DNA of 64,000 nucleotides from Methanospirillum hungatei JF-1 (GCF_000013445.1 NC_007796.1:1648936-1712935); one strand, 5' to 3'. Shown: positions 1 to 64,000, counted from the stretch's first letter. Notes: generated from the letters alone by a model not told the origin. Numbers and translations: made by a program.

Positions 1-682
1 TTATGTGACCGGTCCCAAAAGGAATCTCGTAGACTGATTGGTTGAAGATAAAGGGTCTTCGCTGATCATGAGGGAAATCATAGGGAATGTGAGTTCCAAT
101 AAGAGACGTATACGAATCATCAGAGATATGAGATATGATTCCATCAGAGGAAATCAGGGCTGCAAACATAATTGCAGGATTGTCAGATGTTATTGATGAC
201 AAAAGAGGTGTAATGTCATCACTACGGATACCCGGGTTCGCAAGCTTCAGCAATATGGTTGCCGCCTGCTCATCAATATCTATGAGAGAACCAAGAATAG
301 CTTGCCGAAATGAGAGGCAGTGAGTAACATAATGTTCTGAATCTGACATATCAGCAATAGATACCTGAACCATCAAAGCCGTCATGAAGAAGAGGAGGAC
401 CGGGTAGTTCATACTGGTTGTTTCAGCATCGGGATAAAAATTGTTTCCTGTTCTGATGCTTCTCACCGGTATTTCTGCTAACACTGATGTATCTTCTTTA
501 CCTTCTCCCAGGTCGGAATAATGAGAAACCTCTCGTCCATGCCCCGGACCATCCAGGTAAAATTCTTTTAAGGACTGCAAATGTTGTGGTATCCAGCTGG
601 CGTATAGCCGGGCTGAAGGATCCATCATACCAACAATCGCTTTTGGATCAGCAGACTGTCCTTCAATATCAACCTTTATCAT
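1..682 (-). CDS. partial sensor-like protein, C terminus beyond window
   Basis: An open frame runs leftward off the window edge. From the ATG whose complement is at 680-682 there are about 227 codons without a stop. An internal Met (complement at 410-412) begins a hydrophobic stretch (NYPVLLFFMTALMVQ) that could be a signal peptide or a membrane helix. The following part includes LISSDGIISHISDDSYTSLI, which resembles extracytoplasmic Cache-type sensor domains. The start is uncertain: neither Met has a good ribosome site, and the upstream one lies only 22 bases from the divergent polyphosphate kinase start. If the internal Met is used, the gene is 1-412 and the rest is promoter region. The sensor role is inferred from pattern only. 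Confidence 0.45.
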   Translation of the reverse strand, partial: MIKVDIEGQSADPKAIVGMMDPSARLYASWIPQHLQSLKEFYLDGPGHGREVSHYSDLGEGKEDTSVLAEIPVRSIRTGNNFYPDAETTSMNYPVLLFFMTALMVQVSIADMSDSEHYVTHCLSFRQAILGSLIDIDEQAATILLKLANPGIRSDDITPLLSSITSDNPAIMFAALISSDGIISHISDDSYTSLIGTHIPYDFPHDQRRPFIFNQSVYEIPFGTGHI

Positions 683-704
683 ATCCTGATAGAATTCATG
701 TATA
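674..704 (+). promoter_or_regulatory. probable promoter of polyphosphate kinase gene
   Basis: A TATA-like TTTATCATAT lies about 25-30 bases before the ATG at 705, and no purine-rich ribosome site precedes that ATG. This fits a leaderless archaeal transcript. It overlaps the 5' end of the divergent open frame, which argues for a downstream start for that gene. Confidence 0.35.
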
Positions 705-2852
705 ATGGATCAGTCACAAGAGCCTGAGGACTATTACCCGGATCGGGCATGTTCATTATTATCTGATCCGGCACTTTATATCAATCGTGAACTCTCCTGG
801 ATACGATTTAATCAGCATGTCCTGGACGAGGCAAAGGATCCGACACATCCCCTTCTGGAACGGATAAAATTCCTGGCCATCTTCGCCAATAATCTTGATG
901 AATTCTTCATGGTCAGGGTATCCGGGCTGCATCATCAACTGGCAGAGGGTGTCCTAAAGCTACCTCCCGATGGCCTGACTACGATGGAGCAACTGGAGCG
1001 GATAAATAATGACCTTGTTCCCCTCCTGAAAGAGCAGACACGGGTATGGTCAGAGGAGATAATCCCCGCACTGCAGAAAGCGGGAATCATTATTCATTCC
1101 AGATTAACCCTTGATGGAACAAAGCGGAAACAACTTCGGAGATTCTTCTTCCGCGAGATATTTCCGGTATTGACACCACTCGCCTTTGACAAATCGCATC
1201 CATTCCCGTTTATATCCAACCTTGCACTCAATCTTGCAATTATCCTCAAACGTCCGGGATCACAGGAAGAACTATTTGCCAGGATAAAAATCCCGAATAC
1301 CTTATTCCCCCGCCTGATTGAACTTCCCGCCGATCCAGACGGAAAAGATATCTCAGGAAGACAGGAGTTTATTTTCCTTGAAGATCTCATTGCAGATAAT
1401 CTTGACCTCCTCTTTCCCGGGATGGAGATTGTGGCTGCGTACCCGTTCAGGGTGACCCGTGATGCGGATATTGAGATTGAAGAGGATGAAGCTGATGATC
1501 TTTTGAGTGCAGTCGAACAGTCGATCAGCAAACGGTGGATCGGAACCCCGGTCAGGATAGAGATAGCGGAGGATATGATGCCTGCTATCGTGGATATGAT
1601 GGGGGCAAAACTTGCGAAATACCCACATATGTTCTACCGGGTCAGGGGACCGGTTGGTCTTGCAGATCTCTTCTGTATGATGAATATAGACCGGCCTGAT
1701 TTGAAGGATACTCCATATGCCCCGTCTGTGCCTGACCGACTGGAGCGGGATCCTGATATCTTTCATGCTATAAAACAGCGGGATATTATTCTGTTCCATC
1801 CCTATGAGAGTTTTCAACCGGTGATTAAGTTTTTAGAGGCTGCTGCACATGATCCTGACGTTCTGGCTATTAAGATGACCCTGTACCGGACCGGGACAAA
1901 CTCTCCAATCGTGCAGGCCCTGCTGGATGCCCGTGAACATGGAAAAGCAGTTTCTGTCCTGGTTGAACTGAAAGCCAGGTTTGATGAAGAGAATAATATC
2001 GGGTGGGCACGGGCACTTGAACGGGCAGGTGCTCATGTGGTATTTGGGATCATGGGGCTGAAGGTCCATGCAAAACTCTGCCTCGTGGTCAGAAAAGAGA
2101 AGAGCGGGATTGTCAGGTATGTACATATGAGCTCAGGAAACTACAATGCCGTAACCGCCAAGATATACACCGATATTGGGCTTTTCACCACAAATGAAGA
2201 GATTGCATCAGATGTTTCCCATCTCTTTAATGTCCTGACCGGATATTCACAGTTTAGTGCCTACCATCATCTCCTCGTGGCTCCCGGCGGGATTAAAAAA
2301 GGGATAACAAGGCTTATTGAACAGGAGATTGAGCGGCAGAAGGAACATGGAGATGGCAGGATTATCTTTAAGTTAAACGCTCTTCAGGATGCAGGAATTA
2401 TCCGTACACTCTACCGGGCATCACAGGAGGGAGTGAAGATTCATCTGCAGGTCAGAGGGATCTGTTGTTTGCGGCCGGGGATTGAAGGAATATCCGACAA
2501 TATAACTGTCACCACCATTGTAGGGAGATTTCTGGAGCATACACGGATATACTACTTCCATAATGGAGGGGATCCCCTGGTCCTGATGGGGAGCTCAGAT
2601 CTCATGCCACGGAACCTGAAGCGGCGGATTGAAGTCCTCTACCCAGTCCTTGATCCTGGGATCAGGGATGAGATCATCAATACGATACTCCCGGTCCATC
2701 TGCATGATACCGTGAAGACAAGGATTTTGCAGGCTGATGGATCCTATGTCAGGATCAGCAAAGAGAGCGGAGAGCGGATGCAGGCACAGGAATGGCTGAT
2801 AGAAAACCGGGGAGTCTGGAACAGAAATCTCGTGAAAGAAACGGTCAGATAA
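705..2852 (+). CDS. ppk: polyphosphate kinase 1
   Basis: Makes inorganic polyphosphate reversibly from the ATP gamma-phosphate. The 715 residues match the usual PPK1 length. The N-terminal domain begins with INRELSWIRFNQHVLDEA near residue 27, so the start cannot lie far downstream. The catalytic domains contain HPYESFQPVIKFL, IKMTLYRTG and LKVHAKLCLVV, whose His455 is the expected autophosphorylated residue. A second conserved His is at 612 (FLEHTRIYYFHNGG). It is read away from the partial sensor gene and followed after 24 bases by a small membrane-anchored protein in the same direction. Family assignment is firm; physiological direction of the reaction cannot be read from sequence. Confidence 0.97.
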   Translation: MDQSQEPEDYYPDRACSLLSDPALYINRELSWIRFNQHVLDEAKDPTHPLLERIKFLAIFANNLDEFFMVRVSGLHHQLAEGVLKLPPDGLTTMEQLERINNDLVPLLKEQTRVWSEEIIPALQKAGIIIHSRLTLDGTKRKQLRRFFFREIFPVLTPLAFDKSHPFPFISNLALNLAIILKRPGSQEELFARIKIPNTLFPRLIELPADPDGKDISGRQEFIFLEDLIADNLDLLFPGMEIVAAYPFRVTRDADIEIEEDEADDLLSAVEQSISKRWIGTPVRIEIAEDMMPAIVDMMGAKLAKYPHMFYRVRGPVGLADLFCMMNIDRPDLKDTPYAPSVPDRLERDPDIFHAIKQRDIILFHPYESFQPVIKFLEAAAHDPDVLAIKMTLYRTGTNSPIVQALLDAREHGKAVSVLVELKARFDEENNIGWARALERAGAHVVFGIMGLKVHAKLCLVVRKEKSGIVRYVHMSSGNYNAVTAKIYTDIGLFTTNEEIASDVSHLFNVLTGYSQFSAYHHLLVAPGGIKKGITRLIEQEIERQKEHGDGRIIFKLNALQDAGIIRTLYRASQEGVKIHLQVRGICCLRPGIEGISDNITVTTIVGRFLEHTRIYYFHNGGDPLVLMGSSDLMPRNLKRRIEVLYPVLDPGIRDEIINTILPVHLHDTVKTRILQADGSYVRISKESGERMQAQEWLIENRGVWNRNLVKETVR

Positions 2853-2876
2853 ATATACGACAAAGGAGCGGGGACA

Positions 2877-3356
2877 ATGGGACTAGATAAGATCGAGAAA
2901 AGACTTCCGGAGGACATTCTGGCATCTATTGATGAAGAGGCGATACGGTCTGGCATCACCCGCCAGGAGGCTGTTTCCAAGCTGATTCATAACGTTACGG
3001 CACAACGAAACGGGAATGAGACAGAACATCTGAAACAGGAAGTCAAGTCTCTTTCAAAGATACTTGCCATGAAAGATGATGAGATTATGTACCTGAGGTC
3101 TGAACTGACTGCGGTGCATAAAGGCCTTTCAAAAATGGCAGATTCACTTGCATCAGGAAATACCACCATTACTGATATTGAGCATCTCTTCCATCCGGTA
3201 CAGGAGAGGGTTGATGAACTCTCTGGGAACTATGACAACTTAAAACAGGCATGTGAATCTGCCAGACACGTACCATATGAACAGCACATTCCTCTCATTA
3301 TTATCGGAACCCTCGCCGGGCTGCTTGTCCTGTACCTGATTATTATGAAGATATGA
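2877..3356 (+). CDS. RHH-like N terminus, coiled coil and C-terminal membrane anchor
   Basis: A 159-residue protein with a good ribosome site (AAAGGAG) before its ATG. The first 40 residues (KRLPEDILASIDEEAIRSGITRQEAVSKLI) have the spacing of a ribbon-helix-helix or CopG-like fold. Residues about 45-125 are charged and heptad-like, predicting a coiled coil. Residues about 137-157 (PLIIIGTLAGLLVLYLIIM) form one membrane helix, leaving almost nothing outside. It lies 24 bases after ppk and probably shares its transcript. A DNA-binding-like or dimerisation module tethered to the membrane is an inference; no named family was recognised. Confidence 0.8.
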   Translation: MGLDKIEKRLPEDILASIDEEAIRSGITRQEAVSKLIHNVTAQRNGNETEHLKQEVKSLSKILAMKDDEIMYLRSELTAVHKGLSKMADSLASGNTTITDIEHLFHPVQERVDELSGNYDNLKQACESARHVPYEQHIPLIIIGTLAGLLVLYLIIMKI

Positions 3357-3476
3357 GACAGGAACTGACAAGTACCACAGATTTATCAGCACATACTGAC
3401 AAGTGAGAGGTATAGATTGACGATGACCATCAGGGCCGGATTTCTTACCGGACTATGCAAATATCCACGTTGAATA

Positions 3477-6461
3477 TTGAATCATATGATACCAAAAATT
3501 CTGCCTCATTCCAAGGGTTCACTGAAAAGGAACCTCATGATTCTGTTCATCGGTATCATTTTCATCTCCCTGATCTCGGTCACCGGATATTATTATATCG
3601 AGACATCAAAGCAGATTGATGAACGGTTCAGGCAGAACCTTATTCAGACAGAACTGGGATTGAAGAGTGCATCTGATCGTATAACCAAAGGGCAGATGCT
3701 CTGGGAGGCAACATATAAAAAACCTCTTCTTGCCGTCACAAACCTGGTCCTCAAGGAGTATGAGCGGTCATCCCGAACTCCTTCAGAGATGAATTTTGAT
3801 GATATCATAACCCGCATCGATCCGGCATATAAGGACCGGATTGATATCATGCTGATCAATACCTCAGGGGTCGCAGAGTATTCTACCAATAAAAAAGACT
3901 TATACCTTGATTTCAGTAAGTGGGGGCCGTTTTTTCAGACCATTACCGACATGCGGATGAATGATACGTTCCGGCTTGACCGGGCGGTCCGTGGGTTTGA
4001 TTCAGATAATCCCTGGAGAATATTTGGATACCAGCCGACTCCCGACCACCAGTACCTGATCCAGACCACCTACAGGATTTATGATGATTATACAAAAGAG
4101 CGGAGTGAACTCTCTTTACATGCTCTGGTTACCCAGGTATTAAACCAGCATCCCTGGGTTCTGGCTTTGGATCTTATCGGGAGCACCGGTATGATCACAA
4201 GTCAGCTGGATGAAAATCCGGTTCAGGCTGATCCGCACGATGCGGAGATTGCACAGGATGTATATACCACCCATGAAACCCGGGACTTTCCTGATGAGAG
4301 AAATCAGACACTTACCAGGTTCTTTTTTATTGAGAGTGGTGATAATGTAAGTCCTGCTTCTGCGTATATTGATCATGTCGCAAAGATAGTCTATTCCACA
4401 CAGCACTACGAGCAGGAGAAAGGATCTCTGCTTACACTGGCAATATCTCTGATTTTAATTGCTATCATCCTCGCCTTTGCCCTTGCATACCTCCTGTCGA
4501 GGTATATCTTTTCACCGGTTGACACATTGCTTGCAGACCTTGACGAAATTTCCAGAGGAAACCTGAATCATCAGATAAGACCGTCGCGGCACCTTGAGAT
4601 AAACAGGATTAATGATGCGGTATCCAGGATGGTTGAATCCATACGGGGCAGTATCAGATCGCTTGAAATCTCTGAAAAAAGATATTCCACCCTGTTTTCA
4701 AATGCGTCAGATGCCATCATACTCTGGAATGGGGAGAGAGTTATCCATGCAAATCCTGCTGCATTCACCTTATTTGGATGGGATGAAAATATCAGAGAAA
4801 GGGCCGGGTCTACACCAAATGAGATAATAAGATGCATCTTACAGAGAAAAAATCCTGAAGAAGACGAATGGAACATGAATACAGATATCTCCGGCAAAGG
4901 GGCCTGTACCCTCAATATCAGGCTGGTCAGGTTAGTCCTCGAGGATCTTCCCATGGATCTCATTCAAATCCGTGATATTACCAGGGAGACCCGGATGCAT
5001 GAGGAGATCCACCGGCTCGCAGACATTGTGAAAAACACACAGGCTGGGATCATGGCCGGACCAGTACATGCCCCTGATATTGTAAATAAAGCATATGCCC
5101 GTATTCATGGATGTACCCCGGAGGAAGCGATAGAGGGAGGATTTTTCGGATTTATTCATCCAGATTACAAGGAGGATATTCCGGTCTGGATACGGATTGC
5201 AACCGAACGAGGGCATATGACCGGAGAGGCGATACGGGTTCGAAAGGATGGATCCGAATTCCCTGCATTACATGATCTGACCATCGTGACAGATGCCCAT
5301 CATGAGCCCTATCTTATTTTAAATGTCCAGGACATCTCTGATCAGATCAAGGTATGGAATCTCACTCTTGAGAAGGAAGCACTCTCCGATTCATTAAATC
5401 TCCTGTCCGGTATCCTTGACAGTCTGCCGGATCCCACCTTTGTGATCGATATCTCCGGACATGTCCTTGCATGGAACAAGGCTATGACGGTCATCTCAGG
5501 AAGATCAGAAGAAGAGATCAGAGCAGGGAAGATGTCACATGCACAGGCAGTATATGGTGAAGACCGGCCCATGCTTATTGATAAGATAATCCGACCTGAC
5601 CTTGATATTTCACGGTATTACACCAATGTCAATGAAGAGAATGGCATTTACTCTGCTGAAGTCATCAATCATGACCGGGAAGGAAAAATACGATATAAAT
5701 GGGCGATAGCCGGACCGCTCTATGATTCCAAAGGCTCAATGATTGGAGCCATTGAAACCATCAGAGATATCACAGAATTAAAAGAGGCCATGAAAAAGGA
5801 ATCTGAGCTGGCAAATAAACTGATGCTGCTCTCTTCCCTGACCAGGCATGATATCAGGAATAAGGTGACGGTTATTGACGGATTCCGGTTCTTTGCAGAG
5901 AGTGAGACAGATAATCCGAAGATAAAAGAGATACTTGCCCATCAGAAGAACGCCATTCAGGATATTGGAAAACTGATCGACTTTAGTAAAGCATACCAGG
6001 AGATCGGCATTCACGAGCCGGTCTGGCATAATGTTCGTGAATTATTTGAACGGGCCGTTCGGCAGGTGTCAATTGACCTGAAGGTCGTGTGTGACATTCC
6101 ATCCCTTGAAGTCTACGCGGATGCCCTCATCTACCAGGTGTTTTATAATCTGGCAGAGAATTCACTCCGCCACGGGGATCATGTCACGACTATCAGATTG
6201 TATGTAGATCTGTCTGGGGAATCGCCCCTGTTAATATATGAAGATGACGGACAGGGAATTGTGGATACGCAAAAAGAACAGATATTTCTACGAGGCTATG
6301 GGAAAAATACCGGTCTTGGTCTGTTTCTTATCAGGGAGATCCTGGCAATCACCGGAATCACCATTGTTGAACATGGTATCTATGGTCAGGGAGTCAGATT
6401 TGAGATGAAAATACCTCCCGATCACTTCAGATTCACTGACCAGATGGAGCAAAATTTATAA
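3477..6461 (+). CDS. membrane sensor histidine kinase with large ectodomain, HAMP, three PAS domains
   Basis: 994 residues. Helix 1 (about 18-40) and helix 2 (about 320-345) flank an extracytoplasmic domain of about 280 residues of Cache/CHASE4 type, with LDFSKW, DRAVRGF and PTPDHQYL. A HAMP region follows (SPVDTLLADLDEISRGNLNHQI), then PAS segments at about 400-510, 515-625 and 645-770. The kinase core has an unusual H-box, SLTRHDIRNKV with His791, then an N-box (YNLAENSLRHG) and G-boxes (DDGQGI, KNTGLGLFL). The same core type ends the 1425-residue kinase at 51374-55651. Its ectodomain is related to that of the kinase at 14058-16529. The ligand and cognate regulator are unknown. Confidence 0.93.
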   Translation: MNHMIPKILPHSKGSLKRNLMILFIGIIFISLISVTGYYYIETSKQIDERFRQNLIQTELGLKSASDRITKGQMLWEATYKKPLLAVTNLVLKEYERSSRTPSEMNFDDIITRIDPAYKDRIDIMLINTSGVAEYSTNKKDLYLDFSKWGPFFQTITDMRMNDTFRLDRAVRGFDSDNPWRIFGYQPTPDHQYLIQTTYRIYDDYTKERSELSLHALVTQVLNQHPWVLALDLIGSTGMITSQLDENPVQADPHDAEIAQDVYTTHETRDFPDERNQTLTRFFFIESGDNVSPASAYIDHVAKIVYSTQHYEQEKGSLLTLAISLILIAIILAFALAYLLSRYIFSPVDTLLADLDEISRGNLNHQIRPSRHLEINRINDAVSRMVESIRGSIRSLEISEKRYSTLFSNASDAIILWNGERVIHANPAAFTLFGWDENIRERAGSTPNEIIRCILQRKNPEEDEWNMNTDISGKGACTLNIRLVRLVLEDLPMDLIQIRDITRETRMHEEIHRLADIVKNTQAGIMAGPVHAPDIVNKAYARIHGCTPEEAIEGGFFGFIHPDYKEDIPVWIRIATERGHMTGEAIRVRKDGSEFPALHDLTIVTDAHHEPYLILNVQDISDQIKVWNLTLEKEALSDSLNLLSGILDSLPDPTFVIDISGHVLAWNKAMTVISGRSEEEIRAGKMSHAQAVYGEDRPMLIDKIIRPDLDISRYYTNVNEENGIYSAEVINHDREGKIRYKWAIAGPLYDSKGSMIGAIETIRDITELKEAMKKESELANKLMLLSSLTRHDIRNKVTVIDGFRFFAESETDNPKIKEILAHQKNAIQDIGKLIDFSKAYQEIGIHEPVWHNVRELFERAVRQVSIDLKVVCDIPSLEVYADALIYQVFYNLAENSLRHGDHVTTIRLYVDLSGESPLLIYEDDGQGIVDTQKEQIFLRGYGKNTGLGLFLIREILAITGITIVEHGIYGQGVRFEMKIPPDHFRFTDQMEQNL

Positions 6462-6533
6462 CCTGAACCATGGCCGATCATCTGTCAGAATTTGCCCGAC
6501 AAACGAGTTCACTGACAGGAAAAAGAATCCACT

Positions 6534-7253
6534 ATGATGAAGGATACCAATTCTGAACCCGGCAATACTGCCCCATCAGAGGATTTGCAAAAAACACTGG
6601 ACCTGGTGAACAGACGGCTTGAAGCAGTATACATACGGTGGGAGGCGCTCTTCAAATCTCTCCCAGACCCGGTTATCATCGGGGACGATGAAGGAATACT
6701 CGTTTGTAATCCCCGGTTTGAAGAACTCACCGGGCTTACATCAGAAAAGATCGTGGGACTTCCCATTCCCCGGCTTCCCATATGTACTGCAGATAAGGAG
6801 GATTGTAAAAACCTGATAGAACACTGGAATCATCCAACACCTGGAGGGGAGAGGTTCATTTTCCGGTTCTTTAATCCGGCCGGAAAGCGGATCGCTCTTG
6901 ATATGCAGATCAGGTTTATTGAAATGGAGCAATCCATGCTCAGGTTCTGCATCGGACGCGACATAACCCGTGAACTCGAACTCCTTTCAGAGCAGGAACG
7001 TGCAGTTGCACAGATAGATAAGAATATGGCTCAACTTGCCGCGTTAAATGATGAGATTAAAAATCCGCTCACGTTGATCTCCATGAGTGCCGGACTTGTG
7101 GATGGACCTCACCAGGAGCAGGTCCTCAGAGGAGTGCGGATGATAACGTCAATTGTTGACCGGCTTGATCAGGGATTTACCGAGTCTGAAAAGGTCAGGA
7201 AATTCTTAAAGCGAACCATTGACGGGTTTATGGAGGATCATAACCACCTATAA
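6534..7253 (+). CDS. PAS protein with degenerate histidine-kinase dimerisation domain
   Basis: 239 residues, cytoplasmic. A short coiled start leads to a PAS domain (about 35-145; SLPDPVIIGDDEGILVCNP and FCIGRDITRELEL). A helical hairpin follows that aligns with a HisKA box, LNDEIKNPL. Asp173 occupies the place of the usual phosphoacceptor His (compare HEIRNPL), and no ATP-binding domain follows. The protein therefore should not autophosphorylate and may act as a dimerisation partner or scaffold for nearby kinases. A second protein of this design is at 11908-13398. It lies 72 bases after the large kinase and may be cotranscribed. ATG at 6534 or 6537 can serve as start. Confidence 0.85.
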   Translation: MMKDTNSEPGNTAPSEDLQKTLDLVNRRLEAVYIRWEALFKSLPDPVIIGDDEGILVCNPRFEELTGLTSEKIVGLPIPRLPICTADKEDCKNLIEHWNHPTPGGERFIFRFFNPAGKRIALDMQIRFIEMEQSMLRFCIGRDITRELELLSEQERAVAQIDKNMAQLAALNDEIKNPLTLISMSAGLVDGPHQEQVLRGVRMITSIVDRLDQGFTESEKVRKFLKRTIDGFMEDHNHL

Positions 7254-7332
7254 CCTGATTGCGCCCGGAAGGTTTTATCACCCCTTCTTTTCCACTGGAG
7301 AATGGAACCAGAACGGTTCGATCATCTATTCC

Positions 7333-8871
7333 TTACTTTTTTAACTTTTCATTATTCTGTCTTTTTGGAAGCATGACCGTAAACGTGGCACCTTTTCCTG
7401 TGCCCGGGCTATCGACAGAGATGGTCCCACCATGAAGATCGACTATCTTCCTGACTATCGAAAGACCAAGCCCTTTCGATTCCGGATCATGCCGGGAGGC
7501 GTCGGATATAAAAAACTCATCCCAGATTCTATGGATATCATCAGGATGAATGCCAATACCCGTGTCTTGAATGGAGATCTCATGCCCGGTTGGCGTTTCA
7601 TGATAGCGAATGGTGACCGTTCCTTTAAAGGCATTAAATTTTACAGCATTGTTTATAAGATTCCGAAAGAGCTGGTGTGAATACACCCTGGACAGATGAA
7701 GGGAGACCTCCGGCGGAACATGATTGTAAAATACCAGCTCCTTTTCATCTGCCATGAATGAATTTGCCTGAATCTCTTCATCTATCAGGGACTTGAGGTT
7801 CATCTCCTCAACGTCGTCGATGGTATGATGGCTGTTGAGCCTGATAAGTTCCATGATATCCTCAACCATCTGCTCCATGTATCTAAGACTTTTCTGGAAC
7901 ATATCAAGCAGACTTTGAGAATCGGGATCGCTTACCGCCTCTTTTACCAGCGGGAGAATGGCGACCATGGGAGTCAGGGGTGTCCTGAGGTCATGGGCCA
8001 GCTGGTATATGAACTGATCTTTCTGGATTAGAAGTGATTCAACCTTTTGTGCACGTTCCTTCAGTTCCTCATTCAGCTTGCGGATCTCTACTGTATCTTC
8101 TGATACCCGGCCTTCCAGATCAGAGGTCAGCAATGCAAGTTCTTCTTTGACATGTATGAGCTCCTGGTTCTGTACGGCAAGTTTTTCTGCCTGCATCCTG
8201 GCCTTCTCTTCAGCGGCCTGCAACAATTCCCGTTCCCTATCTTTTCTCATCCAGAGAATTGAAAGGATGATGACAAGCAGACAGAGAAGAGACGTGATAA
8301 TAACCGGAATAAGGACCGCTTTAAAGACGCCACTCTCCCAGGATGTCGCATCAATGTCTATGCCAAGGATCGCATGGACCGTTGTGTCGTCCGGGCCATA
8401 TATCGGCACAAGACCAGTCACCCATCGCCCCCATCGGTCTGAGAGCGGGCCTTCAACACTCTCCTGCGGATGGGTGAACATATCCCTGATTAATCCGGAT
8501 GCCTCGTGGTATCTCTGACCCGGATGCGAGTACATAACCGAAGTATCCGGTTCAGAGTCTGCCAGGAATACCAGTTCTCCATCAGGGCTCTTCCCGAGCA
8601 GGTAAACAAACCGGGTCAGGGGGCGACTTTGCGCCACATCAGTGAGATATTTTTTTATCCGGCCATATGCAGGTGAGTTCAGGTCAGATATCGTTCCCTT
8701 AAGTTGATACAGGTCTTCCCTGATTATTCCCACTGACCCAATCCTGGTATCGGTGAGAAGATCCTGACGCATCTCATCCTCCTTTATTGAGATGCTGATG
8801 ATCGTGAAGAGAGCACCAAAAAAAAGCAGACCTGCCAGCGAGATAATGACTACCTGCAGGAATCGGTTCAT
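7333..8871 (-). CDS. membrane sensor histidine kinase, Cache-like ectodomain
   Basis: 512 residues. Membrane helices at about 5-27 and 183-207 enclose a sensor domain of about 155 residues (VYLLGKSPDGELVFLADSEP, GWVTGLVPIYGP-like end, ILGIDID) typical of Cache/PDC folds. A long coiled coil (about 210-280) leads to a HisKA box QLAHDLRTPLTP with His293. The ATPase part has an N-box (NLINNAVKFNA), DTGIGI and SKGLGLSIV. There is no HAMP or PAS domain. The gene converges with the PAS protein ending at 7253. The target regulator is not identified, though receiver proteins are encoded at 10258-11814. Confidence 0.94.
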   Translation of the reverse strand: MNRFLQVVIISLAGLLFFGALFTIISISIKEDEMRQDLLTDTRIGSVGIIREDLYQLKGTISDLNSPAYGRIKKYLTDVAQSRPLTRFVYLLGKSPDGELVFLADSEPDTSVMYSHPGQRYHEASGLIRDMFTHPQESVEGPLSDRWGRWVTGLVPIYGPDDTTVHAILGIDIDATSWESGVFKAVLIPVIITSLLCLLVIILSILWMRKDRERELLQAAEEKARMQAEKLAVQNQELIHVKEELALLTSDLEGRVSEDTVEIRKLNEELKERAQKVESLLIQKDQFIYQLAHDLRTPLTPMVAILPLVKEAVSDPDSQSLLDMFQKSLRYMEQMVEDIMELIRLNSHHTIDDVEEMNLKSLIDEEIQANSFMADEKELVFYNHVPPEVSLHLSRVYSHQLFRNLINNAVKFNAFKGTVTIRYHETPTGHEISIQDTGIGIHPDDIHRIWDEFFISDASRHDPESKGLGLSIVRKIVDLHGGTISVDSPGTGKGATFTVMLPKRQNNEKLKK

Positions 8872-8928
8872 TCTGGTATATGACAGATTACCCTGACAAG
8901 TAGATATGATATATGGTTTGATCCGGAT

Positions 8929-9555
8929 TTAGAGGGATGGGGCGGGAAATGCCTGGATCAGAAACCAGATCCCAAAGAGGACCAATATAACCCCACAGAG
9001 CACAAGAATCCCCTGATACATCCGATTGCTTAGCATCATCCTACTGTGGTGAATACTGATAGATACCAGGGTGAACCATCCAAGATCTGCTGCCCAGTGA
9101 CCGGCGATGAATGCTGCAAGTCCGGCGGCCCCCTGGGAAAGAGAACTGATAAGGAGGGCGCTGCCAACGGAGAACCACCATATCCAGAAGTACGGGTTTG
9201 ACACACTGGTCAGGAGTCCGGCTAGGATCGGGCCTGATGGAGACTCCATGCTGATATCAGCGGAGATTGCTGCTCCTCGTGCTCCGAAAAGAGTCATTCC
9301 ACCAAACAGGATCAGGGCAGAACCGCCGATTCCCGCAATGGCTGGGCGGAGAGTTTCAGGAAATGATGAGATACCGGCGGCGATGAGCACAACAATGACC
9401 ATCTCAGCAATGACATGTCCAAGAGTTACCCGCGGTCCTCCTGTCCAGCCAACATGAAGGGCAGAACGGATGGTTGCAATCAACGTCGGACCCGGGGCGA
9501 GGGCACCGGTAAGACCAATAATAAAACCCATCAGGGCAAGCTCTAAAATACTCAT
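8929..9555 (-). CDS. LysE/RhtB-family amino acid exporter
   Basis: 208 residues with about six hydrophobic segments. The N-terminal pattern GLTGALAPGPTLIATIRSAL followed by GHVIAEM is characteristic of the LysE family of inner-membrane exporters, and the length is normal. A further landmark is SVSNPYFWIWWFSVG in the middle. Such proteins export amino acids or similar small molecules; the substrate cannot be assigned here. It lies 57 bases upstream of the kinase gene on the same strand (start of the latter at 8871) but has no evident functional link to it. Confidence 0.92.
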   Translation of the reverse strand: MSILELALMGFIIGLTGALAPGPTLIATIRSALHVGWTGGPRVTLGHVIAEMVIVVLIAAGISSFPETLRPAIAGIGGSALILFGGMTLFGARGAAISADISMESPSGPILAGLLTSVSNPYFWIWWFSVGSALLISSLSQGAAGLAAFIAGHWAADLGWFTLVSISIHHSRMMLSNRMYQGILVLCGVILVLFGIWFLIQAFPAPSL

Positions 9556-9800
9556 ACGAACTGCCTGTACCAGTACAATGACCGCATAGTTTGGAAGGAT
9601 TATTATGAAATCGGTAATTCCAAAGCCTGTGCACTATCTGCACTTCATACCGAAGACCAAATTTTCTGGATTCATACAAAAATTTGGCATTACACTATAA
9701 TCCTGATAGGTCATCAAGTATATGCCATCCGGTATGCTATGGTCCTTCCAGTCTGTATAGCAATCCCTATAAGTAAGACTCCGGGGTATCAGTATACGCA
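9556..9800. promoter_or_regulatory. divergent promoter region between LysE exporter and RNase HI
   Basis: 245 bases without a supported gene, between two divergent starts. It is AT-rich in its centre. Both promoters must lie here, but I could not choose convincing TATA boxes. Confidence 0.4.
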
Positions 9801-10205
9801 ATGATGATGATATATACCGACGGGGCGTCGCGGGGGAACCCAGGTCCTGCTGCCTGTTCATATCAGATAAAAGATGAGAATGGCAACCGGATTGCTGATT
9901 ATGTCTGCTTTCTTGGTCAGACCACAAACAATGTCGCAGAATATACGGCCATAATAAAAGCGCTCACGAGGGCAGCTGAAGAGACAAAAGAAGCGATACA
10001 TGTATACTCAGATAGTCAGCTGGTCATCAGGCAGATAACCGGGGTATACCGGATTAATAAACCTCATCTGAAAGCCCTGTATGATGAGGTTATGGTTCTT
10101 GCATCCCGGTTCTCACATTGTATCTGGGAGTATGTACCACGAACCCATCCTGATATCGGGTACTGTGACCGGCTGTGTAATGAGGAACTGGACCGGCACC
10201 GGTAA
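9801..10205 (+). CDS. rnhA: ribonuclease HI family protein
   Basis: 134 residues. It degrades RNA in RNA-DNA hybrids. The four acidic catalytic positions are visible: Asp7 (IYTDGASRGNPGP), Glu47 (TNNVAEYTA), Asp71 (VYSDSQLVIRQI) and the late Asp in IGYCDRLCNEELD. Three consecutive ATG codons open the gene, so the true start may be 9801, 9804 or 9807. It is the short form without a hybrid-binding domain. The following receiver gene starts 52 bases later, so the two may be cotranscribed by chance of position. Confidence 0.94.
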   Translation: MMMIYTDGASRGNPGPAACSYQIKDENGNRIADYVCFLGQTTNNVAEYTAIIKALTRAAEETKEAIHVYSDSQLVIRQITGVYRINKPHLKALYDEVMVLASRFSHCIWEYVPRTHPDIGYCDRLCNEELDRHR

Positions 10206-10257
10206 TGACCCACAGACATCACTCAGAATTATCACCTCGGACGAAGAGGTATGTACC

Positions 10258-11439
10258 ATGGTACCCCCGGATGCCAGGCTCCTGATAGTCGATGATGATC
10301 CCGCGATTCGGGAATTTTTGAAAAACCGGCTCATGATGGAGGGCTATGAGGTCTCGGAAGCAGAGGATGCAGAGAAGGCATTGGAAAGACTGGAGGAACA
10401 CCCGGATACAGACCTCATCCTCCTGGATGTTATCATGCCTGGTGCTTCTGGGTTTGATCTTCTCCGAACTCTGAAAGAAGACAGACGATACTGCCAGATT
10501 CCGGTCATCATGGTCACCGCGCTCGGCCTTGTTCAGGACAAGGAACTTGCTTTCAGACTTGGTGCAGGAGATTACCTGACCAAACCTTTTGATACCCGTG
10601 AAATGCTGGCACGTATCGGGACCCATATCACACTGAAAAAGAAGAATGATGCGATCACTCATACCAACCAGGTACTCTCAACCATCCTTACAACCATTCC
10701 CGGTATCGTCTACATGAAGGATGCAGATAGAAAATTTCTCCATGTGAATCACCTGTTTGAAGAGATGTGCGGGATTTGTGGAGACCAGATAATCGGAAAG
10801 ACCGGGGATACCCTGCCTGATAGAAAACTTGCAGAGGCGTTTAACCGGTCAGAGGAACTCATTTTTACCCATGGCATCCCGTTTCTGGAAAATGTTGAGG
10901 ATATCTCTTCGAAGACGGGTGAAACGAAGAACATATTCTTCCGCCGTCAGCCGGTCAGAACTCCTGACGGAGAATTAAACGGGCTTGTAGGAGTTGGTAT
11001 TGACCTGACTGAACAGATCCAGTTAAGGAACATACTGTCAGATCGGGAGGCATTTCTCTCCACCCTTATGAACTCGTTTCCGGCACGGATATGGGCGGTT
11101 GATGTGAACTATCATTTTACCCAGCAGAACATGCATCATGCAACCAGATGGGGGAGCCTTATCGGAATTTCAGTAGATGAGATAGAGACCGACAGTTCGG
11201 TCAGGGAGGAATGGAAGAGGCGGTGTGATGCTGCACTAGCCGGGAAGATAGATTGTGCAGTATATCCCTGCGGAAATAAGGATAAATGCAGGGTTCTGAT
11301 ATCATGGACGGTCCCTATCATCGAAGAAGATAAAAAGACCGGAGTGCTCGGCATCTCTTTTGAACTGGATGAACACACCATCCAGAGCATAGTACTTACA
11401 AATTCAGAATGTCAGGGTGATGAACCTGCATATATATGA
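10258..11439 (+). CDS. response regulator with receiver and two PAS-like domains
   Basis: 393 residues counted from the ATG at 10258, which follows GAAGAGG. The receiver (about 5-125) has LLIVDDDPAIREF, phosphoacceptor Asp57 (LLDVIMPG), the switch Thr in MVTALG and Lys in YLTKPFD. A short helix leads to PAS 1 (about 140-255; IPGIVYMKDADRKFLHVNHLFE) and PAS 2 (about 265-390; FPARIWAVDVNYHF). There is no DNA-binding or enzymatic output domain, so it probably relays or senses rather than controls genes directly. The single-domain receiver follows after 12 bases and is likely cotranscribed. An in-frame Met at 10081 is inside the RNase HI gene and is not used. Confidence 0.92.
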   Translation: MVPPDARLLIVDDDPAIREFLKNRLMMEGYEVSEAEDAEKALERLEEHPDTDLILLDVIMPGASGFDLLRTLKEDRRYCQIPVIMVTALGLVQDKELAFRLGAGDYLTKPFDTREMLARIGTHITLKKKNDAITHTNQVLSTILTTIPGIVYMKDADRKFLHVNHLFEEMCGICGDQIIGKTGDTLPDRKLAEAFNRSEELIFTHGIPFLENVEDISSKTGETKNIFFRRQPVRTPDGELNGLVGVGIDLTEQIQLRNILSDREAFLSTLMNSFPARIWAVDVNYHFTQQNMHHATRWGSLIGISVDEIETDSSVREEWKRRCDAALAGKIDCAVYPCGNKDKCRVLISWTVPIIEEDKKTGVLGISFELDEHTIQSIVLTNSECQGDEPAYI

Positions 11440-11451
11440 CGGGCACCGGAT

Positions 11452-11814
11452 ATGGTTCAGGTTTTAGTCGTCGATGATACCAGGTTCATGCGAACCATTC
11501 TGGTAAATATTCTTACTGAAGAAGGGTTTGAGATAGTCGGTGAGGCAGAAGACGGTCAGCAGGCAGTTGAGTTATATCTGAAGACAAAACCTGATCTGGT
11601 TCTTATGGATATCATCATGCCAAAGATGGACGGGATGATGGCTTTAAAGACCATCCTTGGAGTAAACCCTGCTGCAAAGGTGATTATGGTGACCGCCATT
11701 CAGTCTGTTGAGATGGCAAAACTGGCATTCAAATGCGGAGCTTTGAGTTATATTATTAAACCATTTCAGAAACAGGGAATATTACAGGAGATTGATAAAG
11801 TTCTTCATCAATAG
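11452..11814 (+). CDS. single-domain CheY-like receiver
   Basis: 120 residues, one receiver domain only. LVVDDTRFMR gives the acidic pocket, Asp53 (VLMDIIMPKMDG) is the phosphoacceptor, MVTAIQS the switch Thr and IIKPFQ the conserved Lys. It resembles chemotaxis CheY, but no chemotaxis genes are in the window, so it more probably serves the surrounding kinases. It lies 12 bases after a receiver-PAS protein and before another receiver-PAS gene. Confidence 0.95.
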   Translation: MVQVLVVDDTRFMRTILVNILTEEGFEIVGEAEDGQQAVELYLKTKPDLVLMDIIMPKMDGMMALKTILGVNPAAKVIMVTAIQSVEMAKLAFKCGALSYIIKPFQKQGILQEIDKVLHQ

Positions 11815-11907
11815 CCGGGGGATATCTATAAGAAATACCAGTACCAAAGAAACATTATAATCCCCTGCAGTTCCCGTACCCCCAGCACCCCCCGGAGATG
11901 ACGAGTC

Positions 11908-13398
11908 CTGAATCCAGAAACCTCCACCCCAATATCAGTTCTATTTGTCGATGATGAACCGAGTATGGGCGATATTGCCCGTATTTTTCTTGAAGACCGA
12001 CTGGGAGGGTGTGTCGTAACCCAGGTAACAGATGGTGAAGATGCCCTGGAACATATACATACCCACACATATGATGCTATTGTAGCGGATTATGAGATGC
12101 CAGGGCTTGACGGATTACAACTCCTCCGGACCTTACGGGGCAATGGTGACAATACACCCTTTCTTGTCTGTACCGGTAAAAGCAGGCATGAAGTAGTCAT
12201 TGAAGCCCTGAATGCCGGTGCTGATTTCTACCTGCAGAAAGGGGAAGACCCCCTTGTCCTGTTTACTGAGATGAAGCAGATGATCGTCCAGGCAGTGACG
12301 CGAAGACGATCCGAGAAGGCGTTGGCAAAATCCCGAAACCTTCTTGAAGAGATGATCGATTTTCTCCCAGATGCAACGCTTGCCGTTGATTCATCACAGC
12401 GTATCATCGCATGGAACCGGATCATGGAAGAACTGACCGGTATCCCGCCTGCAGCGGTGCTCAATAAATGCCAGGATTTTTCAGAATGTACCTACCGGTA
12501 TCCCGGCGTCTCTTCTCTTATTGAGAGGATCCTGATTCTTGGAGAACGGACAACAGGAGATCCGGATAATCACGGAATTGAAAACAGGATCATAACCGAG
12601 GAGTACCATGGCCATGTCGGGGAGGGTGATGATAATGAACGGTATTACCGGATCATGGTCTCTCCTATCCTTGATGCAGATATGCAAAAAGTCGGGTTCA
12701 TCGGATCGGTCAGGGATATAACCCTTCAGAAACGCTATGAATATGCACTTCTTGAAAGCAGAGAGAACTTTCGTGCACTTGTTGAGAACAACACCGATAT
12801 TGTCATGAGATTTAACCCGGAAGGAAGGCATCTGTATGTAAATCCTGCAGTTAAGCCATATATTCCATTCCCTCCTGAAAACCTCATCGGAAAGAAGTAC
12901 GGAGAACTGGCCTATCCTCCACGACTGGCTGATGATTGGGACGCCCTCATTCAGCAGGTTATAGAAACAGGAAAACCACATGAAGCAGATATCTCATTCC
13001 AGTCACCGAAGGGATTGGTAACCTTTAACTGGCGGCTTTTTCCGGAGTTTGACATGGAAGGAAAGGTTCGATCTGTCCTCTCCATATCCCGTGATATTAC
13101 CTATCAGCGAGAGTTTGAACAGGAGAAACAGGCATTACTTTCTCAGATAGAGAGAAATCTTGGCGAATTTGCTATCCTCAACGACGGAATCAGAAACCCT
13201 CTTGCGGTCATCACCGGCTGGCTGTCCATGATGGATCTCCATGAAGAGGAGCGGTCAACACTCATGCATCAGATAAGGCAGATTGACGAGATGATAACCA
13301 AGCTGGACCGGAGATGGGTCGAGTCAGAGAAGGTTCTCGGGTTTTTACGACGCCATTACGCAATCCAGGCAGGGTATCCGAACCGGTCTTCAGAGTGA
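11908..13398 (+). CDS. receiver-PAS-PAS protein with His-less kinase-like hairpin; no canonical start codon
   Basis: The receiver needs residues upstream of the first in-frame ATG (11965), because VLFVDDEP precedes it. That frame opens after TGA at 11899-11901 and has no ATG, GTG or TTG before the receiver. CTG at 11908, with GGAG at 11894-11897, is the best start. Alternatively ATG at 11898 joins the frame if one C is removed from the run at 11927-11930. Counting from 11908, the phosphoacceptor is Asp61 (VADYEMPG). Two PAS domains follow (LPDATLAVDSSQRIIAWN; NTDIVMRFNPEGRHLYVNP). The end is LNDGIRNPLAVITGW with Asp (codon 13183-13185) instead of His and no ATPase domain. It is a paralogue of the protein at 6534-7253. 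Confidence 0.82.
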   Translation: MNPETSTPISVLFVDDEPSMGDIARIFLEDRLGGCVVTQVTDGEDALEHIHTHTYDAIVADYEMPGLDGLQLLRTLRGNGDNTPFLVCTGKSRHEVVIEALNAGADFYLQKGEDPLVLFTEMKQMIVQAVTRRRSEKALAKSRNLLEEMIDFLPDATLAVDSSQRIIAWNRIMEELTGIPPAAVLNKCQDFSECTYRYPGVSSLIERILILGERTTGDPDNHGIENRIITEEYHGHVGEGDDNERYYRIMVSPILDADMQKVGFIGSVRDITLQKRYEYALLESRENFRALVENNTDIVMRFNPEGRHLYVNPAVKPYIPFPPENLIGKKYGELAYPPRLADDWDALIQQVIETGKPHEADISFQSPKGLVTFNWRLFPEFDMEGKVRSVLSISRDITYQREFEQEKQALLSQIERNLGEFAILNDGIRNPLAVITGWLSMMDLHEEERSTLMHQIRQIDEMITKLDRRWVESEKVLGFLRRHYAIQAGYPNRSSE

Positions 13399-13400
13399 GC

Positions 13401-14057
13401 ATGTGTGGAAGATATTGTATTGCTGCATCCCCCGGTGAACTGGCAGAGCGATACCATGTATCAGCCCCTGCATTCTTCTTCCCCAGGTTTAATGTTGCCC
13501 CTTCAGAACCGATTCCTGCAGTCATTTCCCATCAGAATCATACCGAGATATTGGTTGGGAATTTTGGTTTCTCACAAGGGCTGAAAGGAAGAGTCATAAA
13601 TGCCAGAGTAGAGAGTATTCAGGAAAAACCTCTCTTCAAATCCCACCTGCAATCAGGACGATGCCTCATTCCTGCTTCCGGATATTATGAATGGAAGTCG
13701 GTCGGAGGAAAGAAAGAGCCATGGTACATCTATCTTCCGGACGTTCCCATCATATCTTTTGCCGGCCTTGTACGAACCATGCATGCAGGTCATGAGATGG
13801 TAATCCTGACCACAGAAGCAACCGGGCCAATACAGGAGATTCATTCCCGCATGCCACTGGTCCTCTCGCAGCAGGGAGAAGAGGAATACCTTGCAGGGAA
13901 ACATCCGGCAGAGACAGAGAGGTATGACAGTTCAGAGTACCGGATGCACCGGGTATCAGATCTGGTAAACAAGCCGGGCAGGGAAGGGCCGGACCTTATC
14001 AGACCTGTGGCCATGAATAATGCCCAGAGAACTCTGGACATGACAGAGCCGGAGTAA
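13401..14057 (+). CDS. SRAP/HMCES-family abasic-site protein (YedK-like)
   Basis: 218 residues from the ATG that gives MCGRY. This family binds abasic sites in single-stranded DNA through a covalent thiazolidine link formed by Cys2 after Met removal. The expected active-site set is present: Cys2, Asn31 (RFNVAPSE), Glu97 (SGYYEWK) and His148 (EIHSRMPLVL). An upstream in-frame Met at 13314 is inside the previous gene and would bury Cys2, so it is rejected. It follows the receiver-PAS gene by 2 bases and abuts the convergent kinase with no gap. Confidence 0.95.
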   Translation: MCGRYCIAASPGELAERYHVSAPAFFFPRFNVAPSEPIPAVISHQNHTEILVGNFGFSQGLKGRVINARVESIQEKPLFKSHLQSGRCLIPASGYYEWKSVGGKKEPWYIYLPDVPIISFAGLVRTMHAGHEMVILTTEATGPIQEIHSRMPLVLSQQGEEEYLAGKHPAETERYDSSEYRMHRVSDLVNKPGREGPDLIRPVAMNNAQRTLDMTEPE

Positions 14058-16529
14058 TTACTGCTGATTGCCTGGAGTATCACACCTGATAGGAAGGACT
14101 ATGGTAAAAGTAGTTCCCTGATCAGGACCGTCGCTTGATGCAATAATGGTCCCATGATGTTTCTGGACGATCTTCCGGCAGATTGCAAGACCAAGGCCAG
14201 TTGAACTCTTATCATGCCGTGATCGATCTGATTTATAGAATTCTTCAAATATCAAAACCTCCTCACCAGCCATGAGCCCTATTCCGGTATCCTTCACCGT
14301 AAGCGTTATGGTATCATCATCTCTCTTCACCTGGATCCGGATGTATCCGCCTGACGGTTTTGAAAACTTGATAGAATTTGAGATAAGATTATCAATCAGT
14401 TCCTGGATAAGTATCTGATCTCCCTGAATGATACAGCCTTCAGGCACCTCAACATGAGTTTCGATATGCGCCTGCCTGAGTGACATCCGGTTGATCTCAA
14501 GAACTGACCGGATGGTCTCTGCAAGATCAATATCATCACATTCAGGAATATAATCCAGTGAGTTCAGCCGGGCTAATTTCAGGGATTTGGATGCGATATT
14601 CTGAATATGCCGGGCATTTCTCTCAATGATCCGGACCATGTTCGCATGCTCCTCACCATCAAGTTCATCAAGCCGTGGTAAAAGCCCGAGGATGGGAGTC
14701 AGCGGAGTCCGGAGATCATGACCGAGCTGCATGATAAAATCATTCTTCTGCTCTAAAAGCCTCATCACCTCTTCAGTTCTGGTCTGCACTATCCGATCAA
14801 GATCTGCATTGATTTGAAAGAGCTGATCCCGCACTGCCTCAAGCTCTTTTGTCCGCTCTTCCATCTGCAGGGCATATAACCGTATCTTCTGCTCATTCTC
14901 TTTTCTCTTTGTAATATCAGTAACAACACCAAATGACCCGGTATACCGGCTATAGGGATCAAATGACGGTGATGCTGATATCTCTGCAATAATCTGGCGA
15001 TTCTTTGCAGTAACCAGGGGAATTTCATATCGCTCTGACAGACCACTCTTCCGATTCTTCATCTTTTCGCGAATAATTTCGTGATAGGAGGGATGAATGA
15101 TATCAAATGTACTTCTCCCGATAAGATCTTCAGGAGAAGCCTCCAGCATTTCAGCCATCCGGGTATTGACAAAGGTTGTCTTTTCATCCTGATCAACAAT
15201 CCAGATACCTTCATTCAGCTTCTCCACAAGACGCTGATACTCCTCTTTACTCTCCCTGAGATGATGTTCTTTCTCCTGAAGACTGGATATCAGATCATTG
15301 AGATGAGAGATTAATAGGTTCAGACTTGTTTCAAGTTCAGAAAATTCATGACTCCCTGAGTAGGATACCCGGTGATTCAAATCGCCATGGGCTATCCGGT
15401 TAATATCATCAATTATCCGGCGAATCGGCCTTGTGATATGATAGGCAAGCAGATATGCGATGAAAAATCCGAGCAGCCCGGCAATAAGAGCAACGAGTGC
15501 ATGGAACAACCGTATCGAGTCAAGATGCCGTTGCATGACAGTGGTATCATATTCAATCCGTGCAACCATGTCAAGCATCGTTCCCGATGCCGTCTTATCA
15601 TCAGAGATATCAATAAAATAATAATATGTTTCAGAGGAATTCACCGGATCAGAGATTTTTATCCGGTCGGTACCCTGAAATGCCTTCTGAATATACTGAA
15701 TAGCTGCTGGATCTGATGATCTCTTCTGATCATCCATGCTCCACAGCGTCCTGAACATGGAGTCATATAATGTCACTGAACGGAGGTGAGGTGTTTCATT
15801 CACAAAGGCCCGCATAACATTGGCATAGGAAAAATTCCTCCTGTCTTCAGTAAAGTCGCGGATATAATATGAAATTTCAAGAAGATACCGGTGATCCGGA
15901 GTGGGGTAATAAGCGAATTTTCGTGATTCTTTCACCGAGCTAAATCCATATACCGCCCGGTCGGCTTCGAAAACCGAACCATTTCGTATCCGGGTGATTA
16001 CTTCGTATACATTCGGCCATTTTTTAAAATCAAGACCGATATCTCCTTTATAGGTAGCATCAATCACGATCCCGTTCTCATTAATAATATAAACATCCGC
16101 AATATCGATAACGTCCGGGCTGAACCTGCTTTTTATTTCCGTCACATTCATCCTGGCAGGATCGCCTCCGGACTGATTATACGCGTCCAGAACTATGGAG
16201 AACTGGTCTTTCATGGATTTATCAAAGGTATGATCAAAGAGCAGGAGGCCCTGATTAATCAGTTGCAGTGAGCTCTTCAGATGGTGCTCATTATGTTGTA
16301 CTTCACTCTCCCAGATATCATACAGATGCTGATTTGTCTGCTCATAGGTAATAACAGACATCAGAACGATAAGAAAAATGAAACCAGTGGTCAGGATTAT
16401 CATTACCAGTACAGGAAAAGAAAATCTGATACGGGATATTTTTCCTGGTTTTTCAGAACTGTCCGACACTGTTCTTCCTGGGGGATTTATTTGAGTTTCT
16501 TCTGTAAAGAACGTATTTATCCGTTCCAA
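14058..16529 (-). CDS. membrane sensor histidine kinase with ectodomain, HAMP and PAS
   Basis: 823 residues. Helix 1 (about 38-62) and helix 2 (about 345-368) enclose an ectodomain with LDFKKW, DRAVYGF and PTPDHRYLLE, the same landmarks as in the kinase at 3477-6461. HAMP (TRPIRRIIDDINRIAHGDLNHRV) is followed by a coiled coil, one PAS domain (about 425-550), a second coiled coil and the kinase core. The H-box is QLGHDLRTPLTP with His604, then NLISNSIKFS, DTGIGL and STGLGLAIC. The core is the same type as in the 7333-8871 kinase, so the two share cores but not sensors. It converges with the SRAP gene. Confidence 0.94.
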   Translation of the reverse strand: MERINTFFTEETQINPPGRTVSDSSEKPGKISRIRFSFPVLVMIILTTGFIFLIVLMSVITYEQTNQHLYDIWESEVQHNEHHLKSSLQLINQGLLLFDHTFDKSMKDQFSIVLDAYNQSGGDPARMNVTEIKSRFSPDVIDIADVYIINENGIVIDATYKGDIGLDFKKWPNVYEVITRIRNGSVFEADRAVYGFSSVKESRKFAYYPTPDHRYLLEISYYIRDFTEDRRNFSYANVMRAFVNETPHLRSVTLYDSMFRTLWSMDDQKRSSDPAAIQYIQKAFQGTDRIKISDPVNSSETYYYFIDISDDKTASGTMLDMVARIEYDTTVMQRHLDSIRLFHALVALIAGLLGFFIAYLLAYHITRPIRRIIDDINRIAHGDLNHRVSYSGSHEFSELETSLNLLISHLNDLISSLQEKEHHLRESKEEYQRLVEKLNEGIWIVDQDEKTTFVNTRMAEMLEASPEDLIGRSTFDIIHPSYHEIIREKMKNRKSGLSERYEIPLVTAKNRQIIAEISASPSFDPYSRYTGSFGVVTDITKRKENEQKIRLYALQMEERTKELEAVRDQLFQINADLDRIVQTRTEEVMRLLEQKNDFIMQLGHDLRTPLTPILGLLPRLDELDGEEHANMVRIIERNARHIQNIASKSLKLARLNSLDYIPECDDIDLAETIRSVLEINRMSLRQAHIETHVEVPEGCIIQGDQILIQELIDNLISNSIKFSKPSGGYIRIQVKRDDDTITLTVKDTGIGLMAGEEVLIFEEFYKSDRSRHDKSSTGLGLAICRKIVQKHHGTIIASSDGPDQGTTFTIVLPIRCDTPGNQQ

Positions 16530-16569
16530 CTACGATCTCTGAGAGGAACTGGCATCGGGCCCTGATACT

Positions 16570-16992
16570 ATGATAATGATACCGGAAAAGATATGCCTTG
16601 TGTCCTGCAGGTATGCACGGATATGTTATACCGCTTTAGGGACGGTTTTTGTTATCACGGCAGTTATAGGGATTTTCCTCCCGCTCCTTCCAACAACCCC
16701 CTTTCTCCTGCTGGCCGTTCTCTGTTATGCCAGGGGATCAGAGAGGTTTTATACCTGGATCATGCATCACCGGGTTTTTGGTCAATATATTAGTCAATAT
16801 ACCAGCGGGAAAGGGATGTCCCTGAAGTCACGTCTGGGAACAATCCTCCTGCTCTGGGTGGTAATTGGATGCACCATTCTTTTCTGGATCAGATCTGATA
16901 TCATCCGCATCATTCTTCTGATCATTGCACTATCAGTGAGTGTCGGACTCTATATGATGAAACCACAGCCATGGAACCAAGAAAAAGAATGA
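16570..16992 (+). CDS. DUF454 (YbaN-like) inner-membrane protein
   Basis: 140 residues. The motif IGIFLPLLPTTPFLLLAVLCYARGSERF is the hallmark of the DUF454/YbaN family, small membrane proteins of unknown function. Hydrophobic segments lie at about 20-50 and 88-128 (LGTILLLWVVIGC; IIRIILLIIALSVSV). Starts are possible at 16570 and at the ATG two codons later. It is divergent from the kinase gene with only about 40 bases between starts, and its end lies 3 bases from the end of the convergent rubredoxin gene. Confidence 0.9.
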   Translation: MIMIPEKICLVSCRYARICYTALGTVFVITAVIGIFLPLLPTTPFLLLAVLCYARGSERFYTWIMHHRVFGQYISQYTSGKGMSLKSRLGTILLLWVVIGCTILFWIRSDIIRIILLIIALSVSVGLYMMKPQPWNQEKE

Positions 16993-16995
16993 AAT

Positions 16996-17160
16996 CTATA
17001 CTTTCTTCTTCGCAAAAAACGGCTTGGCCGCTTTACATCGCGGACATACCCAGGTATCAGGTATCTTTTCAAACAAGGTTCCTGCGACAATGCCATGCTC
17101 CGGATCTCCAAACCGCTCATCATACACGTATCCGCATTTTGTACACACCCATGCTGCCAT
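16996..17160 (-). CDS. rubredoxin
   Basis: 54 residues from the Met giving MAAWVCTKCGYVYDE. A single iron is bound by Cys6, Cys9, Cys39 and Cys42 (CTKCGY and CPRCKA), the classic rubredoxin pattern, with the DPEHGI and PDTWVCP stretches also in place. It carries single electrons in the cytoplasm, commonly to oxidative-stress enzymes in anaerobes. The frame continues upstream to a Met at 17220, but the extra 20 residues are not part of the fold. A basic tail KPFFAKKKV ends it. Confidence 0.95.
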   Translation of the reverse strand: MAAWVCTKCGYVYDERFGDPEHGIVAGTLFEKIPDTWVCPRCKAAKPFFAKKKV

Positions 17161-17369
17161 ATCTGAATATCTATCGCCCGGGGTAATGAAGGATCCGAAT
17201 CGAATAGACCAGATTTGCAATACAGATTATCTGATATACATGTTCACCTGTTTTTCACTTTCACCCCATATCAAAATATTATATGCCACTTGAGAAAAAT
17301 GCTCATGAATCAGTTTAGAGAAAAAGGATTGACCCTCAAGTAAGAGAGATCCTGACCTGAAGGAGAGAG

Positions 17370-17889
17370 ATATCAAAGCAGGTTTTTGTATGTCAGAGCT
17401 GCGCAATGCCGCTTGTCAAAGATGAGGACTATGGAACAGAGAAGGATGGCAGCAGATCGTCTATCTCCTGTACTCACTGCTACCAGAACGGTGAATTCAC
17501 CAACCCTGATGCAACCGTGGAAGGGATTGCGGAACTTGGGTGCCATGATCTCACAGATGTATGGAATGCCCATGGATAAGGCCAGGATGTTCATGACCGG
17601 TCAGATCCAGACCCTGAAGCGATGGAGTGGGAGAATTGTCCCTTACTGTCAGAGTTGTGGTATGCCCCTCTTTACCAGTGCTGATGCCGGGACAGAGAAG
17701 GACGGGCAGGAGAGTTCTACCTATTGTATCACCTGTTACCGGAATGGAGTATTTACCGAACCTGAACACACTCATGAAGGAATGATTCAGAACTGCACTC
17801 CGATGCCTGCACAGATGTTAAATCTGAAGCCGGAAAAAGCAGAAGAGATGGTAAGGGTATTTACCAAAGATCTCTCCAGGTGGAAGTAA
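17370..17889 (+). pseudogene. zinc-ribbon protein gene with ATA in place of ATG and an internal frameshift
   Basis: Two copies of a putative zinc-ribbon domain (PF12674-like) lie in tandem: CQSCAMPLVKDEDYGTEKDG and later CQSCGMPLFTSADAGTEKDG, each followed by CTHCYQNGEFT or CITCYRNGVFT. The first half is in the frame beginning ATA at 17370, preceded by AGGAGAG; with G for A this would read MSKQVFVCQSC. The second half is one frame over. Removing one G from the run at 17538-17540 joins them as VEGIAELGAMISQMYG. A shorter product from an internal ATG such as 17544 would keep only the second ribbon. Start loss plus frameshift suggests decay, unless the sequence has errors. Confidence 0.8.
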
Positions 17890-17890
17890 A

Positions 17891-19747
17891 TTACCCAAGT
17901 GTCACAACTAGCATTGCTTCTGCATCCTGCAGTGATCCGGTGGGATTCCCGTAATAATATGAGACAGTATCTCCGGCCATGAGTAAGTAGAGATTCAGAC
18001 CATCGGTTTTTGGTTCTGCATAATCTTCCAGAAGTTCTCCATTTACTCTGACAAACCACACTTTTGTTGCTGTGTTGAAAAATTCATTAATTCCTTCCAG
18101 AATTAAGATGCCTCCCTTATGCATACCACGGTCATCTATACACAGATTCTGTATCTTTTTATCTATAAGAAGCATGTGAAGGACCCCGAGCGGGGTGTTC
18201 ACCGGTATCTCGTACTCAATCCCAGAACTATCCGTGACATTAACTGTTCCCTCCGGGAGGGCAAGTACACCTGAATAGAGCATCCGGTTATCCTCTTTCT
18301 CTGCAGCGGGTGTTGGTTTAGGGAGTTCTTCAACCAGATCCGTGATATTGGAAATATTTCCGGTTTCATTCACCGGTTCCTTCGTGGGTGTCAAAACCAG
18401 GGGAACTTCTGCCAGGGGAGTGGGAACAGGACTCGGAACAGCGGTAGCATCTACAACCGGAACAGCAGTAGGAACAGGACTCGGAACAGCAGGAGCATCT
18501 ACAACCGGAACAGCAGTGGGAACAGGACTCGGAACAGCGGTAGCATCTACAACCGGAACCACAGGGGGAACAGGACTCGGAACAGCGGTAGCATCTACAA
18601 CCGGAACAGCAGTGGGAACAGGACTCGGAACGGTAGGAGCATCTACAACCGGAACCACGGTGGGAACAGGACTCGGAACAGCGGTAGCATCTACAACCGG
18701 AACAGCAGTGGGAACAGGACTCGGAACGGCAGGAGCATCTACAACCGGAACCACGGTGGGAACAGGACTCGGAACAGCGGTGGCCTCTACAACCGGAACC
18801 ACGGTGGGAACAGGACTCGGAACAGCGGTGACCTCTACAACCGGAACCACGGTGGGAACAGGACTCGGAACAGCGGTGGCCTCTACAACCGGAACCACGG
18901 TGGGAACAGGACTCGGAACAGCGGTGACCTCTACAACCGGAACAGCAGTGGGAACAGGACTCGGAACAGCGGTGACCTCTACAACCGGAACAGCAGTGGG
19001 AACAGGACTCGGAACAGCGGTGACCTCTACAACCGGAACAGCAGTGGGAACAGGACTCGGAACAGCGGTGACCTCTACAACCGGAACAGCAGTGGGAACA
19101 GGACTCGGAACAGCGGTGGCCTCTACAACCGGAACCACGGTGGGAACGGGGGTTGATACGACAGGCATCTGTGAAATAACATACTGACCCATCATGGCAG
19201 AAGGAGAGACAAATTGCATCACCCCATTCTTGCTCCCCACCTGAACCCAGATAAGGGCTTTTGCAGCACTGGCAGGCAGGGTCGGATCACCGTACGCGAA
19301 AAGAACGTCATCTCCATCCTTCAGGAGATAGGTATTCAGACCTTCTACAGAAGGAAGAAGGTATTCTCTCAGCTGAACACCATTCACCAGGACAAACCAG
19401 GCATCATGTTCAGTCACCTGATATGAATTTACCCCGTCAAGGGTGAAAATACCCCGTTTATCAATCAGCTCATCCCCAATCCGATAACTGGAAATCATAC
19501 CAGTCCCGGCCAGTGCCTGGATAATCCCCACCGGTGTCATAGCAGGAATCTGATACAAAGCCCCTGAATCAGCCCGAATTGACACATTTCCATCCCCATA
19601 TGGAATCTGACCGGAAAAGATCACAACCTGGTTCTGCACCTGCTGAACAGGATTTCCTGCACTACAACAGGATGGAAGGATCATACAGAACATAAGAATG
19701 ATCAGGATACCCGGTACCCATGCCCTCATACTACCCCTTTCCCTCAT
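17891..19747 (-). CDS. secreted protein: two DUF4430-like domains joined by a 15-unit Pro/Val repeat linker
   Basis: 618 residues. A signal peptide (about 7-30; WVPGILIILMFCMILPSC) leads to an N-terminal beta-rich domain ending YLLKDGDDVLFAYGDP. Fifteen 16-residue units of the type VPTAVPVVEVTAVPSP follow, then a second domain of the same kind (YLLMAGDTVSYYYGNP near the end). Both domains share the order WFV-VNG-L--Y, GLN-YLL-DGD, Y-YG-PT, as in DUF4430/beta-grasp ligand-binding proteins. LPSC could be a weak lipobox. The linker is probably extended and flexible, possibly glycosylated. A second start at 19729 is equally good. The DUF4430 label is moderately sure. Confidence 0.85.
   Translation of the reverse strand: MRERGSMRAWVPGILIILMFCMILPSCCSAGNPVQQVQNQVVIFSGQIPYGDGNVSIRADSGALYQIPAMTPVGIIQALAGTGMISSYRIGDELIDKRGIFTLDGVNSYQVTEHDAWFVLVNGVQLREYLLPSVEGLNTYLLKDGDDVLFAYGDPTLPASAAKALIWVQVGSKNGVMQFVSPSAMMGQYVISQMPVVSTPVPTVVPVVEATAVPSPVPTAVPVVEVTAVPSPVPTAVPVVEVTAVPSPVPTAVPVVEVTAVPSPVPTAVPVVEVTAVPSPVPTVVPVVEATAVPSPVPTVVPVVEVTAVPSPVPTVVPVVEATAVPSPVPTVVPVVDAPAVPSPVPTAVPVVDATAVPSPVPTVVPVVDAPTVPSPVPTAVPVVDATAVPSPVPPVVPVVDATAVPSPVPTAVPVVDAPAVPSPVPTAVPVVDATAVPSPVPTPLAEVPLVLTPTKEPVNETGNISNITDLVEELPKPTPAAEKEDNRMLYSGVLALPEGTVNVTDSSGIEYEIPVNTPLGVLHMLLIDKKIQNLCIDDRGMHKGGILILEGINEFFNTATKVWFVRVNGELLEDYAEPKTDGLNLYLLMAGDTVSYYYGNPTGSLQDAEAMLVVTLG
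18421..19140. repeat. tandem array of fifteen 48-bp units
   Basis: A 48-bp in-frame repeat fills exactly 720 bases inside the secreted protein gene and codes 16 residues per unit. The seven units at 18421-18756 encode VVDA; the eight at 18757-19140 encode VVEA or VVEV. Units differ by few bases, mostly at the same positions, indicating recent unequal crossing-over and probable copy-number variation. Confidence 0.97.
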
Positions 19748-19925
19748 CTGGTTCCCATCTCCTCGTATATCACATGCAATGGCTGTAAGAATGGTAGTCG
19801 GCTGAATATATAAGCGATTTGGCTGATGCTCTGATTTTCAAACAAAAAGACGGTGTTCTGTGAGAAAAAACCGATCCATACAGGCAACTTTTATATAAAG
19901 CGGCAGATATTGATAGTGTAGATAC
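19748..19925. promoter_or_regulatory. divergent promoter region with two TATA boxes
   Basis: On the plus strand TTTTATATAAAG at about 19889-19900 lies some 26-35 bases before the ATG at 19926, so that transcript should be leaderless or nearly so. On the minus strand TTATATATTC at about 19804-19813 fits a start near 19780 for the repeat-containing secreted protein. Confidence 0.55.
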
Positions 19926-20441
19926 ATGGAATTCGAGGCATCAGGATTACTATTCAGGAAAGTCGCCCTCCCTGACCACCTGCCTGGATCCTTGTTCCTG
20001 CATCCTATGCCTGGCAGGTACGAAGACATAGGGACCTTTCTAGCAGAACTGGAAAAACGAAATATTCAGACGATAATCTCTCTTCCCTGCTTTGATGAGA
20101 TTGCCAGCATATCTCCAGAGTACATGAAACTAATCAGGGATGAAGATCGGGCAATTACCATCGACTGCTTCCCGATTTCAGATTTCGGAGTTCCGGAGCG
20201 CCCTGATGACCTTCTGAAACTGGCAAAAAAATATGCAGAATACCTCAAAAAAGGAGATTCTATCCTTGTTCACTGCCGGATGGGGATAGGAAGAACCGGG
20301 CTTTTTGCTGTCGCTCTGCTCATGGCATCAGGAATTGAAAGACCTCTTGCGGAAAAGATAGTGCGGAGTGCAGGAGCCGGGCCGCAAACCCGGACCCAGG
20401 CTGACTTTTTACTATGGGCAGAACAGGCACTGAGAGAATAA
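19926..20441 (+). CDS. dual-specificity protein phosphatase family protein
   Basis: 171 residues, cytoplasmic. The phosphatase loop is VHCRMGIGRTG, with nucleophile Cys117 and Arg123 (HCX5R). PISDFGVP supplies the likely general-acid Asp about 30-35 residues earlier. The length fits a compact cysteine phosphatase of the PTP/DSP superfamily acting on phosphoprotein or another phosphate ester; the substrate cannot be told. A strong TATA box just upstream suggests a leaderless message. It converges with the TPR protein. Confidence 0.93.
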   Translation: MEFEASGLLFRKVALPDHLPGSLFLHPMPGRYEDIGTFLAELEKRNIQTIISLPCFDEIASISPEYMKLIRDEDRAITIDCFPISDFGVPERPDDLLKLAKKYAEYLKKGDSILVHCRMGIGRTGLFAVALLMASGIERPLAEKIVRSAGAGPQTRTQADFLLWAEQALRE

Positions 20442-20476
20442 ACCCCCGGATTGCCAAATACAGAAAAAGTAGGATT

Positions 20477-23400
20477 TCAGGCCTTCTTCTGCTGTAGGTA
20501 CCGCATCTTCCTTGAGAGCATCAGTCCGACAGAAGGGTCACCACCTAAAGAGAACGCCCGCTCATGGGCAACGGCAGCCTCTTCAAACCGGCCTGCATTT
20601 TGTAACGAATCCCCTTTTAAAAACCAGGCTTTGGCATTGGTATCATCAAGAGCCAGAATCCGGTCAAATGCTGCCGCAGCGGCATTATGATCTGCAGTCA
20701 TCCAGAGCAGCTCTGCATACAACGACCATGCCTCAGTACTCTCCGGAGTTTTATCAATGAGCCGGCGAACAAGTGACAGTCCTTCTGCATATGAATCAGC
20801 CTCATAGAGGGATTTTACCCTTGCCAGCATCAGACCGGGATCATCAGGGATCTGCCGGAGTGCCTCTTCCACCGCCTGAGCTGCTTCATCCTCTCTCCCA
20901 AGCGTCTGTTCAATCTCTGCCTTCAATTTCCAGGCTTCGGCATTCTCCGGGTTCTGTTCGATAACCTGATCCAGCGGAGGTATTGCCGTCAGCAACTCAC
21001 CGGATTTAATCAGACTTTGTGCATACCTGAAGAGAAGATCCATATCATCCGGACGATAAAGGATCGCCTGGGAGAGGGCAGCACTTGCAGATTCATACTT
21101 CCCCTGATGAAACAGAGCCTTCCCTTTCATCTCCCAGATCTCAGGATCATCCGGAACCACTTCAAGATACTGGTCAAACCGTGGAAGAGACTTGTCACAT
21201 TTCCCGGTCTTATACAGGGCTACCCCCAGTTTTCGTATGAGATCTGGATCATCCTGTAGGAACTCTGCTGCTTTCAGGTAGGATTCACAAGCCTGATCAT
21301 ATTGCTGCAGACTATCATGGGCCGCCCCTTTCCGTTTCCATAACTCACCATTCAGCGGATCAAACCCGAGGACCTTGTCGATAACCGATATGGCCTCCGG
21401 ATATTTCTCTGCTTCATAGAGGACAATCGCCTGCAAAGATAAGAGTTTTTTATTATTCGGGGCATATTTACACGCCTCAGTAAGAGCATTCGCAGCCTCA
21501 TCAAACAACCCTTGGGCACGTTCAATCTCTGCCCGCATCCTCCAGAGATCAGGATTCTTCTCATCCTTGACCAGCAGGCGGGTGACACGACTATATGCTT
21601 CCCTGAACTGACCGGTGTGATACAAAGCACGCATGTATCCGGTAAGAACCTCAGTATCACTCGCATCAGGCTCACTGATGGCAGCATATGTCTGACAGGC
21701 ACCCCGGAATGAACCCAGAGCAACCTGGATCTTTGCCTTCAGTTTTAATATCTCATTGTTTGACGGAGAGAGATCAAGGGCCTTTCCAACAGACTGCAGG
21801 GCATCTGCATACGCCTTCCTGGTATGCTGGACATCCGCAAGCAGATACCAGGCATCAGCAGACTGATCATTTAACTGGAGCGAATGTTTCAGAATAAATT
21901 CTGCTTTCTGAAGTTCATGTAATGCGACAAGTGCCTTCCCATGATAATACCAGGCCTGATCATCATCCGGATGATTATCTTCCACTCCCTCAAATGCGGT
22001 TATTGCCTCGGTAAACTGATAGAGCTCAAGGAGGGTCAGACCGGCCCAGAAAAGGGCATCAGTATGGTCCTTGTCCAGCTTTAATGTCTCTCTGAAATGA
22101 TGCAGGGCTGCCTCATATTGTTTCAACTCATACTGGGCAACACCAAGAAGGAAGAGAACCTCTGCATCAGGTCCGAACAATTCAATAAACCGCTCTGATG
22201 CCTTGATAAGTTTCTGGTTTTCATGTTCATAGGCCAGAGCATTCAGGTATATCAGCCAGCTGTCAGAGGGGATCGGACCGAATTTACATGCACGCTCAAA
22301 CGAATGAACCGACTGATGATATTCTCCCAGCTCAAAGCTGGTAATCGCATGGTTAATCCATGACTCCGGCTTTGCATTCTTTGTCTCTGCAGCATGTTCG
22401 AATGATTCAAGAGCCGCCGGGTGACTGTCAAGCAGCCGGAGAGCAAGTCCACGCTGATTCCAGGCGGTTGGGTTTTCAGGATCAAGTTCCAGGGCTTTTT
22501 CATATGCAGCAATTGCTTCCTGGTACTGTCCGCGTTCAATCTGGGTATCCCCAAGCATGATCCAGATGTTTACTTTCCGGGGACTGAGCTGGGCTGCATG
22601 GGTGTATGCAGCTGCTGCCCGGCTGAATTCATACTGGGCAACGGCGACCATTCCGATACCAACCCAGGAGTTGACATTTTTCGGATTGAGTTTTAAGGAC
22701 TGCTGGAAGGATTTCATGGCATCCTTGTACCATTTAAGTTTATAGAGGGCAGCACCATGATTATGCCAGACGGAGGGATTGTCTTTTCCCAGTTGCAATG
22801 CCCGGTTAAATGCCTGGAGAGCACTATCATACTTCTTCAGATGCATCAAAGTAAGGCCATGATTATTGTAAAAGGTGACCGACTCCTGGCCTTCATTGAT
22901 GATCTGGTTTAATATATCGGTGACGGCAGCCTTATCATCAGATAACTCGGCTTTCAGGATTGAGTACGAGTACCGGGTATCAAGATCCCAGGGTTCAAGC
23001 TTCAGCACGTGCTCATATGCACTGGTAGCCTGAGGGATATCACCTGAATCTGCAAGCAGGTCTGCTATCATTCGCCAGGCATCAGCATAGTCCGGATCGA
23101 TCTTTAGGGCTTTTTTCAGGGCATCGATCGCCTGTTCCCGCTCTTCAAGATGGACAAGAGTGTTTGCAAGGCCGAAAAATGCAACCGGATCATCTGGATT
23201 TATCTCAATGGCAAAGTAATAGGCATCAAGTGCGTCGGTATATTCTCCAAGCTGGACATGACAATAGCCTTTTAAAACCCAGACTTCCGCCTGTTCCGCC
23301 CCCCAGTCAATCGCCATGTCAAGGTCGGTGAGAGCTTCACGAAACTTGCCAAGTGCAAGATAGCAGGCACCCCGGTACATCCATCCCTGATCATTCTCAG

Positions 23401-23728
23401 ATTCACGCTCGACAAGCCGGGTTAAAACAGGGATGGCCTCTTTATACATGCCGACTTCATGCATCGACATACCAAGGCGAAGCTGGGCCTGCAGATTATC
23501 CGGATCGTACTTCAGAGCGTTCCGGTACATCTTCATGGCATCCCGGTGACGCTCCTGCTTTGCCAGAACTATTCCGGTCTGATACCAGAGTTCTGAGTTT
23601 TCAGGATCGATGCGAAGACCTTCTTTGAATGCATAGTACGCACGGTCCTGCTGATCCTTTTTGAGGAACGCCATCCCCATTGACAGCCATTTCTGAACTT
23701 TATCGGCCGTTCCAATCTCTTTTGCCAG
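20477..23728 (-). CDS. giant TPR-repeat protein, probable CTG start
   Basis: About 1083 residues, almost entirely tetratricopeptide repeats (roughly 32 units of 34). Typical units are AWYYHGKALVALHELQKAEF and AWNQRGLALRLLDSHPAALE. The first ATG (23680) would cut the first repeat after its conserved Trp. From CTG at 23728 the sequence reads AKEIGTADKVQKWLSMGMAF, restoring Trp4 and the rest of repeat 1. A strong ribosome site GGAGGAG lies at 23733-23739, six bases or so before CTG. No signal peptide or enzymatic domain is seen, so it is a cytoplasmic protein-protein interaction scaffold. Its partners are unknown. Confidence 0.88.
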   Translation of the reverse strand: MAKEIGTADKVQKWLSMGMAFLKKDQQDRAYYAFKEGLRIDPENSELWYQTGIVLAKQERHRDAMKMYRNALKYDPDNLQAQLRLGMSMHEVGMYKEAIPVLTRLVERESENDQGWMYRGACYLALGKFREALTDLDMAIDWGAEQAEVWVLKGYCHVQLGEYTDALDAYYFAIEINPDDPVAFFGLANTLVHLEEREQAIDALKKALKIDPDYADAWRMIADLLADSGDIPQATSAYEHVLKLEPWDLDTRYSYSILKAELSDDKAAVTDILNQIINEGQESVTFYNNHGLTLMHLKKYDSALQAFNRALQLGKDNPSVWHNHGAALYKLKWYKDAMKSFQQSLKLNPKNVNSWVGIGMVAVAQYEFSRAAAAYTHAAQLSPRKVNIWIMLGDTQIERGQYQEAIAAYEKALELDPENPTAWNQRGLALRLLDSHPAALESFEHAAETKNAKPESWINHAITSFELGEYHQSVHSFERACKFGPIPSDSWLIYLNALAYEHENQKLIKASERFIELFGPDAEVLFLLGVAQYELKQYEAALHHFRETLKLDKDHTDALFWAGLTLLELYQFTEAITAFEGVEDNHPDDDQAWYYHGKALVALHELQKAEFILKHSLQLNDQSADAWYLLADVQHTRKAYADALQSVGKALDLSPSNNEILKLKAKIQVALGSFRGACQTYAAISEPDASDTEVLTGYMRALYHTGQFREAYSRVTRLLVKDEKNPDLWRMRAEIERAQGLFDEAANALTEACKYAPNNKKLLSLQAIVLYEAEKYPEAISVIDKVLGFDPLNGELWKRKGAAHDSLQQYDQACESYLKAAEFLQDDPDLIRKLGVALYKTGKCDKSLPRFDQYLEVVPDDPEIWEMKGKALFHQGKYESASAALSQAILYRPDDMDLLFRYAQSLIKSGELLTAIPPLDQVIEQNPENAEAWKLKAEIEQTLGREDEAAQAVEEALRQIPDDPGLMLARVKSLYEADSYAEGLSLVRRLIDKTPESTEAWSLYAELLWMTADHNAAAAAFDRILALDDTNAKAWFLKGDSLQNAGRFEEAAVAHERAFSLGGDPSVGLMLSRKMRYLQQKKA

Positions 23729-24060
23729 AATTCTCCTCCAGGCTGACCTCTACCGGAGATACTCACTCTCTAAAAAATCTGCATATGATAGGTGGATGAC
23801 ATGATACATTAAAGTACACAAACCCTGGAGTCCTGGTCCTGACAGGGAGGCCTCAGTCTTCCCCCTCATTGCCCGAATTTACCTTTCTTTGGGTATAAAA
23901 ACGATTGTATCCGGTCTCCTGCATCATCGCCAGGGATGAACACAAGGAGGGGAAGATCCATCCTGCTCTGCCTGCCGATACCGTGACAGAGTACCCCTTC
24001 CAGAACAGTACCCTCAAATCAGACTTACAGCAGACTTGAAGGGTTGGATCTGCCTGAACC
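23729..24060. other. gap with no supported gene
   Basis: About 330 bases between the ends/starts of two minus-strand genes. It should hold the promoter of the TPR gene. Small open frames are present on both strands, but none has a ribosome site or family pattern that I recognise. Confidence 0.5.
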
Positions 24061-24513
24061 TCACACTCTTTCAATGGTGCAGGTTATCCATTCCTGGTTA
24101 AAGGTCGGGGAATATTTATTGTAAAAGTTTATTGCCGGTTCATTCCATTCAAGCACCTGCCAGACCACCCCGTTCAGATTCTTCTTTCTGGCATCATCAA
24201 GAACGGCGTCAAATAGCATCTTACCAATTCCGCATCCCCTGAACTCTTCTGTTACGATGATATCTTCAAGATACAGCCGTTGTCCTTTCCATGTGGAATA
24301 CCGGATATAATAGAGAGCAAATCCGACAATATCATCATCGACTTCAGCAACGATCCCCCACCAGACCGGACAGGGACCAAACCCGGATTCTTCGAAATGC
24401 TCTAATGATACTTCAACTTCATGCAATGCACGTTCATATTCTGCAAGCTCCCTGATAAGTTCAAGGAGTTGTGGGCAGTCATTACGAACTGCAGGTCGGA
24501 TGGTTACGCTCAT
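24061..24513 (-). CDS. GNAT N-acetyltransferase, diamine/thialysine acetyltransferase-like
   Basis: 150 residues. The acetyl-CoA motif A is YLEDIIVTEEFRGCGIGKMLFDAV, preceded by VGFALYYIRYSTWKGQRLYLED, a stretch typical of the spermidine/spermine acetyltransferase (SSAT) branch. The end GVVWQVLEWNEPAINFYNKY also fits that branch. It would transfer acetyl from acetyl-CoA to a small amine; polyamine, thialysine or lysine derivatives are possible, and the substrate is not settled by sequence. It is divergent from the MarR regulator gene. Confidence 0.92.
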   Translation of the reverse strand: MSVTIRPAVRNDCPQLLELIRELAEYERALHEVEVSLEHFEESGFGPCPVWWGIVAEVDDDIVGFALYYIRYSTWKGQRLYLEDIIVTEEFRGCGIGKMLFDAVLDDARKKNLNGVVWQVLEWNEPAINFYNKYSPTFNQEWITCTIERV

Positions 24514-24590
24514 TTATCCATATTGTATTTGTCGCACCCTGATTATATTTGATAAAGCTCCAATAGCAAAGGGGTTAGGTAATAAAGCAC

Positions 24591-25076
24591 ATGACATCAC
24601 CAGAATCTTTTTCAGATCTTACCGATTTGCTCATCCGGGTCATCCATCAGGCTGTTGATATTGAAAAACACCCGGTGGATGTGGGGTATGGTGATGTTCT
24701 TTCTGCATCTGAAATCCATCTCATAGATATCGCCGGCAGATATCCGAAGGAAAAACTCTCTGAAATCGCAACACGACTGGGCATCACAAAAGGGGCAGTC
24801 ACCCAGATGGTCCAGAAGCTTGAGGAGAAGGGATACGTAAAGAGAGTCAGAAGCACTGAAAGCAAGAAGACCGTATATCTAGATCTCACTTCCAAGGGAA
24901 TGCAGGCGTTCCGATGGCACACCGATCTCCATTCCCGGCTTCAGGCAGACTTTTTGAAGGAGATATCAGATATGCCGGAAGAACAGATAGAGGGGGCGAT
25001 ATCCATCCTCCGGTGCTATGAAAAAATTCTCCAGAGAAGTATGGAGATCAGGGATAAATCTCCGGATTCAGAATAG
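24591..25076 (+). CDS. MarR-family transcriptional regulator
   Basis: 161 residues. The winged helix-turn-helix is clear: KLSEIATRLGITKGAVTQMVQKLEEKGYVKRVRSTESKKTVYLDLTSKG, with the wing SKKTVYLDLT. Flanking helices would form the dimer typical of MarR proteins, which respond to small ligands. A 13-bp palindrome at 25130-25142, just before the next gene, is a good operator candidate. The pair looks like a regulator controlling the acetyltransferase behind it. Confidence 0.94.
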   Translation: MTSPESFSDLTDLLIRVIHQAVDIEKHPVDVGYGDVLSASEIHLIDIAGRYPKEKLSEIATRLGITKGAVTQMVQKLEEKGYVKRVRSTESKKTVYLDLTSKGMQAFRWHTDLHSRLQADFLKEISDMPEEQIEGAISILRCYEKILQRSMEIRDKSPDSE

Positions 25077-25129
25077 GTCTCTAATCCTTACTCTGAATAT
25101 TGTGAAGGGAGCCGAATGAATTATGATAA

Positions 25130-25142
25130 TTTAGTAACTAAA
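25130..25142. promoter_or_regulatory. probable MarR operator in promoter of acetyltransferase gene
   Basis: TTTAGT-A-ACTAAA is a perfect inverted repeat. It lies directly after a TATA-like TTATGATAAT (25121-25130) and 14 bases before the ATG at 25156, so a bound dimer would block transcription. Assignment to the adjacent MarR protein is inference from position. Confidence 0.55.
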
Positions 25143-25155
25143 CTATTGTGAGACA

Positions 25156-25656
25156 ATGACACAGACACCTCATCTCATCTTTGCCTCGATCACCGAATCT
25201 GACAAAGAACCAGTCATCGCCCTGTTCAATTACTATATTGAACATACCAATGCTGCCTTTCTTGAGTCTCCGCTGCCATCATCATATTTCGATGTATTAC
25301 TGCCAGTCATTGAGCAGTACCCGTCCGTATCGGTAAAAGAGAACGGAGCACTCATCGGGTTTGGCTTGTTACGCCCCCATAATCCCATGCCAGCATTTCG
25401 AAATACTGCGGTCATCTCGTACTTCCTGGACCCTGCATATACCGGGAAGGGGATTGGATCAAAAATGCTGAATTTCTTGATCGAGAAAGCACGGGAAAAA
25501 GGCATCCGATCCATTCTTGCTGAAATATCATCCCTCAATCCGGGAAGTGTCAGGTTTCATGAGAAAAACGGGTTTATTCACCGGGGACGGTTTGAACGGG
25601 TGGGTGTGAAGAATGGAAAAGAATTTGATACGATCTGGATGCAAAAATCTTTGTAG
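25156..25656 (+). CDS. GNAT N-acetyltransferase, phosphinothricin-acetyltransferase-like
   Basis: 166 residues. The arrangement fits the PAT/MnaT branch: an N-terminal IALFNYYIEHTNAAF, acetyl-CoA site YFLDPAYTGKGIGSKMLNFL and SLNPGSVRFHEKNGFIHRGRFERVG. These enzymes acetylate small amines or amino acid analogues such as methionine derivatives. The MarR gene lies 79 bases upstream and a palindrome sits in the promoter, so expression is probably ligand-controlled. The substrate is unknown. Confidence 0.93.
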   Translation: MTQTPHLIFASITESDKEPVIALFNYYIEHTNAAFLESPLPSSYFDVLLPVIEQYPSVSVKENGALIGFGLLRPHNPMPAFRNTAVISYFLDPAYTGKGIGSKMLNFLIEKAREKGIRSILAEISSLNPGSVRFHEKNGFIHRGRFERVGVKNGKEFDTIWMQKSL

Positions 25657-25761
25657 AACTCGTTATCAAGCGTGAATACAGTATCACGAAGATATATAGC
25701 GGTTCTAGCGGAACCATCCACATCCTTTTCAAAGAGTTTTTTAATCAAAAACAAAAAAATT

Positions 25762-26001
25762 TTACAGTTCTTCGATGATCTTCATCCAATCCTTGCCGGT
25801 TTTGTGGGCAACATCTTTGATAATATTGGACAGGGTTCCTACTTTTAATGGATCGTGCAATGGAACAGTAATTCCGAACAGTTCACCGTGTACCACTCAT
25901 TCAAGACGAACATGACTTCCTGTTTGTCTGACTTTTGGAAACCCTATTGAAATTAGGTACGAGATAAGATCATTTCCAGATATATTTTAAGGTACTTTCA
26001 T
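25762..26001 (-). pseudogene. hicA: HicA-type toxin gene with two in-frame stops
   Basis: From ATG (complement 25999-26001) the frame reads MKVP, a TAA, then NISGNDLISYLISIGFPKVRQ, TGSHVRLE, a TGA, then VVHGELFGITVPLHDPLKVG and TLSNIIKDV to a normal stop. The GSHVRL and VPLHDPLKVGTL elements are those of HicA mRNA interferases, with the expected His in GSH. Full length is 79 codons, usual for HicA. Two stop codons should inactivate it. It overlaps the end of the HicB-like frame. Confidence 0.82.
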
Positions 26002-26229
26002 ACGGCAATAACAACATCCTTTACAATATGGAGTCTAATCAGACTGGGAATATCATCATCGCCAAAATGACACATTACCGCATCACGGACCATATCTCGA
26101 AGTTCATCAAGAGTATCGGCCTCTGTATAAATTGAATGAGTCACCGAACGAGCTACATAGCCTCCTTCATCAGATTCTTCTACAAGAAAAATGATCTCGG
26201 TATCTCTATGTTTTGTCAGTAATAATCAT
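25998..26229 (-). pseudogene. hicB: HicB-like antitoxin gene with frameshift
   Basis: ATG at complement 26227-26229 gives MIITDK and then a stop. Dropping one A from the run (complement of 26211-26214) restores KHRDTEIIFLVEESDEGGYV, ARSVTHSIYTEADTLDELRD and a C terminus IVKDVVIAV. The EESDEGGYVA pattern and TADTLDEL-like segment are those of HicB-type antitoxins with a short partial RNase H fold. The end overlaps the start of the hicA relic by four bases, the usual operon layout of such modules. Confidence 0.78.
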
Positions 26230-26757
26230 GTCAAATTCATTAGGGTACGCAAATATAAAAGATTTATACATATAGAGATGAAAACTGGTTAAAATTAGTA
26301 GTACTTAAAGAAAGGGGCCATATTTTTTCACCTTCAATAATAATTAATCAGTCGAATTGTAACAAATGTATTGACACATGCTCATCCATCAAATCATCTT
26401 AACAAGGGTAATGGAACCTTGAACCGTCACAAACATACCCATACACAAGTCTCCCGGTTCATTTTCCTCTTTTTGTGCCAAACGATTCATTGACCCGTAT
26501 GAACATGGTATCAGCAATTCCCACTAGTAACCTAAAGTCCGCCATTGACTTCAGTCCCTCAATAGGATTACACACTGTCATTATCTCATTTTTCCAAAAA
26601 TTTATTGGGATTATTTCTTTTTCCTGGGAAAGTTGAGTTATAGTATCTTTTCAGAACAGATTTGAGATATGGTCTCTTTCACAACTCTTTGATAGTCGCC
26701 ACGGTTACCATCAAACTTCCCGAATTCTTCCTTTCTGAAAATAAACCGAAATTGGAC
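26230..26757. other. AT-rich gap with unrecognised coding relics
   Basis: About 530 bases with no intact gene. The minus strand holds coding-like pieces in different frames: FRKEEFGKFDGNRGDYQRVV ending in a stop near 26650, then NPIEGLKSMADFRLLVGIAD with FIRVNESFGTKRGK ending near 26480. They look like one gene broken by frameshifts, but I do not recognise the family. A TATA-like ATATAAAAG (near 26262) is also present. Confidence 0.4.
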
Positions 26758-27177
26758 TTATGTTACTCCTGAATTATAGATTTTTATTGGGATATGGTTC
26801 GCATAATACGAGAAATCTTTGTCTAATGTATATATTTTAAGGTCTGCTTCAGTTGCAACAGCACAAATTAAAAAATCAGTAAGTGAGCCCTGAACTCCTG
26901 CCTTCCTACAGATATTGAAATATTTTGCTGCTTTTTCATAAATCTCTATTTTTAATGGCATATCTGGATAATGCGACAGATGATTTTTTAATTTTTCAAA
27001 CTGTGCTGCTGATGAAATTCCGGATAATAATTCCTGCCTAATTGGTCCAATCATCACAACTCTTCCATCATGTATTAACTCAGTAAGATTGTGAATGATC
27101 TGTAGTTCTTTTTGGGTGTGAGAACCTGCCCTTCTCAAAGCGAGAGACCAGACAGAAGTATCAACAAGAATTTTCAT
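26758..27177 (-). CDS. vapC: VapC-type PIN-domain toxin ribonuclease
   Basis: 139 residues. The PIN domain opens with KILVDTSVWSLAL (Asp6). It continues with IRQELLSG (acidic Glu) and TDFLICAVATEADLKIYTLDKDF, which carry the remaining metal-binding acids. VapC toxins cleave RNA, often tRNA, and are held inactive by VapB. All catalytic acids appear present, so this copy looks functional, unlike the nearby HicBA relic. Its start overlaps the VapB gene end by 17 bases, indicating coupled translation. Confidence 0.94.
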   Translation of the reverse strand: MKILVDTSVWSLALRRAGSHTQKELQIIHNLTELIHDGRVVMIGPIRQELLSGISSAAQFEKLKNHLSHYPDMPLKIEIYEKAAKYFNICRKAGVQGSLTDFLICAVATEADLKIYTLDKDFSYYANHIPIKIYNSGVT

Positions 27178-27373
27178 TTATGTTTCGATATTTTTTATAA
27201 TCGTAGTCTTCATCATAATCGACGGTCCCAAATTGGGAGATTATTTCGATCTGTTTCCTTCTTTGAATATATTCAATAAGTGCTTCGGTAATAACCCCTT
27301 TTTTAGTTTTTACTCCCCCAATTCGCTGTGCTTCCTTGATTAAATCATCATCTAATGCCAGGTTTGATGCCAT
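27161..27373 (-). CDS. vapB: VapB-family antitoxin
   Basis: 70 residues. The N terminus ASNLALDDDLIKEAQRIGGV, with TKKGVITEALIEYIQRRKQ after it, is the DNA-binding ribbon-helix-helix part seen in VapB antitoxins of the DUF2191 group. The acidic tail FGTVDYDEDYDYKKYR is the likely toxin-wrapping part. It is the first gene of the pair and overlaps vapC. Such antitoxins repress their own promoter, which should lie in the gap upstream. Confidence 0.92.
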   Translation of the reverse strand: MASNLALDDDLIKEAQRIGGVKTKKGVITEALIEYIQRRKQIEIISQFGTVDYDEDYDYKKYRNINENSC

Positions 27374-27810
27374 AATTACACAATCTCCTACACATTACGT
27401 TACACATACGTGTGAAGGGCGGAGAGAAAAACCATTCGTTGTGCATTCCAGGTACCAGAAGTAAGGAGTGCGCCATTCACCACCTTTTTCCGGAATCCAA
27501 CCCGTTCAGGCAAGTGCGGGGATGGTATCTGTCCAGATCTCGATGGTGGCAAGCCTCATCAGACTCATACCTGGTGACCAATACATTGCCCCGCATTGGT
27601 GACATTATACAGTTCACTATTCGCTGCATGACACCTGATCGGATTGTGGTAAAAAATCGCAGATCAATTCTTGGAAGACTGTGTGAGGGAACCTAATCCG
27701 GTTATCTGGTAATTGCAGGGATACATCTGCTAATTATTTATACAATAACGATATATAAAAGATAGATTATAGGCAATAGCCAGATTTTTCGGTATGCAGA
27801 GGGATGAGGG
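27374..27810. other. gap: VapBC promoter, relic-like frame and protease promoter
   Basis: No gene is supported in these 437 bases. A plus-strand frame (27412-27696) ends with a coding-like PRIGDIIQFTIRCMTPDRIV but begins without a ribosome site and matches no family I know. A TATA box CGATATATAAAAG at about 27749-27761 fits the protease gene at 27811, leaving a leader of roughly 35 bases. Confidence 0.45.
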
Positions 27811-29595
27811 ATGGAACGAGTGAGTGTATCGTGGATTTTGAGAGCTTGTCTGCTATTCATGCTCATTACCGCAGTATGGGGCGGAGTACAAGCCGAACAA
27901 GGATCTGATTATGTACCTGGTGAGGTCATCGTCAGATATGCAAACCTTGGATCAGGAACAGCGGTTGCATCTGTTGCGTCTTCACTGAACGCCCAGATTG
28001 GGGCTGAGACAATCTACACCGATGAGGTGATGGGAATAAATGGGATGCAGGTGGTAAAGGTCCCGGATACAATATCAGTACCGGATGCTGTTCAGTTTTA
28101 CAAGTCAAATGAACATGTTCTCTATGCTGAACCGAACTATGTAATCACTCTGCCAACACCATTGGGGAAGGGAGAGAATATCATACAGGGACTGGACAGT
28201 GAAACACCAGGGATGACAATTCCGAATGACCCGGATTTTGATCTCCAGTGGGGCCTGTATAATACCCTTAACAGTAGTGCCGGCAGGGCAGATATCAGTG
28301 CTCCTGAGGCGTGGAATATATCCACCGGCTCATCTGATGTCATTGTGGCAGTCGTTGATTCGGGTGTTGACTATAACCATGAAGATCTCGCGGCTAACTG
28401 CCTGAAAGGATTTGACTTTGTAAACTATGATGAAGACCCCATGGACGATAATGGACACGGGACTCATTGTGCAGGGATCATTAGTGCAGTCACGGATAAT
28501 TCAATCGGAATCGCCGGAGTCAGCTGGAATTCAAAGATTTTACCAGTAAAGGTCTTTGATGCCACCGGTGTCAGCAACACGGCCCTTGAGATCATGGGAA
28601 TTGTGTATGCCAAGGAACAGGGTGCAAACATCATCTCCTGTTCATGGGGATCTCATATCTACAGTGAGGCCCTAAAGGACGCGATTGACAGTACAGATGC
28701 ACTCTTTGTCTGTTCTGCAGGGAATGACGGATATGATAACGATGAAATACCCTATTATCCGGCAGGATATAACTCAGCTCATATCATATCTGTGGGTGCA
28801 AGTGATGAGTATGATATGCTCACCTGGTTCTCCAACTATGGTGCTGTTTCTGTTGACCTTCTTGCACCCGGGCAGAATATCTACAGTACCCTTCCGGGAG
28901 ATTATGGGTTCATGGATGGAACCTCAATGTCTGTTCCTTTCGTATCCGGTACAGCAGCACTTATCAAGAGTGAAAAACCCGGCTATGATGCAGGCCAGAT
29001 TAAGAACCTGATTCTCAACTCCGTTGACCAGAAATTCTGGCTGAATTCAACCTGTGCGACCGGGGGCAGACTCAATGCATATAAACCGCTCAGTCTTGTC
29101 CTCCCCTTAAATGCTGATTTTAAGGCAGAACCGGTATCAGGCACTATACCCCTGAACGTCCAGTTTGTTGATATGTCATCAGGTGAGCCAGAAACCTGGC
29201 ACTGGACATTTGGTGACGGGTTTGAATCAACGTTGCAGAATCCCACCCATCTGTACATGAAACCAGGGAAATATTCGATAACCCTCACTATCTCCAAGGA
29301 AGGTCTCAGCTCAATTGCAGAGAAAGAGAATTTCATCCATGTAAAACCACCCTATCAGCCGGTGAAGGCATTCCCTGACGGAAAAGGAGGCTTTTACCCA
29401 GTTCCGACAGATGCGGACGATGACGGACTTTTTGAAGACATAAACGGAAACGGATGGCTTGAATACGAAGATCCAAAACTCCTCTTTGACCAGATCCTCT
29501 TTGCCATGAAAGAAGAACCCATCGGTCAGTTTGATTTTGATAAGAGCGGTTTTATCGGGTTTGGTGATGTTGTGAAATTATACCAGATGGTGTAG
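27811..29595 (+). CDS. secreted subtilisin-family (S8) serine protease with PKD and dockerin-like C terminus
   Basis: 594 residues. A signal peptide (to about 29) is followed by a fervidolysin-type prodomain (about 33-112; VPGEVIVRYANL to YAEPNYVITL). The catalytic domain carries the triad Asp183 (VVDSGVDYNHED), His216 (NGHGTHCAG) and Ser372 (GTSMSVPFVSGTA). A PKD domain follows (about 430-512; LNVQFVDMSSGEPETWHWTF). The last 65 residues contain Ca-binding loops DADDDGLFEDINGNG and FDFDKSGFIGFGD, a dockerin-like pair. The next gene encodes a cohesin-like protein 3 bases on. The protease should act outside the cell, perhaps anchored through that partner. Confidence 0.95.
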   Translation: MERVSVSWILRACLLFMLITAVWGGVQAEQGSDYVPGEVIVRYANLGSGTAVASVASSLNAQIGAETIYTDEVMGINGMQVVKVPDTISVPDAVQFYKSNEHVLYAEPNYVITLPTPLGKGENIIQGLDSETPGMTIPNDPDFDLQWGLYNTLNSSAGRADISAPEAWNISTGSSDVIVAVVDSGVDYNHEDLAANCLKGFDFVNYDEDPMDDNGHGTHCAGIISAVTDNSIGIAGVSWNSKILPVKVFDATGVSNTALEIMGIVYAKEQGANIISCSWGSHIYSEALKDAIDSTDALFVCSAGNDGYDNDEIPYYPAGYNSAHIISVGASDEYDMLTWFSNYGAVSVDLLAPGQNIYSTLPGDYGFMDGTSMSVPFVSGTAALIKSEKPGYDAGQIKNLILNSVDQKFWLNSTCATGGRLNAYKPLSLVLPLNADFKAEPVSGTIPLNVQFVDMSSGEPETWHWTFGDGFESTLQNPTHLYMKPGKYSITLTISKEGLSSIAEKENFIHVKPPYQPVKAFPDGKGGFYPVPTDADDDGLFEDINGNGWLEYEDPKLLFDQILFAMKEEPIGQFDFDKSGFIGFGDVVKLYQMV

Positions 29596-29598
29596 GTG

Positions 29599-30117
29599 AT
29601 GCAGATGAAACAGACATATACTATCGGAGTGCTTGGTGCACTGATCCTCATTGCCGGCCTTATTGCACCGGTGTCAGCATACTCACTCCTCTTCTTTAAC
29701 CCGTCAGTTGTCGAATCCAACCCGGGGGAAGAGCCGGCGATAGATCTCATCATGGAAGGATGTAATGCAGGAATTTCAGGATATGCCCTCTACCTTACCC
29801 TCGATAACCCCACGGTCGCTTCATTTGGTGAGATCAGCTTCCCCTCATGGGTCTCCATGAATAAGGTTGAACATATCAACAGTACGACCATCCTTATTCA
29901 GGGGGCTGACCTTGGAAACCAGGTTGAACCGGCATTGTCCATAGCAAATCTTGCGACCGTGAACATTCATGCTCTGACCGCAGGGTATGCAACATTGAGT
30001 GTCGAGCCGGTTGTCATTGATGATGACAGAAATGGCCGGTATGAACCGGTGAGTAAGACCGCAAGTATCGTTATATCAGGAGCCGGTCCGAATCCGATGA
30101 TTCCCGCATCACAATAG
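29599..30117 (+). CDS. secreted cohesin-like protein
   Basis: 172 residues from ATG at 29599; a second ATG is two codons later. A signal peptide (KQTYTIGVLGALILIAGLIA, cut near PVSAYS) precedes one beta-sandwich domain. Elements such as GISGYALYLTLDNPTVASFG, ISFPSWV and IHALTAGYATLSVEPVVIDD resemble cohesin domains found in archaeal secreted proteins. The partner fold, dockerin, ends the protease gene immediately upstream, and the two stops/starts are 3 bases apart, so they are made together. No membrane anchor is visible at its C terminus. The cohesin call is by pattern and is moderately sure. Confidence 0.75.
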   Translation: MQMKQTYTIGVLGALILIAGLIAPVSAYSLLFFNPSVVESNPGEEPAIDLIMEGCNAGISGYALYLTLDNPTVASFGEISFPSWVSMNKVEHINSTTILIQGADLGNQVEPALSIANLATVNIHALTAGYATLSVEPVVIDDDRNGRYEPVSKTASIVISGAGPNPMIPASQ

Positions 30118-30126
30118 GAGAGATAC

Positions 30127-30426
30127 ATGAAGCAGATATTTGCATATGAAGAACAGGCAGGGCGGATTGAACTATTTATAAGAATAGTGTACTCGTTTGT
30201 CGTCGGGATTGTTCTGATGATTTACGGATTTATCGCAGGTATCTGCATGCTCATCCAGTTTCTGGTAATTCTTATCCTTGGCCGGAGATCACGAAGCCTT
30301 TCAGATTTTATCCAGGGGTATCTGGAGTATTATGTCCATATCCTCCCGTATACCTCTTGTATGACGGATGAACGGCCGGGGATCCTCCCCTCACCAGTGA
30401 GTATCTACGAGGAAGAGAAAGTTTAA
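30127..30426 (+). CDS. DUF4389 membrane protein
   Basis: 99 residues with ribosome site AGGAG ten or so bases before ATG. One long hydrophobic region (about 20-55) holds two membrane helices, followed by GRRSRSLSDFIQGYLEYYVHILPYTSCMTDERPG. The sequence order FVVGIVLMIYG, LGRRSRSLSDFI, YLPYTS-like matches the DUF4389 family of unknown function. As third gene after the secreted protease and the cohesin-like protein it could be a membrane partner for them, but that is only positional. Confidence 0.82.
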   Translation: MKQIFAYEEQAGRIELFIRIVYSFVVGIVLMIYGFIAGICMLIQFLVILILGRRSRSLSDFIQGYLEYYVHILPYTSCMTDERPGILPSPVSIYEEEKV

Positions 30427-30436
30427 TTGCTGTCTC

Positions 30437-30453
30437 TGTGAGACTCTCTCACA
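30437..30453. promoter_or_regulatory. inverted repeat touching the aminotransferase start
   Basis: TGTGAGA-CTC-TCTCACA is a perfect 7-bp inverted repeat with a 3-bp spacer. Its last base is the A of the ATG at 30453. It could be an operator or an RNA hairpin, and it suggests that ATG rather than the GTG at 30438 is the start. Confidence 0.4.
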
Positions 30454-31793
30454 TGGCAGGCATTATTATCGATGCCAAGGTTGACCGGATCCAGGTACCG
30501 GAAAACCTTCGATATTTTCGATTAATTGAAGAGCAACAGGAGCGGTGTGCGGAGAAAGGGTGCCAGGAAGAGTTTTTTAAGTTCGGGCTTGGACAATCTC
30601 CCTTCCCGGTTCCGGCACCTCTCCAAAAAGCGCTCTCCCTTCACAGCGGTATGGGATCATACGCTGACCCGATTGGGAACATAGAGGTTCGTGAAGCGGT
30701 TGCATCCTTTTACAAAACACGATTTGACCTGGATGTTGAGCCATACCGGGTGATAACCGGGCATGGTGCGAAAGGACTTATCTTTTCTATCTTTACGCTG
30801 ATAACCGGTTCAGTCATCATTCCTTCTCCCGGATGGCTCGGATACCTGCCTCAGCTCCGGATCCTGAATGTTCCCTATTACCGGCTCTATACCCATGGTG
30901 CCAATAACTTTAAGATCCGCCCGCAGACTCTGGAGGCGATGCTCAAGGGACTGGTAAAAACCCAGCACCTGCTCATCCTGAATAATCCGGGTAACCCGAC
31001 CGGGGCACTGTATACCAAAGAGGAACTGAACGATATTGCGAATGTATGCAGAAAATACAACACCTTCATCCTCTCTGATGAGGTATACAGTCTCCTGACC
31101 TATGATCCCGGCTCATTTGTGAGCATGGGAAAGATATACCCGGAGGGCACTTTTGTCATTCACAGCCTGTCTGCGGGTATGGGGGCAGGGGGATTCCGGC
31201 TTGGAAGCTGCATTATGCCTGAAGGAATCAGCCCATCTGCCATTCGTGATGTCGCAAAGATTGCTGCAACCATCTATACCAGTTCTGCCGCACCACTCCA
31301 GCAGGCAGGTATTGCTGCATACCGGTCCGGAGAAGAGATGGACCAGTACCTGGAAGCGGTCAGAAATATTCTTCGGATCATGACCAGCAGGCTTGCACAC
31401 ATGTGCGGAGCCATTGAGGGCATCAGAGTCACGGTCCCCAAGGCTGGATTTTACTTCATGGTGGATATGAATCCGCTCACAGATGCACTTCAGAAAGCAG
31501 GGATTATGTACTCCAATGATCTGGCCCCTGCTCTCATATCACATCCCTATCATATCGCGACCGTCACCGGTGAAGCAATGATGGCCCCGTATGGTGATTT
31601 TTTCATACGGTTTGCCTGTACTGATTTTGACGGAGAATCAGCTCTTCTTGAATACCTGGAAAAACCCCCGGCACCTGAAGAAGAAGAGGCTTTCTTTGAA
31701 AAGTATGGGAGAAGGATGATTGAAGGGATGAGAATGTTTCAAAAATGGGTCGGTGATATCAGGGATGGGACATTCCGGATGCCGGCCCTGTAA
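30453..31793 (+). CDS. class I/II aminotransferase homologue lacking the PLP-binding lysine
   Basis: 446 residues from ATG 30453. The fold type I features are there: NNPGNPTGALY (Asn), LSDEVYSLL (Asp and Tyr for the cofactor ring) and IRFACTDF (substrate carboxylate Arg). In the usual S-x-S-K-x5-G-x-R-x-G element the sequence is SLSAGMGAGGFRLG. The Schiff-base Lys is thus Ala, codon GCG at 31173-31175. Without it normal transamination is not expected. The protein may bind PLP or an amino acid as a regulator, or use another chemistry. The acidic C-terminal tail (PPAPEEEEAFFEKYGRRM) is extra. It follows the DUF4389 gene closely. Confidence 0.88.
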   Translation: MAGIIIDAKVDRIQVPENLRYFRLIEEQQERCAEKGCQEEFFKFGLGQSPFPVPAPLQKALSLHSGMGSYADPIGNIEVREAVASFYKTRFDLDVEPYRVITGHGAKGLIFSIFTLITGSVIIPSPGWLGYLPQLRILNVPYYRLYTHGANNFKIRPQTLEAMLKGLVKTQHLLILNNPGNPTGALYTKEELNDIANVCRKYNTFILSDEVYSLLTYDPGSFVSMGKIYPEGTFVIHSLSAGMGAGGFRLGSCIMPEGISPSAIRDVAKIAATIYTSSAAPLQQAGIAAYRSGEEMDQYLEAVRNILRIMTSRLAHMCGAIEGIRVTVPKAGFYFMVDMNPLTDALQKAGIMYSNDLAPALISHPYHIATVTGEAMMAPYGDFFIRFACTDFDGESALLEYLEKPPAPEEEEAFFEKYGRRMIEGMRMFQKWVGDIRDGTFRMPAL

Positions 31794-31820
31794 TACCTCG
31801 TATCATTTTTTACCGGTTCG

Positions 31821-32531
31821 TCACAGTCTGATCTCGTAGTCAGGCTCTGCATATATAACTGAAGTCTGATTTTTATATGCCTGTACTCCTTCAGACGGGG
31901 TCATGTTCCCGGAAAGTTCAACCAGATGCAGCCCGGACAAGCCTTCGGGGGTGAAATCCCTGAGCAACGTTGCATTCAGTGATGCATGAGTCTGGTTTGC
32001 ATACACAGAAAGGTTTGCACCATCTGGAAATGCTTTGACATTGAACTGGACAAGCAGGCGGGCTGGTCGCTTCGGTGTGCCGTTTTGTGTGAGGGAACCA
32101 GTATCAGGAGTTACATTCTTCCCTTCTATGGCCCCGGTGTTGCTCTCAATGGTATATACAACATTCCGCTCAGCATATTTCACATACGGAAGGCTCTGGT
32201 AATATGCAATGCTCTCTTCCAGAGTCATCCCTGGCGGTAGCTGAACCAGCTGGAGTCCGGGAAGTCCGAGCTCATTATAGTCCGTCTTCACTGTTGCCCC
32301 GATATATGCATGAGAAGCATTGGCAGCCGCCTGCAGGGCTGTTGTATTCCAGAGTTCAGGGTTAAACCGGACTAAGAGTTCACCCTGCATTGATTCATTC
32401 TGTACATCCCCGACAGGTGTTGTCACCGTTTCCCCTTCCTTTTTTACAACACTGAGGGTATCTCCAATAACAAATACCCCGCAGATGAGAAGTAACCCCA
32501 TTACCAGCATAAGACCCATAGACCTTTGCAT
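31821..32531 (-). CDS. free-standing tandem subtilase prodomain protein (possible protease inhibitor)
   Basis: 236 residues from Met at complement 32529-32531, which starts a signal or anchor helix (MGLMLVMGLLLICGVFVIG). Two copies of a fervidolysin-type propeptide follow: GELLVRFNPELWN to YVKYAERNVVYTI, and ARLLVQFNVKAFPDG to SVIYAEPDYEIRL. Both match the prodomain of the protease at 27811-29595 (GEVIVRYANL to YAEPNYVITL). No catalytic domain is attached. Free-standing prodomains of subtilases are known to inhibit or fold the enzyme in trans, and this is the likely role. An upstream Met at 32660 would overlap the divergent aminotransferase and place the helix internally. Confidence 0.82.
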   Translation of the reverse strand: MQRSMGLMLVMGLLLICGVFVIGDTLSVVKKEGETVTTPVGDVQNESMQGELLVRFNPELWNTTALQAAANASHAYIGATVKTDYNELGLPGLQLVQLPPGMTLEESIAYYQSLPYVKYAERNVVYTIESNTGAIEGKNVTPDTGSLTQNGTPKRPARLLVQFNVKAFPDGANLSVYANQTHASLNATLLRDFTPEGLSGLHLVELSGNMTPSEGVQAYKNQTSVIYAEPDYEIRL

Positions 32532-32609
32532 AAAGAGGATATTAGGAGCCTGGAGATAATAGGCTTGCTGTATCAAAAGAATTTCTTCTGAAAAAGTCAA
32601 CAGATCAGT

Positions 32610-33809
32610 ATGACTGGTACGAATGCCGGCCCTGTATACCGGTTTTCTTCCTGCATGCATATCCTTCCGCCCTCATTTCTGGATGAACTCTTCAGGGTAT
32701 CAGCCGTGCCCGGGATCATCTCTTTTGCAGGCGGACTTCCTGATGCATCACTCTTTGATCTACAGGGAATCAGGCAGGCAACAGAAGCAGTCTTTGATGA
32801 GCATGGGAGAGCAGCCCTTCAGTATACCACCACCGACGGGTATCGTCCCTTACGGGAGATAATTGCCCGCCGGTATTATACGCGGCTGGGACTTTTGGTC
32901 AGCGCTGACGAGATACAAATAGTAAATGGGTCACAGCAGGCTCTTGACCTTATGGCAAAAATACTGACCAGCCCTGGAGACTCGATCCTAATCGAACGCC
33001 CCGGATATCTGGGTGCCATCGAAGCCTTTTCATTTTATAGCCCTGTTTTTTCTCCGGTTCCGCCCGATGATGAGGGACCTGACCCTGACTATCTTGCCAA
33101 TATCATCAGGACAGAAGACCCGGTTTTCTTTTACGGGATTCCGAATTCACAAAACCCGTCAGGATGTACCTGGTCAGATATGCGACGAAGGGAGGTGGCT
33201 GACATCCTCTCCGGAACTGACTGTCTGCTCTATGAAGATGATGCCTTTGGAGAACTCTTCTTTGACGGAAAGCCACGCCAGCCGGTGATGAAACACCTGC
33301 CAGACCAGGTCATGATGAGCGGATCATTCTCAAAAGTAGTCGCCCCGGGACTTCGCATCGGATGGATTCGGGCACCCAGACCTGTTCTGGCCGCATTTAA
33401 CCGGGCAAAGCAGGCAGCAGATCTCCACTCAAATCTCTTCTCCCAGATGGTCCTGACCGAGTATATGACCAGAAATAATCCTGATGAGAAGATACGTGCG
33501 ATGGGACGGGAGTATGGAGAGCGATGCCGGCTCATGACCGACCTTATTGAGGATATGCTGCCCGATACCGTCGGTCACACGAATCCTGTCGGTGGGATGT
33601 TCCTGATGCTGACCCTCCCGGATTCCATGCATTCGATGGAGATATTTGAGAAGGGTATTCAGGAAGGGGTTGCAGTAATGCCCGGTGTTCCCTTTTATGT
33701 TGATGACGGCGGATGCAGAACCATCAGACTGAACTTCTCTGCCTCCTCGAAAGAGCAGATAGAGGCAGGTATGAGCCGCCTTGCCCGGGTGTTTCGGGAT
33801 ATGGCATGA
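32610..33809 (+). CDS. PLP-dependent aminotransferase (2-aminoadipate/MocR-type class I)
   Basis: 399 residues. The N terminus FAGGLPDASLFD and the central NSQNPSGCTWSDMRR, LYEDDAFGELFF and SGSFSKVVAPGLRIGW are typical of the LysN/2-aminoadipate aminotransferase group. Lys242 forms the Schiff base. IRLNFSA near the end holds the carboxylate-binding Arg. All expected catalytic residues are present, unlike in the homologue at 30453. It is divergent from the prodomain gene, with about 80 bases between starts. The donor amino acid is not determined. Confidence 0.95.
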   Translation: MTGTNAGPVYRFSSCMHILPPSFLDELFRVSAVPGIISFAGGLPDASLFDLQGIRQATEAVFDEHGRAALQYTTTDGYRPLREIIARRYYTRLGLLVSADEIQIVNGSQQALDLMAKILTSPGDSILIERPGYLGAIEAFSFYSPVFSPVPPDDEGPDPDYLANIIRTEDPVFFYGIPNSQNPSGCTWSDMRRREVADILSGTDCLLYEDDAFGELFFDGKPRQPVMKHLPDQVMMSGSFSKVVAPGLRIGWIRAPRPVLAAFNRAKQAADLHSNLFSQMVLTEYMTRNNPDEKIRAMGREYGERCRLMTDLIEDMLPDTVGHTNPVGGMFLMLTLPDSMHSMEIFEKGIQEGVAVMPGVPFYVDDGGCRTIRLNFSASSKEQIEAGMSRLARVFRDMA

Positions 33810-33847
33810 CCAGTCTTCTGATGACTTGAAATAGAGGAATCAGCAAC

Positions 33848-34432
33848 ATGTACATCATGGACAGCCGGACTGAGAACCGGGCAGAAGATCCGGCCAAGAA
33901 GGCATATATTGAGGGCCTGAAACGATATCGTGACGGCGATATGAAGGAGGCCTGCAATTATTTCACAAGCGCTATAGCAGGGGGTATTACTGATTTTGAT
34001 ATTCTCTACTACCGGGGAATGTGCCACCTTGATGCCGGACGGTATGCGGAGGCATTGACTGATTTTGAAGTGCTTATCAGACAGTATCCGGACAACATCG
34101 AGTACCTCTTCCGCCGTGGATTTATCAGATATAAGACGGGGGATATACCGGGAGCAATTAGTGATTTGACGATGGTGCCTCCGGATCACCCGGACTTTTC
34201 CATTCGGTGGCATTACCTTTCGGTACTCTATTATAAAACCGGAAATTATGATGCAGCACTGGAAGCGATAGAAAAAGCGCTCTCACTCTTCCCGACCATG
34301 CCAAAAGTCTGGTTTAATGCAGGCATCATCATGCAGGCCGGAGGGCTGTCAGACCGTGCAGACCTTGCAATATCAACGGCGGCACGACTTGAGCCAAAAC
34401 TTGCCAATGCAAAAAGAGAAATTCTCGAATAA
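33848..34432 (+). CDS. small TPR-repeat protein
   Basis: 194 residues with about four or five tetratricopeptide repeats (KAYIEGLKRYRDGDMKEACN; DILYYRGMCHLDAGRYAEAL; RWHYLSVLYYKTGNYDAALE). No signal peptide or membrane segment. It follows the aminotransferase by 38 bases on the same strand and may be cotranscribed. A start at the second Met (33857) is also possible. A protein-binding adaptor is likely; the partner is unknown. Confidence 0.9.
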   Translation: MYIMDSRTENRAEDPAKKAYIEGLKRYRDGDMKEACNYFTSAIAGGITDFDILYYRGMCHLDAGRYAEALTDFEVLIRQYPDNIEYLFRRGFIRYKTGDIPGAISDLTMVPPDHPDFSIRWHYLSVLYYKTGNYDAALEAIEKALSLFPTMPKVWFNAGIIMQAGGLSDRADLAISTAARLEPKLANAKREILE

Positions 34433-34458
34433 ATCTGAAAGACAGGAAATACGGGTAA

Positions 34459-35535
34459 TCAGGAGTACTCAACTCTCCTGATCATATTTTTTACAATGAC
34501 GACAAGGATAGCCGAGCCGGCGAGCGAAGCAGCCATAACCGCCCAGTGATAGAGCGGAGCCACTCCAACCGCCAGGAGCACGATAAGGTTTATGGGATTA
34601 GAGGGGAAGGCCAGGATGAGCAGGAGCACGATGATAACTGCTGTCGAGAAGATGAACTGGGCCTTTGTCCGATCCCGGTAATACACGGCGATGGTTGCAG
34701 CGATAAGGATGAGAGCCGTTGATGCAAAGACAACATGAAGCAGGATCTCAATAAGCGACGCAATCTGAATGCCGTTTATCGTCAGCAGAACCAGCCATAA
34801 TGCCACCTGCACCGGAATTATCAGGATACATGCGAGAATTTTCCCGCAGACGATATCTTCCAGAGTAGCCGGGGTTGTTCGCAGGGTGTCAAGGGTCTGT
34901 TCCTGGTACTCCTCCGTTATCAGATCAATGACAAGCCCGGCAGATATGATAGCCGGCATAAAGAGGAGCATTGGGATAAGAAGCCCGTAGATGAACTCGT
35001 AAAAAGTGTTCTGGGCGACCGGACGGGAAGGGTTTACCGATACCGGTCTGAAGTCAAGCCGGTCTTTCCTGATATCACGAAGTATCTCCTCATATTCGAG
35101 CAGGATATCCTTTATCTTCACCTCAATAACCGTGGACTGGATATCATTACTGATGGTATACAGCGTGACCACCACCGGATCTTCTCCATCAGGAGGGTCT
35201 TCAGAAGGCCAGACAACTGCCGCCAACTGGCGTTCTTTCAGGGCACCAAGAGCAACGCCCGGATCCATCCGGTAGGGCATGAAAGAGGGATCACGGCTGA
35301 AGAGATCAAAGAGGATGGTGTCATTCCCGACAAATCCAACCCCGTACTGAATCCCGGTGATCCGACCATATACCGAAGGATCATACATCGCAGACAGGCC
35401 GACCATCAGGAATGATGAGAACAGAGCGATGAAGAGCTGAAGCAGTATCGCAAGGATTATCGTCTTCTCTGAGGTCAGACCGCGGATCTCCTTTCGTGCA
35501 ATGGCAGTCACCAGTCGCTGATTCACCATACCCAC
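34459..35535 (-). CDS. ABC-2 type transporter permease
   Basis: 358 residues. A first helix (about 25-48) is followed by an extracytoplasmic region of about 140 residues, then five or six helices (about 185-350). The stretch VIDLITEEYQEQTLDTLRTTPATLEDIVCGKILAC is the cytoplasmic loop typical of ABC-2/NatB-like export permeases. Its start overlaps the end of the larger permease gene by 13 bases, so the two probably form a heteromeric transporter. The ATPase is encoded divergently at 37420-38301. Substrate unknown; sodium or peptide export are both known for the family. Confidence 0.92.
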   Translation of the reverse strand: MGMVNQRLVTAIARKEIRGLTSEKTIILAILLQLFIALFSSFLMVGLSAMYDPSVYGRITGIQYGVGFVGNDTILFDLFSRDPSFMPYRMDPGVALGALKERQLAAVVWPSEDPPDGEDPVVVTLYTISNDIQSTVIEVKIKDILLEYEEILRDIRKDRLDFRPVSVNPSRPVAQNTFYEFIYGLLIPMLLFMPAIISAGLVIDLITEEYQEQTLDTLRTTPATLEDIVCGKILACILIIPVQVALWLVLLTINGIQIASLIEILLHVVFASTALILIAATIAVYYRDRTKAQFIFSTAVIIVLLLILAFPSNPINLIVLLAVGVAPLYHWAVMAASLAGSAILVVIVKNMIRRVEYS

Positions 35536-37337
35536 CCCCGGAGCATATACAGATTATAGATAGTATGCATCACGGTTGCAACAGTAATCCCGATAGGAAA
35601 CGCATTCTTCCCCCATATCTTCACTACTGCACCGGTGCAGAATACGGTCCCTGAATGGAGAAGAAACGGCACCCAGAGGAGGCCCAGAGACATAAAGAGA
35701 GCCGCCCCGAAGATGGAATCAGCGATCTGCGAGATGGTCACAAAGAGGAGCAGCTTCTCACCAAGGAGAAAGCCAAACCCGATAAGAAGTGACGCAAGGA
35801 CGACAATCTTCCAGGTCAGGGGGGGATACCGGTGCGAAATTAGTCCGACAAAGCCTGCTGCCTTTACCAGTTCCTCGGTCATCGCTGCCAGTACCATGAT
35901 AAGAATGAGGGAATAGGGCATCGGGAGGTTGAAAAAGAGCACCAGATACATCATCTGGGCCATAAAGACGAAGGGGATAGTCATCACCGAGATGAGGATG
36001 AGGGAGAGATACCAGTACCTGTTTGAGATAAGAGCACCAAGGTAGAGCGCCAGTGCATCAAGGAGTCCTTTCTCAGTAAAGAGCTGCTCTTCATGAAAGT
36101 TTCTGATACAGACACCGAAGAGGATGAGACTGGTCAGGTAAAAGAGGGTGGTTGAGTAGATATAATCCGTCAGGGTGTATCCGGTCCCGTCAATCACATG
36201 AACCACCAGCGTTACCGGGGAGAGGAGACTGACAATATGGACATTTGCAAAGATGCTGGGGAAGAAGAGGTATGATGTCGCGATGGTTGAGAAGAAGATA
36301 GAGATAAACGAGAGTTCCTTATAACTTCTGGCCACCATCCCGATGAAGAGTGCAAATGACAGGAAAAACAGGATAACGGGTATAAGAGGCAGGATTGCGA
36401 GAACATCCGCCTTCACCGTGAAGAGAATTGCAACAACAATCAGGATCATCCCGACTGCATAGGGGAGCATCTTCCCAAGTACCAGGATGACTGGCCTGAC
36501 CGGTGATGCAATAAGCGCTTCACCCTGACGAAGGGTCCGCTCATTCATGATACTCATCATGAAGAACTGGGATGTGAAGTAGAGCGGGAATATAAAGACA
36601 AAGATGAAGATGATGGTATCAAAGGGCAGTGGGGGAGAGAGCATGGAAGGAATCCGCAGTTCTCCAAGAGCCTCCTGCTGGGACAAAAGATTAGTATATC
36701 TTCCCAGCTGATCAGCCCCCCGGGCCGCCTCTTCCTCAAGCTGGAGACGAAGATGTTCCATATCTGCAGGGATGATCCCTGAAGGAGGGATGATATCTGT
36801 CTCAATATTTTCTGGTTCAGGCGGAGTCGGGGATGCGGTTCGAGGTGCTGCCACCTGCTGACCGCTCTGGGTTGCAAGAAAGTCGAGCTCGCTGACAATG
36901 TACTCACTATCAATCCAGACCGGATAGGCCGCAAACAGGTCGGTCTGCTGACGATAGATGTAGTCCTGATACGCCTGGTAATCCCGCTCAAAACTCTTCT
37001 GGGCTGCCGCACCTTTCTCCCCGTTTGCCCGAAGGAGAGACCCGGCACGGATAGCAAGATCAAGCCCCAGTGACCTGATATTGGTACCGTCTGACGGAAG
37101 GGAGTAGACAACATACCGGGGATCGCTGCCAATGATGTCCAGGTACATCTGACTGTCCACCCCGACCCGGTAGATTCCATCCTGCAGATGAATACCTTTT
37201 TGTGCTGTAAACCCACTGACACCCACCAGGAGAACGAGCAGCACTATGGCAACCGGTAAAAGGTCCCGGGTCATGGTCCCCTGAAAGCGTCTAATTTCCC
37301 ATATCGCAATGGTAAGAAGCTGTGAAAGAGCCTCCAT
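35523..37337 (-). CDS. ABC-2 permease fused to a PrsW-like intramembrane protease domain
   Basis: 604 residues. The N-terminal about 400 form an ABC-2 permease: first helix at about 25-45, a large outer loop with a Pro-rich stretch (TASPTPPEPEN), the loop NERTLRQGEALIASPVRPVILVLGK and further helices. The C-terminal about 180 residues have eight or so hydrophobic segments with motifs of the PrsW family: MTEELVKA (Glu488, Glu489, Lys492), FLLGEK (Glu527), LLHSG (His561) and VMHTIYN (His591, Asn595). These are the metal-site residues expected of the protease. The fusion suggests cleavage of a membrane substrate coupled to export. The partner permease overlaps its 3' end. Confidence 0.87.
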   Translation of the reverse strand: MEALSQLLTIAIWEIRRFQGTMTRDLLPVAIVLLVLLVGVSGFTAQKGIHLQDGIYRVGVDSQMYLDIIGSDPRYVVYSLPSDGTNIRSLGLDLAIRAGSLLRANGEKGAAAQKSFERDYQAYQDYIYRQQTDLFAAYPVWIDSEYIVSELDFLATQSGQQVAAPRTASPTPPEPENIETDIIPPSGIIPADMEHLRLQLEEEAARGADQLGRYTNLLSQQEALGELRIPSMLSPPLPFDTIIFIFVFIFPLYFTSQFFMMSIMNERTLRQGEALIASPVRPVILVLGKMLPYAVGMILIVVAILFTVKADVLAILPLIPVILFFLSFALFIGMVARSYKELSFISIFFSTIATSYLFFPSIFANVHIVSLLSPVTLVVHVIDGTGYTLTDYIYSTTLFYLTSLILFGVCIRNFHEEQLFTEKGLLDALALYLGALISNRYWYLSLILISVMTIPFVFMAQMMYLVLFFNLPMPYSLILIMVLAAMTEELVKAAGFVGLISHRYPPLTWKIVVLASLLIGFGFLLGEKLLLFVTISQIADSIFGAALFMSLGLLWVPFLLHSGTVFCTGAVVKIWGKNAFPIGITVATVMHTIYNLYMLRGWVW

Positions 37338-37419
37338 TGGGTGATAGTTCGCCGGGATGGTATATCAAAGCTTACCGTAACACTTTAACGTAGTGAAGAC
37401 AAGAGGAGGATACATCACT

Positions 37420-38301
37420 ATGATTGAAGCATCGTCCTTAACGAAGATGTACGGGGATGTTACCGCCCTCTCCGATGTTTCATTCACCTGCAGAGAGGGG
37501 GAGATATTCGGCATTATCGGCCACAACGGAGCAGGAAAAACAACGCTCCTGAAGATCCTATCAGGTCTTATCCTTCCCACATCAGGCTCCCTGGTTATTG
37601 GAAATCTGGATCTGGTATCAGATCCCATGCAGGTACGTTCACAGATAGGATACCTGCCTGAGGAGTCGCGGCTGTATGAAACGATGCTCGTCCCGGATTA
37701 TCTCCGGTTCTTTGGAGAAATTTACGGGCTTGACCGGTTAACCATTCAGGCACGGGCTGATCTTTTGCTCGCCCAGTTATCCCTCCAGCCGGATGGGAAA
37801 CAGATAGGAAACCTCTCGAAGGGGATGAAGCGAAAGGTTGCCATCGCCCGATCCCTTATTCATGACCCTTCGATCCTTATCTATGATGAACCAGGATCTG
37901 GCCTGGACCCGATGACAACCCGGTTTATCATTGAATATTTAAAACAACTCAGAACTGAGGGCAAGACCATCATCCTCTCTGCCCATAACCTGGCCCAGGT
38001 TGAAGAGATATGCGACCATGTCATGATTTTAAAGCGGGGGAAAGTGGTGGTGTTTGGCACGATGCCTGAACTGCGCGAACAGTTCGGATCCATCAGGTAC
38101 GAGATCTGGTACATCTGGCCGGAAGATTCAAAGCCACCCATTCAGGCAGACCAGTCAGGAAATCTCTGGATGTCGGTCGCTCACTCTATAGAGGCACTCA
38201 ATGAGATAACGAGCACTATCAGCTCCGGCGGTGGCACGGTTGAGCGAATCGAATCCAGGTACCCGTCTCTGGAAGAGATTTTGGTTAAAATTGGAAAGTG
38301 A
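37420..38301 (+). CDS. ABC transporter ATP-binding protein
   Basis: 293 residues from ATG 37420, preceded by GAGGAGG. Walker A is GHNGAGKTT, the Q-loop lies in IGYLPEESRLYETM, the signature is LSKGMKRKVAIA, Walker B ILIYDEPGSGLD and the switch His is in LSAHNLAQ. The C-terminal 75 residues resemble those of NatA/CcmA-like exporters. It is divergent from the two permease genes, about 80 bases apart, and is their obvious ATPase. An in-frame GTG at 37393 lacks a ribosome site. Confidence 0.95.
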   Translation: MIEASSLTKMYGDVTALSDVSFTCREGEIFGIIGHNGAGKTTLLKILSGLILPTSGSLVIGNLDLVSDPMQVRSQIGYLPEESRLYETMLVPDYLRFFGEIYGLDRLTIQARADLLLAQLSLQPDGKQIGNLSKGMKRKVAIARSLIHDPSILIYDEPGSGLDPMTTRFIIEYLKQLRTEGKTIILSAHNLAQVEEICDHVMILKRGKVVVFGTMPELREQFGSIRYEIWYIWPEDSKPPIQADQSGNLWMSVAHSIEALNEITSTISSGGGTVERIESRYPSLEEILVKIGK

Positions 38302-38302
38302 T

Positions 38303-39349
38303 TTAGTAAAAGATCCTGGCCATCTCATAGAGTTCAGGATCAACCTTCTTCTGGGTAATGGCATCGCTTAGAGGAATCGGAACTATCTTGTCCCCATGGA
38401 GAGCGACCATTACGCCATAATTCCCCTCATGAATCTGCTGAACTGCTTTAACCCCGTACCTGGTTGCCAGAACACGGTCATGGGCGGTCGGCGACCCACC
38501 CCGCTGCACATGACCAAGAACGGTGACACGGGTTTCTGAACCGACCCGCTCTTCAATGGCCCTGCCAAGCAGATGACCAATACCACCCAGCTGTTCATGC
38601 CCGAACTCGTCCACTTTTGAAGAGGCCGTTACAAAGTTATTCATATCGGTGGGTTTAGCCCCCTCGGCGATGACCACAATGGAGAACTTCTTACCCCGTT
38701 CCCGCCGTTTCTTCAGGCCCTCACAGACATCGTCAATATCAAAGGGCACTTCAGGAATCAGGATCTGATCTGCTCCACCTGCTATCCCGGCAATCGTTGC
38801 AATCCAGCCTGCATGACGTCCCATCACTTCAAGTACCATGATGCGGTGATGGGATTCGGCAGTGGTATGGAGCCGGTCTATGGCATCGGTTACAATGGAT
38901 ACCGCAGTATCAAATCCGAAGGTATAGTCGGTTCCGGAGAGGTCATTATCTATCGTCTTTGGGATGCCCACCACAGGGATATTCATCTGGTGCAGCCGGG
39001 TTGCAACACTGAGCGTGTCATCCCCGCCGACGGCGACGACGGCATCAATCCCGAACCGCTTCAGATTTGAGAGCATTTGCTGGGTCTGCTCCTCACTCTT
39101 CAGGGGATTGGTCCGTGATGTCCCAAGGATAGTCCCCCCCTTCGGCAGAATACCGGTTACGGAAAATTCTGTCAGGGGCTCTACTTCCCCTTCTACAATA
39201 CCCTTCCATCCATTCCGAATCCCGATAACCGAATAGTCATAGAGATGTGCAGTCTTTACCACTGCACGAATGACTGCGTTCAGACCGGGACAGTCGCCAC
39301 CGCCGGTCAGAATCCCGATTGTTTTTATCTTCCGAGTAGTATCAGCCAT
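38303..39349 (-). CDS. 6-phosphofructokinase, PfkA family, PPi-type active site
   Basis: 348 residues from the Met giving MADTTRKIKT. It phosphorylates fructose 6-phosphate. LTGGGDCPGLNA and VLGHVQRGGSPTAHDR are family landmarks. The donor site reads GGDDTL (Asp111 at the place of Gly104 of E. coli PfkA) and PKTIDND (Lys131 at the place of Gly124, catalytic Asp134). Asp plus Lys at those positions marks pyrophosphate-dependent enzymes, so PPi is the probable donor and the reaction reversible. The start overlaps the aldolase stop by 8 bases, showing translational coupling. A Met 12 codons upstream is also in frame. Confidence 0.93.
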   Translation of the reverse strand: MADTTRKIKTIGILTGGGDCPGLNAVIRAVVKTAHLYDYSVIGIRNGWKGIVEGEVEPLTEFSVTGILPKGGTILGTSRTNPLKSEEQTQQMLSNLKRFGIDAVVAVGGDDTLSVATRLHQMNIPVVGIPKTIDNDLSGTDYTFGFDTAVSIVTDAIDRLHTTAESHHRIMVLEVMGRHAGWIATIAGIAGGADQILIPEVPFDIDDVCEGLKKRRERGKKFSIVVIAEGAKPTDMNNFVTASSKVDEFGHEQLGGIGHLLGRAIEERVGSETRVTVLGHVQRGGSPTAHDRVLATRYGVKAVQQIHEGNYGVMVALHGDKIVPIPLSDAITQKKVDPELYEMARIFY

Positions 39350-40250
39350 GATAAATCTTGATCGCATCTTCCACACTGGCCCCATCCACGGTTATGGCGT
39401 AGATGGCATTGCACATCCGAACCGCTTCATCAAGTGGTTTCTGATGGATATTTCTGCCGGTTGCATTCCCGCTGCATCCTCCGACATGGATCTGTTCCCA
39501 GAGTTGGGTCAGGAACGTGGCAGCATCAACACTGGATCCGCCTGCACAAACAACCTTTGTCCGTCCTGCAGCAAGGGTTGCTTCCCGGATAAGTTCTGCA
39601 GATGATGCACCTTCTCCTTTCGGCGGGTTAACTTTCACAAAGTCTGATCCAAGACATGCGGCAACCCCTGCTGCTCCGGCGATAAGGTGGGGATCTTTCT
39701 CATTCCCTACCGCTTTACCCCGTGGATAGATCCAGAGGACCGTGACAAGACCATTCTGGTGTGCTTCAAAGATGGCCTGTGCAGCAGCACTGAGCATCGC
39801 CGACTCATATTCAGAACCCAGGTAAATGGTGTACCCGATACCCAGGATGTTCAGTTTACTGCATTTTCTGAATGCAACAACCTGGTCAATGGTGTTGATA
39901 AGATTAGAGAAGGGTTCATGTTGTGCTGTCGGTACCAAGTGGGTCTTGGAATTGATCTTAATCAGGTACGGGATCTTGGGATAGTCTGCACCATATTTTG
40001 CGATAAGTCCCAGCTGAGTTGCAAAGCACCCGATTTTTGCCTTCGCTGCTATTCTGAAGAGGTGTTCAGGATCATGGTCATCAGGGTGAATCCCCTCGCC
40101 ATAGAAGTCATCATTCAGATGCTCAATCTTCTGGTCACCGGCAAAAAGCATCAGCCGACCGGAATCGTGAGTTATCGTCTTCAGATTACGAATATACGTG
40201 TCCTGCTCACTTTTTGGTACGTCCAGAGGAACAGCAAAGCCTTTGCTCAT
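39342..40250 (-). CDS. class I fructose-bisphosphate aldolase, archaeal DhnA-type
   Basis: 302 residues. LMLFAGDQKIEHLNDDF, VLWIYPRGKAVGNEKDP and SDFVKVNPPKG are features of the DhnA/FbaB-type class I aldolases; Lys206 is the Schiff-base residue. Phosphate-binding elements VVCAGGSSVD and GCSGNATGRNIHQ follow. It would interconvert fructose 1,6-bisphosphate with the two triose phosphates, the step next to the phosphofructokinase encoded by the overlapping downstream gene. Related DhnA proteins with other roles (aminoquinate pathway) exist, but the neighbour favours glycolysis/gluconeogenesis. Confidence 0.9.
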   Translation of the reverse strand: MSKGFAVPLDVPKSEQDTYIRNLKTITHDSGRLMLFAGDQKIEHLNDDFYGEGIHPDDHDPEHLFRIAAKAKIGCFATQLGLIAKYGADYPKIPYLIKINSKTHLVPTAQHEPFSNLINTIDQVVAFRKCSKLNILGIGYTIYLGSEYESAMLSAAAQAIFEAHQNGLVTVLWIYPRGKAVGNEKDPHLIAGAAGVAACLGSDFVKVNPPKGEGASSAELIREATLAAGRTKVVCAGGSSVDAATFLTQLWEQIHVGGCSGNATGRNIHQKPLDEAVRMCNAIYAITVDGASVEDAIKIYHG

Positions 40251-40332
40251 GCCTTTTCTCTCATCTTTTTGACAGATAAATATTCCTTTGAGATGTCAGA
40301 GAAGGTGAGAAAGAGAAAATATCCGGAACCGG

Positions 40333-40575
40333 TTATCTGACCTGAATCACTTTTTCTTCGCTGTTCCGCAGGCGTGTACGAATCCACGTCATGGCATCGA
40401 GTTTATTTTTAAATGCCGCAATATTAACCTGCTCGCCATCTTTGAGGTGGGCCCTCAGGATTGCTTTTTCAACAACAACCTGCCCTTTCCGTTCCTTCGT
40501 TACTTCGACGACCAGGAATTTCTGAATATAGTCCAGGTTTATTACCTGGGTTCCGACATCAAGCCATTTGGGCAT
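40333..40575 (-). CDS. small conserved-looking protein, function unknown
   Basis: 80 residues, soluble, basic. It starts MPKWLDVGTQVINLDYIQKF and contains beta-rich stretches followed by KNKLDAMTWIRTRLRNSEEK, suggesting a small beta-beta-beta-alpha fold. No cysteine or catalytic pattern is visible and I do not recognise the family. It lies between two genes on the same strand, 82 bases before the aldolase and 57 after the next small gene, and probably shares their transcript. Confidence 0.75.
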   Translation of the reverse strand: MPKWLDVGTQVINLDYIQKFLVVEVTKERKGQVVVEKAILRAHLKDGEQVNIAAFKNKLDAMTWIRTRLRNSEEKVIQVR

Positions 40576-40632
40576 ATATGGTTCCGACTATCAGGGAAAA
40601 GGGAGGCGCTTATTCTGCTCTCTGCAGAACCG

Positions 40633-40935
40633 TTATTTCATAATACGATCTCGTGCCTGGTTAATAAACTCTATACCCTCTCGCCTGATATCCTCGCAGA
40701 TCTGCATGACCTCTCCGGTTATCTGGTCAAGTTTTCGCCCAAGATGCTGTCTTCCTTCCTGGGTGCCGATGAGATCACTCCCTGCCGCCAGTAATTCGTC
40801 AATACCCTTCCCGATCTGACCTGCAGCAGAACGGAGCCTGGTTTCAGGATCTTCCTTTTGGTCTGCAGAAGATGGTTCAGGAGCTGCATCCTCTACCCAT
40901 CTTCCCTTATCGAAATGTCCCCCTGACTCTCCCAT
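40633..40935 (-). CDS. small hydrophilic helical protein, function unknown
   Basis: 100 residues from the Met giving MGESGGHFDKGRWVEDAAPE; a Met 15 codons upstream is also in frame. The first 45 residues are low in hydrophobics and probably disordered. The rest is amphipathic helix (RLRSAAGQIGKGIDELLAAG; GRKLDQITGEVMQICEDI). There is no membrane segment or known motif. It sits 68 bases after the DinB gene on the same strand. Confidence 0.72.
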   Translation of the reverse strand: MGESGGHFDKGRWVEDAAPEPSSADQKEDPETRLRSAAGQIGKGIDELLAAGSDLIGTQEGRQHLGRKLDQITGEVMQICEDIRREGIEFINQARDRIMK

Positions 40936-41002
40936 ACTACTATGTCTCTTTAGTGAATTTATCAATCCTTGTGTTAGCACATGCTCTTTTCCGGTCGGCA
41001 GG

Positions 41003-42109
41003 TTAAAAATCAGACAGGGATCTCTGAACCGGATCGGGATGAATAAGTCCGGAAAACCTCACTCCAATCAGCCGGACCGGGGACCTATCCCACATCTCCG
41101 TAAAAAGCCCGTCAATAGCGCATTCAATCACCCTGACCTCACGGGTTGGCTGCATCAGGGTCACCGATTTTGTTCTCGTTATAAAGCCGGTATACCGGAT
41201 CCTGATTCCGATGGTGCGCGAGTATATATTCTGTTCCTCAAGTTCATGACATAAGGAGAGAATCATTGTATGCAGTGAACCCAGGATCTCATCAGGCGAT
41301 GTCGAATCCCGTAAAAAGGTATGTTCACGGCTGATCGATCTCCTTTTTCCAGATTCCCGAAGGCCTTCGCGATCCTGCCCCCTGGCAATCTGATGAAGCC
41401 TGACAGCATGCGAACCAAACATATCCTGTAATGTCTGGATATCACACCGGGCTATATCACCAATGGTCTGTAATCCGGCATTGATCAGGACCTGCGCAGA
41501 TTTTTTCCCGATCCCGGGAATTTTTCCTACAGGCAGTGGTTTTAAGAATGACTCGAGAGTATCAGGAGACACAACCGTGAGACCGTCCGGTTTCTGCTGT
41601 TCGGATGCCATCTTTGCATAGATCCGTGAAGGGGCAAGTCCGACAGAGCAGGTCAGTCCGACCTGGTTTCGTATCACCTGCTTTATATTGGCAGCATGGT
41701 GTGCAGCCAGTTCATATGACCGGTCACAACTGAGATCAAGGTACGCTTCATCAATAGACACCTGCTCAATCTCTCCGGCTATCCCCCGAAGTATCTGCAT
41801 AATTGTTGCTGAAACCTGCGCATACGTAGCCATATGGGGAGGGATAAAGATGGCATGAGGGCAGAGGTGATAGGCCTGTGATATCGGCATAGCGGAGTGG
41901 ATACCAAATGCCCGTGCTTCATAGGAACAGGTGCTCACTACCCCGCGACCCGTCCCCTGCATGGGATCTGCACCGATGACTACTGGTTTTCCTGAGAGAT
42001 CAGGATTGTTCCGTATCTCGACCGAGGCATAAAAAGAGTCCATGTCAAGATGCAGAATGATCTGTTCGTTCATCATCTCCGGGTGTATTCGTATCAGGTT
42101 CTCATCCAT
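41003..42109 (-). CDS. dinB: DNA polymerase IV (Y family, DinB)
   Basis: 368 residues. This error-prone polymerase copies damaged templates. The palm has LHLDMDSFYASVE with two metal-binding Asp residues and VSIDEAYLDLS with the SIDE acids. GIPGIGKKSAQVL-type helix-hairpin-helix (VGKIPGIGKKSAQVLI) forms the thumb, and the C-terminal 120 residues fit the little finger. Homologues usually begin 5-8 residues before the first Asp motif, so the adjacent Mets at complement 42076 and 42073 (MMNEQIILHLDMD) may be the real start. No C-terminal PCNA-binding box is obvious apart from a final SLSDF. Confidence 0.95.
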   Translation of the reverse strand: MDENLIRIHPEMMNEQIILHLDMDSFYASVEIRNNPDLSGKPVVIGADPMQGTGRGVVSTCSYEARAFGIHSAMPISQAYHLCPHAIFIPPHMATYAQVSATIMQILRGIAGEIEQVSIDEAYLDLSCDRSYELAAHHAANIKQVIRNQVGLTCSVGLAPSRIYAKMASEQQKPDGLTVVSPDTLESFLKPLPVGKIPGIGKKSAQVLINAGLQTIGDIARCDIQTLQDMFGSHAVRLHQIARGQDREGLRESGKRRSISREHTFLRDSTSPDEILGSLHTMILSLCHELEEQNIYSRTIGIRIRYTGFITRTKSVTLMQPTREVRVIECAIDGLFTEMWDRSPVRLIGVRFSGLIHPDPVQRSLSDF

Positions 42110-42314
42110 GATGTTTGAGCCTTTGTATACCTGCCAAGAAGTCTTCCGCGAAAGTGAAGCACATTTTTTTAAAGGTCATAATTGGCACCATGAGAGAAAT
42201 TACGACAGGAAATGACCCTTTTCAAAATCATGAAATCGTGGTTTTTCACTTTCACCCTGTTTCATTAAATTTCAAATACCCCTGGACATGACCTGTATAG
42301 TGTGCAGAAACACA

Positions 42315-42393
42315 CCGGAGCGGTACCCCTGAAACATAACCCCCCAAACCCCCCACATGCCGGATCTCCGCACCCGGCATATATCTGCTCCGG
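42315..42393. other. nested inverted repeats in intergenic region
   Basis: Outer arms CCGGAGCGG (42315-42323) and CTGCTCCGG (42385-42393) pair over 9 bp with one G-T. Inside, ATGCCGG (42357-42363) and CCGGCAT (42374-42380) form a perfect 7-bp stem with a 10-base loop. The whole could fold as one branched RNA or DNA structure. It lies in a 448-base gene-free stretch between dinB and the DUF2703-like gene. Confidence 0.5.
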
Positions 42394-42445
42394 AAGCACA
42401 ACTGCACACAAATATACCCTATATATCCCCATCCCTTAACCCCCC
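42340..42445. other. C-rich tracts, G-quadruplex potential on minus strand
   Basis: Runs of six C occur at 42340-42345, 42349-42354 and 42440-42445. At 42417-42445 the order is C3, 7 bases, C4, 2 bases, C3, 4 bases, C6, which meets the usual G-quadruplex rule on the opposite strand. Such runs are rare elsewhere in the window. The rest of the gap 42110-42557 has no gene and must contain two divergent promoters. Confidence 0.5.
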
Positions 42446-42557
42446 ACTTTTGGTTTTTTATGAATTATATCAAAGACGAATGCTCATGACCTTATATGAC
42501 CCATATATGAGAGAACAACACCGCCCAGCCGGGCAATAATTTTGATATGAGGAAAAT

Positions 42558-42914
42558 ATGACTGAAATCAATGGTTCCGGATGCACGCCGGATAAATGTC
42601 AGGGTTGTACAGGTTGTGGAGGAGAAGCAATTGAAAAGATCACCCTCCGGGTTGAATGGAAACATAAAGGTGTAACCCCCGAAGACCCTGAAGCTATCTC
42701 TACGATACTGCATGACCTGTCCGCCGAACTCATGGTCTCCGGTGTGGAGCTGATTTATATCAATAATACCTATGAAGAAAACATAAAAGAGAATTCATCA
42801 ACATTCTTCATAAACGGGCACCTCCTTTCTGATATTGTAGACCTTCCAGAAGGCCCGGTGTCAAAAGAACTCATCCGTAAGGGTATTTTCCAGGCACTTC
42901 TCCGGAATCTCTGA
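42558..42914 (+). CDS. DUF2703-like Cys-rich small protein
   Basis: 118 residues. The N terminus has four Cys in CTPDKCQGCTGCGG, a likely metal or cluster site. The rest (ITLRVEWKHKGVTPEDPEAI; LSAELMVSGVELIYINNTY; SSTFFINGHLLSDI) has the thioredoxin-like order seen in DUF2703 proteins, whose role is not established. ATG at 42558 follows GAGGAAAAT. It is followed after 50 bases by the acyl-CoA synthetase. The name is tentative. Confidence 0.75.
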   Translation: MTEINGSGCTPDKCQGCTGCGGEAIEKITLRVEWKHKGVTPEDPEAISTILHDLSAELMVSGVELIYINNTYEENIKENSSTFFINGHLLSDIVDLPEGPVSKELIRKGIFQALLRNL

Positions 42915-42964
42915 GAGATAACCCTTATCTTATTCTTATTCTATAATCACCTTCAGGTAAAACC

Positions 42965-45028
42965 ATGGAGAAAAAACTCCTCCCTGAATTTGAAGGATAC
43001 CGGATTTTACATGAGCATGGGATATCAATACCGGATTACTCGTTTGTTACTTCCCATGAAGATGCACTGAAGGCTGCAGAGAAACTGGGATATCCTGTTG
43101 TTATCAAAGTCGTCTCCCCCCAGGTAATTCATAAATCAGATGCAGGTGGAGTGGCCCTGAATCTCTCCTGTCCTGATGCCATTCAAACCGCGCTGGTACA
43201 GATGGACAACCGGGTGAAAGCCGCAGTTCCCGATGCAGAGATATCCGGATACATGGTTGTTCAGGAGGTCCCTTCAGGGACTGAGTTTCTCATAGGCGGA
43301 AGGATTGACCCATCCTTTGGAAAGATCATCACCGTCGGGATGGGTGGAATCCTGGTAGAATTACTCCATGACTTTTCCATGAGGGTGTTACCGGTCTCAC
43401 CTGATGAATACCGGGAGATGATCAGGGAGATGAGCGGGTATAAACTTATCACCGGATTTCGGGGGAGAAAACCACTTGATGAAGATGCCCTGGTCGAACT
43501 TCTGCAAAAAGCGGGTACGATGTTCTTTGAAGATGACCGTATTATTGAGTTTGATATAAACCCGGTCATTCTCTATGAGAAAGGAGCATATGCAGTTGAT
43601 GCACGGATGTACGTGCGGTCAGGGGAAGTGCCTGAGATACAGGAGCGACCTGTGTTGCCCCCGGTTCCCGATATTCTGCACCCAAAATCCATCGCGGTTG
43701 TAGGTGCATCACGAAACCCGGGAAAAGTCGGGTATGCTGTCTTTCGTAACCTCCTGAACTTTAAAGGAAAACTCTACCCGGTCAATCCCCAGGCAGAGGA
43801 TATCCTTGGTATCCCGGTTTATAAGACCCTCTCTGATATACCTGAACCTGTCGAGATGGTTGTTGTTGCCATCCCTGCACCAAAGGTCCCTGAGATCATC
43901 CATGAAGCCGGATCCAGGGGAGTAAAGGTTGCGGTCATTCTCACCGCCGGCTTTCGAGAGACCGGGGAAGAAGGGAAAAAGATAGAGGATGAGCTACTTC
44001 GTGTCGCACGGGAGACAGGAATCAGGATTGTCGGTCCGAACTGTCTGGGGATTATCATCCCGCCACTGGAACTGAATGCCACTTTTGATGTCCAGTCCCC
44101 CCTGTCCGGTCAGATTGGATTTATCTCCCAGAGTGGTGCGATCATTACCACCGTCCTTGACTGGTCCATCTCACGCCGTATCGGCTTTTCATCGGTCATC
44201 AGTGTCGGAAACCAGAGTGATATGGGATTTATGGAGTATCTGCAGGTTCTGGACCAAGACCCGACCACCTATGCGATAATCCTGTACGTTGAGGAGATCC
44301 GTGACGGTCGGGAATTTATACGATATGCTGCAACGATGCGTGGCAGAAAACCGGTCATTGCATTGAAATCCGGTTCATCTGTCCGTGGACAGGAGGCTGC
44401 ATCATCACATACCGGTTCGCTGGCAGGAAGTTTTGAGACATACATTGCTGCGTTCAGACAGTCAGGCGTAATACCTGCTTATTCATTGAGTGAAGCCTTT
44501 GATATCGCAAGGCTGGTGGTATCAGAGGGGTACCCACGGGGAAAACGGACGATCATCCTGACAAATGCCGGAGGTTTCGGGGTTCTTGCAGCAGATTATG
44601 CAGAAAGCTACGGGCTTGAGATGATCAATCTGCCTGAAGTAGTGTTCGATGAGCTAAACCGGCTGCTCCCTGATCTCTGGTCACATAAAAATCCGGTTGA
44701 TCTGCTTGGTGACAGCAATGCGTCACGGTTTGCCCGCGTCTTTGATATCCTGATAAAATACCAGAATTTCTGGGATATCGCGGTGGTCATTACCGCTCCG
44801 GTCGCCCTGATGGATCCGAAAAATCTGGCTCATGAGATGATTCGTCTCTCCCGGTTTACCAGATCCATGGTTGTCGGGTGTCTCCTTGGTGGAGATTCAA
44901 TGAAAGCAGCCATCGATATGCTGGGCGAGGCTCACATACCAAATTACCAGGATCTTCAGGATGCCTTCAGGGCAGTTGGTTCAATCATCAGCTCCTGTGT
45001 GATAGATGGTTGCAATGAAGAAGAGTAA
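42965..45028 (+). CDS. ADP-forming acetate/acyl-CoA synthetase, fused subunits
   Basis: 687 residues. The ATP-grasp (beta-like) part comes first (about 1-225; YPVVIKVVSPQVIHKSDAGGV), then the CoA-binding Rossmann part (HPKSIAVVGASRNPGKVGY) and the ligase part with GQIGFISQSGAI. His482 in EAASSHTGSLAG is the phosphorylated His that carries phosphate between the sites. The enzyme interconverts an acyl-CoA, ADP and phosphate with acid, ATP and CoA. In a methanogen it may activate acetate for biosynthesis or conserve energy; the substrate is not settled. It converges with the response regulator, 6 bases apart. Confidence 0.94.
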   Translation: MEKKLLPEFEGYRILHEHGISIPDYSFVTSHEDALKAAEKLGYPVVIKVVSPQVIHKSDAGGVALNLSCPDAIQTALVQMDNRVKAAVPDAEISGYMVVQEVPSGTEFLIGGRIDPSFGKIITVGMGGILVELLHDFSMRVLPVSPDEYREMIREMSGYKLITGFRGRKPLDEDALVELLQKAGTMFFEDDRIIEFDINPVILYEKGAYAVDARMYVRSGEVPEIQERPVLPPVPDILHPKSIAVVGASRNPGKVGYAVFRNLLNFKGKLYPVNPQAEDILGIPVYKTLSDIPEPVEMVVVAIPAPKVPEIIHEAGSRGVKVAVILTAGFRETGEEGKKIEDELLRVARETGIRIVGPNCLGIIIPPLELNATFDVQSPLSGQIGFISQSGAIITTVLDWSISRRIGFSSVISVGNQSDMGFMEYLQVLDQDPTTYAIILYVEEIRDGREFIRYAATMRGRKPVIALKSGSSVRGQEAASSHTGSLAGSFETYIAAFRQSGVIPAYSLSEAFDIARLVVSEGYPRGKRTIILTNAGGFGVLAADYAESYGLEMINLPEVVFDELNRLLPDLWSHKNPVDLLGDSNASRFARVFDILIKYQNFWDIAVVITAPVALMDPKNLAHEMIRLSRFTRSMVVGCLLGGDSMKAAIDMLGEAHIPNYQDLQDAFRAVGSIISSCVIDGCNEEE

Positions 45029-45034
45029 GAATAA

Positions 45035-45685
45035 TTAATTTTTTGGGAGCGGTTTCAGACCGCCGAGAGTGAAATTAATCTCTTTTTGCAGTTCATCATA
45101 TTCCTGCTGAAGACGGAGGAGAAAACCCGAATACTCAATAGGTCCGTATGTTTCATTATCTTCTGAAGGGTTATGATTCCCGTATCGTTCTTCCAGGATT
45201 ATCAGGAGTTTTTGTGCGACTTCTATCGTCCGATAGAGCCGTGCAAGCCTGCGGATCTTCTCCTCCGGATACCCGGCGCGCAATCCATGACTTATTATTT
45301 CTTCAATTGATCTGACTTTGTCCAAAGCACTGGTGATATGATCGATACACCGCTTTGGAGTGATAGGTTTCATGATATAATCTTCAATACAATAGGAGAA
45401 CTGCTCAGCTTCACGGTAGGTCAGGTTTTTACCGGTCTGCATGATGACCGGGATATGTTTGACCTCTTCTATTCGTTTCAGCCGGTTAAGTGTCTCCCAT
45501 CCGTCCATAGGTTCCATCATCATATCAAGGAGGATGAGATCAGGACGGTACTGAGTACTAAGGAGATCCAGACACTCCTGCCCGCCAAGAACCCCTTCAG
45601 TTTTAAACCCATATTTATTGAGGCCTATAACAAACAACTCATTTAAGGCGGGTTCATCATCTACGATCAGCACGTTCGGAGGCAT
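45035..45685 (-). CDS. response regulator with receiver and helical C-terminal domain
   Basis: 216 residues. The receiver (1-120) has VLIVDDEPALNELF, phosphoacceptor Asp54 (ILLDMMMEPMDG), QTGKN at the switch position and IMKPIT. The C-terminal 90 residues are helical (LARLYRTIEVAQKLLIILEE; LRLQQEYDELQKEI) and contain no DNA-binding motif that I recognise. The Gly in QTGKN replaces the usual Ala after the switch Thr. It may interact with a kinase or another protein rather than DNA. Confidence 0.9.
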   Translation of the reverse strand: MPPNVLIVDDEPALNELFVIGLNKYGFKTEGVLGGQECLDLLSTQYRPDLILLDMMMEPMDGWETLNRLKRIEEVKHIPVIMQTGKNLTYREAEQFSYCIEDYIMKPITPKRCIDHITSALDKVRSIEEIISHGLRAGYPEEKIRRLARLYRTIEVAQKLLIILEERYGNHNPSEDNETYGPIEYSGFLLRLQQEYDELQKEINFTLGGLKPLPKN

Positions 45686-45793
45686 GAGAGTACCTGTCTA
45701 ATGTCACTTGTATGCTATCCAGTGCATTAAATAATACCGGATGTTGATACCGGGAGAAACCTCCCCGGATAGGAAAGATACTGCACCGGAGCC

Positions 45794-46085
45794 TTATATG
45801 AGTGGTGCACCACATTCAGGGTGCTGAAAAAGATAATCAAACTCATCTTTTGAAGCGATATCATAATACAAACTGAGGAGTGATACAAAGAGGCTTATTA
45901 CCAAATCTTCTTGGACGAAGGAAAAAGACATATGGTTCAGGATACCCTTCAAGCACTCTGATGAACCGGGTTTTATCAACGTATACATATCCCTCTTCCC
46001 GAATCATGTGGTAATTACTGATACCGTAGGGAATCTTCAGAAGGGGTATTGATGTTATTACTTGATCTTTCATCTCATTTATCAT
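45794..46085 (-). pseudogene. 5' fragment of an AAA-ATPase-like/PD-(D/E)XK family gene, frameshifted
   Basis: From Met at complement 46083-46085 the frame reads KIPYGISNYHMIREEGYVYV, DKTRFIRVLEG and FFLRPRRFG, the start of the AAA-ATPase-like family (PF09820 type). A frameshift at the Walker A site follows: the frame goes on as NKPLCIT, while the homologous continuation SLFVSLLSLYYDIASKDEFD is in another frame. The piece then ends at HPECGAPLI. Normal members are some 500 residues, so this is a truncated remnant. Confidence 0.8.
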
Positions 46086-46744
46086 CTATCGGTACGGTGT
46101 CTCCCGGAACCCGGGTTCATTTTGTGAACCCTCATGTACACGAACGTGCAACACACAGACAAAGCCAGACCGTTTATGATCAGGTATATAAGAGGATGAG
46201 TCATCGTCTGACCGATAAGATTTGCATGCACTGCCGCAATAATCAGGGCAGGGTACACAAGAATATGAATATATCTCCACCGGTTCTTCAGTGCCATTCT
46301 GACCAGGCCTGCACAAAAAGCCACATACAGAAGAATTAAAGCAGTACGTCCACCGGTGGCAAAAAAGGCATATAATGATGAGAAGTCAGGGATAAACACT
46401 CCGGGATCAAGAGCAAGATATGCGTATAATACCGGATGAATGGTGATCAGAATCAGACCGCTGATAGCAAAATAATGGTGAATTCTGATAAAGGGTCTCC
46501 CGAACTGAGACTTCACCGCACCTTTCTTCAGGTTGAGCAGAGCACCAAGCGATAATGAGATAAAACCCCATACCCCCGCAATACGGAGGAGAGTATATAA
46601 TGACCAGGATGTTTCCAGTCCGGCTATGACAAGCAGGGGGATTCCATACAGCACCAGTATCCCAAAGAGAAGCAGGAAGCGACGCTGAGAGTGCATATAG
46701 TGTATGTCGTCCCATATCCGTATGATACCTGCGGATTCATCCAT
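46082..46744 (-). CDS. ferric-reductase-like transmembrane haem protein
   Basis: 220 residues with about six hydrophobic helices. IHHYFAISGLILITIHPVLY and RYIHILVYPALIIAAVHANL each hold two His about 13 residues apart on neighbouring helices, the haem-ligand pattern of the ferric-reductase/YedZ superfamily. There is no flavin or NAD domain. It probably moves electrons across the membrane. Its stop overlaps the start of the AAA-ATPase fragment by four bases. It is divergent from the glycosylase gene with 38 bases between starts. Confidence 0.85.
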   Translation of the reverse strand: MDESAGIIRIWDDIHYMHSQRRFLLLFGILVLYGIPLLVIAGLETSWSLYTLLRIAGVWGFISLSLGALLNLKKGAVKSQFGRPFIRIHHYFAISGLILITIHPVLYAYLALDPGVFIPDFSSLYAFFATGGRTALILLYVAFCAGLVRMALKNRWRYIHILVYPALIIAAVHANLIGQTMTHPLIYLIINGLALSVCCTFVYMRVHKMNPGSGRHRTDR

Positions 46745-46782
46745 GGAGAATATATGAATCCTGATTCCATTCTCTAAGGGAA

Positions 46783-47472
46783 TTGTATGGTATGAGAGAC
46801 TGGAACACCGCAGACCTCATTCATTTTTATACCGCTCTTCGTGATGCTCACGGACTGCAGCACTGGTGGCCGGCAGATACTGCATTTGAAACAATAATTG
46901 GCGCGATATTAGCCCAGAATGTGTCATGGAGGGGAGCTCGCCAGGCGGTGTGTGCCCTACAGGAGGCAGACCTTATGGATGCAGATATACTGTATCAGGC
47001 TGGTCAGGATACCATTGCTCCCCTGATCCGTTCCTCCCGATATTACAACCAGAAAGCCAGGAAGATCATGACATTTCTGAGCTGGTTTCTTGAGACCTGT
47101 GATGGTGATGTATCCAGAATGGCATCCCTTCCGACTGATCAGGTCAGAGAGGAACTCCTGAACCTCTCCGGATTCGGACCGGAGACCGTTGATTCAATCC
47201 TGTTATATGCTCTTGAAAAACCAGTCTTTGTGGTCGACGCATATACCCGTCGGATTGGATCCAGACAGGGATGGTTTGAAGATGATGCATCATATGACCA
47301 GATGCAGGAGTTTTTCATGAACCGGTTATCCCCGGATGTTCCGTTATACAATGATTATCATGCCCAGATCGTGTACCTGGGTAATAAACTCTGCAAAAAA
47401 ACACCCTTGTGTTCTATATGTCCGGTACGGGACACAGGCAGTACCCGGTGTCAGTATGCAAGGCCCGAATGA
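46783..47472 (+). CDS. endonuclease III-superfamily DNA glycosylase, MagIII-like
   Basis: 229 residues. It belongs to the helix-hairpin-helix GPD superfamily: ETIIGAILAQNVSWRGARQAV, hairpin LSGFGPETVDSILLYAL and catalytic Asp in VFVVDAYTRRI. The Lys that gives endonuclease III its lyase activity is Glu in GPETVDS, so a monofunctional glycosylase is expected. The opening HWWPADTAFE fits the branch of the Helicobacter 3-methyladenine glycosylase MagIII. Cys residues in LCKKTPLCSICPVRDTGSTRC could bind an iron-sulphur cluster. Removal of alkylated bases is inferred. Confidence 0.87.
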   Translation: MYGMRDWNTADLIHFYTALRDAHGLQHWWPADTAFETIIGAILAQNVSWRGARQAVCALQEADLMDADILYQAGQDTIAPLIRSSRYYNQKARKIMTFLSWFLETCDGDVSRMASLPTDQVREELLNLSGFGPETVDSILLYALEKPVFVVDAYTRRIGSRQGWFEDDASYDQMQEFFMNRLSPDVPLYNDYHAQIVYLGNKLCKKTPLCSICPVRDTGSTRCQYARPE

Positions 47473-47496
47473 ATATAACAAAATTAGAGTCTTATT

Positions 47497-48447
47497 ATGA
47501 GTGAATATCTGGCAATTCTTGCCTTCTCTCCGTCAGTCAGGTATACCTTCGGAAGATTCTGGCCATTAAAACCAGGACAGATACTTCGTCTTCTCATCAT
47601 CTCCTTCTTCATCGGGGCATGGATTACGAGTCCATTCCCCCAGGATCTCTCGTATGGCGACTTCTCCTGGCTTTCCGGGCTATCAGGCGGGGGTAAAGTC
47701 ATGAACGAGGCATCCCTGATTGGAACCGTCATGAGCGGATTTCTGTTGATATTACTCGTATATGCTTTCTTCAGCTCAATCTTTCAGTTTATCTTTGTCG
47801 ATTATCTCTCAGCAAAAACGAAGGAGTTGCTCCCTTCATTCAGGGCACGTGCAGGAATGGGTATCAGGCTGCTCGGATTTTACCTGGGAACCATTCTGAT
47901 CATCGGCATCTGTGCGGTGATTGCCATCACGGGTATCGCTGTTCCGGTTCTTGCATCTCAGCCTGACAATCCGGCAGCATTCTTGATCGCCCTGATGTAC
48001 GCATTGGGAGGACTTCTTATCCTGATAATTCCGGTCTGGATTCTGACCATTATCACAACCGACTTTGTTGTGCCGGTTATGATCGTTCATACCTGTGGAA
48101 TCATCAGGGGATGGAAGATATTCCTGCAGGAGATCACAGGGATGTGGGATGAGATGGGCATATACCTGATGATCAAGATAGGGATTCATATTGGAACGGG
48201 AATAGTCCTGGGTATTCTTATGGTTACGGTGATGGAAGGACTTGGGTTTTCATCTCTTCTAATGATACCCGGATTATCACCATCTCATGACCTGCTGAGC
48301 ACCGCATATATCCTGCCATTTCTCGTAATGGCCGTGATAACTCTCATGGTAATGACTCCGGTTGTGACATTCCTTCGCTATTATGCCCTGGTATTTTTAC
48401 ATCTCCTGTCAGAGAAATATTCCCTGCTCCCGGATCAGAACCCCTGA
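47497..48447 (+). CDS. multi-pass membrane protein, DUF4013/DUF7544-like
   Basis: 316 residues with about seven hydrophobic segments (for example ILRLLIISFFIGAWI; VMSGFLLILLVYAFFSSIFQ; LGFYLGTILIIGICAVIAIT; FLVMAVITLMVMTPVVTFLR). DFVVPVMIVHTCGIIRGWKI is typical of archaeal DUF4013-type proteins of unknown function. There are no transport or enzyme motifs. It overlaps the 3' end of the convergent cbiQ gene by 13 bases. Confidence 0.82.
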   Translation: MSEYLAILAFSPSVRYTFGRFWPLKPGQILRLLIISFFIGAWITSPFPQDLSYGDFSWLSGLSGGGKVMNEASLIGTVMSGFLLILLVYAFFSSIFQFIFVDYLSAKTKELLPSFRARAGMGIRLLGFYLGTILIIGICAVIAITGIAVPVLASQPDNPAAFLIALMYALGGLLILIIPVWILTIITTDFVVPVMIVHTCGIIRGWKIFLQEITGMWDEMGIYLMIKIGIHIGTGIVLGILMVTVMEGLGFSSLLMIPGLSPSHDLLSTAYILPFLVMAVITLMVMTPVVTFLRYYALVFLHLLSEKYSLLPDQNP

Positions 48448-49301
48448 ACAGAAGAGGGCAGTACCTCAAACCGGCATATAAGAGAGAAGGGATCATACCA
48501 GCAAAACAGGGGAACCAGGATGATAAGGATAAGACAGAGACCAAGAAATATCAGATCTGACCGGAGAAATGGCTTTTCTTTGATAAAGATATAACTGTCA
48601 CGCCCATATCCCCGGCAGAGCATACTGGCATAGGTCCGCTCTCCCTGCTCAAGGGATCTGATAAACAGTGATCCCATCATGTATCCCATGTTCACAATAC
48701 GATACCGGTAGGGGAGCCGGTGATCAAATGGATCAAATAACCGGGTCTTTAGTGCATCGGTGACCTTCCGGTAGATGATACCAAACACAAAGAGATACCT
48801 GATCATCATACCCAGAGCCAGAATGAGTTCAGGAGGGACTTTGAGCCGCCCTGCTGCCTCAAGAAGATCCTGCAATGATGAGGTCGAGGACAAAAGAACG
48901 ATAAATGAGTAACATACCAGAAATTTTACCAGTAATATCGAGGCAAATTCAATCGATTCAAAATATATATGAATCCCCAGGGGTAGTTCAAGGAGTGAAT
49001 GGTAGTCAGTGTAATATCGGTTTTTAAAAAAAATCTGAAACCCGCAGAGCATAAATCCAAACGGAAGAGCAAGAAGGAGCCGTCGGAAATAGATGAGCGG
49101 AGAGATTTTTGATAATGCCCAGAGGAGGAGAAACAGAAGAAAGAAGACTGCTGATACGGTATAGACAACCGGTGAATAGGGAACGGCAACAAGAGCCACA
49201 ATAGCAGCACAACAGACGATGATCTTCACTCTGGCATCGAGGGAATGAATGACACTCTTCTGTGATGTCACCTGCTCCAGGTCAAACAAGTCTTCTATCA
49301 T
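48435..49301 (-). CDS. cbiQ: energy-coupling factor transmembrane protein CbiQ
   Basis: 288 residues. It is the T component of a cobalt/nickel ECF transporter. About five hydrophobic segments surround the two coupling motifs: LLEAAGRLKVPPEL and SLEQGERTYASMLCRGYGR, where Arg residues contact the ATPase. Its start overlaps the end of cbiO by four bases. Last gene of the cbiM-N-O-Q set on the minus strand. Confidence 0.95.
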   Translation of the reverse strand: MIEDLFDLEQVTSQKSVIHSLDARVKIIVCCAAIVALVAVPYSPVVYTVSAVFFLLFLLLWALSKISPLIYFRRLLLALPFGFMLCGFQIFFKNRYYTDYHSLLELPLGIHIYFESIEFASILLVKFLVCYSFIVLLSSTSSLQDLLEAAGRLKVPPELILALGMMIRYLFVFGIIYRKVTDALKTRLFDPFDHRLPYRYRIVNMGYMMGSLFIRSLEQGERTYASMLCRGYGRDSYIFIKEKPFLRSDLIFLGLCLILIILVPLFCWYDPFSLICRFEVLPSSVQGF

Positions 49302-50131
49302 GCAATCTTACCAAAGGCCTTTAAAAATGCGATCTCAGCCTCCTGATACGTGTATCCCATATCAATTGCAATGCCCTTTGACCGGAGTGAAGAGATGAGT
49401 TTGGGCAGGATGGGAAGATCAAGGCGGACACTGGACAGGAGATCGGGTTGTGAAAAAATCTCGGCAACTGTTCCTTCGGCAACAAAGGATCCATTATTCA
49501 TAACATAGATATATTCCGCCAGTTCTGCAACCAGGGAGATATTGTGGGTTGAGAAGATCACCGTCATCCCGTACCTGACGGAAAAATCACGGATAAACCT
49601 GATAATCTCCCTGACTCCCTGCGGATCCAGTCCTGCAGTCGGTTCATCCAGAACAAGGACCTGGGGCTCCATCGCGATAATACCCGCTATCGCAACCCTT
49701 TTTTTCTCACCGCCGGAAAGATGATGAGGAACCCGTGTCCGGTACTCTGAAAGACCGACGGTGCGTAATGCTTCAGAAACCCGGTGCTTTACCGCCTCTT
49801 CATCAAGACCCATGTTTATGGGACCAAATGCCACATCCTGCTCAACGGTAGGAGAAAAGATCTGGTCATCAGGGTTTTGAAACACAAGTCCCACAGTCCG
49901 TCTGACCTCCCGAATATTCTCTTTGGTTATCGGCTCTCCCCGTATCAGGACTTTTCCACTGGTAGGCTTTAAGACACCATTGAAATGTTTAAAGAGAGTA
50001 CTTTTTCCGGCTCCGTTTGGCCCGATGATAGCGATTCGAGTGTTCCTTGGTGCAATAAATGAGATATTTTTCAAGGCGTCGATATTGCCTTTATAGGTAT
50101 GACAGAGATCCTGGGTCTCGATAATATGCAT
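49298..50131 (-). CDS. cbiO: cobalt/nickel ECF transporter ATP-binding protein CbiO
   Basis: 277 residues. Walker A GPNGAGKST, Q-loop in VGLVFQNPDDQIFSPTV, signature HLSGGEKKRVAIAG, Walker B VLVLDEPTAGLD and switch FSTHNISLV. The FQNPDDQ and FGPINMGL features are those of ECF-type ATPases. It powers metal uptake with CbiQ and CbiM. A gap of 154 bases with an oligo-T stretch separates it from the PDGLE gene, so it may have some own promoter. Confidence 0.95.
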   Translation of the reverse strand: MHIIETQDLCHTYKGNIDALKNISFIAPRNTRIAIIGPNGAGKSTLFKHFNGVLKPTSGKVLIRGEPITKENIREVRRTVGLVFQNPDDQIFSPTVEQDVAFGPINMGLDEEAVKHRVSEALRTVGLSEYRTRVPHHLSGGEKKRVAIAGIIAMEPQVLVLDEPTAGLDPQGVREIIRFIRDFSVRYGMTVIFSTHNISLVAELAEYIYVMNNGSFVAEGTVAEIFSQPDLLSSVRLDLPILPKLISSLRSKGIAIDMGYTYQEAEIAFLKAFGKIA

Positions 50132-50249
50132 GGTGTGGTTGTCTCCTGCTCTGAAATAGCAGAGAACCTGGATTGGATCTTCAGGTTTTCAGTATTATGG
50201 ATTACAGCTCAATTAATAAAATTATACTGATCTTATTTTCGTATGAAAA

Positions 50250-50285
50250 GGGAAGAAATAAAAAAGAAAATTATTGAAATTGTAA
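50250..50285 (-). terminator. possible oligo-T terminator after PDGLE gene
   Basis: Just past the PDGLE stop the minus-strand sequence contains TTTTCTTTTTTATTTCTT, a U-rich end signal typical for archaea. Read-through into cbiO is likely still possible, as both belong to one transporter. Confidence 0.35.
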
Positions 50286-50627
50286 TTATTGGGAGTTTTT
50301 ACTCAATCGTATAGCATATGATGCACCCATCACAATCAGCATGGTAATGATGGTCCCGACAACTATCGCAATAATACCCCCGGTTGAACCCATCTCTTCA
50401 CCAAGAGAGTAGTCAGGCATCGGTGATTCATAGGTATACGAACCGGTTCCAATCACTTCAGGATCACCTTCTTCCGGAGAAAGACCAGTCAGTTCCTTCT
50501 GTCCTGATACCACAAGCGCAGTGCTCTCAAGACCGTCCGGATCGCCGGAGGCAAGGAATACTGCAACCATTCCGATAAGAAGAGAGATCAGAAGACCTGC
50601 AATAATGAATGTCTTATTATCAATCAT
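50286..50627 (-). CDS. PDGLE-domain protein (CbiN-like)
   Basis: 113 residues. A helix at about 7-26, the outer part FLASGDPDGLEST, which gives the PDGLE family its name, and a second helix at about 85-106 (IIAIVVGTIITMLIVMGASY). In archaeal Co/Ni transporters this takes the place of CbiN beside CbiM. Its start overlaps the cbiM stop by four bases. Confidence 0.92.
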   Translation of the reverse strand: MIDNKTFIIAGLLISLLIGMVAVFLASGDPDGLESTALVVSGQKELTGLSPEEGDPEVIGTGSYTYESPMPDYSLGEEMGSTGGIIAIVVGTIITMLIVMGASYAIRLSKNSQ

Positions 50628-51265
50628 ACTGATGCAACTCCTACAGAGGTATCAACAAGATCAGGACGAGCCATGGCAAGAACATAGATGATGACCGCAG
50701 TCACTACCCCTTCAATGACACCAATAATTGCATGATAGATTCCCATAGCAACAAGTCCGGGGACCAGCGGGAAGGTCCCTGCAATGGACATCTCAACTGC
50801 ACAGGCAAGTGCCGGGATAAGACAGGCCAGCCATGCTGCAACCGCACTTGAGAGATATGGATTTTTCACAACTTTTAACAGACCCTGGAATGTGTAATAC
50901 CCTACAAATCCACCTATAACACCCATATTCAGGATATTCGCACCCATGACGGTGATACCGCCATCCCCGAAAATAAAACCCTGGATGATAAGAACAAGTG
51001 TCAGGATAAAGACTGCGGCAAACGGTGACCCGAGAACAATGGCTGCCAGGGCACCACCCACGAGATGACCACTAGTTCCCATCGAAACCGGTAGATTAAA
51101 ACTCTGCAGTGCAAAGATGCCGGCTGCAAGGACTGCAATCAGGGGGATTTTATCCTCGTTTAATTCAGACCGTGCCCACCGGATAGCAAGGGCTAGAAAT
51201 ACAAGGGCAATAATCCAGTAGACTGCTGCCTGAGGAAGTGGAATAAATGCGTCTGGAATATGCAT
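50624..51265 (-). CDS. cbiM: cobalt/nickel ECF transporter substrate-binding membrane protein CbiM
   Basis: 213 residues starting MHIPDAFIPLPQA. The free N terminus with His2 is the metal ligand of CbiM/NikM proteins, so this start is fixed. LPVSMGTSGHLVGGALAAI holds another metal-site His. Six or so helices follow. It selects Co or Ni; which one cannot be told, and both are needed in methanogens (cobamides; F430, hydrogenase). First gene of the transporter operon. Confidence 0.96.
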   Translation of the reverse strand: MHIPDAFIPLPQAAVYWIIALVFLALAIRWARSELNEDKIPLIAVLAAGIFALQSFNLPVSMGTSGHLVGGALAAIVLGSPFAAVFILTLVLIIQGFIFGDGGITVMGANILNMGVIGGFVGYYTFQGLLKVVKNPYLSSAVAAWLACLIPALACAVEMSIAGTFPLVPGLVAMGIYHAIIGVIEGVVTAVIIYVLAMARPDLVDTSVGVASV

Positions 51266-51373
51266 GGTATAACCAGCATAATATTAGTACGATTATTATT
51301 AAGATGTTACGAAATTATTACGTTTTTACAATTATAATGAAAAGTTAAATCATAGATTATAAAACCGGTTATT
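51266..51373 (-). promoter_or_regulatory. promoter region of the cobalt/nickel transporter operon
   Basis: AT-rich, between the end of the large kinase gene and cbiM. On the minus strand a TATA-like TTTTATAAT is followed by two imperfect direct copies of AATAAT(T/A)(T/A)TCGTA-type sequence about 20 bases apart, near 51288-51320. These could bind a metal-responsive regulator, but no known operator is recognisable. Confidence 0.35.
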
Positions 51374-54300
51374 TCATGAAATCATACTACCTGAAAACCG
51401 GTATTTACCTTCAGGAATAAGAAGACAGAATCTGGCACCTTTTCCACTCTCTCCTGATTCGTAAATGGTAATACCGGAGAGGGAGAGGATCTCCTTAATT
51501 AAGAATAGACCAAGACCGGTGTTCTTTCCATACCCTCTCTCGAAAATCCTTGTTTTTGCATCATCTGCAATACCGGCACCGTCATCCTCCCACACCAGCA
51601 AAAGCCGGTTATCCGGTTGGATCTCATAACGAACGGAGATGGTGCTTACATTCAGGCCATGACGGAGCGTATTGTCAAGCAGATTTTCAAAGACTTTTGG
51701 CAGAAGCGGATCTGCATACATCTCAATGGTATCAAGTTCTATGTTCACCCGTTTCCCTTCAAAGTCAAGTTTTCTGATGATATCACCAGGTTTTTGCCAG
51801 ACCGGGGAGTGGACACCAATATCCTGATAATTTCGTGTAAATTCGATATGCCTCTGGATAAACCCGACCGCGTGAGCGATTTTTTCAAGGAAGTGTTCAA
51901 TATCAGGATCAATTGAATACTCCTGAAGGAGAGCCAGGTAACTCATTATGATATGAACCTGGTTTAATATGTCATGTCTGGTCACATTCGAGAGCAGGTT
52001 GAGTTTTTTGTTCGCTGATGCCAGGGCATCAACAGTCCCTTTCAATGTCTCGGCATACCTGGCAAGGTCCTCTTCATTCCGTTTCCGTTCGGTGATATCG
52101 GTCAGGACAGCCAGAACCGCCGGGTTTCCCTCATATAGAATACTGGTTGCCTGGACTTCTGCATCAATGAATGAGTTATCAGACCTCATGATCCTGACTT
52201 CATAGGGCTCCAGCGTCTCCCCCCGGATCCTTTTTTCAGACTGAACCTTCACGAATGAACGCATCTCGGGAGGGATGAAATCAAGGATGTTCTTTCCGAT
52301 AATATCACCATTCACCGTCCGCATGGCCCGAAGAGAACTCTCATTTACATACAAAATGGTCCCATACTGATCATAGATCATGAGATAGTCGGGAAGACTG
52401 GTTACAAGTCCCCGGTTAAAGTTCTCACTCTCCAGAAGTTTCTGCTCACTCTCTTTTCTTCTGGTGATATCAGTAACCGCTCCGGCCATACTGGTTGGAA
52501 TTCCGGACTCGTCATAACCGGTTATCTTCCCTCTCAGATAAACCCAGATATACCCTTCCTTTGGATTTTTTATCCGGATCTCATGCGATACTGCCTCATG
52601 CACCCCCTGTGAAAGTGACGCAAAGACGGATTGTAACATACCCCGGTCATCATCATGAACAAACCGGAGGAGATCAGAAAGGGGATATTCCTCCTGATCC
52701 GGGGAGAGACCAAGCATCTGATTCAGACGAGGCGAAATAGTGATGGTTTCGTTGTGAACCTGGTAGAAGAAAAACCCATCATTACTCGCATCCATAATCC
52801 GGGCAAGTTTCTGTGTCATCCGGCGAAGTTCTGATTCGATCTGATGTCTGGCGGTAATATCCTCAATCAGAATATAAAACCCGTCTCGCATCCCGGAGAC
52901 TGAAAAGGTAACTGGCGTCACCATGATTCTGATATGCAGGATGTCAGATCCGGTTGTCCGGAAATTGTGAACAGACCTGATCCGTGATATATCATAGGTC
53001 ATTTCAGCCGTGAATGCTTCACGGTTCTCAATCCTCTTCTTGATTGAATCGGGGATATTTGGATCATCCTTGTAGGAGTATCTGACAAGATCAAGGGGAT
53101 CCAGGATGCCAAACATTGACACCACTGCCGGGTTTATCTGGATCATGGTGTCATCAGGATCAAAGAGGATGATGCCGATCGGGCAGGTACGAAAGATTGC
53201 ATTCAGCCGCTCTTCTGAAAGACGGATCTCTTCCTGGGCCAGCATAGTTGATGAAATGTCACGGCAGAGGCAGAAATAGGCTTTTTTCCCATTCCATGAA
53301 CCAGATGTAATTCTGGTTTCCATCACTATCCGTGAACCATCCGCCTGGGGAACGGCATATTTTATCGGCTGGTAATCATATGCTGCTTTTTCAAGAGGGA
53401 GTAAGGTAAGATACGGGGTCTGACTTTCACGGATTGGACGCCCAATCAGTTCTTCTTTATAAAGACCTGTTTTTCTGACGACCTCCTCATTTATCGCGAG
53501 GATGGCTGTGGTGGTTTCATCAATAACAATTACCAGGTCCCCAATCGATTGAACAAGATTTTCAAAGTTTTTCCGTTCTTCGACCAGTTGTTTCTGATCA
53601 TTGAGACGTTGCAGTCCGTTTCCAATCTCCCGTCCGATACCAAGCAGAACCTCCTGCTCTTCTATCGACACACGGGCTGGTCTGCTACTGGTCAGATGAA
53701 TAGAACCGATTATTCTCTCACCAGAGATGACCGGGATAAATACTGATCCGGCAATACCCCACTTTTCTGCAAATTCGGGCATGATGTATGAGAGATTATT
53801 GGTAAAGAGTGGTTTTCCCTCGGTATAGAGAAAGGCATAGTCTTCCGGATTTATCTCTGTGGTTTCAAGAATAAACTCCTGGGAGAGTCCTGAATTTGCT
53901 ACCATCACCGGTGTTTTTTTATCACCGGAGAGAAGGTAGAATGCACCTCCTTCAAAGTGCAGAACAGAAATGAGGGCTGATAATGAGAGATCACACAGGA
54001 GAGAAGCTGAACCAGCCTTGCCTGAAAGAGAGATGATCCTACTGAGTATCTCAATTTTCCGTGCATACCGGCGTATCTCCTCTTCCTGATTTCGAAACCG
54101 GGTGATATCCTCAAATGCCCAGAGTATCCGTTCTTCTCCGCTCTCTTCTGAAAGTCGTCGGGAAAATCCTCTTATTACCCGTTTTCCCGGCAGTTCAATA
54201 TCCCTGCAGGAGATATCAGGGTTTTTACAGACATCCGGATTCCATGTGTAGAATGGATGTTCCAAAAATCCTGTCGATACAGAGAGAAAGTCCTGAAGCG

Positions 54301-55651
54301 TCGGTGTAGTTCCGGTTCTGGGCAGATCCGCAATGATATCAGGGCCCCAGATATCGAGGAAATGTTTGTTGTGGTATAATATTTCCATATCTGTGGTTCT
54401 GGTGACGCATATGCCAAAGGGGAGCATGCTGACGATCTCGGTCAGGAGAGATTCGGTCCAGCGAAGACGCTTTTCGGTCTTTCTCTGGTAGGTGATATCC
54501 CGAAGGATGCATTGGATATATAGAATATTCCCCTCAGTGTTCCTGATGACACTTCCATCTACCAGGACGGTTACCGGGGCATTTTCTCCGTCAATCAGTA
54601 CCAGTTCAAGACTGTGTTTTTGGTTGGAATTGAGCACCTCTGTCAGACAGGCAAAAAACAGTTGTTTTGATTCATCTGTAAGAATATCGTTAAATGGAAG
54701 ACCGATAACCGACTCCCGGGTACGCTTCATCAGGGAGAGCCAGGCCCGGTTTACCTCGGTAATCCTCCCATCAGGGCTGATGACCATATGTCCGATCGGG
54801 GACTGGTCAAAGAGAATCCTGAAGCGTTCCCGACTCTCCTGAAGCTGCATTTCAGCCCTGACCCGGGGAGTAATGTCCCTGAAACTATATACGGTTCCGA
54901 TTATTCGTCCATCACACTGCTGTGGACGGATGAATATCTCCAGGACCCTTCCGTCAGGACAGTGCAGGGTGTGCCGCCTCTGTGACCTTGGCTCATCTTT
55001 GGTTTTGGCAATCTCTGCAATGAGAGATGAGTCTGATATCACATGGGAGAAACGGTTTAGAAACTCCTCAATGTGGGTGTTTTTCAGGTCATCAGAAGAG
55101 ATGTCCCATAAAAGTAAGAACCGTTCATTGAAATTGGTAACATACCCTTCCCGGTTGGTGACCAGTATACCTTCTTCTGTCGCTTCAAGGGTTGCCCGGA
55201 GCTGGGAAAGCATCCGTCTATTCTCTTTGAGACTATTTAGAAGTGCTTCATCTGCTTTCTTCTTCTCAATAAGAGAGAGAATCTGCATCTTCAGCATCTG
55301 AAACTGAAGAGCAGGATCCTCACCTTTCACTATGTAAAAGTCTGCCCCAAGGTTTAATGCCTTGATAACAACCTCTTCACTTCCCCGTCCGGTGAAGAGA
55401 ATAAAAGGGACGGTATTGCCCTGTTCCCGAAGAAGTGAGAGAAAATCTATGCCATTTGTTCCTGGCATCTGATAATCAGAGACCACGGCAGAGATATCAT
55501 GGTGAGTCATCGCCTCAAGAGCTTCTCCGACGGATCGTACACCAATAACCGTGAAATGTTCATCCTCAGAGAGATACTGACTGATTACTCCAAGAATTTC
55601 CTCTTCGTCATCAACAGCAAGGACGGTAATTCTCTCTGCAGACAGCTTCAT
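51374..55651 (-). CDS. giant cytoplasmic receiver/multi-PAS/GAF histidine kinase
   Basis: 1425 residues, no membrane helix. A receiver (1-125) comes first with VLAVDDEEEI and phosphoacceptor Asp59 (VSDYQMPGTNG). Seven PAS-like segments follow (about 150-265, 275-395, 400-520, 700-815, 825-950, 955-1075, 1085-1200) with a GAF domain at about 545-690 (LSALISVLHFEGGAFYLL). The kinase core has NVTRHDILNQV with His1226, ENLLDNTLRHG, DDGAGI and KNTGLGLFLIKEIL. That core matches the kinase at 3477-6461. Such receiver-first kinases integrate an upstream phosphorylation with internal small-molecule signals. A TATA box some 27 bases before ATG suggests a leaderless message. Confidence 0.95.
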   Translation of the reverse strand: MKLSAERITVLAVDDEEEILGVISQYLSEDEHFTVIGVRSVGEALEAMTHHDISAVVSDYQMPGTNGIDFLSLLREQGNTVPFILFTGRGSEEVVIKALNLGADFYIVKGEDPALQFQMLKMQILSLIEKKKADEALLNSLKENRRMLSQLRATLEATEEGILVTNREGYVTNFNERFLLLWDISSDDLKNTHIEEFLNRFSHVISDSSLIAEIAKTKDEPRSQRRHTLHCPDGRVLEIFIRPQQCDGRIIGTVYSFRDITPRVRAEMQLQESRERFRILFDQSPIGHMVISPDGRITEVNRAWLSLMKRTRESVIGLPFNDILTDESKQLFFACLTEVLNSNQKHSLELVLIDGENAPVTVLVDGSVIRNTEGNILYIQCILRDITYQRKTEKRLRWTESLLTEIVSMLPFGICVTRTTDMEILYHNKHFLDIWGPDIIADLPRTGTTPTLQDFLSVSTGFLEHPFYTWNPDVCKNPDISCRDIELPGKRVIRGFSRRLSEESGEERILWAFEDITRFRNQEEEIRRYARKIEILSRIISLSGKAGSASLLCDLSLSALISVLHFEGGAFYLLSGDKKTPVMVANSGLSQEFILETTEINPEDYAFLYTEGKPLFTNNLSYIMPEFAEKWGIAGSVFIPVISGERIIGSIHLTSSRPARVSIEEQEVLLGIGREIGNGLQRLNDQKQLVEERKNFENLVQSIGDLVIVIDETTTAILAINEEVVRKTGLYKEELIGRPIRESQTPYLTLLPLEKAAYDYQPIKYAVPQADGSRIVMETRITSGSWNGKKAYFCLCRDISSTMLAQEEIRLSEERLNAIFRTCPIGIILFDPDDTMIQINPAVVSMFGILDPLDLVRYSYKDDPNIPDSIKKRIENREAFTAEMTYDISRIRSVHNFRTTGSDILHIRIMVTPVTFSVSGMRDGFYILIEDITARHQIESELRRMTQKLARIMDASNDGFFFYQVHNETITISPRLNQMLGLSPDQEEYPLSDLLRFVHDDDRGMLQSVFASLSQGVHEAVSHEIRIKNPKEGYIWVYLRGKITGYDESGIPTSMAGAVTDITRRKESEQKLLESENFNRGLVTSLPDYLMIYDQYGTILYVNESSLRAMRTVNGDIIGKNILDFIPPEMRSFVKVQSEKRIRGETLEPYEVRIMRSDNSFIDAEVQATSILYEGNPAVLAVLTDITERKRNEEDLARYAETLKGTVDALASANKKLNLLSNVTRHDILNQVHIIMSYLALLQEYSIDPDIEHFLEKIAHAVGFIQRHIEFTRNYQDIGVHSPVWQKPGDIIRKLDFEGKRVNIELDTIEMYADPLLPKVFENLLDNTLRHGLNVSTISVRYEIQPDNRLLLVWEDDGAGIADDAKTRIFERGYGKNTGLGLFLIKEILSLSGITIYESGESGKGARFCLLIPEGKYRFSGSMIS

Positions 55652-55762
55652 TGCTACGAGATTTACCAGATTATATAAATAAGTATTCCAGATACTGGAA
55701 GGGTTTTCGATCCGGTCAGGTGGAATTCATTCATGTAATCAGAATACAAACCTAATACTCGT
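55652..55762. promoter_or_regulatory. divergent promoter region with palindrome
   Basis: Minus-strand TTATTTATATAAT at about 55670-55682 is the TATA box of the giant kinase, with a start near its ATG. A perfect inverted repeat TTCCAG-ATA-CTGGAA (55686-55700) sits directly upstream of it. It could bind a dimeric regulator of either divergent gene. Confidence 0.5.
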
Positions 55763-57175
55763 ATGAGATCGAACAAGCCAGGGCTTCTCCTGCTTATCCT
55801 GTTCATTATCACTCAATGCGTTCTGCCGGTTCAGGCAGTTCCTCCACTTCCCGCAGAATATTACGGAAATGTCCTGATAGACGGGGCACCAGCCCCGGTT
55901 GGAACGACTATCACCGCCTTCATCCGGAATATCCCGAAAGGTTCCATTGTTACGGACATAGATGGCTTTTACGGCGGTCCGGGCCTCTTTGATCCCAGGC
56001 TGAAGGTGAACCTGACCGAAGAAGAAGTTCAGGCAGGAGACCTGATCATCACATTTCAAATAAATGGTATCCCTGCATCACAATCTATTCTTTTTGAACC
56101 GGGTGCAGCACAGCAGCTTGATCTCTTTACAGGAGAACCGACCGGGGAGATATCTGCTCCGGTCATGACACCCGTACCAGTGCAGACTGAAACCCCGATG
56201 GGAACACCGCAGACGGGAGATAATTATACCGAGCCTCCGGAGTCTGATTCAGGAGCTGAACCCCCCATACAATACGGACTTGAAAGAGATGAAAAATTCA
56301 CCTCTGATGATGGCATGGCTGCGATTGCGTTCAATAAAAATACTCTCCTCTTCGCACCATCCGGACAGTTTCTCGAGGAGGTCAATGTCAGCTCACGAAC
56401 GATAGCCGATCTGGCACCGGTCAGTACAAACCAGTCACTGATGTTCTCCGGATATGCATATGAGATCACCCCGGAACGAACATACTTTAACCCAGAAGGC
56501 GTGTTTTCCATTCAGATCCCTCTTGAGCGGATATCAGACCTGATGGCATTAAACCCCCAGATCTATCGGTACTTACCACAGACGGCATCCTGGGAGCAGG
56601 TCCGGACCACATCAAACCAGTTTACCGGTGTTGTAAGTGCAGCAGTCTATGAAGCGGCAATATATGCCTTGTTCCTTGAAAGTAAGAATGCATATGCCAC
56701 ACCACAGGTAACCAAAACAACTGTCCCGCCAACACTTGCGCCAATTGCCGGACAACCCCCGGTACCGCAGACCCCTTCCTATCCACCCCCAGGCCCGGCT
56801 TCACAGGGACCGGCACCATACTCCACGGCATATCAGGAACCATATACCCAGGCAGCAATGGTGACACAAGTGCCGGTAATGCCGGCTGTTCCATCGGAAC
56901 CACCCAGCCCAGGGGGACCGGTTCAGACGCCTGTGCAGGAGAGTACGCCACAGCCCACGGAAACATCACAGCCCATGCCGGAGATAACAGAGGAACCAGC
57001 AGCTCCGGTCACAATGCCGTCACCATTCACGTTCTTTGGGGGTCTTGTGGATTCAGTGAAAAGATCCCTGACTGGACCGGTGGGTCTGATATTGGGTCTG
57101 GTTCTCCTCATTATCATCATCAATGCACTCGCGTATCTCATCTACACCCGGTGGTGGCTGGTCAGAGATCCATGA
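55763..57175 (+). CDS. secreted, Pro-rich, C-terminally membrane-anchored protein
   Basis: 470 residues. A signal peptide (about 8-27; GLLLLILFIITQCVLPVQA) precedes a small beta domain, YYGNVLIDGAPAPVGTTITA to NGIPASQSILFEPG, like those in many methanogen surface proteins. A second domain (about 180-310) contains FTSDDGMAAIAFNKNTLLF and ends IYALFLESKN. Then comes a Pro/Thr-rich stalk (about 315-430) and one helix (LTGPVGLILGLVLLIIIINA) with a short cytoplasmic end TRWWLVRDP. It is probably an envelope protein of unknown function. The TPR gene overlaps its stop (ATGA). Confidence 0.88.
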   Translation: MRSNKPGLLLLILFIITQCVLPVQAVPPLPAEYYGNVLIDGAPAPVGTTITAFIRNIPKGSIVTDIDGFYGGPGLFDPRLKVNLTEEEVQAGDLIITFQINGIPASQSILFEPGAAQQLDLFTGEPTGEISAPVMTPVPVQTETPMGTPQTGDNYTEPPESDSGAEPPIQYGLERDEKFTSDDGMAAIAFNKNTLLFAPSGQFLEEVNVSSRTIADLAPVSTNQSLMFSGYAYEITPERTYFNPEGVFSIQIPLERISDLMALNPQIYRYLPQTASWEQVRTTSNQFTGVVSAAVYEAAIYALFLESKNAYATPQVTKTTVPPTLAPIAGQPPVPQTPSYPPPGPASQGPAPYSTAYQEPYTQAAMVTQVPVMPAVPSEPPSPGGPVQTPVQESTPQPTETSQPMPEITEEPAAPVTMPSPFTFFGGLVDSVKRSLTGPVGLILGLVLLIIIINALAYLIYTRWWLVRDP

Positions 57176-57837
57176 ATGCAAAAAAAGTCTATACCGCCGC
57201 CACGGCTATCAGGGACATCCAAAGAGGGCGGCCTGAAAAGGCCTTAAAACCCCTTGAAAAACTTATCAAAGACGCTCCGGACAATCCGGCATTATGGAAC
57301 CTGAAAGGAGTGGCCCTTGGGATGATAGGGGATCATGAAGGATCACTTGCCTGTTATGAGAAAGTCCTCACCACAGACCCCGGCCCTGCCGTGTATTGGA
57401 ACAATAAAGGTCTGGCTCTGCAGAATTTGGGACGGTATGCTGAAGCGGAGGAGATGTATAAAAAGGCACTTGAGCGTGACCCGGAGTCCCTTGAGGCACG
57501 ATATAACCTTGCAAATACCCTTCAGTCACTCGGTCGGTTCGAAGAGGCCCTGGATTACTACGAAAAAGTCCTCTACGACCGGCCGGATCATATCCTGACC
57601 ATGCTGAATATGGGAAATGCCCTTGCAGCACTACACCGGTTTGAGGAGGCTATCGCCATGTACCAGGAGATTCTTGAGATAAACCCGGAATATTCTGATG
57701 CTGCATATAATATCGGGCATACGTATGAAGAGCAGGGGGATTTCGATAATGCTACGGTATGGTATACCCGGACACTGGAGATCGATCCTGACTACCATCA
57801 TGCCAGGGAACAACTCGATCTCCTGAAAAAAAGATGA
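57172..57837 (+). CDS. TPR-repeat protein coupled to the surface protein
   Basis: 221 residues from ATG 57172, which overlaps the stop of the preceding gene as ATGA. About six tetratricopeptide repeats (ALWNLKGVALGMIGDHEGSL; VYWNNKGLALQNLGRYAEAE; ARYNLANTLQSLGRFEEALD) fill it, with a final PDYHHAREQLDLLKKR. It is cytoplasmic. Translational coupling suggests that it works with the membrane-anchored surface protein, perhaps at its short inner tail. It converges with the M20 peptidase gene. Confidence 0.92.
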   Translation: MNAKKVYTAATAIRDIQRGRPEKALKPLEKLIKDAPDNPALWNLKGVALGMIGDHEGSLACYEKVLTTDPGPAVYWNNKGLALQNLGRYAEAEEMYKKALERDPESLEARYNLANTLQSLGRFEEALDYYEKVLYDRPDHILTMLNMGNALAALHRFEEAIAMYQEILEINPEYSDAAYNIGHTYEEQGDFDNATVWYTRTLEIDPDYHHAREQLDLLKKR

Positions 57838-59013
57838 TCAGGCAGAACCAAAATTGGATAGTACATGGACATAGACATCCATGCACTGGTTCAGCATCCG
57901 GATAGGAATGTTCTCATTGATGGCATGGAGGAGAGAGAGGTCACCAGGTCCGTAATTAATGACTTCAGCCCCGGTCTCCCTGAGATGCCGTGCATCACTT
58001 GCCGCCTGGGTGACACCAGGCATCGCCTTTTCTCCATGAACTGACTCTATCCCGGCACATACCAGGTCATAAAGCCTGCCTGGACGACTAAGGGTGGGAG
58101 CAACACGTTCCAGCACATCAACACTACTATGTGAAATGTGTGATTCTATCATTCCGATTAGCAGGGGGATGTCACAGCCCCACGGGATTCGCATATCAAG
58201 ATCAAGTTCGCATCTCTGGGCGATGACATTGATACGCTCTCCGCCGGATATATGACCTGGATTGTATGACACCCGGCTGAGAATTTCTGCTGCTTCTTCT
58301 TGTGATATCGAAAGAAGGGATGAGAGTGAGTTTGTGGTATTGTTAATCACTTCGGACACCAGGGGATCCTGTGACCAGGTCATCGCGTGAATCTCTTTAC
58401 AATACTCCAAAAACGAGCATGCCTGCATTATGGCAGAGTTACCGACCACCGGATGCAGTGACGAATGGCCGGCATCTCCGGTAAAGGTGATATGAAGTCT
58501 GACAATCCCTTTCTCTCCGATGACTGGTGACAACACAGGCGTAGGCTCTGCTATCAGACAGGCCTGTGGGCGGAGATACCCCTTTTGAACCAGATACTCC
58601 ATACCGAAATCCCCGTTTCCCTCCTCATCACAGACAAAAGCGATATCAACCGGTGGTTCGATGCCATCATTCAGCACTTTTTGAAGAGCACATAACAGAG
58701 CGGCGCAGCCTCCTTTCATGTCAGTAGAGCCACGTCCGTGAACGACCGTATCATCTATCCTGCCGGAATAGGGAGGATACGTCCAGTCATCAGGAAGAGC
58801 GGGGACGACATCCACGTGCCCGCACAAGAGCAACGTATTCTGAATGTTTTTAGACAGAAGATTATGTTTTCGCCCTTTTTTCAGAACCTGAGTTTCTATC
58901 CCGATATGTGAGCAGAACTCCTGCAGACAGGAGATGACCTCGTCGGTGTACCCAGGGGGATTTTCGGAACGAATTTTTACCAGCTCAGAGCAGAGACGGG
59001 CTACATCCATCAT
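57838..59013 (-). CDS. M20-family metallopeptidase (ArgE/DapE-like deacylase)
   Basis: 391 residues. The two-metal site is complete: His66 and Asp68 (CGHVDVVPA), Asp98 (GRGSTDMKGG), catalytic Glu130 and Glu131 (CDEEGNGD), Glu156 (AEPT) and a late His in SLLHAINEN. The lid/dimerisation domain lies at about 175-290 (AGHSSLHPVVGNSAI). Enzymes of this group remove N-succinyl or N-acetyl from diaminopimelate or ornithine, or split small peptides. The substrate is not fixed by sequence. It lies 10 bases after the next minus-strand gene. Confidence 0.93.
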   Translation of the reverse strand: MMDVARLCSELVKIRSENPPGYTDEVISCLQEFCSHIGIETQVLKKGRKHNLLSKNIQNTLLLCGHVDVVPALPDDWTYPPYSGRIDDTVVHGRGSTDMKGGCAALLCALQKVLNDGIEPPVDIAFVCDEEGNGDFGMEYLVQKGYLRPQACLIAEPTPVLSPVIGEKGIVRLHITFTGDAGHSSLHPVVGNSAIMQACSFLEYCKEIHAMTWSQDPLVSEVINNTTNSLSSLLSISQEEAAEILSRVSYNPGHISGGERINVIAQRCELDLDMRIPWGCDIPLLIGMIESHISHSSVDVLERVAPTLSRPGRLYDLVCAGIESVHGEKAMPGVTQAASDARHLRETGAEVINYGPGDLSLLHAINENIPIRMLNQCMDVYVHVLSNFGSA

Positions 59014-59023
59014 CAGTTACCTC

Positions 59024-59548
59024 TCAGCACGTGTCCATGTACTGGGCATACAGGTGTGCCATTGAGGACCCGTTATAGATGGAGGCCAGGTACGCCTTAT
59101 CAAAGACCTCATCAATCATCATCATTAAAACTGCAGGCGGTGTTGGTTTTTTGTCATTTGGATCAAGGACAATCCTGAATGAACGATACGATGCCATATC
59201 AGAGGGATCATAAATCTTCTGAATAAAGAGCGGGAATTTCTCATACTCGTCCGGATGGTTTTGACGCAGCCAATTCATGAATCCGTCAAACCGTGCCAGA
59301 TTTCCCTCCAGAGTCTTATCTTTCCGGCATTTCATATATTCACGGGAGAGCATATTCCGTGGTGAGTCCGCATTGTACGCAAACAGGGAGATGGTGTAAT
59401 CAAGATGTGCCATGGCATCAAAATACCAGAAACTCAGGTCAGGGTGAAAATCCGACATGTTCTCCAGTATCAGGGATTTTTCATACAAGGTTTTTAGAAC
59501 CTTTTCATACTCGTTATTCTCAAGCATGATCACAAGATTGGTGTTCAA
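59024..59548 (-). CDS. conserved-looking protein of unknown function
   Basis: 174 residues, soluble. The N-terminal half is helical (EYEKVLKTLYEKSLILENMS; FWYFDAMAHLDYTISLFAYN); the second half holds KFPLFIQKIYDPSDMASYRS and PTPPAVLMMMIDEVFDKAYL. No signal peptide, cysteine cluster or known catalytic pattern is seen, and I do not recognise the family. It lies between moaA and the M20 gene on the same strand, 21 and 10 bases apart, so all are probably in one transcript. The second Met (residue 8) is an alternative start. Confidence 0.82.
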   Translation of the reverse strand: MNTNLVIMLENNEYEKVLKTLYEKSLILENMSDFHPDLSFWYFDAMAHLDYTISLFAYNADSPRNMLSREYMKCRKDKTLEGNLARFDGFMNWLRQNHPDEYEKFPLFIQKIYDPSDMASYRSFRIVLDPNDKKPTPPAVLMMMIDEVFDKAYLASIYNGSSMAHLYAQYMDTC

Positions 59549-59569
59549 ACCATAACCATTTCCGCATAG

Positions 59570-60448
59570 CTACTTATTGTATGGCTCTCTCTTCTTTGCC
59601 GCTGCCAGAAAGAGTTGCTGAAGTTCTACCCCGCGTTTGCCCCTGATATCAACCAGATTATCATCCCTGAGCAGACAGGGTTTGAGTTTTCCGTCAGATG
59701 TCACCCGCATGCGTGTGCAGTGATTACAGAAGTCTGAATTGTGCCAGGGACGGACAAATTCTATCTCAGCACCTTCATAGCAGTATTTTTTCCGATGATG
59801 CATCCTCCGGGTGATGACCTTGCGCGAATGAAGAGCAATCTTCTCTTCCAGTTCTGACAGGTCGGCATGCAACGGGCATCCTCCCAGGTCCATAAGCTCA
59901 ATGATCTGCAGGATCAGGTGCCGATCACCGGATACGAGATGGATGAAATCATCGATCTCACCCTCATTTATGCCTTTGAGCAGAACCATGTTGATCTTAA
60001 TCGGCGTGAGCCCGGCATCACGTGCGGCTTCAATCCCCTCAAGAACGTCAGATAACAGGCCGGTTCCGGTAATACTCTTATAAGTTTCCGGATTTAAGGA
60101 GTCCAGACTGATATTCACCCGGGCAAGTCCGGCATCCCTGAGATCATGGGCAAGAGATCCAAGAAGAGTTCCATTGGTCGTCATCGAGGACTCAATCCCT
60201 GGCGGAACAGAACGGATAATCTCCACAATGTCCTCACGAAGCAGAGGCTCCCCTCCGGTAAATTTGACGGTCCTGATACCGATGTTTCCCGCAACGTCCA
60301 GGATTGCTCTGATATCCTCAAGAGACAGCGGGGTTTCAGGTTTCGTCTCCCCTTCCCGGTGACAGTATACACACCGCAGATTGCATCCTGAGTTTACCGA
60401 AATACGCAGATTAGAGATGGGCCGACCATAGGAATCATGCAGATCCAT
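59570..60448 (-). CDS. moaA: GTP 3',8-cyclase MoaA
   Basis: 292 residues. This radical-SAM enzyme opens molybdopterin synthesis from GTP. The SAM cluster motif is CNLRCVYCHREGE near residue 22-30, with KFTGGEPLLRED next. The second cluster uses the Cys of SDFCNHCTRMRVTSDGKLKPCL. The C terminus is short (KKREPYNK) and lacks an obvious double-glycine tail. Molybdenum or tungsten pterin is required for formylmethanofuran dehydrogenase and formate dehydrogenase in methanogens. The start overlaps the rlmE stop by 14 bases. Confidence 0.95.
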   Translation of the reverse strand: MDLHDSYGRPISNLRISVNSGCNLRCVYCHREGETKPETPLSLEDIRAILDVAGNIGIRTVKFTGGEPLLREDIVEIIRSVPPGIESSMTTNGTLLGSLAHDLRDAGLARVNISLDSLNPETYKSITGTGLLSDVLEGIEAARDAGLTPIKINMVLLKGINEGEIDDFIHLVSGDRHLILQIIELMDLGGCPLHADLSELEEKIALHSRKVITRRMHHRKKYCYEGAEIEFVRPWHNSDFCNHCTRMRVTSDGKLKPCLLRDDNLVDIRGKRGVELQQLFLAAAKKREPYNK

Positions 60449-61058
60449 CTGAAACTGACTCCTCTAACCCCTGATGAGTGCCGATGAAATTCTTCGCAAT
60501 GATATACATTTCAGTACTTCCTTTGCGGGTGGTATGCGCCTTATATGTCCGTACCGAGTAAAATTCCTGTTTTACCCGGTTATACAGCCAGCTAAAATCC
60601 TCTCCCTGGAATGACTTCATAATCATGTTCCCGCCCTGCTTGAGGAGCTGCCGTGCGACACCGAGCGCCATCTCATTCAGCTCGATAGCTCTTGCCTGAT
60701 CAAATGACCGCTGGCCGGAGAGCTTTGGTGATGCATCACACACAATCCCATTCACTTCAGGCATAAGTTCCCGAATCTGTGCAATTACTACCGGATCAGA
60801 GAAATCACCGATGATGGTTCTGACCCCTTCGATGGGCAGAATGGGATTGAGATCAACACCGACAATAACACCATTTGTCATTTCACGCAAAACCTGCAGC
60901 CAGCTCCCGGGAGCTGCACCAAGGTCAAGGATATTATCATCCGGACGAATAACCGGGTTTTTCTGAATGATCTCCTTCAGCTTCATCGCCGCACGCGAAC
61001 GATACCCTGATTGTTTTGCTTTCAGATACGCTTTATCTTTGCCCCATTGTGAACCCAT
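60435..61058 (-). CDS. rlmE: 23S rRNA 2'-O-methyltransferase RlmE/FtsJ
   Basis: 207 residues. The SAM site is ILDLGAAPGSWLQVL. The catalytic K-D-K-E set can be seen in AMKLKEI, IVCDASPKLSG, MIMKSFQGEDF and STEMYIIAK. It methylates a ribose in large-subunit rRNA. It is the first gene of the moaA group and is divergent from PCNA with 91 bases between starts. A TRAM-like extension is absent, so it is the core enzyme only. Confidence 0.96.
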   Translation of the reverse strand: MGSQWGKDKAYLKAKQSGYRSRAAMKLKEIIQKNPVIRPDDNILDLGAAPGSWLQVLREMTNGVIVGVDLNPILPIEGVRTIIGDFSDPVVIAQIRELMPEVNGIVCDASPKLSGQRSFDQARAIELNEMALGVARQLLKQGGNMIMKSFQGEDFSWLYNRVKQEFYSVRTYKAHTTRKGSTEMYIIAKNFIGTHQGLEESVSDGSA

Positions 61059-61149
61059 AAAAATTATCGACCTGGACTTTCCTCAATAATATGCGAACCC
61101 GGCACATATATCTGTGTCAAATCACAACCTGAATGCATAGGGAGCGCAG

Positions 61150-61893
61150 ATGCTGAAAGCAACGATCAGTGCAGATATATTCAAGGATACCGTTGATGCC
61201 CTCTCTGCTCTGGTAACAGAATGCAGGCTTCATTTTTCTGAGACAGAAGTATGGGCACGGGCGGTTGATACAGCCAATGTGGCGATGATCATCCTTACCT
61301 TAAAAAAGGAGGCATTCAGCCAGTTCGAGGCAACAACCGGAGAGATCGGTTTAGATATCGCAAAGCTGAAAAATACCTACTCCATGATGGGAAAGGCAAG
61401 TGATATACGCCTGGAACATCAGGAAGGAGCAAATAAGATAGAAGTCACCTTTGAAGGATACCATTATTCAATTACGCTCCTTGACTCAAATACCATCAAA
61501 AAGGACCCGAATGCACCAGGTATTCAGCTTCCAGGTCAGGTGACCATATCCGGATCTGAACTCTATAATGTAATAAAATCAGCATCCATCGTATCAGACA
61601 AGATCTGGTTTGCCATCGAGCCGGAGAAGAAGGAATTTGTCCTGTATGCCGAGGGTGATTCTGATAATATCAGGAGAGCGTTTTCAGCCGGAGAGGTAAT
61701 CGCCTCCAACTGGGAGCCAGCAAAATCGCTCTTCTCCATTGATTACCTGAAGGATATGGGAAAAGTGATGAGCCATGCCGAGAAGGTAACCATTGATCTG
61801 GGCGTTGATCATCCGGTCAAGTTCTCATTTGAGATTGCGGGTGGAAACGGCCAGGTTGAGTACCTGCTGGCACCCCGGATTGAGGCTGACTAA
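61150..61893 (+). CDS. pcn: DNA sliding clamp PCNA
   Basis: 247 residues, normal length for archaeal PCNA. LKATISADIFKDTVDALSAL opens the fold, LEHQEGANKIEVTFEGYHYS and the C-terminal VKFSFEIAGGNGQVEYLLAPR, whose end binds partner peptides, complete it. It forms a trimeric ring that tethers polymerases to DNA. The primase large subunit gene starts 4 bases after its stop, a replication operon. Confidence 0.97.
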   Translation: MLKATISADIFKDTVDALSALVTECRLHFSETEVWARAVDTANVAMIILTLKKEAFSQFEATTGEIGLDIAKLKNTYSMMGKASDIRLEHQEGANKIEVTFEGYHYSITLLDSNTIKKDPNAPGIQLPGQVTISGSELYNVIKSASIVSDKIWFAIEPEKKEFVLYAEGDSDNIRRAFSAGEVIASNWEPAKSLFSIDYLKDMGKVMSHAEKVTIDLGVDHPVKFSFEIAGGNGQVEYLLAPRIEAD

Positions 61894-61897
61894 ATGC

Positions 61898-63052
61898 ATG
61901 GTCACCCTTGATCGAAAAGATCTGGCAAAATATCCTTTTTTGAAAGAATCCCAGTCATACATCGGGACCATCAGTAATTCACTTGATACCTTCCTTGAAT
62001 CTGCAGGCGGGAGGCTTGCAATCAGGGAGGCAATCACAACACTTGAGCATGCGCTTTCCTTCACAGGCAGGGAAATCCCTCCTCTCCCCGACATTCCGAA
62101 AGATCCGGAAGGAGTCACCATCATCATCGCGGCATACCCGGTCAGCAGGATCATGGTCTCCTGCGCCCAGGATCGGATTTTCATCGACCGGCTGGTACGA
62201 TACCAGGCATGGACTGTCTTTGCCTTTCTCCAGGATGAAGACCCGGAGGTGAAACGGTTCATCAGAAGATCCATCGGCCTTCCCGAGACCGGGAATGAGA
62301 TCTCTGTAGTAGACTATATACCGGTTGCCTCACGGATGCCTCAAGAGAAGTGGAGACTTATCAACCGGGTAGTTGTCAAAGGGAATGTGCAGGTGGCTCC
62401 TGACGAGTATGATGAGATTGTAAGAGAGCGCCTCAGATACATTATGGCCAGGAACCTGCCACTCAAAGTCCCGTCATCTGTCTGCGAACTGCTCAGGCCG
62501 GCGGTTGAAAGGATTAAAGCGGAATGGCAGAAGAGGGCACTTGAAGAGTTCGGCCAGGTCGAGGAGTCGGCATTTCCCCCCTGTATGCAGGCGATACTGG
62601 GGGCCATAGCCGGACAGGGACATCTGACCCATATGGCACGGTTTGCAATCTCCGCATTCCTTCATAATATCGGCATGGAAAATACCAGGATTATCGAACT
62701 CTACGGGTCGGTTCCGAACTTTGATCTCCGAAAGACGCTCTACCAGGTTGAGCATATCACCGGACGGGGAGGGACAAGTACCGAGTATGTCTCCCCCCTC
62801 TGTTCGACCATGAAGACGCACGGGATTTGTGTGCATCCGGACAATCTGTGCAAGAAAGTCACCCACCCGCTCACCTATTACAAACAGAAGAAACGTGACC
62901 TGAACCGGAAAGGAAAGCCATCCGGTGAAAATGCGCCCAAACAGGCGGAAAAAAGGAAGAGCGAAAAACCAGAGGGGCAATCAGGCACTGACGCCTCTGA
63001 TAGCATACCCTCCCGCGCTGATAGTGATCACAAAGAGGAGCAGGGCACCTAG
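61898..63052 (+). CDS. priL: DNA primase large subunit PriL
   Basis: 384 residues from ATG 61898, four bases after the PCNA stop. The regulatory subunit of the archaeal/eukaryotic primase. The iron-sulphur domain has Cys in FPPCMQAI and then PLCSTMKTHGICVHPDNLCK before THPLTYY, which is the family pattern. The N-terminal part is helical. After that the tail (about 350-384) is Lys/Glu/Ser-rich and disordered. The 3' end overlaps a small convergent gene by about 70 bases. An in-frame Met at 61793 is inside the PCNA gene and is not used. Confidence 0.96.
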   Translation: MVTLDRKDLAKYPFLKESQSYIGTISNSLDTFLESAGGRLAIREAITTLEHALSFTGREIPPLPDIPKDPEGVTIIIAAYPVSRIMVSCAQDRIFIDRLVRYQAWTVFAFLQDEDPEVKRFIRRSIGLPETGNEISVVDYIPVASRMPQEKWRLINRVVVKGNVQVAPDEYDEIVRERLRYIMARNLPLKVPSSVCELLRPAVERIKAEWQKRALEEFGQVEESAFPPCMQAILGAIAGQGHLTHMARFAISAFLHNIGMENTRIIELYGSVPNFDLRKTLYQVEHITGRGGTSTEYVSPLCSTMKTHGICVHPDNLCKKVTHPLTYYKQKKRDLNRKGKPSGENAPKQAEKRKSEKPEGQSGTDASDSIPSRADSDHKEEQGT

Positions 63053-63178
63053 ATATCCTATTTCACCAGGAAGGACTGCCGGGAGTAGAAGGATGAGTAC
63101 AAGAAAAACTATGAGACTTCCAACTCCAACTATGGCATCAAGCATCCATCGTTTCATAACTTCAGTACTTTGCGTCAT
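62981..63178 (-). CDS. small two-helix membrane protein (tentative)
   Basis: 65 residues from the Met giving MTQSTEVMKRWMLDA. Two hydrophobic segments (IVGVGSLIVFLVLILLLP; IGYLGALLLFVITISAGGY) flank a short turn LPGEIG, and the end is AIRGVSA. A second Met at residue 8 may be the start. It overlaps the priL 3' end on the opposite strand by 72 bases, over its low-complexity tail. The hydrophobic pattern supports a real gene, but no family is recognised and no clear ribosome site is present. Confidence 0.55.
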   Translation of the reverse strand: MTQSTEVMKRWMLDAIVGVGSLIVFLVLILLLPAVLPGEIGYLGALLLFVITISAGGYAIRGVSA

Positions 63179-63235
63179 CTCCCCGGTTAAGGGTTTGGGG
63201 GGCCGGGCATCCGATACACGAAACCCAGGGATCCA

Positions 63236-63784
63236 ATGAATGAAGCATTGAAAGAAAAAATCAGCAGAGAACTCCAGGAAGCTGCCGAGCGAATATCTCA
63301 TGAGGTCGCTTTGGAACTTTTACCAGATGAGGGTATGGAACTTGTCTATGCCCGTCACGGAGCCCGGACACCGGATGATGTCGGATCTTGCCTTCTCTTT
63401 CGGGAGGTTGAAGGAATATCCCGTCCTTCTATCAGGTTTGAGCACCCATCACTCATGGTTTCAGGAATCCTGACTGCGATCAGGTTCTCTCCGGAGATCC
63501 GATCGGCCTGCAGTATCAGGCATTCAGAAAAACTAAAGAGAATCGCTGAGGATATGCTGCTTGAGACCTGGACCTGTACTGCAGGAAGTATCCCCCCCGG
63601 AGTCTCCACCATGGACTGGGCGGTTGCATTCTGTAGCGAGCAGGATTCTGGAGTTCCCGATGTCCTGTTCATTGAAACAGACGGAAAAACCTTGGCACAG
63701 GCACGATTGTTTGGTGAGAGACCAGGATCGGTTGCAACAAATCTTATTAAGATATCACAGCGCATTATTGATGCAACTCACTGA
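63236..63784 (+). CDS. ThiN-like thiamine-phosphate synthase family protein
   Basis: 182 residues. ELVYARHGARTPDDVGSCLL, IRFSPEIRSACSIRHSEKLK and GVPDVLFIETDGKTLAQARL, with FGERPGSVATNLIKI at the end, follow the order of ThiN domains, which condense the pyrimidine and thiazole parts of thiamine phosphate in archaea. Here the domain is free-standing, without the ThiD kinase it is often fused to. Some such proteins instead regulate, so the reaction is not certain. It is followed after 12 bases by the S17e gene. Confidence 0.78.
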   Translation: MNEALKEKISRELQEAAERISHEVALELLPDEGMELVYARHGARTPDDVGSCLLFREVEGISRPSIRFEHPSLMVSGILTAIRFSPEIRSACSIRHSEKLKRIAEDMLLETWTCTAGSIPPGVSTMDWAVAFCSEQDSGVPDVLFIETDGKTLAQARLFGERPGSVATNLIKISQRIIDATH

Positions 63785-63796
63785 GAGAGATATATC

Positions 63797-63991
63797 ATGG
63801 GAATTAAACCGACTTATATCAAAAAAATCGGGATTGAACTCCTGGAGTTCCACGAAGAAAAGTTTACGAACGACTTTGACGAGAATAAGAAAGCCGTTGC
63901 AAGCGCAACCAATGTTCCAAGCAAGCGGGTCAGAAACAGAGTTGCCGGATACATCACAAGAAAGATAAATACTGGGAAATTCAAAAAATAA
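63797..63991 (+). CDS. rps17e: 30S ribosomal protein S17e
   Basis: 64 residues, typical for the short archaeal form. GIKPTYIKKIGIELLEFHEE, then FDENKKAVASATNVPSKRVR and NRVAGYITRKI are clear family landmarks. It is a small-subunit ribosomal protein found only in archaea and eukaryotes. ATG follows AGAGAGATAT closely after the ThiN-like gene. Confidence 0.96.
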   Translation: MGIKPTYIKKIGIELLEFHEEKFTNDFDENKKAVASATNVPSKRVRNRVAGYITRKINTGKFKK

Positions 63992-64000
63992 TCCTCATGT

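Follow-up and report, generated by a model that had tools for sequence, protein, structure and literature searches.

The genes described here lie in a stretch of 64,000 nucleotides of Methanospirillum hungatei JF-1 DNA (C1:1648936-1712935; the window, from whose first letter all positions are counted), and their features are collected in Table 1. The first gene encodes a secreted subtilase precursor (P0001), the second a secreted protein with a single cohesin module (P0002), and the third, which begins 9 bases past the cohesin gene, a small membrane protein with a DUF4389 domain. A preliminary description of this DNA had reported a subtilase, a cohesin-like gene and a DUF4389 gene, and the gene coordinates and all three elements were found where it had placed them. 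Directly upstream of the probable operon and divergent from it lies a pair of genes for a VapB antitoxin and a PIN-domain (VapC-type) protein (window 26758-27373, minus strand).

Table 1. Features of the subtilase-cohesin locus of M. hungatei JF-1 (window positions; residues refer to P0001).
Feature	Window position	Residues	Strand	Evidence
TATA-like sequence TTTATACAATAACGATATATAAAAG in an AT-rich stretch upstream of the protease; possible operon promoter	27735..27765		+	Direct reading only
P0001, secreted S8 subtilase precursor, 594 aa	27811..29595		+	ORF, Pfam
P0001 signal peptide (Sec)		1-29
P0001 fervidolysin-type prodomain		26-109		Pfam Fervidolysin_NPro 2e-14
P0001 S8 catalytic domain		175-406		Pfam S8 2e-54
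P0001 PKD domain		431-512		Pfam PKD_4 8e-14
P0001 dockerin-type tail, 82 aa	29347..29592	513-594	+
Ribosome-binding site GGTGAT; overlaps the stop codon of the protease gene	29595..29600		+	Direct reading
P0002, secreted single-cohesin protein, 170-172 aa	29605..30117		+	AlphaFold2, Foldseek, VIA, family profile
P0002 alternative starts	ATG 29599, GTG 29596		+
Small membrane protein with DUF4389 domain; gene 3 of the probable operon	30127..30426		+	Pfam DUF4389 E=7e-18

P0001 carries the Asp-His-Ser triad motifs of the S8 family (DSGVDYNHED, GHGTHC and GTSMS). Its tail contains two F-hand calcium loops, DINGNGWLEYED and DFDKSGFIGFGD, spaced by 32 residues, with a third acidic loop (DADDDGLFED) upstream of both. 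Taking as a dockerin a module of 60-80 aa at a protein terminus with F-hand loops about 20-35 residues apart, we assign the tail to this type on its two F-hand loops and its terminal position in a secreted protein. The Pfam model Dockerin_1 (PF00404) gave no match to the P0001 tail, which was recognised by EF-hand models only (best EF-hand_7, E=0.003); the same model matches 11 of 14 homologous tails, and an orthologous tail (L046) at E=0.007. A profile built from the 14 tails matched dockerins in the PDB (4fl4 at 1.8e-4, 2y3n, 2ccl and 1ohz) as well as 8x39/8x3a, entitled 'Serine protease', at 0.0019, with plain EF-hand proteins outranking the dockerins among these matches, and it recovered the P0001 dockerin across the JF-1 genome with E=1.2e-31. 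Together, the F-hand loops and this profile bear out the preliminary description in giving the secreted subtilase a tail of dockerin type.

The most likely start of P0002 is the ATG at 29605, because GGTGAT overlaps the protease stop and the orthologues begin at the equivalent methionine; GGTGA ahead of an ATGAAA start is kept in three relatives (L058, L059 and L061). The overlap of this site with the stop codon implies that translation of the cohesin is probably coupled to that of the protease, which would fit a 1:1 ratio of the products. Read-through of the in-frame TAG into a protease-dockerin-cohesin fusion might be considered, with the cohesin in the same frame after the TAG in JF-1 and three close relatives, but comparison refutes it: in M. 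stamsii and OWC_0038 the cohesin is out of frame, the stops vary (TAG, TGA and TAA), and the signal peptide of the cohesin would become internal.

P0002 consists of a signal peptide to about residue 28, a cohesin at about residues 28-162 and a conserved tail, ISGAGPNPMIPASQ, of the GAGPxPxIP type (GAGPNPMIPASQ). Taken alone it has no match in Pfam (E<=1) and none in NCBIfam, and as a single sequence it finds nothing in the PDB with phmmer at E<=10. A family profile of 21 relatives, by comparison, hits cohesins only in the PDB (6 of 6 matches at E<1), and Pfam Cohesin (PF00963) matches 3 of these 21 members; a P0002 paralogue in JF-1 scores above the cut-off of that model (24.6 vs 24.1 bits). 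AlphaFold2 with seven aligned orthologues predicts a beta-sandwich (pLDDT 80.6, pTM 0.72). With this model the best 50 chains in Foldseek are cohesins or cohesin-like modules (E 2e-9), and in VIA cohesins make up 49 of the best 50 PDB entries, with Z from 16.5 (2vo8) to 11 and 14.4 for the Archaeoglobus cohesin 2xdh. As modelled, the fold of P0002 is the cohesin-type nine-strand jelly-roll beta-sandwich. The Pfam cohesin model marks a limit of sensitivity and not the definition of the family, to which P0002 belongs by fold and by profile. The preliminary description had staked its reading on a cohesin fold at 29599-30117, and that fold is what Foldseek and VIA return; in profile searches, which it had also proposed, the family profiles find cohesins and dockerins, and Pfam Cohesin and Dockerin_1 miss these copies.

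Across the JF-1 genome we count 5 cohesin modules and 7 dockerin modules, six of the dockerins found by profile and one N-terminal on a BtuF-like protein. The dockerin proteins comprise proteases, propellers, a NosD and the BtuF-like binding protein; the gene of the latter, a putative metal-complex binding protein, stands beside its ABC transporter genes (C1:206423-209566, L033/L040). All three cohesin loci sit directly behind a dockerin gene, which by chance would be expected with a probability of about 1e-8 for 7 dockerin genes among 3239. The first locus is the subtilase-dockerin gene followed by P0002; at the second, a propeller-dockerin gene overlaps by 4 bases the gene of a 325-aa cohesin protein; at the third, a 1531-aa SBBP-PKD-cohesin-dockerin gene is followed by two cohesin-PKD-PEGA genes. 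Hence the pair is not the isolated one that had been described, JF-1 having three dockerin-to-cohesin loci. Each of the four cohesin genes encodes one cohesin module only, so that JF-1 has neighbouring dockerin and cohesin genes of the non-cellulosomal archaeal kind and neither a multi-cohesin scaffoldin nor a cellulosome. With a single cohesin on each protein, a receptor or adaptor acting 1:1 is to be expected: P0002 could hold one dockerin, and neither the small scaffold nor the proteolytic complex that had been proposed, if taken as an assembly of several enzymes, is supported.

The surplus of dockerins raises the question of partner choice. In an exchangeable network, neighbourhood would not strictly fix the partners: each of the seven dockerin proteins might dock to P0002, and the PKD-PEGA cohesins elsewhere in the genome might serve the subtilase. 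The unequal module numbers would allow for this, as would four dockerin genes that have no cohesin neighbour, among them that of another dockerin-bearing subtilase (43% identity across 458 aa). However, loop 2 of the P0001 dockerin (dockerin A) is distinct, DFDKSGFIGFGD with Gly at position 9 against DFNGNGRIDFAD in most others, and dockerin A co-diverges with its own cohesin, so that we regard such a network as possible but less probable than a dedicated pair.

The gene order seen in JF-1 recurs among its relatives. In the GTDB family, a dockerin gene on the same strand immediately precedes 39 of the 79 cohesin-only genes and immediately follows none of them (0 of 79), counts that describe the neighbours of cohesins and not dockerins lacking cohesins, the stretches having been picked around cohesin matches. 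The gaps from dockerin to cohesin gene are mostly -4 to +21. In Methanospirillum, 18 of 24 cohesins lie directly behind a dockerin gene and the other 6 belong to dockerin-cohesin-cohesin arrays; for 33 cohesin-only genes, mostly of other genera, no neighbouring dockerin was detected. Of the 59 near-complete genomes, 33 contain both modules, 23 neither and 3 are discordant (Fisher 5e-13, uncorrected for phylogeny). The association persists within the single genus g12 (p=6e-4), which lowers the phylogeny problem. At the level of the phylum, a large dockerin-bearing gene followed by a short single cohesin (about 171-198 aa) recurs, and with the Methanospirillum cohesin alignment as locus query 6 named loci were obtained; the viral contigs searched held no relative. 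Four genomes of the family (G073, G089, G090 and G092) have 20-45 dockerin modules and 0-5 cohesins of the P0002 type, an excess which suggests that their dockerins may have other partners, perhaps another type of cohesin.

Two further arrangements were observed in this survey. Seven loci (L124, L125, L126, L127, L133, L139 and L146) share a cassette of a large cohesin protein, usually with a dockerin motif, a short single cohesin, and a 189-224-aa protein that itself carries dockerin loops, along with a C-terminal domain that is conserved. At L122:1646-2653 (G098), a gene lying upstream of one for a cohesin encodes a chagasin-family (I42) cysteine-protease inhibitor fused to a dockerin, which in an archaeon corresponds to the cellulosomal dockerin-bearing protease inhibitors.

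The orthologous pair is present in ten Methanospirillum genomes. The first gene encodes a subtilase in six of them and a papain-family (C1) protein in the others, namely M. stamsii (L060), L046, L047 and L048/L062. P0001 and the M. stamsii protein align from residue 431 to the end, that is over PKD and dockerin, with 66% identity, and show no similarity in the catalytic part. Taken separately, the dockerins of the two species are 83%, the cohesins 78% and the PKD domains 51% identical, and the neighbouring cohesin, DUF4389 and aminotransferase genes 78-79%. In OWC_0038 the dockerin (55% identity) and the cohesin (41%) have diverged far, but the downstream DUF4389 protein (77%) has not, which indicates that dockerin and cohesin change together. 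An exchanged catalytic domain beside a dockerin and a cohesin that are retained, better than the PKD domain, and co-diverge is the best evidence that the two form one functional unit.

The exchange may not always have left an active peptidase. The papain domain reads CGNCW in M. stamsii and CGNGW in the other three (L046, L047 and L062), and that of L046 lacks the catalytic histidine as well; having lost the catalytic cysteine, these three papain-family proteins are probably dead enzymes or pseudopeptidases. The 'proteolytic' character named in the preliminary description is therefore not strictly kept, since of the four papain-family domains that relatives bear in place of the subtilase three lack the catalytic cysteine. 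In the trees of the tails and of the cohesins, M. stamsii falls with or beside the subtilase versions, and a single exchange event would suffice to explain these data. The only JF-1 orthologue of the papain domain from M. stamsii lies within a C1+S8 protein of 1087 aa, and M. stamsii for its part lacks a close S8 orthologue (best 46-50%). The 1087-aa ORF lies outside the window (C1:3411038-3413197, minus strand), matches both the papain C1 and the S8 queries, and has similar ORFs in G075, G077 and G084; this two-protease protein is a possible source of the exchanged domains.

It could be argued that the pair is a relic, i.e., vestigial cohesin and EF-hand modules inherited vertically without interacting. 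The early paper on an archaeal pair that is cited in part of PMC9012536 speaks in its title of an 'enigmatic vestige', and neither module of P0001/P0002 is recognised by its Pfam model. We hold this to be very improbable, as the pair is kept in all 10 Methanospirillum copies, and dockerin and cohesin not only exceed the PKD domain in identity, as given above, but both survive the exchange of the catalytic domain. The pair is real and beyond chance, and much as first described, but it would be a 1:1 attachment unit, one of several in the genome, and not a scaffolded proteolytic complex.

We propose that the two genes constitute a minimal, scaffold-free cohesin-dockerin attachment unit holding a protease in the space of the cell envelope, which we consider the probable reading. 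The subtilase would be exported via Sec as a zymogen and matured through loss of its fervidolysin-type prodomain; the PKD-dockerin tail would bind calcium and be captured by the co-translated and co-secreted single cohesin; and the resulting 1:1 complex would keep the protease in the envelope space, under the sheath or at the S-layer, and prevent it from diffusing away. The cohesin fold, the dockerin-type tail and the adjacency of the genes make it likely that the two are cognate partners like those of Archaeoglobus, as had been suggested earlier. We infer that the P0001 dockerin binds the P0002 cohesin in a calcium-dependent manner, giving surface retention, and the cell-surface position named in the preliminary description is plausible. 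A one-chain AlphaFold2 model of dockerin and cohesin (through the TAG, 10-row alignment) yielded no usable interface, with a dockerin pLDDT of about 40 and a pTM of 0.50, and thus speaks neither for nor against binding.

A C-terminal transmembrane helix is absent from P0002 and from all 24 Methanospirillum cohesins, which means that the anchor of the attachment unit would be something other than the cohesin. This has a bearing on another explanation, in which the cohesin is no attachment device but helps the calcium-binding tail to fold, stabilises or caps it, or regulates the protease: a single soluble domain, anchorless in every Methanospirillum copy and strictly coupled 1:1 in gene order, would suit such a role. 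Yet the same order occurs with non-proteases (beta-propellers, NHL and NosD-like proteins), and in other genera the cohesin frequently has a linker and a transmembrane helix at its C terminus (L050, L052-L054, L087, L088 and L096). Both observations fit attachment better, and a folding or regulatory role is accordingly unlikely. The linker and helix, or a PGF-type tail, on the cohesins of relatives point to the cohesin being an anchored receptor there.

Candidates for the anchor in Methanospirillum are the GAGPxPxIP tail, the DUF4389 protein at this locus and, in relatives, a protein with a transmembrane tail ('EFYG'); in the latter two cases the third gene would contribute the membrane attachment. 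DUF4389 follows the cohesin in 8 of the 10 Methanospirillum loci, and the secreted EFYG protein with a C-terminal helix is the product of the third gene at two pair-A loci and at every pair-B locus. The PPxPxEFYG family, with its C-terminal membrane helix, was noted as the third gene behind dockerin-cohesin pairs at L038:7929-8471, L046:4980-6395, L047:6955-8337, L063, L065, L067, L069, L071 and L098, and two members examined against Pfam gave no match. Carrying the proposal further, the locus may be a modular 'socket', a dockerin-cohesin operon chassis in which peptidases are exchanged (S8 subtilase, C1A papain, dead papain), the cohesin acts as a dedicated receptor for the effector and the third, membrane-bound product serves as the anchor; we put this forward tentatively, with clearly less confidence than the attachment unit itself. 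From the alignments, plug and socket (dockerin and cohesin) look like the part that matters, and the enzyme exchangeable.

Further downstream (window 31821-32660, minus strand) lies a gene that encodes two fervidolysin-type prodomains in tandem but lacks a protease domain, and that occupies the same position in five relatives. Its product looks like a free-standing subtilisin propeptide or inhibitor. A role as specific inhibitor of P0001 is weakened because the gene is kept in M. stamsii, where the local protease is of the papain type; M. stamsii has other subtilases, which leaves room for an inhibitor function.

A better knowledge of such pairs is of interest, as passages of PMC9012536 and PMC5244752 call the role of cohesins and dockerins in non-cellulolytic archaea unclear. 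The JF-1 locus is a very small and genetically simple case, comprising a single enzyme, a single cohesin and a single membrane protein; JF-1 is moreover a type strain in culture, and its sister species M. stamsii offers a natural domain swap. Whether neighbouring archaeal pairs attach exoenzymes to the envelope is directly testable here with two purified domains. The rule that the dockerin gene lies upstream of the cohesin gene, and in our sample never downstream, may be used to assign partners in archaeal genomes.

Neither dockerin nor cohesin is mentioned in the JF-1 genome paper, and the excerpts of literature jointly naming M. hungatei and subtilisin hold nothing on the P0001-P0002 locus. 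In mostly open-access literature, the main 2009 survey not among it, we found no description of a dedicated protease-cohesin operon or of a peptidase-family exchange on a kept dockerin-cohesin chassis. Portions of PMC9012536 report that archaeal cohesin-dockerin pairs without scaffoldins bind specifically, and portions of PMC5244752 give counts of these domains for archaea of the methane cycle. These surveys of ANME and methanogens share with our work the cohesins and dockerins and their occurrence at the level of the phylum; they differ, in the same portions, by dealing with domain counts and with scaffoldin-like and transporter proteins, and not with a protease-cohesin pair or a catalytic exchange (PMC9012536; PMC5244752).

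Among bacteria, the S8 protease dDoc_0689 of Clostridium thermocellum (8x39, 8x3a), for which surface anchoring via the ScaD cohesin has been proposed (PMC12484212), resembles P0001 in combining an S8 protease with a dockerin and is matched by our 14-tail profile. Unlike P0001, it has a double dockerin and belongs to a cellulosome with multi-cohesin scaffoldins, and its cohesin is not an operon partner. In Ruminococcus flavefaciens, a papain-like (NlpC/P60) X-dockerin protein is bound by the ScaE cohesin (PMC3573020). Here a module like a cysteine peptidase on a dockerin and a cohesin receptor at the surface parallel the papain-family Methanospirillum versions, although the system is bacterial, the module is NlpC/P60 and not C1A, and ScaE is covalently attached by sortase. 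The last comparison is with the genome of locus L123, which we take to be that of Archaeoglobus fulgidus. Its large protein is not a protease but a Coh-Doc protein with propeller-like repeats, and the short cohesin carries at its end a PGF-type membrane or sorting tail, which P0002 lacks. As in JF-1, however, the gene of a large dockerin-ending protein adjoins a 190-aa single-cohesin gene in the absence of a scaffoldin, and the A. fulgidus cohesin (2xdh) has the same fold as P0002 (Z 14.4).
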